Below are positions 1 to 32,524 of a stretch of DNA of 32,524 nt, in pieces; within the stretch, counting starts at the first letter, position 1, and every line of letters begins with the position of its first letter. The DNA comes from Parcubacteria group bacterium (lineage in GTDB: Bacteria > Patescibacteriota > Patescibacteriia > UBA1558 > GWA2-36-10). The notes beneath the pieces are model-generated. The model worked only from the letters and a program-made list of their open reading frames with translations. It was not told the origin of the DNA and made no database searches. The translations under genes were made by a program, and so were the position numbers. The DNA lies in assembly GCA_003104935.1 (NCBI GenBank), contig PQAE01000009.1, positions 1 through 32,524 on the forward strand. The letters are read 5' to 3'.

Positions 1-41
1 ACGCACTCCAATCCCGCCGAAAAAAGAGCCGTCGGAAGCGA

Positions 42-84
42 GGGCGCGGCGGAAGGGGGGCGTGGGGGGAATTCCGCCGCGCCC
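42..84. repeat. GC-rich inverted repeat, 13-bp perfect arms
   Basis: Positions 42-54 and 72-84 are perfect reverse complements (13 bp, GGGCGCGGCGGAA and its complement) around a 17-base G-rich loop. It can form a strong hairpin. No T-tract follows on the plus strand, so it is not a standard terminator. Confidence 0.7.
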
Positions 85-94
85 GAGCGTTGGA

Positions 95-236
95 GCCCCG
101 CCGCCTGCTCTGTTAGGAGCAGAAGCCAGCAAAAAAGTTTTCTCTGCTTTTCTTTTGCGCGCGCCTGATTTTTTCTTTTAAAAGGAAAAGAAAACTTTTT
201 TGCTGGCTGGCGAGCGTTAGCGAGCGGCGGCGGGGC
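95..236. repeat. Large nested imperfect palindrome (about 142 bp)
   Basis: The outer arms 95-104 and 227-236 are perfect 10-bp complements (GCCCCGCCGC and its complement). The inner arms 124-143 and 189-208 are perfect 20-bp complements containing an A-run followed by GTTTTCT. A smaller hairpin (105-110 with 117-122) sits in the left half. The nested symmetry suggests a palindromic mobile or MITE-like unit, or a transcript able to fold into one long cruciform-like structure. No protein is encoded. Function is unknown. Confidence 0.7.
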
Positions 237-308
237 GAATCAGTTACCGTTTCGTTCAAAAAAGGTTCGCGCAAAGTGTAAAATATCACCGCCAATAACG
301 AATCTTTA

Positions 309-354
309 CCCCGTAAATTGACTCTAAGCAAAGCGAAGAGGAAATTTTACGGGG
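309..354. repeat. Inverted repeat with CCCCGTAAA arms
   Basis: Positions 309-317 (CCCCGTAAA) and 346-354 (TTTACGGGG) pair perfectly across a 28-base loop. It lies immediately before the direct repeats at 357 and 425. No gene reads into it on the plus strand within the window. Confidence 0.55.
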
Positions 355-356
355 CC

Positions 357-438
357 TCACTCTCCGCCAGGACACATATAATGGTTCTCAGCCAGAGGCT
401 GACCCGCCTCGGGCGGGGAATCCTTCACTCTCCGCCAG
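357..438. repeat. 14-bp direct repeats enclosing two hairpins
   Basis: TCACTCTCCGCCAG occurs at 357-370 and again at 425-438. Between the copies are two back-to-back hairpins: 388-393 with 397-402 (TCAGCC/GGCTGA) and 403-408 with 412-417 (CCCGCC/GGCGGG). Two copies only, so this is not a CRISPR array. A related GC-rich hairpin (CCCCGCC..GGCGGGG) appears at 30625-30641. Confidence 0.55.
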
Positions 439-514
439 AAAATCCCGAAAAATTTGTTAAACCATCCGTAATATACCTATGTGAGCAGTAGGTTTTTTAT
501 TTTATAAAATTTTA

Positions 515-523
515 TGCTATAAT
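515..523 (+). promoter_or_regulatory. Extended -10 promoter for the cupredoxin gene
   Basis: TGC followed by TATAAT at 518-523 is an extended -10 element. No good -35 is seen 17 bases upstream (T-rich only). The expected transcription start near 530 gives a leader of about 30 bases that lacks a Shine-Dalgarno sequence. Confidence 0.6.
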
Positions 524-559
524 ATAGCGACCATAATTTAACAATTAACCAATAAGATT

Positions 560-1114
560 ATGCATATATATCTAAAAAAGTTAGGCCTGGGCATAGCCAC
601 CCTCGGCTTGGTTCTGTTTATGGGCGCCAGTTGCACTAAGCCGGCGACCCAGACAAACAACAACACACCGGAAAGCCCGGTAGCGGTTGGGCAGAATAAC
701 CCTAGTAGCGGAACTGGCAATAACCAGAATCCAGCTGAACAAAATAATTCAGCTAGAGTAAGATTTGAGGTTCTGCCGGCCCCGACGGGTGATGCTGAGA
801 CTGCTCCAGGAGCCGCTGCTGTTAAGGAATTTATCATGACCTCTTTTTATGAAATGGTGGATGGCCAGGCCAAACCGCAGTATTCACTCAAGGAGCTTGT
901 GGTCAAAAAAGGGGATAAAGTTCGCATCAAAGTGACCAATATTAAAGGTACCCACGATTTTAACATTGATGAATATAATATTCACCAGTCGACGCCTTTG
1001 GATCAGCAAGTTACTATTGAATTTACGGCGGACAAGGCCGGAGAGTTTGTCTATTACTGTAGTATGCCAAATCACCGGGCACTGGGCCACTGGGGCACTC
1101 TCAAGGTAGAATAG
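560..1114 (+). CDS. Cupredoxin-domain lipoprotein
   Basis: A 184-residue exported copper-protein candidate. The N-terminus has two lysines, a hydrophobic segment (residues 8-23) and a lipobox ending at Cys25 (MGASC), so it should be lipidated by Lgt (a copy is at 29597) and anchored outside the membrane. A low-complexity Asn/Pro/Gln spacer (about 28-70) leads to a cupredoxin fold at about 88-184. Visible type 1 copper ligands are His132 (GTHDF), Cys167 and His172 (YYCSMPNH). The position where an axial Met is normal (Cys+10) is His177 (GHWG). The role is probably electron transfer or copper handling at the cell surface; no redox partner gene is adjacent. It is monocistronic, with its own promoter and a terminator at 1119. 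The start is the only ATG that keeps the lipobox signal. Confidence 0.85.
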   Translation: MHIYLKKLGLGIATLGLVLFMGASCTKPATQTNNNTPESPVAVGQNNPSSGTGNNQNPAEQNNSARVRFEVLPAPTGDAETAPGAAAVKEFIMTSFYEMVDGQAKPQYSLKELVVKKGDKVRIKVTNIKGTHDFNIDEYNIHQSTPLDQQVTIEFTADKAGEFVYYCSMPNHRALGHWGTLKVE

Positions 1115-1118
1115 CGCC

Positions 1119-1150
1119 AAAAAAAGAGGGTCGGTCGCCCTCTTTTTTGT
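1119..1150. terminator. Bidirectional rho-independent terminator
   Basis: An A-rich arm and GAGGG pair with CCCTC and a T-run around the loop TCGGTCG. The A-tract on one side and T-tract on the other let it act in both directions. It sits between the convergent cupredoxin gene (plus) and comF (minus). Confidence 0.85.
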
Positions 1151-1158
1151 TTGCCAAT

Positions 1159-1824
1159 TTAGGGATTATTTTTCGCAATTACTAAGCAAATTATTTTTTT
1201 ATAGCCATAATCCTTTAGGACACCAGCGGCTTCGTTTAGGGTAGCGCCGGTAGTGGCGACGTCGTCTATCAGTAGGATTGGGCCGCGCCGCGTCAGACGC
1301 GGCGCGGCACCAGAGACGGCAAAAGCACCGGCCACATTATTTTTTCTCTCTAGCTTGGCCAACTTGGCTTGGCTTTTTGTTTTTCGGATTCTCTTTAGCA
1401 AAGGAATGTATGTAAGACTTAAGCGCGCGGCTAATTTTTTAGCCAAAACTTCGGTTTGGTCAAAGCCGCGTTCACGTTGCCGTCGGTGGTGGAGAGGCAC
1501 ATTAGTAATTACAGTATTGTCGGGCAAATTTAATTGTAGAGCTTGCTGATAAAGCAGAGCTGTTAAAATATCGCTGATTTTCTGGATATAATCATATTTG
1601 TAGCACTTAATCAGTTTTTGGATCAGGGGGTTTTCATAATCAATACTGATGTAACAGGCATCAAAGTAGGGATGAGGCAAATCCGGCCAGTGTTCGGGCG
1701 TGGCCGGCAACAAGATTAATTTTTCGGTACAGCGCTCACAACAAAGACTGCCTTCTTTGCGGCAGCCCAGGCAAAATTCCGGCCAAATAAAATCTAAGAT
1801 AAAATTGACTATTTTTTTTAACAT
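1159..1824 (-). CDS. comF: ComF family phosphoribosyltransferase-like protein
   Basis: A 221-residue protein of the ComF family, which is needed for natural transformation in several bacteria (cytoplasmic role in handling incoming single-stranded DNA). The N-terminal zinc-ribbon cysteines are Cys18, Cys21, Cys28/29 and Cys32. The PRTase core includes the PRPP-loop motif ILLIDDVATTGAT (residues 183-195), and RQRERGFDQ at 115-123 fits the family's RxRGFNQ motif. Length is normal. It is the last gene of the minus-strand group; its ATG lies 13 bases after the DUF559 stop. An unusual 27-bp GC-rich palindrome (1282-1308) codes for residues 172-181, just before the PRPP loop. Together with the type IV pilus cluster downstream, it suggests DNA uptake. 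Confidence 0.88.
   Translation of the reverse strand: MLKKIVNFILDFIWPEFCLGCRKEGSLCCERCTEKLILLPATPEHWPDLPHPYFDACYISIDYENPLIQKLIKCYKYDYIQKISDILTALLYQQALQLNLPDNTVITNVPLHHRRQRERGFDQTEVLAKKLAARLSLTYIPLLKRIRKTKSQAKLAKLERKNNVAGAFAVSGAAPRLTRRGPILLIDDVATTGATLNEAAGVLKDYGYKKIICLVIAKNNP
1282..1308. repeat. 27-bp palindrome inside comF
   Basis: A 13-bp arm (GCCGCGCCGCGTC) and its exact complement flank a single base. It is far more GC-rich than the surrounding gene and stays in frame, coding for Gly-Ala-Ala-Pro-Arg-Leu-Thr-Arg-Arg on the minus strand. This resembles in-frame palindromic elements known from some genomes, though here it could simply be a chance GC-rich linker. Confidence 0.6.
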
Positions 1825-1837
1825 CGCTTCGCTTCTT

Positions 1838-2293
1838 CTAAATCCCCCTAGCCCCCTTTATCAAGGGGGACACAATACCAGATCCCCCTGATAAGGGGGA
1901 TTGAGGGGGTTTTAATACACGTTCCCTAATTTGTATTTGTTTTAGGAAGTCCTCATAAACTCCACCTAGGTTCTCCATAACTTGGTCATTTGTGTATCTA
2001 ATTACTTTAATGCCAAATGAATCTAATGTTTTTTTACGTCGGCCATCATTATTTGTTTCCCAAAAATGGCTATCTCCGTCAATCTCAACATCAAGTAATA
2101 GTTTAGAACAATAGAAATCTAGTATAAAATTACCAATCGGTTTCTGTCGATGAAACTTATAGTTGCTCGGAATATTTTTAATTACCTTAAACCAAAATCG
2201 AAGCTCGGGCTCGGTTGGATTTTTTCTATTATTCCGTGCCAACTTTTTTAAATAAAAGGCATATTTAAAAAATGTCGCTCTTCTTCTTTTCAT
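1838..2293 (-). CDS. DUF559 domain protein (PD-(D/E)XK nuclease-like)
   Basis: A 151-residue protein. Residues 20-125 match the DUF559 pattern: RNNRKNPTEPE near the start, FHRQKPIGNFILDFYC (47-62), and VEIDGDSH (69-76). Asp59 and Glu70 are candidate metal ligands of a Vsr/PD-(D/E)XK-type nuclease fold. The substrate and biological role of DUF559 proteins are not established. The last ~24 residues (PPQSPLSGG..SPLIKGARG) are encoded by the flanking CCCCCT repeat, so they are probably not part of the fold. The gene starts only 50 bases from the clpC stop and ends 13 bases before comF, so it may be co-transcribed. It is small and repeat-flanked, and probably recently acquired. Confidence 0.85.
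   Translation of the reverse strand: MKRRRATFFKYAFYLKKLARNNRKNPTEPELRFWFKVIKNIPSNYKFHRQKPIGNFILDFYCSKLLLDVEIDGDSHFWETNNDGRRKKTLDSFGIKVIRYTNDQVMENLGGVYEDFLKQIQIRERVLKPPQSPLSGGSGIVSPLIKGARGI
1841..1913. repeat. CCCCCT-type repeat, two inverted copies
   Basis: The copy at 1841-1870 (two runs of C, then TTTATCAAGGGGGA) is mirrored by the inverted copy at 1881-1913. A third, shorter relative (CCCCTTTATCAAGGGG) lies at 2322-2337, upstream of the DUF559 start. From general knowledge, repeats of this look occur next to DUF559 genes in many unrelated bacteria. The first two copies are translated as the C-terminal tail of the DUF559 protein. Confidence 0.75.
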
Positions 2294-2343
2294 CGCTTTG
2301 CTTCTTCTATATTCTCATCGTCCCCTTTATCAAGGGGCAAAGC

Positions 2344-4836
2344 TTAGTTAAAAATAATTTTTTCTTTTTGCACACTGACTGTGGCGCGGGGTATTTTCTT
2401 AGCCAGTAGTCTGGTGGCCAGAGGATTAGCTATATATTCATCCACTAGGCGCTTTAGGCCGCGTGCGCCTTCATTGGCTACTAGAGGTTTGACCAGCAGA
2501 TAATTCAGGACTTTGTCGCTGATTTTCAGAGTGATTTTACGCTCGGCCAGTCTTTCGGCCAGACGATGCAGTTCGCGGCGGATGATTTTTCGGGCGGCGG
2601 GTTTATCCAGAGGGTCAAAAATAATAATATTGTCCAGGCGGTTGCTAAATTCCGGCGGAAAATAATTTGGCAATGTGGCCAAGATACGTTGGCTCAGCTC
2701 TTGCCAGTCGGAATTTTTTTTGGAAATCGCCTCATCACTAATATTAAAACCGAGCTGGGCTTGAGTATTGAAATCCGCCAGCCCGATGTTGGAGGTCATG
2801 ACGATCACGCAGTTTCTAAAATTAACCGTGCGTCCGGTAGCATCGGTAATCTCACCTTCTTCTAATATCGGTAACAGTAAATTAAAGACATCGGGGTGAG
2901 CTTTTTCAATTTCATCAAAAAGTATCAAACTATATGGTTTGTTTTTGACAAAATCCGTAAGCTTATTTCCTTCCTTATAACCGACATAGCCGGCCGGAGC
3001 GCCGATCAGTTTGGAAGAGTTAAATTTCTCGGCAAATTCGCTCATGTCCAGACGGAGCATATTTTGACTACCGCCAAAAACATAGCGGGCAATTTGTTTG
3101 GCGGTTTCAGTCTTGCCCACGCCACTGGGGCCGAGGAACATAAATGAGGCCGTGGGCTTGCGTTTGTCGTGCAGGCCGACTTTAGCTTTGCGGATAGTAT
3201 TGGTAATGGTGGTCAGAGCTCTGGCCTGGCCAAAGATTTCCTGTCGCAGATTATTTTCTAATTTGAGCAGACGGCGGTTTTCGTCGCTGGTCATATCAGC
3301 CACTGGTACTCCGGTCATCTCGGAGATTATTTCTTGGACATGCTGTCGGTCAATCTCACCAAGATTTTTATCGCGGGCGGCCGCCGCCTTGACCTCTAAT
3401 TCTCCCAACTGAGTCAGTAAAGCGTTTTCTTTATTTTTGTGGTCCAGAGCCTGCAGATAATTTTCCGCCAAGATCGCTTGCTTTTTTATCTGGCGCAAAT
3501 CTTCCAGTTGATCCTGTAGTTCCTTTATTTTTTTGGCGATATTTTCCTTGGTATGTTTGACTTTAAAACGGGCGGCGGCCTCATCGATCAGATCGATAGC
3601 TTTATCGGGTAATTTACGGTCCGGCAAAAATCTTTGACTAAGGGCAACAGCCGTGCGCAGAGCTTCTTCATTTATAAAAACCCGGTGAAAGGCCTCGTAG
3701 TTTGCCTTGATTCCTTTGAGGATTTCAAAAGTTTCGTCTTCACTGGATTCATTGATAATAATAGGTTGAAAGCGCCGTTCCAGAGCCCGGTCGCTTTCAA
3801 TGTGTTTTTTGTATTCTTCAAAAGTAGTGGCGCCGATACAGCGCAATTCGCCGCGGGCCAGGGCAGGTTTTAGTATATTGGCCGCGTCCAGCGATCCGGT
3901 AGTAGCCCCGGCGCCCATGATGGTATGGAGCTCATCAATAAATAAGATAATATTGGGATTGCCTTTGACCTCGCTGATCACTTGTTTCAGCCGGTTTTCA
4001 AATTCGCCGCGATACATAGTACCCGCTAAAAGACCGGAAATATCCAGATTGAGTATGGTTTTACTTAGTAAAACATCAGGTACTTTATTTTCCGTGATGC
4101 GCTTGGCCAGCCCTTCGATAATAGCGGTTTTCCCCACGCCGGCGTCGCCGAGGAGTACGGGATTATTTTTAGTGCGGCGAGACAGGATCTCGATCAGGCG
4201 GTCCAGCTCGCGGCTACGGCCGATAACCGGATCGATTTTTTTTTGGATTTCCCGACTGGTCAGATTGACAGTATAGCTTTCCAAGACGGAAATTTCCAGG
4301 TTCGGCTCACCGGTCAGATTATTGATTTCGCGCAGATCTTCTTCGGCGCTGGTGGCCAGATCATTAAATTTGGAGGTGCTTTTTAGGATAAAAATCAGAT
4401 GCTGTTTTAAATTTTTGGTGTCCAACTGGCTGTCAATCAATAATTTTTGCAAAGCATCATTAGTGCTTTCTAAGAGTCCCAAAAGCAGATGCTCAGTGCC
4501 GATATAGCGGTGCTGGTATTTGTAGGCGGTAACCACCGCTTTTTCGATCACGGCTTGAGCGGCTTCTGAAGGCTGGGGCATCTGTTCGGCGCTAAGCCCG
4601 ACGATCTCGTAATTGTCGGCCATATTAATAGTCTCAAACAAAGACAAATTTATTTTTTGCTTGGTCAGGATGTCCGAACCCAACGACCCTTTGGTTTGGG
4701 CCAGGGAAACAAATAAGTCCGCGGGCTCGATCTCCCGGTGTTTTTTGGCCAGCGCCAGGTTTTGGGCGCGGATCAGCACCTTTTTAAAATGAAAGGTAAA
4801 TTTGTCCAGTATATTTTGAGAATTTTCGCTACTCAT
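2344..4836 (-). CDS. clpC: ClpC-type AAA+ unfoldase (Clp protease ATP-binding subunit)
   Basis: An 830-residue HSP100 protein that unfolds substrates and normally feeds them to ClpP. Order: Clp-N double repeat (about 10-150); first AAA+ module with Walker A GDAGVGKT (230-237) and Walker B IILFIDE (296-302); a short middle helical domain (about 430-485), as in ClpC rather than the long ClpB coiled coil; second AAA+ module with Walker A GPSGVGKT (569-576) and Walker B LILFDE (637-642); C-terminal D2-small domain. LGF at 695-697 lies where ClpC/ClpA carry the ClpP-docking loop, which supports a protease partner over a ClpB-type disaggregase. No clpP is in the window. All nucleotide-binding motifs are intact. 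The start ATG lies 13 bases after a TATAAT box. Confidence 0.9.
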   Translation of the reverse strand: MSSENSQNILDKFTFHFKKVLIRAQNLALAKKHREIEPADLFVSLAQTKGSLGSDILTKQKINLSLFETINMADNYEIVGLSAEQMPQPSEAAQAVIEKAVVTAYKYQHRYIGTEHLLLGLLESTNDALQKLLIDSQLDTKNLKQHLIFILKSTSKFNDLATSAEEDLREINNLTGEPNLEISVLESYTVNLTSREIQKKIDPVIGRSRELDRLIEILSRRTKNNPVLLGDAGVGKTAIIEGLAKRITENKVPDVLLSKTILNLDISGLLAGTMYRGEFENRLKQVISEVKGNPNIILFIDELHTIMGAGATTGSLDAANILKPALARGELRCIGATTFEEYKKHIESDRALERRFQPIIINESSEDETFEILKGIKANYEAFHRVFINEEALRTAVALSQRFLPDRKLPDKAIDLIDEAAARFKVKHTKENIAKKIKELQDQLEDLRQIKKQAILAENYLQALDHKNKENALLTQLGELEVKAAAARDKNLGEIDRQHVQEIISEMTGVPVADMTSDENRRLLKLENNLRQEIFGQARALTTITNTIRKAKVGLHDKRKPTASFMFLGPSGVGKTETAKQIARYVFGGSQNMLRLDMSEFAEKFNSSKLIGAPAGYVGYKEGNKLTDFVKNKPYSLILFDEIEKAHPDVFNLLLPILEEGEITDATGRTVNFRNCVIVMTSNIGLADFNTQAQLGFNISDEAISKKNSDWQELSQRILATLPNYFPPEFSNRLDNIIIFDPLDKPAARKIIRRELHRLAERLAERKITLKISDKVLNYLLVKPLVANEGARGLKRLVDEYIANPLATRLLAKKIPRATVSVQKEKIIFN

Positions 4837-4849
4837 CCCGTTAGAAATT

Positions 4850-4860
4850 ATTATAGTATA
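4850..4860 (-). promoter_or_regulatory. -10 element for clpC
   Basis: On the minus strand TATACT runs directly into TATAAT (4860 down to 4850). Either can serve as a -10. No recognisable -35 is seen (AATAAA at the right distance). The TATAAT choice gives a leader of only about 7 bases before the ATG at 4836. Confidence 0.45.
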
Positions 4861-4893
4861 GTAATGTTTAAGTTTATTTTATTTAATGGGTCG

Positions 4894-4918
4894 TCGTTAG
4901 AAAGCAAATTTCTGACGG
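4894..4918 (-). terminator. Hairpin downstream of htpX (weak terminator candidate)
   Basis: Arms 4894-4903 and 4909-4918 form a 10-bp stem with two G-T pairs around GCAAA. It follows the htpX stop by 17 bases. On the minus strand the tail is A/T-mixed rather than a T-run, so termination is uncertain; a T-run lies on the other side. Confidence 0.3.
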
Positions 4919-4935
4919 GACTCATTTTTTTAAAT

Positions 4936-5814
4936 TTAGGCCATCTGGCGTAGGGTTTTGATACGGTCCTTTATCGGGGGATGGGTGGAGAACAGGCGGG
5001 AAACGCTTTGGGCGCTAAAGGGGTTGGAAATATAGAGGTGAGCCGTGGCTTTATTGGCATGAAGTAGTCGGCCATTTTGCGCTTCTATCTTTTCCAGAGC
5101 CCGGGCCAGGCCTTCGGGATAGCGGGTGAGTAGAGCGCCGGAGGCATCAGCCAGATATTCTCTCTTACGGGATACGGCCAGCTGGATGAGTTTGGCAAAG
5201 AGCGGGGAGAGTATGGCTAAGATCAGGCCGATGATGATCAGGATGCCACTGCCGCTGTTTCTGTCATCGCGACTGCGGCGTCCCCACATAAAACTGCGCA
5301 TCAGCCAATCAGCCAGTAAAGTGATGATGCCGATCAGTACTATCACCACCATCATCAGGCGGATATCATAATTTTTCACATGTGAAAGTTCGTGGGCGAT
5401 CACACCTTCCAGCTCTTCATTTTCCAAGCCGCTGATGATGCCCGAGGTCAAAGCGATCGAAGCGTGCTGGGGATCGCGTCCGGTAGCAAAGGCATTCATA
5501 GCCGGATCGTCAATAATATACACTTTTGGCATGGGTACGCCGGCAGTGATGCTGATGTTTTCTACTAAACGCCAGACATAGGGGTTATCCTGCTTAGCTA
5601 TTTCCCGACCGCCGGATTGGGCCAAGGCTAGCTTATCGCCGGCATAAAAACTGACCAGACTCATCACCGAGGCAAAGATAAAAGCAAAAACCACGGCCAC
5701 ATAGTTGCCGCCGTAATAATAATCCCAGACCCAGACCAGGCCGGCGATGATTACGATAAAGAGCAGGATAAGCAAAAAACTTTTTCTTTTATTGCTGTCA
5801 ATTTGGTTATACAT
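4936..5814 (-). CDS. htpX: HtpX-type M48 zinc metalloprotease
   Basis: A 292-residue membrane protease of the M48B family, which degrades damaged membrane proteins. Two N-terminal membrane segments (about 12-30 and 36-58) precede the catalytic motif HELSH (141-145; zinc ligands His141 and His145, catalytic Glu142). Glu219 in KREYLADASG is the expected third zinc ligand. Further hydrophobic segments lie at about 153-170 and 190-212. MNAFATG (106-112) and the FSTHPP motif near the end are family hallmarks. It lies downstream of lemA, a common pairing, but has its own strong promoter at 5837-5866 and a hairpin separates the two. Confidence 0.93.
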   Translation of the reverse strand: MYNQIDSNKRKSFLLILLFIVIIAGLVWVWDYYYGGNYVAVVFAFIFASVMSLVSFYAGDKLALAQSGGREIAKQDNPYVWRLVENISITAGVPMPKVYIIDDPAMNAFATGRDPQHASIALTSGIISGLENEELEGVIAHELSHVKNYDIRLMMVVIVLIGIITLLADWLMRSFMWGRRSRDDRNSGSGILIIIGLILAILSPLFAKLIQLAVSRKREYLADASGALLTRYPEGLARALEKIEAQNGRLLHANKATAHLYISNPFSAQSVSRLFSTHPPIKDRIKTLRQMA

Positions 5815-5836
5815 TTTATGAAGTTTAGTTCATTTT

Positions 5837-5866
5837 AATATAACAATTTTATCTTCGTTTTGTCAA
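5837..5866 (-). promoter_or_regulatory. Sigma-70-type promoter for htpX
   Basis: On the minus strand a perfect TTGACA (5866-5861) is followed after 18 bases by TATATT (5842-5837). This is the best -35 in the window. The ATG at 5814 gives a leader of about 15 bases. Confidence 0.7.
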
Positions 5867-5881
5867 TAATTTTGGAAGATA

Positions 5882-5920
5882 ATAAAACCACTTCCCGATC
5901 CGGAAACAGTGGTCTTATTT
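5882..5920 (-). terminator. Terminator-like hairpin after lemA
   Basis: ATAAAACCACT (5882-5892) pairs with AGTGGTCTTAT (5908-5918) with one mismatch, around a 15-base loop. It follows the lemA stop on the minus strand by about 10 bases. The minus-strand tail is T-rich but interrupted (TTTTATTATCTT); the plus-strand tail is a better T-run. Confidence 0.55.
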
Positions 5921-5928
5921 TTTTAAAA

Positions 5929-6486
5929 TTAAAAACTGACTTTGACGTTTTCTTTTTGGGCTAGGTCGGCAATCTCAAAAAATTCCCGGCTTTTGAAGTT
6001 CATGGCTCCGGCCAACATATTATTGGGGAAAACCTCCAGTTTGGTATTAAAATCCCGGACCTGGCCGTTGTAAAAGCGGCGCGAGGCCTGAATTTTATTT
6101 TCCGTGTCCGAAATCTCATCCTGCAACTGTAAAAAGTTTTGCGATGCTTTGAGGTCGGGATAATTTTCCGAAACCGCAAACAGGCTTTTTAAAGTAGAGG
6201 AGAGAGCGTCTTCGGCCTTGCTCTTGGCCGCCGGACCCTGAGCGTTCATAGCCATATTTCTGGCCTCCGTCACTTTAGTCAGCACACCGGCCTCGTGCTT
6301 GAGATAGCCCTTGACGCTTTCCACCAGGTTGGGGATCAGGTCATAGCGCCTTTTGAGTTGGACGTCAATATCCGACCAGGCCTCATCGACGCGGTTGCGC
6401 AGACGAATCAAACTGTTGTAAACGCCGATCAGCCAGCCGACAATCAGCACGACCACAATCACTATAATCCAAGTAATAGTGTTCAT
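5929..6486 (-). CDS. lemA: LemA family protein
   Basis: A 185-residue LemA protein: one N-terminal membrane helix (about 4-23, rich in Ile/Val) and then a helical bundle. The family signature is clear: YNSLIRLRNRVDEAWSDIDV (23-42), LKRRYDLIPNLVESVKGY (44-61) and a C-terminal FPNNMLAG. The molecular function of LemA is not known; it is often found next to htpX, as here. It is probably an anchored protein with its bulk outside the membrane, as proposed for the family. It has its own promoter at 6523-6551, divergent from the surface-protein gene at 6622. Confidence 0.92.
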   Translation of the reverse strand: MNTITWIIVIVVVLIVGWLIGVYNSLIRLRNRVDEAWSDIDVQLKRRYDLIPNLVESVKGYLKHEAGVLTKVTEARNMAMNAQGPAAKSKAEDALSSTLKSLFAVSENYPDLKASQNFLQLQDEISDTENKIQASRRFYNGQVRDFNTKLEVFPNNMLAGAMNFKSREFFEIADLAQKENVKVSF

Positions 6487-6522
6487 AATTTTACTTATAT
6501 TTACTGCTTAATTATTGATTTT

Positions 6523-6551
6523 ATTGTACTAGATGGCCGGGCTTTTATCAA
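6523..6551 (-). promoter_or_regulatory. Promoter for lemA
   Basis: On the minus strand TTGATA (6551-6546), a 17-base spacer and TACAAT (6528-6523). It is back-to-back with the plus-strand promoter at 6585, so the 135-base lemA/6622 gap is a divergent promoter region. Confidence 0.65.
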
Positions 6552-6584
6552 GAGGCGTTTTTCTTGTTGTGCGAGGGTGATTTG

Positions 6585-6593
6585 TGGTATAAT
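6585..6593 (+). promoter_or_regulatory. Extended -10 promoter for the 6622 surface-protein gene
   Basis: TGG then TATAAT (6588-6593). A weak -35 TTGTTG (6564-6569) lies 18 bases upstream. The expected transcript start near 6600 leaves a leader of about 22 bases and excludes any start upstream of 6600. Confidence 0.65.
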
Positions 6594-6621
6594 AATAGCG
6601 AAAAAAATTAATTTCTTTGCT

Positions 6622-8352
6622 ATGTGGAAAAAAATTAATAATTTGAGTTTGCCGATCCTAGTCCTAGGCGCGTCGGTGCTGAGCATCGTCCTGCTTTATC
6701 GGGTAGCCTGGGCTCAATTTTTGCCCCCGGGAGACAATCCCGGAGACCCGATCACCATCGGTATAACTATGAATCCCATGGTGGCGGATTTAAACCTTAA
6801 TAACAAAAGTTTTATTGATTCATCTTTTACAAACGGCAGTTCAAAGGGCGGTTTGGTCTCAGCCATAAGTAGTGCGGCCACTAAAGCCGCTATTTATGGT
6901 CAAACCGATAATTCTTCCGGATATGCTATCCAGGGCATAGCGTCGGCCGGTGGTATAGCCGGCTACTTTGACGGCGGTCCGCTTTGTTTGGGTGGTACTG
7001 ATAAAAACAATCCCAGTCAATGTATTGACTCTTGGTCTGATCTCGGATCAGGTAGCGGCGCTGGCGGGGATTGGTGGAAGCATATTGATGGCGCGGCCGG
7101 AAACATTTATTACACTACTTCCAGCCAGGAATTTGTCGGTATCGGGCAAAGTAATCCCGCTCATACTTTAGAATTATATGCCACTGGTCCGACGAAAAGT
7201 AATGCGGAATTAGACATCCAGTCATCAAATAGTAGTTATTGGGCCATTTATCAGGAAGAAGCAGATCAGAATTTGAATTTTTGGAATGGTTTGAGCGGCA
7301 ACGGAAGTAATAAAGTCACGATGAGAAGCACCGGACTAAGCACCGGTGAATTAAAAATGAACGATGGAAAAATTTACTCGGTGTCTAGTGTGGCTAGTAC
7401 TCCGGCTATTCACGGTCAAAATACTGCCGCCTCAAATAATATTGCCGGGTATTTTCAAGGGCAACTATGCTTAAACGGAACATCGGTGGCGGATTGTATT
7501 TCAAACTGGTCAGCCGCCGGCGGCGCTTATTGGACAGCTAATGGGAGTAATATTTATAATAGTAATGCCGGGACTATCACTCTGTATTCAAGCACGGAGA
7601 GATTTATGCACGATACCGGTACGGCCAATGTTTTTTTGGGGCGCAGAGCCGGAAGCTTTTCAGTCAGCGGCACGAATAATGTGGGTATTGGCAATGATGC
7701 TTTGAATATAATTTCTACCGGGCAATATAATGTTGTGATCGGTAATCAGGCCGGAAAATTTATAACTTCAGCTACTCATGATGTGGGTATTGGCGCTTGG
7801 TCGCTCGGCCTAGTCACCACTGGGGTAAATAATACCGCGGTGGGGGGAGACTCTGGTAGAATGTTAGTGGATGGTCATTATAATGTTTTTCTGGGACAAT
7901 CAGCGGGTTATAGTTTAAGGACCGCTTCTAGTAATGTTATCGTGGGATACAAGGCTGGTTATGGCGCTGGTAATGATGATACAGCCAGTAATAATGTTTT
8001 ATTAGGGTTTAAGGCAGGATATAGTCAAGAAACAGGTTCTGGTAACGTTTTTATCGGAAATAACGCGGGATATTTCGAAACCGGTTCTAACAAACTATAT
8101 ATCACAAATTCTGATACAAATATACCGCTTATTTATGGAAATTTTAGTGCAACTACTCCTCGCGTTGGCATAGCCAACAATACCCCTGCATACACACTGG
8201 ATGTCGGCGGATCCATCCGTGGAACCAGCTACAATAGCAGTGACGGGACAGCCGGAGCCACCATAACAATAAACGTAAGAAATTCTACCAATACCGGAGC
8301 TTGCACCATTACGGTTAAGAACGGGTTGGTCACAGCGACTACATGTCCGTAA
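6622..8352 (+). CDS. Secreted surface protein with YadA-like head repeats
   Basis: I place the start at ATG 6622 (576 residues): it follows the promoter and opens a signal peptide with hydrophobic core 10-26 and likely cleavage AWA|Q after residue 31. An earlier in-frame start at 6295 would run through the lemA promoter. Two copies of a module (AI-GQ..IAGYF-G-LCL-GT..CI--WS) begin near 6892 and 7405. Between about 7640 and 8100 are around seven repeats of 20-25 residues with the pattern NV-IG--AG, like the left-handed roll repeats of YadA-type adhesin heads and some tail fibres. The C-terminus (TLDVGGSIRG ... GACTITVKNGLVTATTC) carries a Cys pair. Probable role: extracellular adhesin or appendage, perhaps trimeric. 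It lies 31 bases before another exported protein and upstream of the pilus operon. Confidence 0.75.
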   Translation: MWKKINNLSLPILVLGASVLSIVLLYRVAWAQFLPPGDNPGDPITIGITMNPMVADLNLNNKSFIDSSFTNGSSKGGLVSAISSAATKAAIYGQTDNSSGYAIQGIASAGGIAGYFDGGPLCLGGTDKNNPSQCIDSWSDLGSGSGAGGDWWKHIDGAAGNIYYTTSSQEFVGIGQSNPAHTLELYATGPTKSNAELDIQSSNSSYWAIYQEEADQNLNFWNGLSGNGSNKVTMRSTGLSTGELKMNDGKIYSVSSVASTPAIHGQNTAASNNIAGYFQGQLCLNGTSVADCISNWSAAGGAYWTANGSNIYNSNAGTITLYSSTERFMHDTGTANVFLGRRAGSFSVSGTNNVGIGNDALNIISTGQYNVVIGNQAGKFITSATHDVGIGAWSLGLVTTGVNNTAVGGDSGRMLVDGHYNVFLGQSAGYSLRTASSNVIVGYKAGYGAGNDDTASNNVLLGFKAGYSQETGSGNVFIGNNAGYFETGSNKLYITNSDTNIPLIYGNFSATTPRVGIANNTPAYTLDVGGSIRGTSYNSSDGTAGATITINVRNSTNTGACTITVKNGLVTATTCP

Positions 8353-8383
8353 TTGTTTTAAACAAGCAAGAATATTTTTCCCA

Positions 8384-10693
8384 ATGAAAAGGGATTTTCA
8401 CATACATTTTTATAGTAGAATTATTTTTGCTGTAGCCATCTTGGCTATGGTTTTATTTTTATCCCAGCGGTCAGTGCAGACCAGGGCCATTTTAGTAAAT
8501 CCGATGGAAATCTACGGCTGGGCCTATGCCTCTACCACCGGCTGGATCAGTCTAAATTGTAATAACGATGTGAACGGCGACGGCATCGGTGATAATACCT
8601 GTAATAATGTTGATAGTAACGGTAATGTCATTGATTATAAATTACAAGTTCGTTCTGAAGGTGCTATGAATACAGTTACCGGCTGTGCCTGGTCCGGATC
8701 CACTCCTTATACTGATGACGATAGTTCTTTGGGTTGGCTGTGTTTTTCTGATGATTATAATTCTTCTACTTTTAATCGAGCTTCTACTGAGGGGATGCGC
8801 GTTTTATTGGACAAAAATTGGATAATAAGTGGTGGTGATAATAGCTTTCCCAGTTTTACCAAGATAGAGCATTCTTCTCCGGCCAGCGATAGTTTTTTAA
8901 ATTACTATCCTTCTAACCCTGTATATTATCCTAATGAAGATCTGCCGGCCTATGACCGTCCGATTGATGGCTGTTTTAATTGTTTTTCCGAGCCCATAAC
9001 CAAGTGCAGTAATTGCTCTACTCCGCCCTGTGATCCGTGCACCACCACCGCAGATTGTGACGGTTATTCTTGTGTGGAAGTTGCCGGCGTCAAGACTTGT
9101 TCTGGTGGTCCGCTGAACGGGGAGTCCTGCTCTCAAGATAGTGATTGCGGTGTGTCCTGCATTACTGTCGGACAGAAAAACTTCTGTGATAATTGCCTAA
9201 AGTATGTTTATTATCGGGGGCATTGTTCTGATGATATCAATAGACAATGTGACCGTGACGGTGATTGTGCTGGCGGAACCTGCTTAGAGCAGTTCACTTG
9301 CAGTAATGCTCGTTCCACACCCTGCCCTAACGGGATTGGTGACTGCCCACCCAGACTTTGTACAGATAACGTAACTGGATGCGACGAAGATAGTGATTGT
9401 CCGGGCAAATGTACCGGTTCGCAAGGCATTTGTTGGGCTGATAATGAATGTCCGGTGGGTCAGATCTGCGCTCGGAGTATTTGTCCGGTGCTTAGCTGTG
9501 ACTCCCGGCCGGTGGGTAGCATACAAAAGACTATAGCTGGTTTTACTTGTAGCGACTGCACTATCGCCAGTATGGCAAATCGTTGCGACGCGAGCGCCTA
9601 TGGCTACAATAAAAATAGGTGCGAAAAATGTGGATTCGCCGCTTATAACCCCGGCTTAATTTTGGATTCTGAGCATAATCGGGCTAGCTCCGCACTGATC
9701 TGCGGCTGGGGTTATAATGATGAAATAGGTTGGGTTTGGTTTTCGCCCAAGATCAGCACCTCCACTAAGCCCTATATCAATGTAGAAGGCGGTAGTATTT
9801 ATTCCAAAAACAGTGTCTTTAGCCGTTATACCCCGCCCTTGGGCAAATATAATGCTTCCTATCTGATAGAGTCCGGTGGCACGATTACTAATTTTGTCAG
9901 TTCTTCCACCCTGCACGGGATTTTTCAGGGCGAGTTGCATAACCGGCCGCTGATCAACTATTTTCTGCCCACACCCAATTCTCTCAAATATAGAAACGTC
10001 CTGGGAGCTATAGACTATCAGGGGATTATCACCAAATATTCCAATGACGTGAATAAGTATGGATCAACAGTAGAAACCATAACTGGTGCTAATTTGTCAA
10101 ATTTTGCTTCTTATCTAAATAGTCTATTTTATTTGGGTGGGCGGACATTTTATTTTCCCGAAGCACCGCCTTTAGAGATAAAAGCGGAGATACATATCAA
10201 CGTTGATCAAGATAAGTTAGCTTCAGGGGTCATAGTAGTTAATGGTAATTTGAATATTACTAATAATATCATTTATGAAAGTCTAAGCACGGTATATAAT
10301 TTAAAAGAAATTCCTTCCTTAGTCTGGATTGTTAGGGGCGACGTCAGAATTGGTCCGGGGGTTTCTAACTTGGCCGGCACCTTTGTTGTTTTGGGTAACG
10401 GCACATCTTGCGAGGATCATCGGGGTGATACGCCGCCCGGTCCTGGACCGGTTGCCGGTTGTGGTCAGTTTATTTCCTGCGATACCACCTTAACCCCCTC
10501 TATAAGTTGCGGCGCTAATTTTTTGACAGTTGACGGTAGTATTTTGGCCAAGCGTTTTGAACTTGGCCGGACTAGGACCGATGCCAATGCTACTCCTTCG
10601 GAATCTTTTATCAACAACGGCCGCATGCAGGCCAATCCGCCGCCCGGGCTGATGGATTTTGGTCAATTATTACCACGTTTTATAGACCAGTAA
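8384..10693 (+). CDS. Large exported Cys-rich surface protein, unknown function
   Basis: 769 residues. An N-terminal hydrophobic segment (12-27) after a basic start suggests export or anchoring. Aromatic modules GWAY..GWISLNC (45-59), GCAW..GWLCFS (100-122) and GWGY..GWVWFS (441-454) are related to one another. Residues 197-416 hold about 35 cysteines in short units with DSDC/DGDC-type motifs, presumably all disulfide-bonded. The C-terminal third (about 570-769) looks like beta-helix material (SGVIVVNGNLNITNNI; VWIVRGDVRIGPGVSNLAGT) ending in GRMQANPPPGLMDF. I do not recognise a named family; proteins with this ending appear to recur in this bacterial group. No terminator separates it from the previous gene, so the two may form one surface-protein operon just ahead of pilM. 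The DsbA-like protein at 28823 is a candidate oxidant. Confidence 0.72.
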   Translation: MKRDFHIHFYSRIIFAVAILAMVLFLSQRSVQTRAILVNPMEIYGWAYASTTGWISLNCNNDVNGDGIGDNTCNNVDSNGNVIDYKLQVRSEGAMNTVTGCAWSGSTPYTDDDSSLGWLCFSDDYNSSTFNRASTEGMRVLLDKNWIISGGDNSFPSFTKIEHSSPASDSFLNYYPSNPVYYPNEDLPAYDRPIDGCFNCFSEPITKCSNCSTPPCDPCTTTADCDGYSCVEVAGVKTCSGGPLNGESCSQDSDCGVSCITVGQKNFCDNCLKYVYYRGHCSDDINRQCDRDGDCAGGTCLEQFTCSNARSTPCPNGIGDCPPRLCTDNVTGCDEDSDCPGKCTGSQGICWADNECPVGQICARSICPVLSCDSRPVGSIQKTIAGFTCSDCTIASMANRCDASAYGYNKNRCEKCGFAAYNPGLILDSEHNRASSALICGWGYNDEIGWVWFSPKISTSTKPYINVEGGSIYSKNSVFSRYTPPLGKYNASYLIESGGTITNFVSSSTLHGIFQGELHNRPLINYFLPTPNSLKYRNVLGAIDYQGIITKYSNDVNKYGSTVETITGANLSNFASYLNSLFYLGGRTFYFPEAPPLEIKAEIHINVDQDKLASGVIVVNGNLNITNNIIYESLSTVYNLKEIPSLVWIVRGDVRIGPGVSNLAGTFVVLGNGTSCEDHRGDTPPGPGPVAGCGQFISCDTTLTPSISCGANFLTVDGSILAKRFELGRTRTDANATPSESFINNGRMQANPPPGLMDFGQLLPRFIDQ

Positions 10694-10719
10694 AATTATT
10701 AGTCGCCAAGTTGAAAATG

Positions 10720-10728
10720 TGTTATAAT
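10720..10728 (+). promoter_or_regulatory. Extended -10 promoter for the pilus assembly operon
   Basis: TGT then TATAAT (10723-10728), 32 bases before the pilM ATG. No convincing -35. This is the only promoter I see for the eight-gene run up to 18941. Confidence 0.6.
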
Positions 10729-10760
10729 ATATTAATAAATATTTAATAAATTTGGACCTT

Positions 10761-12020
10761 ATGGGTTTGTTTTCTAGCCCGACAAGTTATCTCGGTGTGG
10801 ATATCGGTACCTCCAGCATCAAATTGACCGAATTGGAAAATTATAAGGGTCAGGCCCGTCTAAAAACTTACGGTTATGCCGGCGTGGCCGTCAATATTTT
10901 ACGCAGTTCCACGGAAAAAAATAATCAGGCTATTGCCGATTATATCAATCAAATCGTGGCCAAATCCAATGTGCAGGCCAGACAAGTGATCGCCGCTCTG
11001 CCTACTTCTTCGGTTTTTAATTTCATCATTACCTTGCCGCCGATGGCTAAAAAAGACCTGGGTGCGGCGATCAAATGGGAAGCAAAGAAATTTATTCCCG
11101 TGCCCATCGAAGAGATGATTCTAGATTGGAAAATATTAAATAAAAAAAAGGTCAAGGGACCAAAAAGTAAGATCGGCGATATTATCGGCGCGGGCAATAG
11201 TGCGGCTCCCTTGAAAGTCGGCGATATACCTGGCTCAAAAGATATGGCCGGCGGCATGCAGAAGGAGAGCGAGGATATACTTTCGGAGATAAACAGCGGC
11301 AGTTCCTCGGCTCTGCAGGCCGGCAGAAATCAGACAGCTCCGGCTAAACCAGTCGGCATGATCGGTTCGAGTCTGGATGACCGCAATTACCGCATCCTCC
11401 TTACGGCCGCTCCCAAAAGTTTAGTTACTCGCTATATTGATATTTTTAAAAAAGCTAAATTAAACCTGATTAGCCTGGAAACTGAGGCCTTTGCCTTGTC
11501 GCGTTCACTGATCGGCAATGATATGTCCACGGTGATGATCGTGGATATCGGAGCCAACAGCGCCGATATCTGCATTATTGAAGAAGGGGTGCCGGTGCTT
11601 AACCGCGGTATTGACGCCGGCGGCGATACTATCACCAAGGCCATCGCCAATAGCCTCAATGTCAATCAGGAACGGGCAGAACAATTTAAACGTGATTTTG
11701 GTTTAGCCAGTTCTAGCACCGGTTTTAAGAATGTACCCGACGCCATCCAAAAATCATTAAATTCTATTGTCAATGAAATCCAATATGTTTTTGAACTCTA
11801 TCACAAACAGGGCATTACCCGCATTGAGAAAATAATTTTGACCGGCGGTAGTGCTTTTTTGCCGAATCTGCCGGAGTATCTTTCCCAGCTCCTGAATCTG
11901 CCGGTAATTATCGGCGATCCCTGGGACCGGATTATCTATCCTTTGGATCTCAAAGCGGTTTTGCAGGAAATCGGTCCGACCATGGCCGTGAGCATCGGGT
12001 TAGCTATGCGCGATATTTAA
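10761..12020 (+). CDS. pilM: Type IV pilus assembly protein PilM
   Basis: An actin-like ATPase-fold protein of the cytoplasmic ring that binds the N-terminus of PilN. Seen: YLGVDIGTSSIKL near the start (phosphate-1 motif), ALPTSSVFNFIITLP, VMIVDIGANSADICI (phosphate-2) and IILTGGSAFLPNLPEYL (adenosine motif). I prefer ATG 10761 (419 residues) to the in-frame TTG at 10752, because MGLF.. directly opens the domain. An insert of about 60 residues rich in Gly/Ser/Lys (roughly 130-195) interrupts the usual fold and is probably a flexible loop. First gene of the operon; the PilN gene follows after 7 bases. Confidence 0.93.
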   Translation: MGLFSSPTSYLGVDIGTSSIKLTELENYKGQARLKTYGYAGVAVNILRSSTEKNNQAIADYINQIVAKSNVQARQVIAALPTSSVFNFIITLPPMAKKDLGAAIKWEAKKFIPVPIEEMILDWKILNKKKVKGPKSKIGDIIGAGNSAAPLKVGDIPGSKDMAGGMQKESEDILSEINSGSSSALQAGRNQTAPAKPVGMIGSSLDDRNYRILLTAAPKSLVTRYIDIFKKAKLNLISLETEAFALSRSLIGNDMSTVMIVDIGANSADICIIEEGVPVLNRGIDAGGDTITKAIANSLNVNQERAEQFKRDFGLASSSTGFKNVPDAIQKSLNSIVNEIQYVFELYHKQGITRIEKIILTGGSAFLPNLPEYLSQLLNLPVIIGDPWDRIIYPLDLKAVLQEIGPTMAVSIGLAMRDI

Positions 12021-12027
12021 ATAAATT

Positions 12028-13365
12028 ATGGCTGATGATAAAAATATCAATCTAATGCCGGAAGATCTTCGCACCAAAGAAGAAGCGATTTTAGCTAAGA
12101 AAAAAGAGAATTACGAATTGGATTTATCGGCGCCGGCCGGTCAAGCTCGGAAAGCGGGAGGCGAACTGAGCGGTTCGTCCGCGTCCTGGTGGCAACGCCC
12201 GGCATCTTTTTTTAGCCGTCGGCGCAGTGCCAAGCCAAAAGATGAAAATGAGGTTACCGTGTTTGCTCCGGATAAGAAAAACGACAATGGCGGGGTGTCG
12301 GCGCAAAAACTGGACATTGAGGAACGTCGGGCTCTGGAGTATAACAATCAGAAAGAAAAACCTAAAACACCACTAAAAAATGATGTTAGAGAAGAAAAAG
12401 ACCCTCAACCCAAGGCATCTAGGCCGGTTCAGCAACCAGCGCCCAGTCCGTTCCGGGAAGTAGTGATCAGAGCTGAACTACCAAAGGATCCGGGCATACA
12501 AATAAGGCCGATTACTCCCAATGTTCCCGTTGATAATAAATTACCGTCCCTACCAAAGATAGAAGAATACCGGCCAGCTCCGGCGCCGGCTCCCAAATTA
12601 CAACCCAATGTTCGCGTTCCTTTTGTTCCCAAAAGAGATTTTAGTTTGCCGGTTGCTCCGGCGCCGGTCAAACCAGCGCCCGCTCCAGTAGTCCCGCCTC
12701 CGGCTCCGGCGCCAGTAGCCGTCAAAGAAGAGGCACCGGCCGAAGTCAAAGAAAAAGGAGGAAAATTTCACCAGCCCGAACCCAGGATCAGAGCCAGATT
12801 TTTAGACGGCGGGGGAGGAGTAGACCTGATACCGGCGGCTTCGCGCATGAGAAATTGGCAACAGATCGGCGTCTTAGCCCTAGTGGTGTTTTTTCTCAGC
12901 GCCATTGTGGTGGGCGCATTCTACGGAGCGCTGTATTACAAGAAGCGGGAAATAATCAGACAGCTGTCCAACAGTTCCCAGCAGATCTCCGAATTGGAAA
13001 AAGAAATTTTGAGTTTTAGTGATTTAAATGTAGAAATCAAGACTCTGGGCGATGAGATCAAGGCTTTTAACAGTGTCTTGAGCAAACATGTTTACTGGAC
13101 AAATTTTTTCAATCTGCTCGAGCGTTATACGGTCCAAGAGGTTTATTATAGCGGTTTTTCGGCCGGCAATGACGGGGCGATGACGCTCAAGGCCGTGGGC
13201 AAGGACTATAATGCCGTGGCCAGACAACTAAAAGTATTAGGACAGGACAGCGCCAAAGAATTTGTCAGCCGGGCGAGCATATCGTCCGCCCAAAGAACGG
13301 ACAAGGGAATTGAGTTTGACGTCATCATCGTCCTAAATCCCAATTTATTTTATTTTAAAGAATAA
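12028..13365 (+). CDS. pilN: PilN-like pilus assembly protein with long proline-rich linker
   Basis: 445 residues, about twice the usual PilN length. The C-terminal part is standard: one membrane helix (about 278-300), coiled coil (about 310-350) and a ferredoxin-like periplasmic domain ending in FDVIIVLNPNLFYF. The cytoplasmic part is unusual. It opens with NINLMPEDLR (6-15), like the INLLP motif by which PilN docks on PilM, and then has about 250 residues of charged and Pro/Ala-rich low complexity (many PAPAP runs at 185-245). A second motif, VDLIPAASR (265-273), sits where the docking motif is expected, just before the helix. So there may be two PilM-binding sites on a long tether. PilM is 7 bases upstream and PilO 14 bases downstream, which supports the call. 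Confidence 0.85.
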   Translation: MADDKNINLMPEDLRTKEEAILAKKKENYELDLSAPAGQARKAGGELSGSSASWWQRPASFFSRRRSAKPKDENEVTVFAPDKKNDNGGVSAQKLDIEERRALEYNNQKEKPKTPLKNDVREEKDPQPKASRPVQQPAPSPFREVVIRAELPKDPGIQIRPITPNVPVDNKLPSLPKIEEYRPAPAPAPKLQPNVRVPFVPKRDFSLPVAPAPVKPAPAPVVPPPAPAPVAVKEEAPAEVKEKGGKFHQPEPRIRARFLDGGGGVDLIPAASRMRNWQQIGVLALVVFFLSAIVVGAFYGALYYKKREIIRQLSNSSQQISELEKEILSFSDLNVEIKTLGDEIKAFNSVLSKHVYWTNFFNLLERYTVQEVYYSGFSAGNDGAMTLKAVGKDYNAVARQLKVLGQDSAKEFVSRASISSAQRTDKGIEFDVIIVLNPNLFYFKE

Positions 13366-13379
13366 TTTTTTGGTCTCCC

Positions 13380-14159
13380 ATGCCCAAAGAAAAAAAAGAA
13401 ATAAAATTTGACCAACCTTCGGAAATTTTGATCGTGGCCAATCGTTTTACCTGGTTGTTGATATTGGTCATTGTTTTGGGTGTATTGACGGCCGGATATT
13501 TTTTGTTTATTGCTCCGAGTTTGGCGGATATCAACGGTCAACGCAGTGTCACGGCCGAGTCGGAATTTGTCCGCGGCAAACATCAAGAATTATTGCAACG
13601 GCTCAAGGAACTGAAAACCGAATATACCACCATCAAAACTACCAGGACAGACATCCTAGACCGCTTAAAATCGGCTGTTCCGGACGATCCCCAGACAGCC
13701 GAGTTATTTGTCCTGTCGGAAAAACTGGCTCTGGATCGGGGCTTTATCCTGGAAAGCATAGAACTAGTGGATAAGCCCAATAAAGACAAGGCAGCCGTGG
13801 CTACTGGCCAGACTGCGCCTGTGTCTACACAGGGACTGCCACCGGCTCTGGTGGCCGAAATCGGCCAGACCGCACCCTCCGGATCTTCCGCTATTTTGAC
13901 AATGTCAACCAGCACCCCAGCCCTGGATACTATGATTATTCATCTTAATCTGTCCCGACCGGCCAAGGAAGAGTCCGAAGAAGGCACACCGCTTTTGCCC
14001 GCCGAGGGTACAGAATCGGACTATGATTTATTTAAAAAATATTTGTCGGATTTAGAAAGTAATTTGCGTTTGATGGACATCCAGAGCGTGGCCTTTGGAG
14101 AGTTTGGCGGCAAAGAACCAAACACTTTCGGAGTTAATTTGGTGACTTACTATAAATAA
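13380..14159 (+). CDS. pilO: Type IV pilus assembly protein PilO
   Basis: 259 residues: short cytoplasmic tail, one membrane helix (about 25-46), coiled coil (about 60-100) and a periplasmic ferredoxin-like domain, the PilO layout. With PilN it forms the inner-membrane alignment complex. A low-complexity Pro/Ser/Thr stretch (about 138-185) splits the periplasmic domain. Position after pilN and before the small membrane protein supports the call even though sequence conservation in PilO is low. Confidence 0.85.
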   Translation: MPKEKKEIKFDQPSEILIVANRFTWLLILVIVLGVLTAGYFLFIAPSLADINGQRSVTAESEFVRGKHQELLQRLKELKTEYTTIKTTRTDILDRLKSAVPDDPQTAELFVLSEKLALDRGFILESIELVDKPNKDKAAVATGQTAPVSTQGLPPALVAEIGQTAPSGSSAILTMSTSTPALDTMIIHLNLSRPAKEESEEGTPLLPAEGTESDYDLFKKYLSDLESNLRLMDIQSVAFGEFGGKEPNTFGVNLVTYYK

Positions 14160-14164
14160 GCTAT

Positions 14165-14503
14165 ATGAATGATAGAAAACTAACCATTATCTTGCTTATC
14201 ATATTAGCTCTGTCTTTGATCGGAGGCGGCTGGTGGTTATTTACTACGATGTATCGCTCCAATCCGGCTCAAGATCAGCGTCAGGCCGACTTGCAAAGGA
14301 TAGATTTTCTCAAGAACATGGCCGCTGACAATGTGCGGGATTTTTTGGTGACCGAGGCCGACCCTGGGTCTATCTGGGTAGATTTAGCGGAGAGTAAGCA
14401 GTTCGCCAGTCTGAAAGAAATCAAAATAGACATTCCCCTGGATAAAGTCGGCAATTCCGAACCGTTTTTTCCGATTGCACCGCCCGCAGTAGTTAAGGAG
14501 TAA
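14165..14503 (+). CDS. Small single-pass membrane protein of the pilus operon
   Basis: 112 residues: one N-terminal membrane helix (about 7-27, ending GGWWLF) and then about 80 mostly polar residues outside. No family recognised. It lies between pilO and pilB, five bases after pilO, in the place where pilP is found in many pilus operons. The ending VGNSEPFFPIAPP resembles the Gly-x-x-x-PF-P motifs seen in pilus periplasmic proteins. It could be a short functional stand-in for PilP, but it lacks an obvious lipobox; this is inference from position only. Confidence 0.7.
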   Translation: MNDRKLTIILLIILALSLIGGGWWLFTTMYRSNPAQDQRQADLQRIDFLKNMAADNVRDFLVTEADPGSIWVDLAESKQFASLKEIKIDIPLDKVGNSEPFFPIAPPAVVKE

Positions 14504-14533
14504 GAAAACAGTAGTCTTATAAGCAGGAGATTT

Positions 14534-16270
14534 ATGGCTCTAGCGGAGATAACAAGGCTTTTGGATTTTTTAAAGGAGCGCGGACTACTGGCTGCAGAGC
14601 AATATCAGCAGTTAGTCGCCAGAGAGTTTGCCTCTTTTGAAGAAGCGGAGAAGGAAATTCGCCGCCTTATTTTGGTTTCCGACGAGGACTGGGCTCAGGC
14701 CAAAGGATTTTTTTATAATTTGGAATATGTCAATCTGATGGGCCGTGGCATTGCCGGAGCCGTGCTCAATATCTTGCCGCATGATCTGTCCGAAAATTAT
14801 AAAATGGTTGTGTTTAACCGCGTGGGCGATACCCTGGAGGCCGGTCTGCTTGATCCGACTGATTTTAAGGCCATGGAAGCGTTGAATTTTTTGGCCCGTA
14901 AAAACAATCTGACGGTTAAATATTATATTATCTCCGAAGACAGCTATCACGCCGCGGTCAAACAGTATGACTCTCTGGGCGACGAAGTCGGTCAGGCCCT
15001 GGACACGGCCGAAGAAATTTTTGCTCCCAAAAATGAACTTTTAGGCCCGGCAAGTCAGGAAGCGGAAGTGGTTAAGAGCGCTCCGGTGTCCAAAATCGTC
15101 TCCGTTGTTTTACGCCATGCTATCGAGGGACGCGCTTCGGACATCCATATTGAACCGGTGCTCAATCAGAGCAAGGTGCGCTACCGCATCGACGGCGTCT
15201 TGCACACCACTATTGTCCTGCCGCTCTATGTCCATGAAGCCCTGGTCTCCAGAATTAAAGTTTTAGCCAACTTAAAGATTGACGAAACACGCGTGCCCCA
15301 GGACGGCCGCATCCGCATCAAAGTCTATAACAAAGACGTGGACTTCCGTATTTCCACTATTCCGCTGATGGGGCATGAAAAAGTAGTGATGCGTATCTTG
15401 GAGACGCCGGACAAGGCGCCGACTTTTGCCGACCTAGGCTTTATGGGTTTACAAGCCCAGATCGTCAAAGAAAATATTGACAAGCCCAACGGTCTTTTTT
15501 TACTGACCGGTCCGACCGGTTCCGGCAAATCTACTACTTTGTTTGCCGCTTTGAGTTATCTGAACAAAGACGATGTTAATATCGCCACCTTGGAGGACCC
15601 GGTAGAATATTATATTCCCGGAGTTAACCAGTCCCAGGTCCGCCCGGAAGTAAGTTTTACTTTTGCTACCGGTCTGCGCGCTCTCTTGCGCCAAGATCCG
15701 GACATCATCATGGTGGGAGAAATCCGTGACAACGAGACCGCCGAGCTGGCCATCCATGCCGGCCTGACCGGACACTCGGTACTCACCACTCTCCATACCA
15801 ATAGTGCTATCGGCGCCATACCGCGGCTATTTGATATGCACGTGGAGCCCTTTTTATTGGCTAGCACGCTCAATGCCGTGGTCGCTCAGCGCCTGGTGCG
15901 GAAAATATGCGAAAAATGCAAAGTCCAGACAGAGATTCCGGCCGAGGTCCTGGTCAAGGTAGAGACTCTGCTCAAAGAAGTACCGCCGGAAGCCATGTAT
16001 GCCGATATTGATAAAAACCATCTGAAGTTTTATAAAGGCGCCGGCTGTCAAAATTGTAGTATGACCGGCTATCGGGGACGTCTGGCCATCGTGGAAGCTA
16101 TCAACATCAACCGCAATCTGCAGGAAATAATCACCAAGGGTTTTAGCCGCCGTGACGCCGAGGCCGAGCTGGTCAAACAAAATTTTATCACTATGGAACA
16201 AGACGGCGTGCTCAAAGTCCTCTTAGGCCTGACCTCTATCAACGAAGTTTTACGGGTGGCTAAACTTTAA
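14534..16270 (+). CDS. pilB: Pilus extension ATPase PilB
   Basis: 578 residues of the GspE/PilB family, the cytoplasmic hexameric motor for pilus polymerisation. Order: N-terminal MshEN-like region (1-150, with weak match to nucleotide-binding repeats); N2 domain with ASDIHIEP (201-208); Walker A GPTGSGKS (326-333); Asp box ATLEDPVEY (351-359); Walker B DPDIIMVGE (388-396, catalytic Glu396); His box LTTLHTNSA (417-425); and zinc-site cysteines 459, 462, 505 and 508. All catalytic parts are intact, unlike the PilT-like protein two genes on. A clear Shine-Dalgarno AGGAGA (14525-14530) sits 3 bases before the ATG, one of the few in the window. Confidence 0.96.
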   Translation: MALAEITRLLDFLKERGLLAAEQYQQLVAREFASFEEAEKEIRRLILVSDEDWAQAKGFFYNLEYVNLMGRGIAGAVLNILPHDLSENYKMVVFNRVGDTLEAGLLDPTDFKAMEALNFLARKNNLTVKYYIISEDSYHAAVKQYDSLGDEVGQALDTAEEIFAPKNELLGPASQEAEVVKSAPVSKIVSVVLRHAIEGRASDIHIEPVLNQSKVRYRIDGVLHTTIVLPLYVHEALVSRIKVLANLKIDETRVPQDGRIRIKVYNKDVDFRISTIPLMGHEKVVMRILETPDKAPTFADLGFMGLQAQIVKENIDKPNGLFLLTGPTGSGKSTTLFAALSYLNKDDVNIATLEDPVEYYIPGVNQSQVRPEVSFTFATGLRALLRQDPDIIMVGEIRDNETAELAIHAGLTGHSVLTTLHTNSAIGAIPRLFDMHVEPFLLASTLNAVVAQRLVRKICEKCKVQTEIPAEVLVKVETLLKEVPPEAMYADIDKNHLKFYKGAGCQNCSMTGYRGRLAIVEAININRNLQEIITKGFSRRDAEAELVKQNFITMEQDGVLKVLLGLTSINEVLRVAKL

Positions 16271-16290
16271 TTTAACCTAATTTTAATCAT

Positions 16291-16668
16291 ATGGACGGAA
16301 AAAAAGTCATAATCGTAGAAGACGACGAATTCTTATCTAAGATGTATGCGACCAAGCTGGATCTGGAAGGATTTGTAGTGCAGGAAGCGACCAGCGGTTT
16401 GTCCGGCCTCAAAGCCATCCAGAAAGAAAAACCGGACATGGTGCTGTTAGACCTCAATCTGCCGGAGATGGACGGTTTTGAAGTTCTGCGCAGAATGAAA
16501 GAGGATAGTGAAACCAAAGATATACCGGTTTTGGTCCTGACCAATTATTCCCAGAAAGATAAAATCGACCGGTGTCTTAATCTGGGAGCGGTTGATTATC
16601 TGATCAAGGCCCATTTTGTTCCTTCCGAGGTTATCACCAAGATCAAGATGATATTAAAAAATTTTTAA
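16291..16668 (+). CDS. Stand-alone response regulator receiver (CheY-like)
   Basis: 125 residues, receiver domain only. Acidic pocket Glu10-Asp11-Asp12, phospho-acceptor Asp54 (LLDLNLPEMDG), switch Thr84 (LTNYS) and Lys106 (YLIKAHF) are all present, so it should be phosphorylated. There is no output domain and no kinase gene in the window. It lies inside the pilus operon, 20 bases after pilB and 3 bases before the PilT-like gene, which suggests it regulates the motor by direct contact, as PilG/PilH-type receivers do in twitching systems. Its kinase must be elsewhere. Confidence 0.93.
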   Translation: MDGKKVIIVEDDEFLSKMYATKLDLEGFVVQEATSGLSGLKAIQKEKPDMVLLDLNLPEMDGFEVLRRMKEDSETKDIPVLVLTNYSQKDKIDRCLNLGAVDYLIKAHFVPSEVITKIKMILKNF

Positions 16669-16671
16669 ACC

Positions 16672-17724
16672 ATGTCGGGGACATTATTAATTAATAATAT
16701 ATTAAATGCGGCCGCGGAGCGCCGGGCTAGTGATGTGCATCTGGCGGCCGGCACCAACCCGGTCATCCGGGTGGAGGGACGCCTGGTCACTTTGACTGAA
16801 CAGCAGGTTTTAAAGCCGGATACTTTATTAGTTTTGGCGGAAATACTACTGTCCAAGAGCGATCTGGAGGTGCTTAATCAAAAACGCGAGGTGGTGACCA
16901 TCTATAGCTGGGCAAATCGAGCCCGTTATCGGGTAAAGGCCTTTTATCAAAAGGGCTATCTGGCCCTATCCCTGCGTATTATCCCGCCTTATATTTTATC
17001 ACCAAAGGATCTGAATATTCCCCTGTCCATAGTCCAAATGCTTAATTGCGATCAGGGATTACTGATCATCACCGGGCCTTATGCCAGCGGACGGACCACC
17101 ACGGCCGCGTCACTACTGGAAACCATCAATCAAAATATCGGCTGGCATATCCAGACTTTGGAACAACCTATTGAATATTTATTTGTCAATAATCACGCCG
17201 TAGTAGAACAGCGCGAAGTCGGCCGCGATGTGCCCGATTTTGTAACCGGCCTCAAAGATATGCGCGATGACGATGTGGACGTGGTCTATGTCAGTTCTTT
17301 TTTTGAAGACGGTGTCGGTGAGCTGGTTCTGGAACTGGCCGAAAGCGGCAAGTTGGTGATCCTGGTGATGGACGCGGATTCGGTCATCTCGGCCATAGAC
17401 CGTTTTATCAGCCATCTGCCTTTGGAAAAGCGCCTATGGGGCCAAGATCTCCTGGCCGAAGTGCTGATCGGCGTCTTGTCCCAGCGCCTATTGCCGCGCT
17501 TGACCGGCGGTCTGACTCTGGCGGCGGAGGTGCTGACTATGACCTCGGCGGTCAGGTCCAGCATCCGAGATAATAACCTGCGCCAGCTGGAGAGCATCAT
17601 GCAGACCTCTAAGGAAGAAGGTATGATTTCCCTGGACAAATCCCTGCAACAGCTCATCCGGGTAGGTGAAATCAGTCCGGAAGAAGCTAAAAAAAATGCT
17701 ATTAATAAAGAAGAGTTTAAATAA
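16672..17724 (+). CDS. PilT-family protein with degenerate ATPase motifs
   Basis: 350 residues that align end to end with the retraction ATPase PilT: RRASDVHLAAGTNPVIRVEG (18-37) is the PilT N-terminal signature, QREVGRD (180-186) and the closing AVRSSIRD..MQTSKEEGM region match too. Catalytic motifs are altered. Walker A reads GPYASGRT (135-142) with Arg141 for the invariant Lys; the Asp box is LEQPIEY (Gln for Asp); Walker B reads DVDVVYVSSFF (201-211) with no catalytic Glu; the His box (LHTNSA in PilB) is VMDADSV. It is therefore probably an inactive motor subunit, perhaps a regulatory partner of PilB or of a separate active PilT. The reading frame is intact and lies in the operon between the receiver and pilC, so this is not random decay. 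Confidence 0.85.
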   Translation: MSGTLLINNILNAAAERRASDVHLAAGTNPVIRVEGRLVTLTEQQVLKPDTLLVLAEILLSKSDLEVLNQKREVVTIYSWANRARYRVKAFYQKGYLALSLRIIPPYILSPKDLNIPLSIVQMLNCDQGLLIITGPYASGRTTTAASLLETINQNIGWHIQTLEQPIEYLFVNNHAVVEQREVGRDVPDFVTGLKDMRDDDVDVVYVSSFFEDGVGELVLELAESGKLVILVMDADSVISAIDRFISHLPLEKRLWGQDLLAEVLIGVLSQRLLPRLTGGLTLAAEVLTMTSAVRSSIRDNNLRQLESIMQTSKEEGMISLDKSLQQLIRVGEISPEEAKKNAINKEEFK

Positions 17725-17732
17725 TGTAGTTT

Positions 17733-18941
17733 ATGCCAGTTTATCGATATAGAGCTAAAAATAATGAAGGCCAGGTAACGACCGGAGCCGTAGAAGCCAT
17801 CTCAGAAAATGAAGTGGCGGAGCTTTTGGGCAACCGTGGTTTGATCATTCTCAGTTTGACCCAGACCAAGAGTAAAACCGGCCGGGGTTTTAATATCAAT
17901 ATCGGTCGGATCTCGGGCAAGGACATCGTAGTTTTTTCTCGCCAATTTTCAGTGATGATTTCGGCTACAGTACCGGTGGTTCAGGCCCTGCGCATCCTGG
18001 TCCAACAGACGGCTAATCCGCTTTTCGCGGAAAAAATCACCGAGATGGTCAATGATGTGGACGGCGGCATGAAACTATCCGACTCCATGGCCAAACACAA
18101 AAAAGTATTCAGCCGTTTTTATATCTCCATGATCAAGTCCGGCGAAACCAGCGGCCGGCTGGAAGAAGTGCTGGAATATCTGGCCGACCAGATGGAAAAA
18201 GACTATGATTTGGTAGCCAAGATCAAGAGCGCCATGATCTACCCGGTCTTTGTCATAATAGGCATGATCGTGGTGGCCTTTCTGATGATGGTTTTTGTCA
18301 TCCCCCAGATGACGCAGATCATCAAAGAGTCCGGAGCCGAGTTGCCCTTTTTAACCAAACTGCTTATCGGCGCCTCGGACTTTATGAAAAATAATTACGG
18401 CTATGTTTTGGTCGGGTTGGTAGCGGCTCTAGTTATTTTTAGACTCTGGTCACGGTCGCGAGCCGGCAATGTCGTCTGGGACACTATGAAAATCCAGATC
18501 CCTTTATTTGGGCCTTTGTTTAAAAAGATCTATATAGTCCGCTTTGCCCGCAGTTTGTCCACTCTGATCAAGGGCGGAGTGCCGATCACCACGGCCCTGC
18601 GCATCACCTCCGAAGTGGTGGATAACAAGGCCTATAGCAAGCTGATTATGGATACCGTAGCCGAGGTAGAGGACGGCAACTCTATTTCTTCGCTATTTAT
18701 CAACTCCAAACTGATGCCCAAGATGCTCTCCCAGATGATCAATATCGGGGAGCGCACCGGCCGGGTAGATACTGTGCTGGAAAAACTAAGCGAATTCTAC
18801 AGCCGGGAAATAGAAAATCTGGTACAGGGTATGACCTCGCTGATTGAGCCCCTGATCCTGGTGATCATGGGTGTGGGTGTGGGCGGTATGGTGGCGGCCA
18901 TCATGTTACCGATGTTTAAGCTGGCTCAAGCCATCAAATAA
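17733..18941 (+). CDS. pilC: Pilus inner-membrane platform protein PilC
   Basis: 402 residues of the PilC/GspF family, full length. Two T2SF domains (about 65-190 and 270-395), each with the pattern FSRQFSVMISATVPVVQAL / FARSLSTLIKGGVPITTAL, and membrane segments near 168-192, 218-240 and 370-395. It couples the motor ATPases to pilin insertion. The start ATG lies 8 bases after the PilT-like stop. It ends the assembly operon; the pilin promoter follows at 18955. Confidence 0.95.
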   Translation: MPVYRYRAKNNEGQVTTGAVEAISENEVAELLGNRGLIILSLTQTKSKTGRGFNINIGRISGKDIVVFSRQFSVMISATVPVVQALRILVQQTANPLFAEKITEMVNDVDGGMKLSDSMAKHKKVFSRFYISMIKSGETSGRLEEVLEYLADQMEKDYDLVAKIKSAMIYPVFVIIGMIVVAFLMMVFVIPQMTQIIKESGAELPFLTKLLIGASDFMKNNYGYVLVGLVAALVIFRLWSRSRAGNVVWDTMKIQIPLFGPLFKKIYIVRFARSLSTLIKGGVPITTALRITSEVVDNKAYSKLIMDTVAEVEDGNSISSLFINSKLMPKMLSQMINIGERTGRVDTVLEKLSEFYSREIENLVQGMTSLIEPLILVIMGVGVGGMVAAIMLPMFKLAQAIK

Positions 18942-18954
18942 AACACTATGGTAT

Positions 18955-18983
18955 TTGTAGCTAATCTTAAAAAGTGATATAAT
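18955..18983 (+). promoter_or_regulatory. Promoter for the first pilin gene
   Basis: Extended -10 TGATATAAT (TATAAT 18978-18983) with a weak -35 TTGTAG (18955-18960) at a 17-base spacing. The expected start near 18990 gives a leader of about 114 bases, the longest in the window. Confidence 0.6.
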
Positions 18984-19075
18984 AAAGTCAAGTTAATTTA
19001 ATTAGTAAAAAGTAAAATTTGGCTGATCTGAGTTTAATTAGAGCTTTGGGGATCTCAAGCTTTAGGGAAACCAAG

Positions 19076-19103
19076 ATGGTCAAAATGAAATGGAGGTGAA
19101 AAA
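19076..19103 (+). promoter_or_regulatory. Strong ribosome-binding site with a possible 7-codon leader ORF
   Basis: GGAGGTG (19092-19098) lies 5 bases before the pilin ATG and is the strongest Shine-Dalgarno sequence in the window. A small ORF, ATG 19076 to TGA 19097-19099 (MVKMKWR), ends inside it, four bases before the pilin start. It has a weak AGGGAAA upstream. Translation of it could couple to pilin expression; it may also be chance. Confidence 0.4.
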
Positions 19104-19526
19104 ATGAGAATTCAAAAAGGTTTTACTTTAATTGAACTTCTGGTGGTTATCGCGATTATCGGTATCTTATCATCCGTGGCCATCGTGAACTTAAATCAGG
19201 CGCGTGACAAAGCCAAATTGGCGTCGGCTCAAGCTTGGGGAACTTCTTTAGCCCCAGCAGTAATATTATGTGGCGATGCAAACTCGGTTCTTGCAACATA
19301 CGACGCACAAGCGGCCATGTGTAATCCACCAGTGTCCGGTGTTAACTGGCCGACCATTCCAGATTCTGTTATTGGTAGTGGCACGGCAGCTGTAACACTA
19401 ACCGATGGTGACCCAACCAATGGTGATTGGACGGTATTATTAACAGGGTCAGGTATACCGTCGAATCAGATATGTTGTACTGAAGCAGGTTGTACCCAAC
19501 AGGCTTTAAATGCTACTTGTTCATAA
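19104..19526 (+). CDS. Type IV pilin, probable major pilin
   Basis: 140 residues. Short basic leader then the prepilin signal KG|FTLIELLVVIAIIGIL, cleaved after Gly6 with Glu5 of the mature protein present, so PilD (20635) should process it. The rest of the conserved helix (to about residue 40) is followed by a small globular part with Cys residues in VILCGD, AMCNPP, ICCTEAGC and ATCS, which may form disulfides. It has its own promoter, a very strong ribosome-binding site and its own terminator, unlike the other pilins. These features point to the major subunit; this is inference from expression signals. Confidence 0.88.
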   Translation: MRIQKGFTLIELLVVIAIIGILSSVAIVNLNQARDKAKLASAQAWGTSLAPAVILCGDANSVLATYDAQAAMCNPPVSGVNWPTIPDSVIGSGTAAVTLTDGDPTNGDWTVLLTGSGIPSNQICCTEAGCTQQALNATCS

Positions 19527-19548
19527 TTTAACGATTTGTTTAGTTATT

Positions 19549-19582
19549 CAAAACCTCCAATCTGGGGGTTTTGTTATTTGTT
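19549..19582 (+). terminator. Rho-independent terminator after the first pilin
   Basis: AAAACCTCC (19550-19558) pairs with GGGGGTTTT (19564-19572), one T-G pair, around AATCT, followed by a T-rich tail. It isolates the first pilin as its own transcript. Confidence 0.75.
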
Positions 19583-19600
19583 TAAATAAATTTGAAAATA

Positions 19601-19609
19601 TGGTATAAT
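19601..19609 (+). promoter_or_regulatory. Extended -10 promoter for the second pilin gene
   Basis: TGG then TATAAT (19604-19609), 27 bases before the ATG. A T/A-rich TTTAAA at 19581-19586 is the only -35 candidate. Confidence 0.6.
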
Positions 19610-19636
19610 GAAGTATCTAATAATTTAGGTCTGTAA

Positions 19637-20098
19637 ATGAAAAATAAAATAAAAAATGGCCGAATCGGCTTTACACTCATTGAACTATTAGTAGTGATTG
19701 CTATCATCGGTATCTTATCAGCCGTGGCCATAGTTAATCTAAATGTATCACGGGATAAGGCTAAATTTTCTAATGTGCAAGGATCACTTAGCTCTCTGAC
19801 TCCGGCTATTCTTCTCTGTTTTGAAAATAAAAAGAATTTACTCTATAATGGCGTAAATGAATTTGGAACACCTTTGGCAGGGACTGTAATTTGTCAGGGT
19901 TCTGAGACTACCTGGCCAAGCATGCCAAAAGGTTGGCTGTGGGCGATTGAATCATCGAATTATTCTTTAGGGATTTGGCGCATTATGGCGTGCAGAGATG
20001 CTGTCGCACCGTTTAATGTATGCGATATTCCAGGAGATACGCCGGGAATAGATACTTACTGGGAATGCAATGAGCAAAAATGCTATTTTTGGATGTAA
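19637..20098 (+). CDS. Type IV pilin, paralogue of the first pilin
   Basis: 153 residues. Leader of 11 residues ending in Gly, then FTLIELLVVIAIIGILSAVAIVNLN, nearly identical to the first pilin through the whole conserved helix (to about residue 47). The globular part differs and has Cys in ILLCFE, VICQG, MACRD, NVCDIP, WECNEQKCYF. Probably an alternative or minor pilin that arose by duplication followed by divergence of the exposed part. Its own promoter lies upstream and it has no strong Shine-Dalgarno sequence. Confidence 0.87.
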   Translation: MKNKIKNGRIGFTLIELLVVIAIIGILSAVAIVNLNVSRDKAKFSNVQGSLSSLTPAILLCFENKKNLLYNGVNEFGTPLAGTVICQGSETTWPSMPKGWLWAIESSNYSLGIWRIMACRDAVAPFNVCDIPGDTPGIDTYWECNEQKCYFWM

Positions 20099-20162
20099 TT
20101 AATTTTTTTGACTGAATTTTTTGGTCATATTTATTTGATCACCATAGCAGGTGTAAATAGTC

Positions 20163-20591
20163 ATGTTTAACTACACTGCGCGCACTAAACTATATTTATT
20201 AATCGCCTTGGCCATAGCCATTGCTTTGGCTTTTTTTATCATCGCTATATTTAATAGCCGAGCCAGTGACTTGCGCGTGGCCAGTCAGTCGCAGATCCTG
20301 GGTGCGGCTCTGGAAAATTATTATAGTAAATTTAACACTTATCCCAGCTCACCGCGTATAGATGCCAGCCAGATCCGGACGATCACGGAAAACGGCATAA
20401 ATAGACCGGGTGAAGTTACTTATTATCAGACCAGCTTTAATTGGGCCAAGTCAGTAACCTATTCCAGCACTGGAGAGGAATATAACATAGAGTTTGAGGT
20501 GACTAATAGCTGGCCGGACTGGGGTGCTAGTCGGGGAGCACTTTGCCAGCTAAAGACCAATTTAAAATTGGAGTGCCGATCAAATAAATAA
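20163..20591 (+). CDS. Pilin-like membrane protein lacking the prepilin cleavage motif
   Basis: 142 residues. One N-terminal hydrophobic helix (about 9-28), then a segment (QILGAALENYYSKFNTYPSS, 44-63) that looks like the alpha-1C/beta-start of GspG-type pseudopilins, and a small beta-rich domain with Cys near the C-terminus. The usual G|FTLIE processing site is absent: the N-terminus reads MFNYTARTKLYLLIALAIAIA. It is therefore probably a stably anchored pilin-fold protein rather than a polymerised subunit. A moderate ribosome-binding site CAGGTG lies upstream. It sits between pilins and pilD. Confidence 0.75.
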   Translation: MFNYTARTKLYLLIALAIAIALAFFIIAIFNSRASDLRVASQSQILGAALENYYSKFNTYPSSPRIDASQIRTITENGINRPGEVTYYQTSFNWAKSVTYSSTGEEYNIEFEVTNSWPDWGASRGALCQLKTNLKLECRSNK

Positions 20592-20613
20592 AATAGGATT
20601 TTTATAGTGTTTG

Positions 20614-20622
20614 TGTTATAAT
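20614..20622 (+). promoter_or_regulatory. Extended -10 promoter for pilD
   Basis: TGT then TATAAT (20617-20622). The predicted transcription start near 20629 lies about 6 bases from the ATG at 20635, so the mRNA would be almost leaderless. Confidence 0.6.
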
Positions 20623-20634
20623 AAAGCTACCCTT

Positions 20635-21411
20635 ATGGTAGTTTTTATATTTATTTTAGGTATATTTGTCGGCAGTTTTCTCAATGTGGTGGCGCGCCGT
20701 CTGCACCGCCAGGAAACCTTTGTTACTGGTTTTTCCAAATGCCTTTTTTGCGGTCATCGCCTGCATACCCGAGATTTGGTTCCGGTCTTAAGTTATATTT
20801 ATTTGCGCGGGCGTTGCCGTTATTGCCGCCAGCCTTTTTCCGTGCTTTATCCCCTGATTGAACTGCTGACCGGATTGGTTTTTTTATTGATTTTTACCAC
20901 TGTTTTACCGAGCGGAGATATCTTTGCCCTGAGCGGATATCTAGCCATAAAAATAGCCCTATGGTGGGTCTTGGCCGCGTTTTTGATTGTCATATTTCTT
21001 TATGACTGGAAATACTATCTGATTTTGGACAAGGTGGTTTTGCCGGCGGCGGTCATCGCTCTGGCCGGCAATCTTTTTTTAGGCCAGCACTTACTCAGTT
21101 TGCTACTCGGTGCTCTGGCCGGGGGAGGATTTTTCCTAGCCCAATTTTTGGTTTCCCGGGGTCAGTGGATCGGTTGGGGAGACATCAATCTGGGCGTGCT
21201 GATGGGCCTGATCTTGGGCTGGCCTCAGATCCTGACGGCCTTATTTGTTTCTTATATGCTGGGTAGCGCGGTTAGTTTATTATTGATTGCCCTGCGGATA
21301 AAAAAATGGAAGGACAAGATACCTTTTGGCACCTTTCTCAGTCTGGGCACGATCATCGCCATGCTCTATGGTCCGCAACTGGTATCCTGGTATCTAGCCT
21401 TATTTTTATAG
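20635..21411 (+). CDS. pilD: Prepilin peptidase / N-methyltransferase PilD
   Basis: Start placed at ATG 20635 (258 residues); the in-frame TTG at 20611 overlaps the promoter -10. This is a polytopic aspartic protease that cleaves prepilin leaders after Gly. Seen: GSFLNVVARRL (13-23); the zinc-binding cysteines Cys36, Cys39, Cys61 and Cys64 of the methyltransferase loop; catalytic Asp candidates Asp124 (FLYDWKYY) and Asp183 (GWGDINLG). Six to eight hydrophobic segments. The full length includes the N-methylation domain, which is missing in archaeal-type peptidases. It should process the pilins on both sides. Confidence 0.94.
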   Translation: MVVFIFILGIFVGSFLNVVARRLHRQETFVTGFSKCLFCGHRLHTRDLVPVLSYIYLRGRCRYCRQPFSVLYPLIELLTGLVFLLIFTTVLPSGDIFALSGYLAIKIALWWVLAAFLIVIFLYDWKYYLILDKVVLPAAVIALAGNLFLGQHLLSLLLGALAGGGFFLAQFLVSRGQWIGWGDINLGVLMGLILGWPQILTALFVSYMLGSAVSLLLIALRIKKWKDKIPFGTFLSLGTIIAMLYGPQLVSWYLALFL

Positions 21412-21428
21412 ACCTAAATTTTGAAAAT

Positions 21429-22130
21429 ATGAAAAAATTCAAATTTAAAAGTCGGTCCGGACTAACCATCATTGAACTATTGATTGTGATCGCCATCATG
21501 GGTATTATCTCGGCTACTTTTTATATCAATGTTAATAACGACAATCGCAAAAAATTAGTGGCGGCCGGCGAGGAGCTGATTAATAATTTACGCCGAGTTA
21601 GAAATATGGCGGCGTCCCAGACCACCTACAAGTTTGCGGGAGACAGCGAGGCCGTCTTTCCGCCCGGCGGTTATGGGATTGTCTTTGACGGCACGACTGA
21701 GCCGGCCAAGTATTTTTTGTATGCCGATAAGAGCGCCGGCAACCCCGGTTTTCTGCAGAGTCAGGGAGACGAAAAGATCGGAACAGATATTATCTTGCCG
21801 ACGCCGGTAGGTTCTTCGCGGGGGCCTTTGGAGTTAAGTAATGGTGTTGACGGCGATAAATCGTTTTATTTTGCCCTGCTTAGTGAAAAAAAGGCGATAA
21901 CCGATATGGTGGCCGATAGCAATAAAACTTATATTTTGTCCATAAAATGGCCGGGACCGGGAGCGCCAATTAACGGCTACGAGGCCGAGATTCGCCTCGG
22001 AGAGCAGACCAACGACGGCTTGGTCATAACCAACTTTGGTGTGGCTTATAGTGAATACACGCCTCCGAGCAGTGGCACTGGTTTGCCCATAGGTTGCGGG
22101 GCTAAGTGCGATTATTTAGGTGATTTTTAG
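21429..22130 (+). CDS. Minor pilin / pseudopilin (GspH-like), copy 1
   Basis: Start placed at ATG 21429 (233 residues), just after pilD; an earlier in-frame start at 21306 lies inside pilD. A basic leader (KKFKFKSRSG) is followed by the processing site G|LTIIELLIVIAIMGI. The globular part contains SEAVFPPGGYGIVFD and KYFLYADKS, shared almost word for word with the next gene. The layout fits a GspH/FimT-type minor pilin involved in initiating or capping the filament. Ends in a Cys-containing tail (GCGAKCDYLG). Confidence 0.85.
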   Translation: MKKFKFKSRSGLTIIELLIVIAIMGIISATFYINVNNDNRKKLVAAGEELINNLRRVRNMAASQTTYKFAGDSEAVFPPGGYGIVFDGTTEPAKYFLYADKSAGNPGFLQSQGDEKIGTDIILPTPVGSSRGPLELSNGVDGDKSFYFALLSEKKAITDMVADSNKTYILSIKWPGPGAPINGYEAEIRLGEQTNDGLVITNFGVAYSEYTPPSSGTGLPIGCGAKCDYLGDF

Positions 22131-22153
22131 CAGGCAAATTAATTTTTTATCAT

Positions 22154-22843
22154 ATGATTAAATCAAAACAATTAGGCATGACTCTAGTAGAACTACTCAT
22201 TGTTATCGCCATCATGGGCATATTATCGTTAACTTTTTATTTTTATACTCGTCCCAATTTAAAAAAACAAGTGGAGTTGTCCACCGAGGAGCTCTTGGGC
22301 AACCTGCGTCAGGTCAGAAGCCTGGCCGTCAATAAAGCTACTCACAAGTTTGCCAACACTAGTGAAGCCGTCTTTCCGCCCGGCGGTTATGGGATTGTCT
22401 TTGATAATACTGCTGATCAGGCCAAGTATTTTGTTTATGCCGATAAGAGTTTTCACAGCGGCGGTTTTCAGGAGAGCCAAGGAGATGAGATTATCGGATC
22501 GGTGATTTACTTGCCGGTGCCAAATAATGATACTGACGAGGCCTTTCAGATTTCCAATAGTGTCAATGACGATGATTATTTCTATTTTTCTATACTGGGT
22601 GAAAAGGATGTTGATACTGATATGCCTTATGATTCTCCGGAAAATAAACGCTATGTTCTTAGACTGCGCTGGCCCGGTACGAGCACTGTCCATGGTTATG
22701 AGGCCAAGATCCGCCTGGGCGAGCAGACTAGCGACGGCTCGATCATCCCAAATTTTGGCGCGGCTTATGCTGAGTATATTAAGCCTCGTGATGGCGATGG
22801 AGACCGCGAGGGTGAAGGTGGCCGAGATGTTTTAGAGCCGTGA
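22154..22843 (+). CDS. Minor pilin / pseudopilin (GspH-like), copy 2
   Basis: 229 residues; processing site LG|MTLVELLIVIAIMGIL (first mature residue Met). A tandem paralogue of the preceding gene: SEAVFPPGGYGIVFD, AKYFVYADKS, SQGDEIIG and YEAKIRLGEQTSDG all recur. A 38-base stretch is identical in DNA (21651-21688 and 22367-22404), including third codon positions, so the duplication is recent or the genes undergo gene conversion. The C-terminal tail is acidic and Gly/Arg-rich (DGDGDREGEGGRD). No Shine-Dalgarno sequence. Confidence 0.85.
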   Translation: MIKSKQLGMTLVELLIVIAIMGILSLTFYFYTRPNLKKQVELSTEELLGNLRQVRSLAVNKATHKFANTSEAVFPPGGYGIVFDNTADQAKYFVYADKSFHSGGFQESQGDEIIGSVIYLPVPNNDTDEAFQISNSVNDDDYFYFSILGEKDVDTDMPYDSPENKRYVLRLRWPGTSTVHGYEAKIRLGEQTSDGSIIPNFGAAYAEYIKPRDGDGDREGEGGRDVLEP

Positions 22844-22860
22844 TATTTGTTTTTTAAAAA

Positions 22861-23478
22861 ATGTTTACCACACGGGAAAATAAAGCTGACCAATCCGGAT
22901 TTACCCTGATTGAAGCCCTGATCACTTTGACGGTTTTTACTATCGGTATTATCGGGGCTTTTTCCTATGCTCTGACAAATATGGCTTCGGTCCGGGATAA
23001 TTATGACCGTTATCTGGCTACCAACCTGGCCCGGGAGGGTCTGGAACTGGTAAAAAATATCCGCGACAGCAATTGGCTCAAGATTGACGCCAATGACATC
23101 TGTAACGGGCAACCTTGCACCTGGGATTATAATTTAGCCCCTGGTTATTTTGTCGTGGATTACAAACAAACCGCAACCACTCCCGCCAATGCGAATTTTG
23201 AAAATGACCAGAAAAAACTTTATATAGATCCCAGTGACAATAATTTTTATTCCCATACCATTACCACTCAGCCGAGCAATATGTATCGGACCATACAGAT
23301 CAATAGTATATGTTTAGACACTACCGCCAATCCCCCGGCGGAGTATGTTGAAACCACTAGCTGTAGTTTTGGTAGACAGGCCATAGGCATCCAGGCCATC
23401 GCCCATATGCGTTGGAAGCGGGGGGCTAAGACCGGACAATTAGAAATATCAGAAAATTTGTATAATTGGCGCAAATAA
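22861..23478 (+). CDS. Minor pilin, PilV/GspI-like
   Basis: 205 residues. Leader of 13 residues ending SG|FTLIEALITLTVFTIGIIG, with Glu5 present. The following AREGLELVKNIRDSNWL is typical of PilV/GspI-type minor pilins (AREGLELVRNIRD). The C-terminal domain has paired Cys (CNGQPC; CLD..TSCSF). It lies in the usual H-I-J-K-like order of the minor pilin block, 17 bases after copy 2 and one base before the next gene. Confidence 0.85.
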   Translation: MFTTRENKADQSGFTLIEALITLTVFTIGIIGAFSYALTNMASVRDNYDRYLATNLAREGLELVKNIRDSNWLKIDANDICNGQPCTWDYNLAPGYFVVDYKQTATTPANANFENDQKKLYIDPSDNNFYSHTITTQPSNMYRTIQINSICLDTTANPPAEYVETTSCSFGRQAIGIQAIAHMRWKRGAKTGQLEISENLYNWRK

Positions 23479-23479
23479 T

Positions 23480-24124
23480 ATGTTTTTTCGGCTATTAAAA
23501 ATAAAAAAGCACTACAACCGGCAGGTCGGTTTTACTTTTCTGGAAATGCTCATCTCGGTTTTTCTGCTGGCCTTGATGACCGTAGCCGTGTCCGGTGTGT
23601 ATGTGTCCTTTACCAGTCTGCAGGCCCGGGCGCGATCTTATGAACGCCTGTTAAACGACAGTTATTATGCTATCGAGTTGATGGCTAGAGAGTTTCGCAC
23701 GACCGCTATTTTTGATTATACGCCTAGCGATACCTGCACTAGCTTGTTTAGCGCTCCCATTCCCGATGCCTGCATTATTTTTATCAATGACCAGGATAAA
23801 CTGGAAGCTTTTTTAATAAAAAATGACAGTCTATATTTTGTCACTCCGACCTGCAAGACAGATTTTTCCAGCTGTACCTGGTGGGAGGATAATCCGCAGA
23901 ATTATACGGTTTTGTTATCTCCATCCTTAAACGGCATCAAAGTTACCAATTTAAGGTTTAAGATTTTTCCCACCAGTGATCCTTTTGCCAGCGATAGCGA
24001 CAATAATAATCAACAGCCCCGGGTGACTATGTCACTGCAAACCAGATATCCTAGCCAAAACATAATGCAGGATGTTTTCCAGTATCTGCAGACTACGGTT
24101 TCGGCGCGTATTTATCGGCGTTAA
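23480..24124 (+). CDS. Minor pilin, PilW/GspJ-like
   Basis: 214 residues with a 17-residue leader and the site VG|FTFLEMLISVFLLALM. The pattern YAIELMAREFRT after the helix and a larger beta-domain fit GspJ/PilW-type minor pilins. Four or more Cys (DTCTSLF, PDACIIF, PTCKTDFSSCTWW) may form disulfides. One base separates it from the upstream gene and 4 bases from the downstream one. Confidence 0.83.
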   Translation: MFFRLLKIKKHYNRQVGFTFLEMLISVFLLALMTVAVSGVYVSFTSLQARARSYERLLNDSYYAIELMAREFRTTAIFDYTPSDTCTSLFSAPIPDACIIFINDQDKLEAFLIKNDSLYFVTPTCKTDFSSCTWWEDNPQNYTVLLSPSLNGIKVTNLRFKIFPTSDPFASDSDNNNQQPRVTMSLQTRYPSQNIMQDVFQYLQTTVSARIYRR

Positions 24125-24128
24125 TTTT

Positions 24129-25034
24129 ATGATCCTCGGCCAAAAAAAATTATTAAAAGGACAAAGAAAGGGCATGGCTCTGGTCATGGCTCTGATACTA
24201 CTTAGCGTGATGATGGCCTCGGCCTTGGCACTGGGCAAATTTATTTTGGACGAGTTAAAAATGTCTTTAAACTCCACTAACTCCATCGGCGCCTATTATG
24301 CCGCTGACAGCGGTTTGGAAAAGGCCTTGTATTACCTAAATTATGGAATTATTCATAGTAATTTAGGTGTTTTTAACGGACTGAAGACTAATTCGCCGTA
24401 TTCGGTAGAGGGTTATGACGGCACTTTTAGTTATGTGGAAGCCACGACTGTCAGCCCGGTTCAAGGAGGACACAGCTATACCGTCTATGGGATTGCCACT
24501 TCTTCTCCCGGCACCTTGCCAGCCAGCGTCAATATCACTGATCCCAGCGGCGATGTTAGTGCGATTAATTGGGGGCCTAATAGCGCTGTGGCGGCCAATG
24601 ACTATCAATACGTAGTGAATTGGAAAATAAAGGATTGTTTCCCTTCTCATGCTTCTAATCGACTAGAGGTAAGTAATATTTCTTTTGAAAATAATTTTAC
24701 CAACGTAGAAAATAGCAGTGTTATCTTGATTTGCAATTGCGCCTACGGCGAGGGTGATTGGTGTGATGATAGCGTCAGTCAGTATAATATTTATGATACC
24801 AAATATTATAATTTTTCCTTCCGTCCTTTGGATGCCAGAGTAGAGCAGTTGGACTTTGACATCAAGGAGGCCGGCTCTACTATCGGTATAAAATCCGAGG
24901 CCTTTATCGACGTACTCGGTAGATATCATAATGCTACATACAAATTACAGGCCAGGATCCCGTCGCTAAACGTACTGAGCGGAGTATTTAGTTATATTAT
25001 TTTCTCCGAACAGCCGATTATCAAAAATCCTTGA
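24129..25034 (+). CDS. PilX/GspK-like minor pilin
   Basis: Start placed at ATG 24129 (301 residues), 4 bases after the preceding stop; an upstream in-frame start at 24072 lies inside that gene. Residues 14-60 (RKGMALVMALILLSVMMASA, then ELKMSLNSTNSIGAYYAADSGLEKALYY) match the PilX N-terminal pattern, where the hydrophobic helix lacks the conserved Glu5, as in GspK. It probably sits at the filament tip. Cys residues occur in CFPSHA, ILICNCAYGEGDWCDD. It is the last pilin gene; ligA starts 6 bases later. Confidence 0.82.
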   Translation: MILGQKKLLKGQRKGMALVMALILLSVMMASALALGKFILDELKMSLNSTNSIGAYYAADSGLEKALYYLNYGIIHSNLGVFNGLKTNSPYSVEGYDGTFSYVEATTVSPVQGGHSYTVYGIATSSPGTLPASVNITDPSGDVSAINWGPNSAVAANDYQYVVNWKIKDCFPSHASNRLEVSNISFENNFTNVENSSVILICNCAYGEGDWCDDSVSQYNIYDTKYYNFSFRPLDARVEQLDFDIKEAGSTIGIKSEAFIDVLGRYHNATYKLQARIPSLNVLSGVFSYIIFSEQPIIKNP

Positions 25035-27044
<2,010 letters not shown>

Positions 27045-27048
27045 GCGA

Positions 27049-27077
27049 TTGCCAAAATAAAGCTGATTGTATAAGAT
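27049..27077 (+). promoter_or_regulatory. Possible promoter for gatC-gatA
   Basis: TTGCCA (27049-27054), 17-base spacer, TAAGAT (27072-27077). The predicted start would fall on or next to the gatC ATG at 27084, giving a leaderless mRNA. The -10 is weak. Confidence 0.35.
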
Positions 27078-27083
27078 AAAGCC

Positions 27084-27368
27084 ATGAAATTATCACCCCG
27101 TGATGTAATTAAGTTAGCCCAACTGGCCAAGCTGGATTTGTCTCCAGCGGAGATTAAGATTTACCAAAAACAATTGGTAAAAGTTTTGGATTATGTCAAT
27201 AAAATTAATAAATTAAAACTTGATAAAATTAAAGAAAGCCTGACCGGTACCGAAGATAATTTAGTGGGACCGCGTCCGGATATCAGTCAGTCCTCCCAAC
27301 CGGCGGTGATCAAGCAAGCGGTGCTACAAGATGGCCTGGTAGTTTCACCGGAGGTATTTGAACGCTAA
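27084..27368 (+). CDS. gatC: Asp-tRNA(Asn)/Glu-tRNA(Gln) amidotransferase subunit C
   Basis: 94 residues, normal GatC length. DVIKLAQLAKLDLSPAEIKIYQKQL (6-30) is the family's N-terminal helix pattern, and it ends with the usual PDI..P..VSPEVFE. GatC wraps around and stabilises GatA. The stop overlaps the gatA start (TAATG), so translation is coupled. gatB is not in the window. Confidence 0.95.
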   Translation: MKLSPRDVIKLAQLAKLDLSPAEIKIYQKQLVKVLDYVNKINKLKLDKIKESLTGTEDNLVGPRPDISQSSQPAVIKQAVLQDGLVVSPEVFER

Positions 27369-28804
27369 TGCCGAAAATAAATCTACACAAATTAACAATT
27401 GATAAAATCAGCCGGGCGCTCAGAGCCGGGGATTATTCGTCAGTAGAACTGACTATTGCTTATTTGCGGGCTATTAAAGCCGATCAGACCAATTCCTTTA
27501 TTAGTGTTAATAATCAGGCTTTGACTGAGGCGAGATTAGCCGATAAGAAATTAAAAACTAAACAAGCAACGATATTAACCGGAGTGCCGTTGGCCGTGAA
27601 GGATTTGATTTTAGTCAAGGATTTAAAAGCTACGGCCGGGTCCAAAATGCTGGCTGACTATATTGCTCCCTATACGGCTACGGCCGTGTCTCGTCTGCAA
27701 CAGGCCGGTATGGTTATTTTAGGCAAAACCAATTGTGATGAGTTTGCCATGGGTGCCTCAAATGAAAATTCCGCTTTTGGGCCGGTTTTAAATCCCTATG
27801 ACCGCACGCGGGTGCCGGGAGGATCTTCTGGCGGCTCAGCGGCCGCGTTAGCCGCTGATTTAGCCCCGGTAGCCCTGGGTACGGATACCGGAGGGTCTAT
27901 CCGTCAACCAGCGGCTTTCTGTGGAGTTTATGGGCTCAAACCGACTTATGGTCGGGTTTCACGTTTCGGTGCCATAGCCATGACCTCTTCCTTGGACCAG
28001 ATCGGTCCACTGGCCAACAGCGTCCGCGATTTAGCCTATTTACTCCAGGTGATGTCCGGTTTTGATAAAAAAGACGCCACCAGTTTGCCCGGCGCAGTAC
28101 CGGATTATAAACGTGCCTGGAAACAGGATGTCAAAAAAATCCGCTTGGGCTTGCCGCGCGAATATTTTAGTGACAGTGTTTCTCCGGAAATCAAAACCGC
28201 CATAGAGCAAAAAGTAAAATTTTTGCGGGCGCAGGGCTTTGAGATAAAATCAGTCAGCTTGCCCTATACCGATTACGCCCTGGCCGCTTATTATCTATTA
28301 GTGCCGGCCGAAGTCAGTTCTAATCTGGCGCGCTTTGACGGGTTACTCTATGGGTTAAGGGCGGATAAAAAATTAGGTCTGTCCGATTGGTATGCGCGGG
28401 TGAGGGGAGCGGGCTTTGGCCCGGAAACCAAGCGCCGGATCATGCTCGGTACCTATATCCTTTCCGCCGGATATTATGATGCTTATTATAAGCAGGCGCA
28501 AAAGACCAGAACCTTAATTAAGCATGATTTTGCCAATGTCTTTAAACAGGTGGATGTGTTGATTACCCCGGCTACTCCGACTACGGCATTTAAGCTGGGC
28601 GAAAAAGTGCAGGATCCCCTGGCTATGTATTTGTCCGATGTTTTTACTGTCGGGGCCAATATCGCCGGCATCTGCGGTATGGTTTTGCCGATTGGCCGGG
28701 ATAAAAAAGGTTTGCCCATCGGCTTACAATTGCTGGCCGGCCAACAAGGGGAAGAAAAATTATTTACTTTAGGCGATTATCTGGAAAAGACAAATCAGCA
28801 GTAA
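27368..28804 (+). CDS. gatA: Asp-tRNA(Asn)/Glu-tRNA(Gln) amidotransferase subunit A
   Basis: 478 residues of the amidase signature family. The glutaminase triad is visible: Lys78 (PLAVKDL), Ser153 in PGGSSGGSAAA, and Ser177 in GTDTGGSIRQPA. GatA releases ammonia from glutamine for the GatB kinase-transamidase, which corrects misacylated Asp-tRNA(Asn) or Glu-tRNA(Gln). Complete and unremarkable in length. Overlaps gatC by one base. Confidence 0.96.
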   Translation: MPKINLHKLTIDKISRALRAGDYSSVELTIAYLRAIKADQTNSFISVNNQALTEARLADKKLKTKQATILTGVPLAVKDLILVKDLKATAGSKMLADYIAPYTATAVSRLQQAGMVILGKTNCDEFAMGASNENSAFGPVLNPYDRTRVPGGSSGGSAAALAADLAPVALGTDTGGSIRQPAAFCGVYGLKPTYGRVSRFGAIAMTSSLDQIGPLANSVRDLAYLLQVMSGFDKKDATSLPGAVPDYKRAWKQDVKKIRLGLPREYFSDSVSPEIKTAIEQKVKFLRAQGFEIKSVSLPYTDYALAAYYLLVPAEVSSNLARFDGLLYGLRADKKLGLSDWYARVRGAGFGPETKRRIMLGTYILSAGYYDAYYKQAQKTRTLIKHDFANVFKQVDVLITPATPTTAFKLGEKVQDPLAMYLSDVFTVGANIAGICGMVLPIGRDKKGLPIGLQLLAGQQGEEKLFTLGDYLEKTNQQ

Positions 28805-28810
28805 ATGTAG

Positions 28811-28816
28811 TATAAT
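28811..28816 (+). promoter_or_regulatory. -10 element giving a probable leaderless dsbA-like mRNA
   Basis: TATAAT at 28811-28816, only 6 bases before the ATG at 28823. With a normal start 7 bases after the -10, the transcript begins at the ATG itself. No -35 or Shine-Dalgarno sequence is seen. Confidence 0.55.
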
Positions 28817-28822
28817 GGGACT

Positions 28823-29596
28823 ATGGGAGTACTAGAAGAAAAAATTAAAGCCCGTCTGGATGATGCCCGCGTTCGGCGATATTTTAAGCCCTGGTATCGG
28901 CGCACCTGGGGCCGGGTTTTACTTATCTTTTTAGCTGTAATTTTGTCATTAGTTTTATATTTTATCTATCTGACTATCAGTAATTATATCCATATTCGTC
29001 GGGGCGATATCTACAGCCAGAAAGAGGCGGCTTGGTTGACTCCGGAGCAGTATCAACAGGTGCAGAAAGAAAAAACCGAACTGATTACCGAAGATCATCC
29101 CTGGTTAGGCGCCAAAGAACCTTTGATTTTTATCGCGGCTTATGAGTCTCTGGCTTGCCCCTATTGTAAAGGCGATCAGCCGGAAATAAAAAAGATGCTG
29201 GCTGAATTTGGCACGGTGGTGCGTTTTATCACTGTTGATTTTCCCACCGAGGGCCTTCATCCCAATGTCTTTGAAGCTCATTTGGCCGCGGCCTGCGCCA
29301 ATGAGCAGGGCAAATATTGGGAGTACCGTGAACTTTTGTTTGCCAATCAGGAAAATTTTAAAAGGGATAATCTAAAAACTCTGGCCAAGCAACTGGGTTT
29401 GGATATGGCCAAATTTACTCCCTGCCTGGATCAGGATAAATACAATCAAAAAATCAGGGAAAATTATGCCAGTGGCGTCCAGGCCGGAGTGATCGGCACA
29501 CCCAGTTATATTATTAACGGCAATTTGATTCCCGGCGCCATAAATTATGACACTTGGAAGCAGATCATCGCTTATATTTTAAAGGAAAATTTTTAG
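28823..29596 (+). CDS. Membrane-anchored DsbA-like thiol-disulfide oxidoreductase
   Basis: 257 residues. A basic N-terminus and a membrane helix (about 31-54) anchor a thioredoxin-fold domain outside the cell. The active site is CPYC (112-115), preceded by LIFIAAYESLA, with the cis-Pro in GTPSY (Pro227) and a helical insertion as in DsbA/BDB-type proteins. Two more Cys (158 and 201) lie in the helical part. It probably introduces or shuffles disulfides in exported proteins; the Cys-rich protein at 8384 and the pilins are likely clients. No DsbB or VKOR partner is in the window. The lgt ATG follows its stop directly. Confidence 0.92.
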   Translation: MGVLEEKIKARLDDARVRRYFKPWYRRTWGRVLLIFLAVILSLVLYFIYLTISNYIHIRRGDIYSQKEAAWLTPEQYQQVQKEKTELITEDHPWLGAKEPLIFIAAYESLACPYCKGDQPEIKKMLAEFGTVVRFITVDFPTEGLHPNVFEAHLAAACANEQGKYWEYRELLFANQENFKRDNLKTLAKQLGLDMAKFTPCLDQDKYNQKIRENYASGVQAGVIGTPSYIINGNLIPGAINYDTWKQIIAYILKENF

Positions 29597-30409
29597 ATGG
29601 ATATATTTTGGCAAACTTGGGAGCCCAGCCGTTTAGTGTTTCAACTGGGGAAGATATCGGTTCATTGGTATGGACTGATTTTAGTTTTTGCTATGCTAGC
29701 CGGTTTTTTTTACGTCCGCCCTTATTTTATTAAGAGATCGCTACTGAGTCGCGCTCAGGTGGACGACTTATTTTTTTATGTGATCATGGGCGGCCTCTTA
29801 GGAGCGCGGCTGGGGCATGTTTTATTTTTCAATTTTATTTATTATTGGGCACATCCGCTGGATATTTTGAAAATCTGGCAGGGTGGTCTGTCTATTCAGG
29901 GAGCGGTGCTCTTCTCGGCACTGACCCTCTGGTGGTGGTGTAGGAAAAACCGCGTCAGTTTCTGGCAAATTACCGACCATCTCGTGCCGGGCGTGGCGCT
30001 GGGGCAGGCCATCGGCCGTTGGGGTAATTATTTTAACCAGGAGCTTTACGGCCGTCCGACCGACAGTGTGATTGGCATTTATATTAGTCCGGATAACAGA
30101 ATAGTCGGCTTTGAAAAAAATGAGATTTTTCAACCCACCTTTCTTTATGAGTCATTAGCCAGCTTATTATTGTTTATCATTTTAATAAAATTATTAAAAA
30201 TCGGGGGAAAATCAAAAGGTTTTTTATCACTGGTTTATCTGGGCGGCTATTCGTTAATTAGATTCCTAATGGAGTTTATTCGCATTGACCCGACGCCGCT
30301 TATTTTTGGCCTGCGTTTACCACAACTGATTAGTGTGCTAGTTATAATTATAGTCTTGTGTGTATTAAAAAAGTATTACCTAAAGCCCTTGCCAAAACCG
30401 CGGATTTAG
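29597..30409 (+). CDS. lgt: Prolipoprotein diacylglyceryl transferase
   Basis: 270 residues, polytopic (about seven hydrophobic segments). Family motifs: HWYGLILVFAMLAG near the start, GGLLGARLGHVLF, WQGGLSIQGAVL, and the signature GRWGNYFNQELYGRPT; RFLMEFIR near the end. It attaches diacylglycerol to lipobox Cys residues, such as Cys25 of the cupredoxin. The residue often His in the SFHGG motif is Gln here (SIQGA); some lineages also vary at this site. Zero bases separate it from the DsbA-like gene, so both are on one message. Confidence 0.94.
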   Translation: MDIFWQTWEPSRLVFQLGKISVHWYGLILVFAMLAGFFYVRPYFIKRSLLSRAQVDDLFFYVIMGGLLGARLGHVLFFNFIYYWAHPLDILKIWQGGLSIQGAVLFSALTLWWWCRKNRVSFWQITDHLVPGVALGQAIGRWGNYFNQELYGRPTDSVIGIYISPDNRIVGFEKNEIFQPTFLYESLASLLLFIILIKLLKIGGKSKGFLSLVYLGGYSLIRFLMEFIRIDPTPLIFGLRLPQLISVLVIIIVLCVLKKYYLKPLPKPRI

Positions 30410-30417
30410 TGTACTAT
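30389..30417 (+). promoter_or_regulatory. Possible promoter for tRNA-Asp
   Basis: TTGCCA (30389-30394), 17-base spacer, TACTAT (30412-30417). It overlaps the end of lgt and would start the transcript about 50 bases before the tRNA. Confidence 0.4.
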
Positions 30418-30474
30418 AGCTAAAGTTTTCCGCAGTTTATAGCATAAATAATAAAAATAGCGCATTTGTCTGTT

Positions 30475-30551
30475 GGGGTGGTAGTTCAGTTGGTTAGAAC
30501 GCCTGCCTGTCACGCAGGAGGTCGAGGGTTCGAGTCCCTTCCATCCCGCCA
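30475..30551 (+). tRNA. tRNA-Asp (GTC)
   Basis: 77 bases. Acceptor stem 30475-30481 pairs with 30541-30547 (one G-T), discriminator G, CCA encoded. D-arm GTTCAGTTGGTTAGAAC, anticodon stem CCTGC/GCAGG with loop containing GTC (Asp), T-arm with GGTTCGAGTCC. All arms fold well. A 14-bp inverted repeat outside the tRNA (30459-30472 with 30550-30563) would stack on the acceptor stem in the precursor. Confidence 0.95.
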
Positions 30552-30768
30552 GACAAATGCGCTTTTATGTTTGTTGCGGGAGGCCAACCTGGCACAGGTA
30601 TGAAACTACTTTATGGAGAGGTCGCCCCGCCACGGGCGGGGTCCATCCCGCCAGACAAATGCGCTTTTATGTTGGGCAAAGGAGGCGTGCCTCGAAAAGG
30701 GACGAGGTGACTTGTTCGGGGTCGTCCCGCTTTGTGGGATCCATCTCGCCACAATAAGGCGTTTTTTT
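30540..30768 (+). pseudogene. Two degenerate tRNA-like copies downstream of tRNA-Asp
   Basis: The 32 bases at 30540-30571 (end of tRNA-Asp plus trailer) recur exactly at 30642-30673, and a weaker form recurs at 30740-30768. The segments they close, about 30575-30653 and 30674-30751, are 78-79 bases long, start with GTT-G and end in CCATC(C/T)CGCCA, the same frame as the real tRNA. The first keeps most acceptor pairs but its T-arm is replaced by a GC hairpin (30625-30641). The second is more decayed. Both lack a usable anticodon arm. Read as tandem duplications of tRNA-Asp that have degenerated. Confidence 0.55.
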
Positions 30769-30769
30769 G

Positions 30770-30806
30770 AATAAAAAGAGCCCGCCACGTTAGACGTAGC
30801 GGGCTC
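30770..30806 (-). terminator. Rho-independent terminator for the 30836 membrane protein
   Basis: Stem 30778-30790 with 30794-30806 (GAGCCCGC, one mismatch, ACGT) around TAG. On the minus strand it is followed by TTTTTATTC. It lies 30 bases after the minus-strand stop. Confidence 0.8.
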
Positions 30807-30835
30807 TAGTAACGGATGTTTTCGGTTCTTTCCCC

Positions 30836-31441
30836 TTAGTTGTGGAAGATGTCGGCTTTGTCACGGTCGTCGCGCATCAGCATCCACACTCGCCAGAAAC
30901 GGAAGGGGGACACTACGCAGATCAGCACCATGATCATAAACAGGAAGTAGAGCAAGGTAACCAGATGCTGGTAGAGACAAGAGAGTCCGCCCAGAGCGGC
31001 CAGAATGATTGACAGTACCCAGTTGACCAGGTAGTCCACGGGCAGACGGTTAAAGAGCCAACGGCTTCTGGCATACCACCAGACGTTTTCTCGGTGGAAA
31101 CCCTCGATACCGTAGGCGGGGTTGATGATGAACCACAGATAGTCCCAGACACTGCACCAGGCCGCCAGCAGGGCCAAGATGCGCATCTCAGCCGCCCAGG
31201 ACCAGGGAGCGCCCAGGACAAAACCGGTATGAAAGATCAGTACCGGTAGAAAAAACATGAAGCAGTGGTAGCCGGTCAATGGTTTGCCGTTCATGAAAAA
31301 GCCATAGACGCGGGCCACCCGGCCGGTAGTGCGGTACCAGGTAGGAGCCTTTTCAGCCCAACCGTATTTACCTTCGCTTTCCACCTCGATGGCGGCAAAA
31401 ACAAAGGCCATCACAAACCAGAATAGCGCGTTGGCAAACAT
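30836..31441 (-). CDS. Multi-pass membrane protein, unknown function
   Basis: 201 residues from ATG 31441. The upstream in-frame TTG at 31453 would place the ribosome-binding site GAGGTG (31451-31446) inside the gene, so the ATG, 4 bases from it, is preferred. About five hydrophobic segments, rich in Trp and Phe. Distinct motifs: EVESEGKYGWAEKAPTWYR after the first segment, HCFMFFLPVLIFHTG, and FHRENVWWYARSRWLF in a polar loop. No family recognised. It has a good promoter and its own terminator, so it is a stand-alone unit. Its base composition is more GC-rich than the channel and LRR genes next to it. Confidence 0.72.
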   Translation of the reverse strand: MFANALFWFVMAFVFAAIEVESEGKYGWAEKAPTWYRTTGRVARVYGFFMNGKPLTGYHCFMFFLPVLIFHTGFVLGAPWSWAAEMRILALLAAWCSVWDYLWFIINPAYGIEGFHRENVWWYARSRWLFNRLPVDYLVNWVLSIILAALGGLSCLYQHLVTLLYFLFMIMVLICVVSPFRFWRVWMLMRDDRDKADIFHN

Positions 31442-31497
31442 CAGGCACCTCAATTCTTTAGGGAAAAGGATAGTAAAGGTACATTTTAGAACAATTT

Positions 31498-31526
31498 ATA
31501 ATAATATATTTGAGGTATTTAGTCAA
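31498..31526 (-). promoter_or_regulatory. Promoter for the 30836 membrane protein
   Basis: On the minus strand TTGACT (31526-31521), 17-base spacer, TATTAT (31503-31498). This gives a leader of about 50 bases ending in GAGGTG. Confidence 0.65.
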
Positions 31527-31556
31527 CTATAATGGTTCGCTTTTTTTATATTTTTT

Positions 31557-31565
31557 TGGTATTAT
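31557..31565 (+). promoter_or_regulatory. Extended -10 promoter for the channel/LRR pair
   Basis: TGG then TATTAT (31560-31565), 28 bases before the channel ATG. Divergent from the minus-strand promoter at 31498-31526. Confidence 0.45.
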
Positions 31566-31593
31566 GAAAATAGGACAGGTAAATTATTAATCA

Positions 31594-31917
31594 ATGTTAA
31601 AGACTAGAACTAAAATATTTGTCGCTCTTTCCACATTGTTTATCTGGCTTGGTTTTGGAACCTTGTCTTATCATTATATCGAGCGTTGGAATTGGGTTGT
31701 TTCTTTTTATTTTTCCGTCACCACTCTGACGACGGTCGGCTACGGTGATTTATATCCCACTACCGACTTTTCCCGTTTGTTTACCGCTTTTTATATTTTG
31801 TCCGGCGTTTCCGTAGTTTTAGCCTCGCTGGGAATTATCGGTTCCCGTTACCTGGAAAATAGGGAGCGGATATTGATGGATAATCTATCTAATAAAAATG
31901 ATCAAACTACAAAATGA
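31594..31917 (+). CDS. Two-TM potassium channel
   Basis: 107 residues. Membrane helix 1 (about 8-26), a pore loop with selectivity filter TTVGYGD (46-52) and membrane helix 2 (about 62-84): the KcsA-like Ion_trans_2 layout. The short cytoplasmic tail has no RCK or cyclic-nucleotide domain, so gating must depend on pH, voltage or a partner. It would act as a tetramer in the membrane. Its stop overlaps the next gene's start by 4 bases (ATGA), which suggests the two are made together. Confidence 0.9.
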   Translation: MLKTRTKIFVALSTLFIWLGFGTLSYHYIERWNWVVSFYFSVTTLTTVGYGDLYPTTDFSRLFTAFYILSGVSVVLASLGIIGSRYLENRERILMDNLSNKNDQTTK

Positions 31918-32459
31918 AAGCCCTATCTTATATCTTTCTTTTAATAGTGATTGTCATCGGTGTTTTTATTTGGAAAACCCAGTGGCAACAGACCAACCAG
32001 ATTGTTAATAATTTTGCCCTTGATAACACCATAGTTAACAGTGCCAATACTTTGGGTAATTTTGTTAAGAATATTAAGATTCCACTGACTAAGCTAGATT
32101 TAAGCCATCGGGGTTTGAACCAGGTGCCGATGGATACTTTTGATCAAATCCAAATCCAAGAACTAGATTTGTCTGATAATAATCTGACCGGTGCTATACC
32201 GGCTGAAGTCCGCCACTTAAGCAATCTGGAAATCCTAAACTTGTCTAATAATCAATTAACCGGTGTGCCGGCCGAGGTAGGGCAGTTAAGCCGACTCAGG
32301 ATTTTGGATTTAGCCAACAATAAATTGACCGGATTGCCCTATGAGTTGGGAAACTTAAAAAAATTAGAAGTGCTGAATTTGTCCGGCAATAATTATGCTA
32401 CGGCCGATTTAGATATTATTAAAAAAGGATTACCAGGCACGGTGCAGATAATTTATTAA
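31914..32459 (+). CDS. Membrane-anchored leucine-rich-repeat protein
   Basis: 181 residues. One N-terminal membrane helix (about 4-20), a linker (about 25-60) and four to five leucine-rich repeats of about 23 residues from residue 60 (LDLSHRGLNQVP, LDLSDNNLTGAIPAEV, LNLSNNQLTGVPAEV, LDLANNKLTGLPYEL, LNLSGNN). The repeats have the LTGxIP spacing familiar from plant LRR proteins. LRR domains bind other proteins; here the domain is probably outside the membrane. The partner is unknown, but the overlap with the channel gene makes the channel a candidate. Confidence 0.88.
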   Translation: MKALSYIFLLIVIVIGVFIWKTQWQQTNQIVNNFALDNTIVNSANTLGNFVKNIKIPLTKLDLSHRGLNQVPMDTFDQIQIQELDLSDNNLTGAIPAEVRHLSNLEILNLSNNQLTGVPAEVGQLSRLRILDLANNKLTGLPYELGNLKKLEVLNLSGNNYATADLDIIKKGLPGTVQIIY

Positions 32460-32466
32460 AATAATA

Positions 32467-32505
32467 AAAACACCCTGTACCATGCGGTACAGGGTGTTTT
32501 ATTTA
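32467..32505 (+). terminator. Strong rho-independent terminator
   Basis: A perfect 15-bp stem (32467-32481 with 32486-32500) around ATGC, with A-run and T-run on the two sides. It closes the channel/LRR unit and could also stop transcription from the right. Confidence 0.9.
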
Positions 32506-32524
32506 CCAGATAAACCCCCAGCGA

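Follow-up and report, generated by a model that had tools for sequence, protein, structure and literature searches.

A conserved PilT-family protein without its catalytic motifs in an intact patescibacterial pilus operon

Cultivated Patescibacteria live on host cells and bind these hosts by means of pili. In Vibrio cholerae, the PilT-family protein PilU retracts pili solely when PilT is present, and this holds even if the Walker motifs of PilT are dead (PMC6762196, PMC6821130). It was proposed that the inactive PilT stabilises a competent conformation of PilU (PMC13142100), and the work on Walker-dead PilT suggested a structural role of PilT which is separable from ATP hydrolysis. In a survey of protein families in the CPR, PilB and PilT were placed in one family, fam000300 (PMC6744442). 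Here we describe a PilT-family gene in the main pilus operon of a Parcubacteria group bacterium, the product of which has lost the catalytic motifs and is called pseudo-PilT below. It is located in a stretch of 32,524 nt (contig PQAE01000009.1), which was analysed as a whole and is referred to as the window (Table 1). Annotation by homology would name the protein PilT and would therefore wrongly imply that a retraction motor is encoded in the main operon.

Table 1. Pilus-related features of the window and the canonical PilT gene located elsewhere in the same genome
Feature	Position	Strand	Basis or remark
pilM, pilN-like and pilO-like genes, operon head	10752..14159	+	PilM_2 match for the first gene; pilN and pilO by position and recurrence in relatives
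pilB, extension ATPase, all motifs intact	14534..16270	+	Pfam T2SSE (1.5e-123), MshEN
Stand-alone CheY-like receiver, between pilB and pseudo-pilT	16291..16668	+	Pfam Response_reg (8e-27)
pseudo-PilT, PilT-family protein, catalytic motifs lost	16672..17724	+	ATG start, 350 aa, open frame; TIGR01420, orthologues
Degenerate Walker A, GPYASGRT	17074..17097	+	Arg141 (17092-17094) replaces Lys; read from DNA
Asp box, TLEQPIEY	17155..17178	+	First Glu present, Gln instead of Asp
Degenerate Walker B, VSSFFE	17290..17307	+	VGEMRD in canonical PilT; Ser209 at the position of the catalytic Glu
Lost His box, SGKLVILVMDADS	17344..17382	+	TGHLVLATLHTHN in canonical PilT; Lys227 and Asp234 at the His positions
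pilC, inner-membrane platform	17733..18941	+	Pfam T2SSF; 8 bases 3' of pseudo-pilT
Pilin-like genes and pilD-like prepilin peptidase	19104..21411	+	N-terminal GFTLIELLVVIAIIGIL in ORF translations; gene order as in relatives
Solo canonical PilT	contig C11, 10765-11763		VTGPTGCGKST, ITLEDPIEF, VGEMRD, TGHLVLATLHTH; 431 bits to TIGR01420

A sequence-only reading had described the gene as an open frame aligning with PilT throughout, with Arg for Lys in Walker A, Gln in the Asp box, no Glu in Walker B and no His box, and all of this was confirmed when the DNA was read again. In a profile search, TIGR01420 (PilT/PilU) aligned with residues 7-348 of the protein over model positions 2-343 of 343, thus showing full-length homology across the N-terminal and the RecA-like domain, though the score of 276 bits is under the curated cut-off of 319. 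Solved PilT chains were matched at up to 357 bits with the family profile. Of the features by which a PilT is recognised, the window protein has neither the Walker A Lys nor the Walker B Glu nor the box with two His. The same reading had held that the C-terminal PilT signature is kept. This stood only in part, since the AIRE-type motif reads SIRD in the window and its Arg position is occupied by Arg or Lys in 69 of the 105 aligned orthologues. By comparison, PilB of the same operon has, as had been stated, all four motifs, which were read from the DNA as GPTGSGKST, TLEDPVEY, VGEIRD and GHSVLTTLHTN. The operon is tight, with gaps of 3 and 8 bases flanking pseudo-pilT, and a small ORF is located between the pilO-like gene and pilB. 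The window additionally contains a lipoprotein-like ORF (560-1114) with the C-terminal sequence CSMPNHRALGHWGTLKVE, which presumably resembles a cupredoxin copper site.

The genome to which the window belongs (0.98 Mb in 12 contigs, estimated to be 100% complete) encodes one further PilT-family protein. This is a second, canonical PilT of the kind that the sequence-only reading had proposed to look for elsewhere in the genome; all its motifs are intact, and it is predicted to be an active paralogue of pseudo-PilT, with which it shares 30% identity. Neither pilB nor pilC was found in its gene neighbourhood on contig C11, and it is called solo PilT below. Five PilB-like motors (on C9, C5 and C7 and two on C2) and four PilC platforms (on C9 and C7 and two on C2) are encoded in this genome, compared to the single canonical PilT on C11, which suggests that one retraction motor may be common to several pilus-like machines.

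Orthologues of pseudo-PilT were detected at 111 loci, based on a class sample of 238 genomes and a set of 53 relatives, largely draft assemblies. These loci represent about 40 families within the class to which the window belongs (Patescibacteria/CPR-type genomes), a large group of very small and for the most part uncultured bacteria. According to our own tally, at least 94 of the 238 class genomes harbour pseudo-PilT, and among the 53 relatives almost all genomes of the same family encode both pseudo-PilT and solo PilT. A scan of contigs revealed one named relative, in Candidatus Parcubacteria bacterium BM519 (PKTI01000022.1); no relative was found among the viral contigs scanned.

In the alignment of the closest relatives the Walker A Arg is invariant (28/28), and the solo PilT motifs are all intact there. 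Among all 105 aligned orthologues this position is occupied by Arg in 83, by Lys in 20 and by another residue in 2, while the P-loop glycines and the Thr or Ser following Lys/Arg are retained. The first Glu of the Asp box is present in 103 orthologues and its Asp in just 18; the first His of the His box is present in none and the second in two. The Walker B Glu was found in 38 orthologues and the Arg of GEMRD is absent from nearly all, counts which are partly circular because the degenerate and canonical sets were split according to whether G[EQ][MVI]RD occurs. The counts for Walker A, the Asp box and the His box are independent of this rule, and the split is backed by the tree described below. 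All 39 aligned canonical solo PilT proteins of the class have every motif intact. Since identical substitutions recur among orthologues from many genomes, the motif losses far exceed chance. Of the two features for which a test of conservation had been proposed, the Arg is shared by close and distant orthologues, as is the loss of the His box, but the loss of the Walker B Glu is lineage-specific.

The residues that are still present could argue for an unusual yet active ATPase, in which the catalytic residues were replaced by others: besides the P-loop glycines, the Thr/Ser and the Asp-box Glu, the Lys is found in the 20 orthologues mentioned above, and in 13 orthologues the Lys and the Walker B Glu are both retained. 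Because of these 13, activity may differ among lineages. In the lineage of the window, however, Lys, the catalytic Glu, the Arg adjacent to Walker B and both His were lost together, and no new conserved residues stand out as replacements, so an active enzyme appears improbable here. Among the loci with Walker A Lys are those of family f54 (L107, L110, L122 and L126), in which pseudo-pilT directly precedes a pilM-like gene and pilB is absent from the vicinity, corresponding to a rearranged locus. In other classes, PilT-family frames of 544-603 aa, longer than usual, were observed (L203 in G274 and matches in G478, G552 and G575); these are possible fusions.

When the motif columns were removed, pseudo-PilT formed a single clade versus solo PilT (SH-aLRT 100) in unrooted trees from quick or FastTree searches, and the single-clade split persisted with an SH-aLRT of 100 after addition of operonic PilT proteins of other classes. 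The Lys/Arg position of Walker A requires only 8 changes over 104 rows, which shows that the Arg is stable; the Walker B Glu requires 19. Since dN/dS was saturated in most pairs, only pairs with dS below 1 were used, and the two closest ones yielded values of 0.037 (dS 0.94) and 0.086 (dS 0.54). With a dN/dS of about 0.04-0.09 in these two close pairs, the rest of the protein is under purifying selection, as had been anticipated, and this combination with catalytic loss is characteristic of pseudoenzymes. There are 76 columns without variation in canonical PilT. Of these, 31 are conserved in 85% or more of the pseudo-PilT copies and another 24 are lost, with about 15 of the lost columns falling within the catalytic motifs or adjoining them. 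Over the same 91 genome pairs, the mean identity is 64% for pseudo-PilT and 77% for solo PilT; pseudo-PilT thus evolves faster but is clearly constrained. This faster evolution, along with clean loss of the gene in several lineages, is what simple decay of a redundant pilT copy heading for loss would produce. Nevertheless, the frames are open in essentially all 111 copies from about 40 families, the gene order and the Arg are conserved, the motif pattern recurs in the orthologues and dN/dS is low. We therefore rejected decay, which we regard as extremely improbable.

The shared Arg and the shared loss of the His box, the low dN/dS and the second, canonical PilT support the proposal of a selected pseudo-ATPase. 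We consider it very likely that the operon protein is a pseudo-ATPase of this kind, which is conserved and originated from the PilT of pilB-pilT-pilC operons, with the loss of ATPase activity being predicted from its motifs. Outside this class, the operonic PilT is intact in 26 of 26 pilB-pilT-pilC operons sampled from the phylum, and the best matches to pseudo-PilT in these other classes are also operonic, in the order pilB-(receiver)-pilT-pilC. Since all 26 of these operonic proteins and all 39 solo proteins are intact, it was probably the operon copy that lost catalysis, while solo PilT kept it. The simplest history would be a loss of catalysis by the operonic PilT of this class, either following or accompanying the takeover by a second PilT, which is now solo; this order of events is compatible with the unrooted tree, which is not a proof.

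The gene neighbourhood of pseudo-pilT is well conserved. Among 98 loci with room to see the flanking genes, pilB is located upstream in 91 and pilC directly downstream in 83. In 74 of them a receiver gene is present 5' of pseudo-pilT, and the phospho-acceptor Asp is kept in all 74. Receivers located between pilB and pilT or pseudo-pilT, with all phosphorylation residues present, were also seen across several classes. This arrangement is relevant for the main rival to the explanation preferred by us, namely that pseudo-PilT acts as a brake or placeholder: a dead ring, as a competitor of PilB and PilT for PilC, would render the pilus static, and the receiver would switch the ring on and off. In line with this, pseudo-pilT adjoins pilC, the PilT fold region is kept, a receiver with all phosphorylation residues is its neighbour in most loci, and pilus motors were modelled as rivals for the platform (PMC9815625). 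However, the receiver is retained in operons without pseudo-PilT (G048, G103, G062 and others) and beside intact operonic PilT, and its tie to pseudo-PilT is therefore not specific. Overall, braking is conceivable but somewhat unlikely.

A second PilT-family match was found in 86 of 94 genomes with pseudo-PilT and fragments in two more; in six pseudo-PilT genomes, one of which (G064) is 99% complete, no PilT was found. In the presence of the main operon, PilT was counted in about 88 of 94 genomes with pseudo-PilT versus 17 of 22 without it (Fisher p 0.03), a weak association since the counts were hand-collected, partly unverified and not independent. We considered the possibility that pseudo-PilT strictly requires solo PilT, but given this weak association and the six genomes in which no PilT was found, a strict need is unsupported. 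In the other direction, several relatives harbour the main pilB-pilC operon and solo PilT yet no pseudo-PilT, and thus PilT is not everywhere dependent on it. Some members of the class have the order pilB-receiver-pilC or pilB-pilC without pseudo-PilT, and others are devoid of the main operon. Since pseudo-PilT is absent from some operons and no PilT was found in six genomes, pseudo-PilT is accessory, not essential, and its association with PilT, though common, is not strict.

The occurrence of pseudo-PilT without PilT is what a brake acting on PilB would allow. It would also fit an extension-side helper, which would aid PilB, e.g. in starting assembly, instead of taking part in retraction. 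Co-encoding with pilB and pilC points in this direction, and in V. cholerae extension of the MSHA pilus is promoted by PilT (PMC9815625). On the other hand, this precedent still needs a functional retraction ATPase (PMC9815625), and pilus operons without pseudo-PilT are common; a role in extension seems decidedly unlikely to us.

Because it was kept for long beside pilus genes while a normal PilT is encoded elsewhere, the dead copy probably serves the pilus machine in a capacity other than that of a motor. We tentatively prefer, at somewhat less than an even chance, a non-hydrolysing PilT-like ring on PilC which partners the active PilT, and we do so because of the V. cholerae precedent with Walker-dead PilT and the behaviour of Lys-to-Arg exchanges. 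In RecA-fold proteins, replacement of the Walker A Lys by Arg often leaves ATP binding intact while hydrolysis is gone. Pseudo-PilT would accordingly form a ring similar to that of PilT at the cytoplasmic side of PilC, bind nucleotide with little or no hydrolysis and, as a non-motor partner, couple or gate the active solo PilT; the protein encoded by the upstream receiver gene may control it. In analogy to PilT and PilU, a mixed-ring subunit or a PilC adaptor modulating the motor, as originally suggested for this protein, is plausible. Structure prediction with only two sequences (the window protein and the relative L077) resulted in a pLDDT of 43 and a pTM of 0.34, too low for use. Extending the partner role to the whole class, one may speculate on a natural split of the retraction motor: the dead ring of the operon would belong permanently to the PilC platform and would decide, possibly under the CheY-like receiver, when the active PilT, shared with other pilus machines, is allowed to retract the pilus. 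This wider scheme is unlikely.

The open-licence papers searched contained no mention of a dead PilT paralogue occurring in nature. Such a non-hydrolysing PilT seems to have arisen by evolution and to have been retained in many lineages. Pseudo-PilT thus provides a natural test of the roles of PilT apart from burning ATP, and it bears on the control of pilus dynamics in Patescibacteria.

Compared to known systems, pseudo-PilT resembles PilT (TIGR01420; PDB 2gsz, 2ewv, 3jvu and 6ojx) in size and aligns with it over the full length without large gaps, and it shares the pilB-pilT-pilC position with the intact PilT encoded in other classes of this phylum. It differs from PilT in that the Lys of Walker A, the Arg/Asp of Walker B and the two His of the His box are missing, in its score under the family cut-off and in forming a clade of its own. 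In Saccharibacteria, locus 1 of TM7x (pilB1, pilT, pilC1) is likewise a patescibacterial pilus locus with PilT (PMC12206443), but in contrast to pseudo-PilT the PilB and PilT proteins of TM7x are predicted to have ATP-binding and hydrolysis sites (PMC12206443). The accessory retraction ATPase PilU is similar in being a second PilT-family protein of the genome, which possibly works with PilT. However, PilU retains and needs its Walker motifs (PMC6762196), whereas in the present case it is the accessory copy which is dead, and its gene belongs to the main operon. The V. cholerae pilT alleles K136A and E204A show the same principle of a disabled PilT supporting retraction by an active partner (PMC6821130), and the natural pseudo-PilT next to an intact solo PilT looks like this arrangement made permanent. 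While the Walker-dead PilT of V. cholerae is a laboratory allele, pseudo-PilT is natural, ancient and widespread, and carries Arg instead of Ala and no His box.
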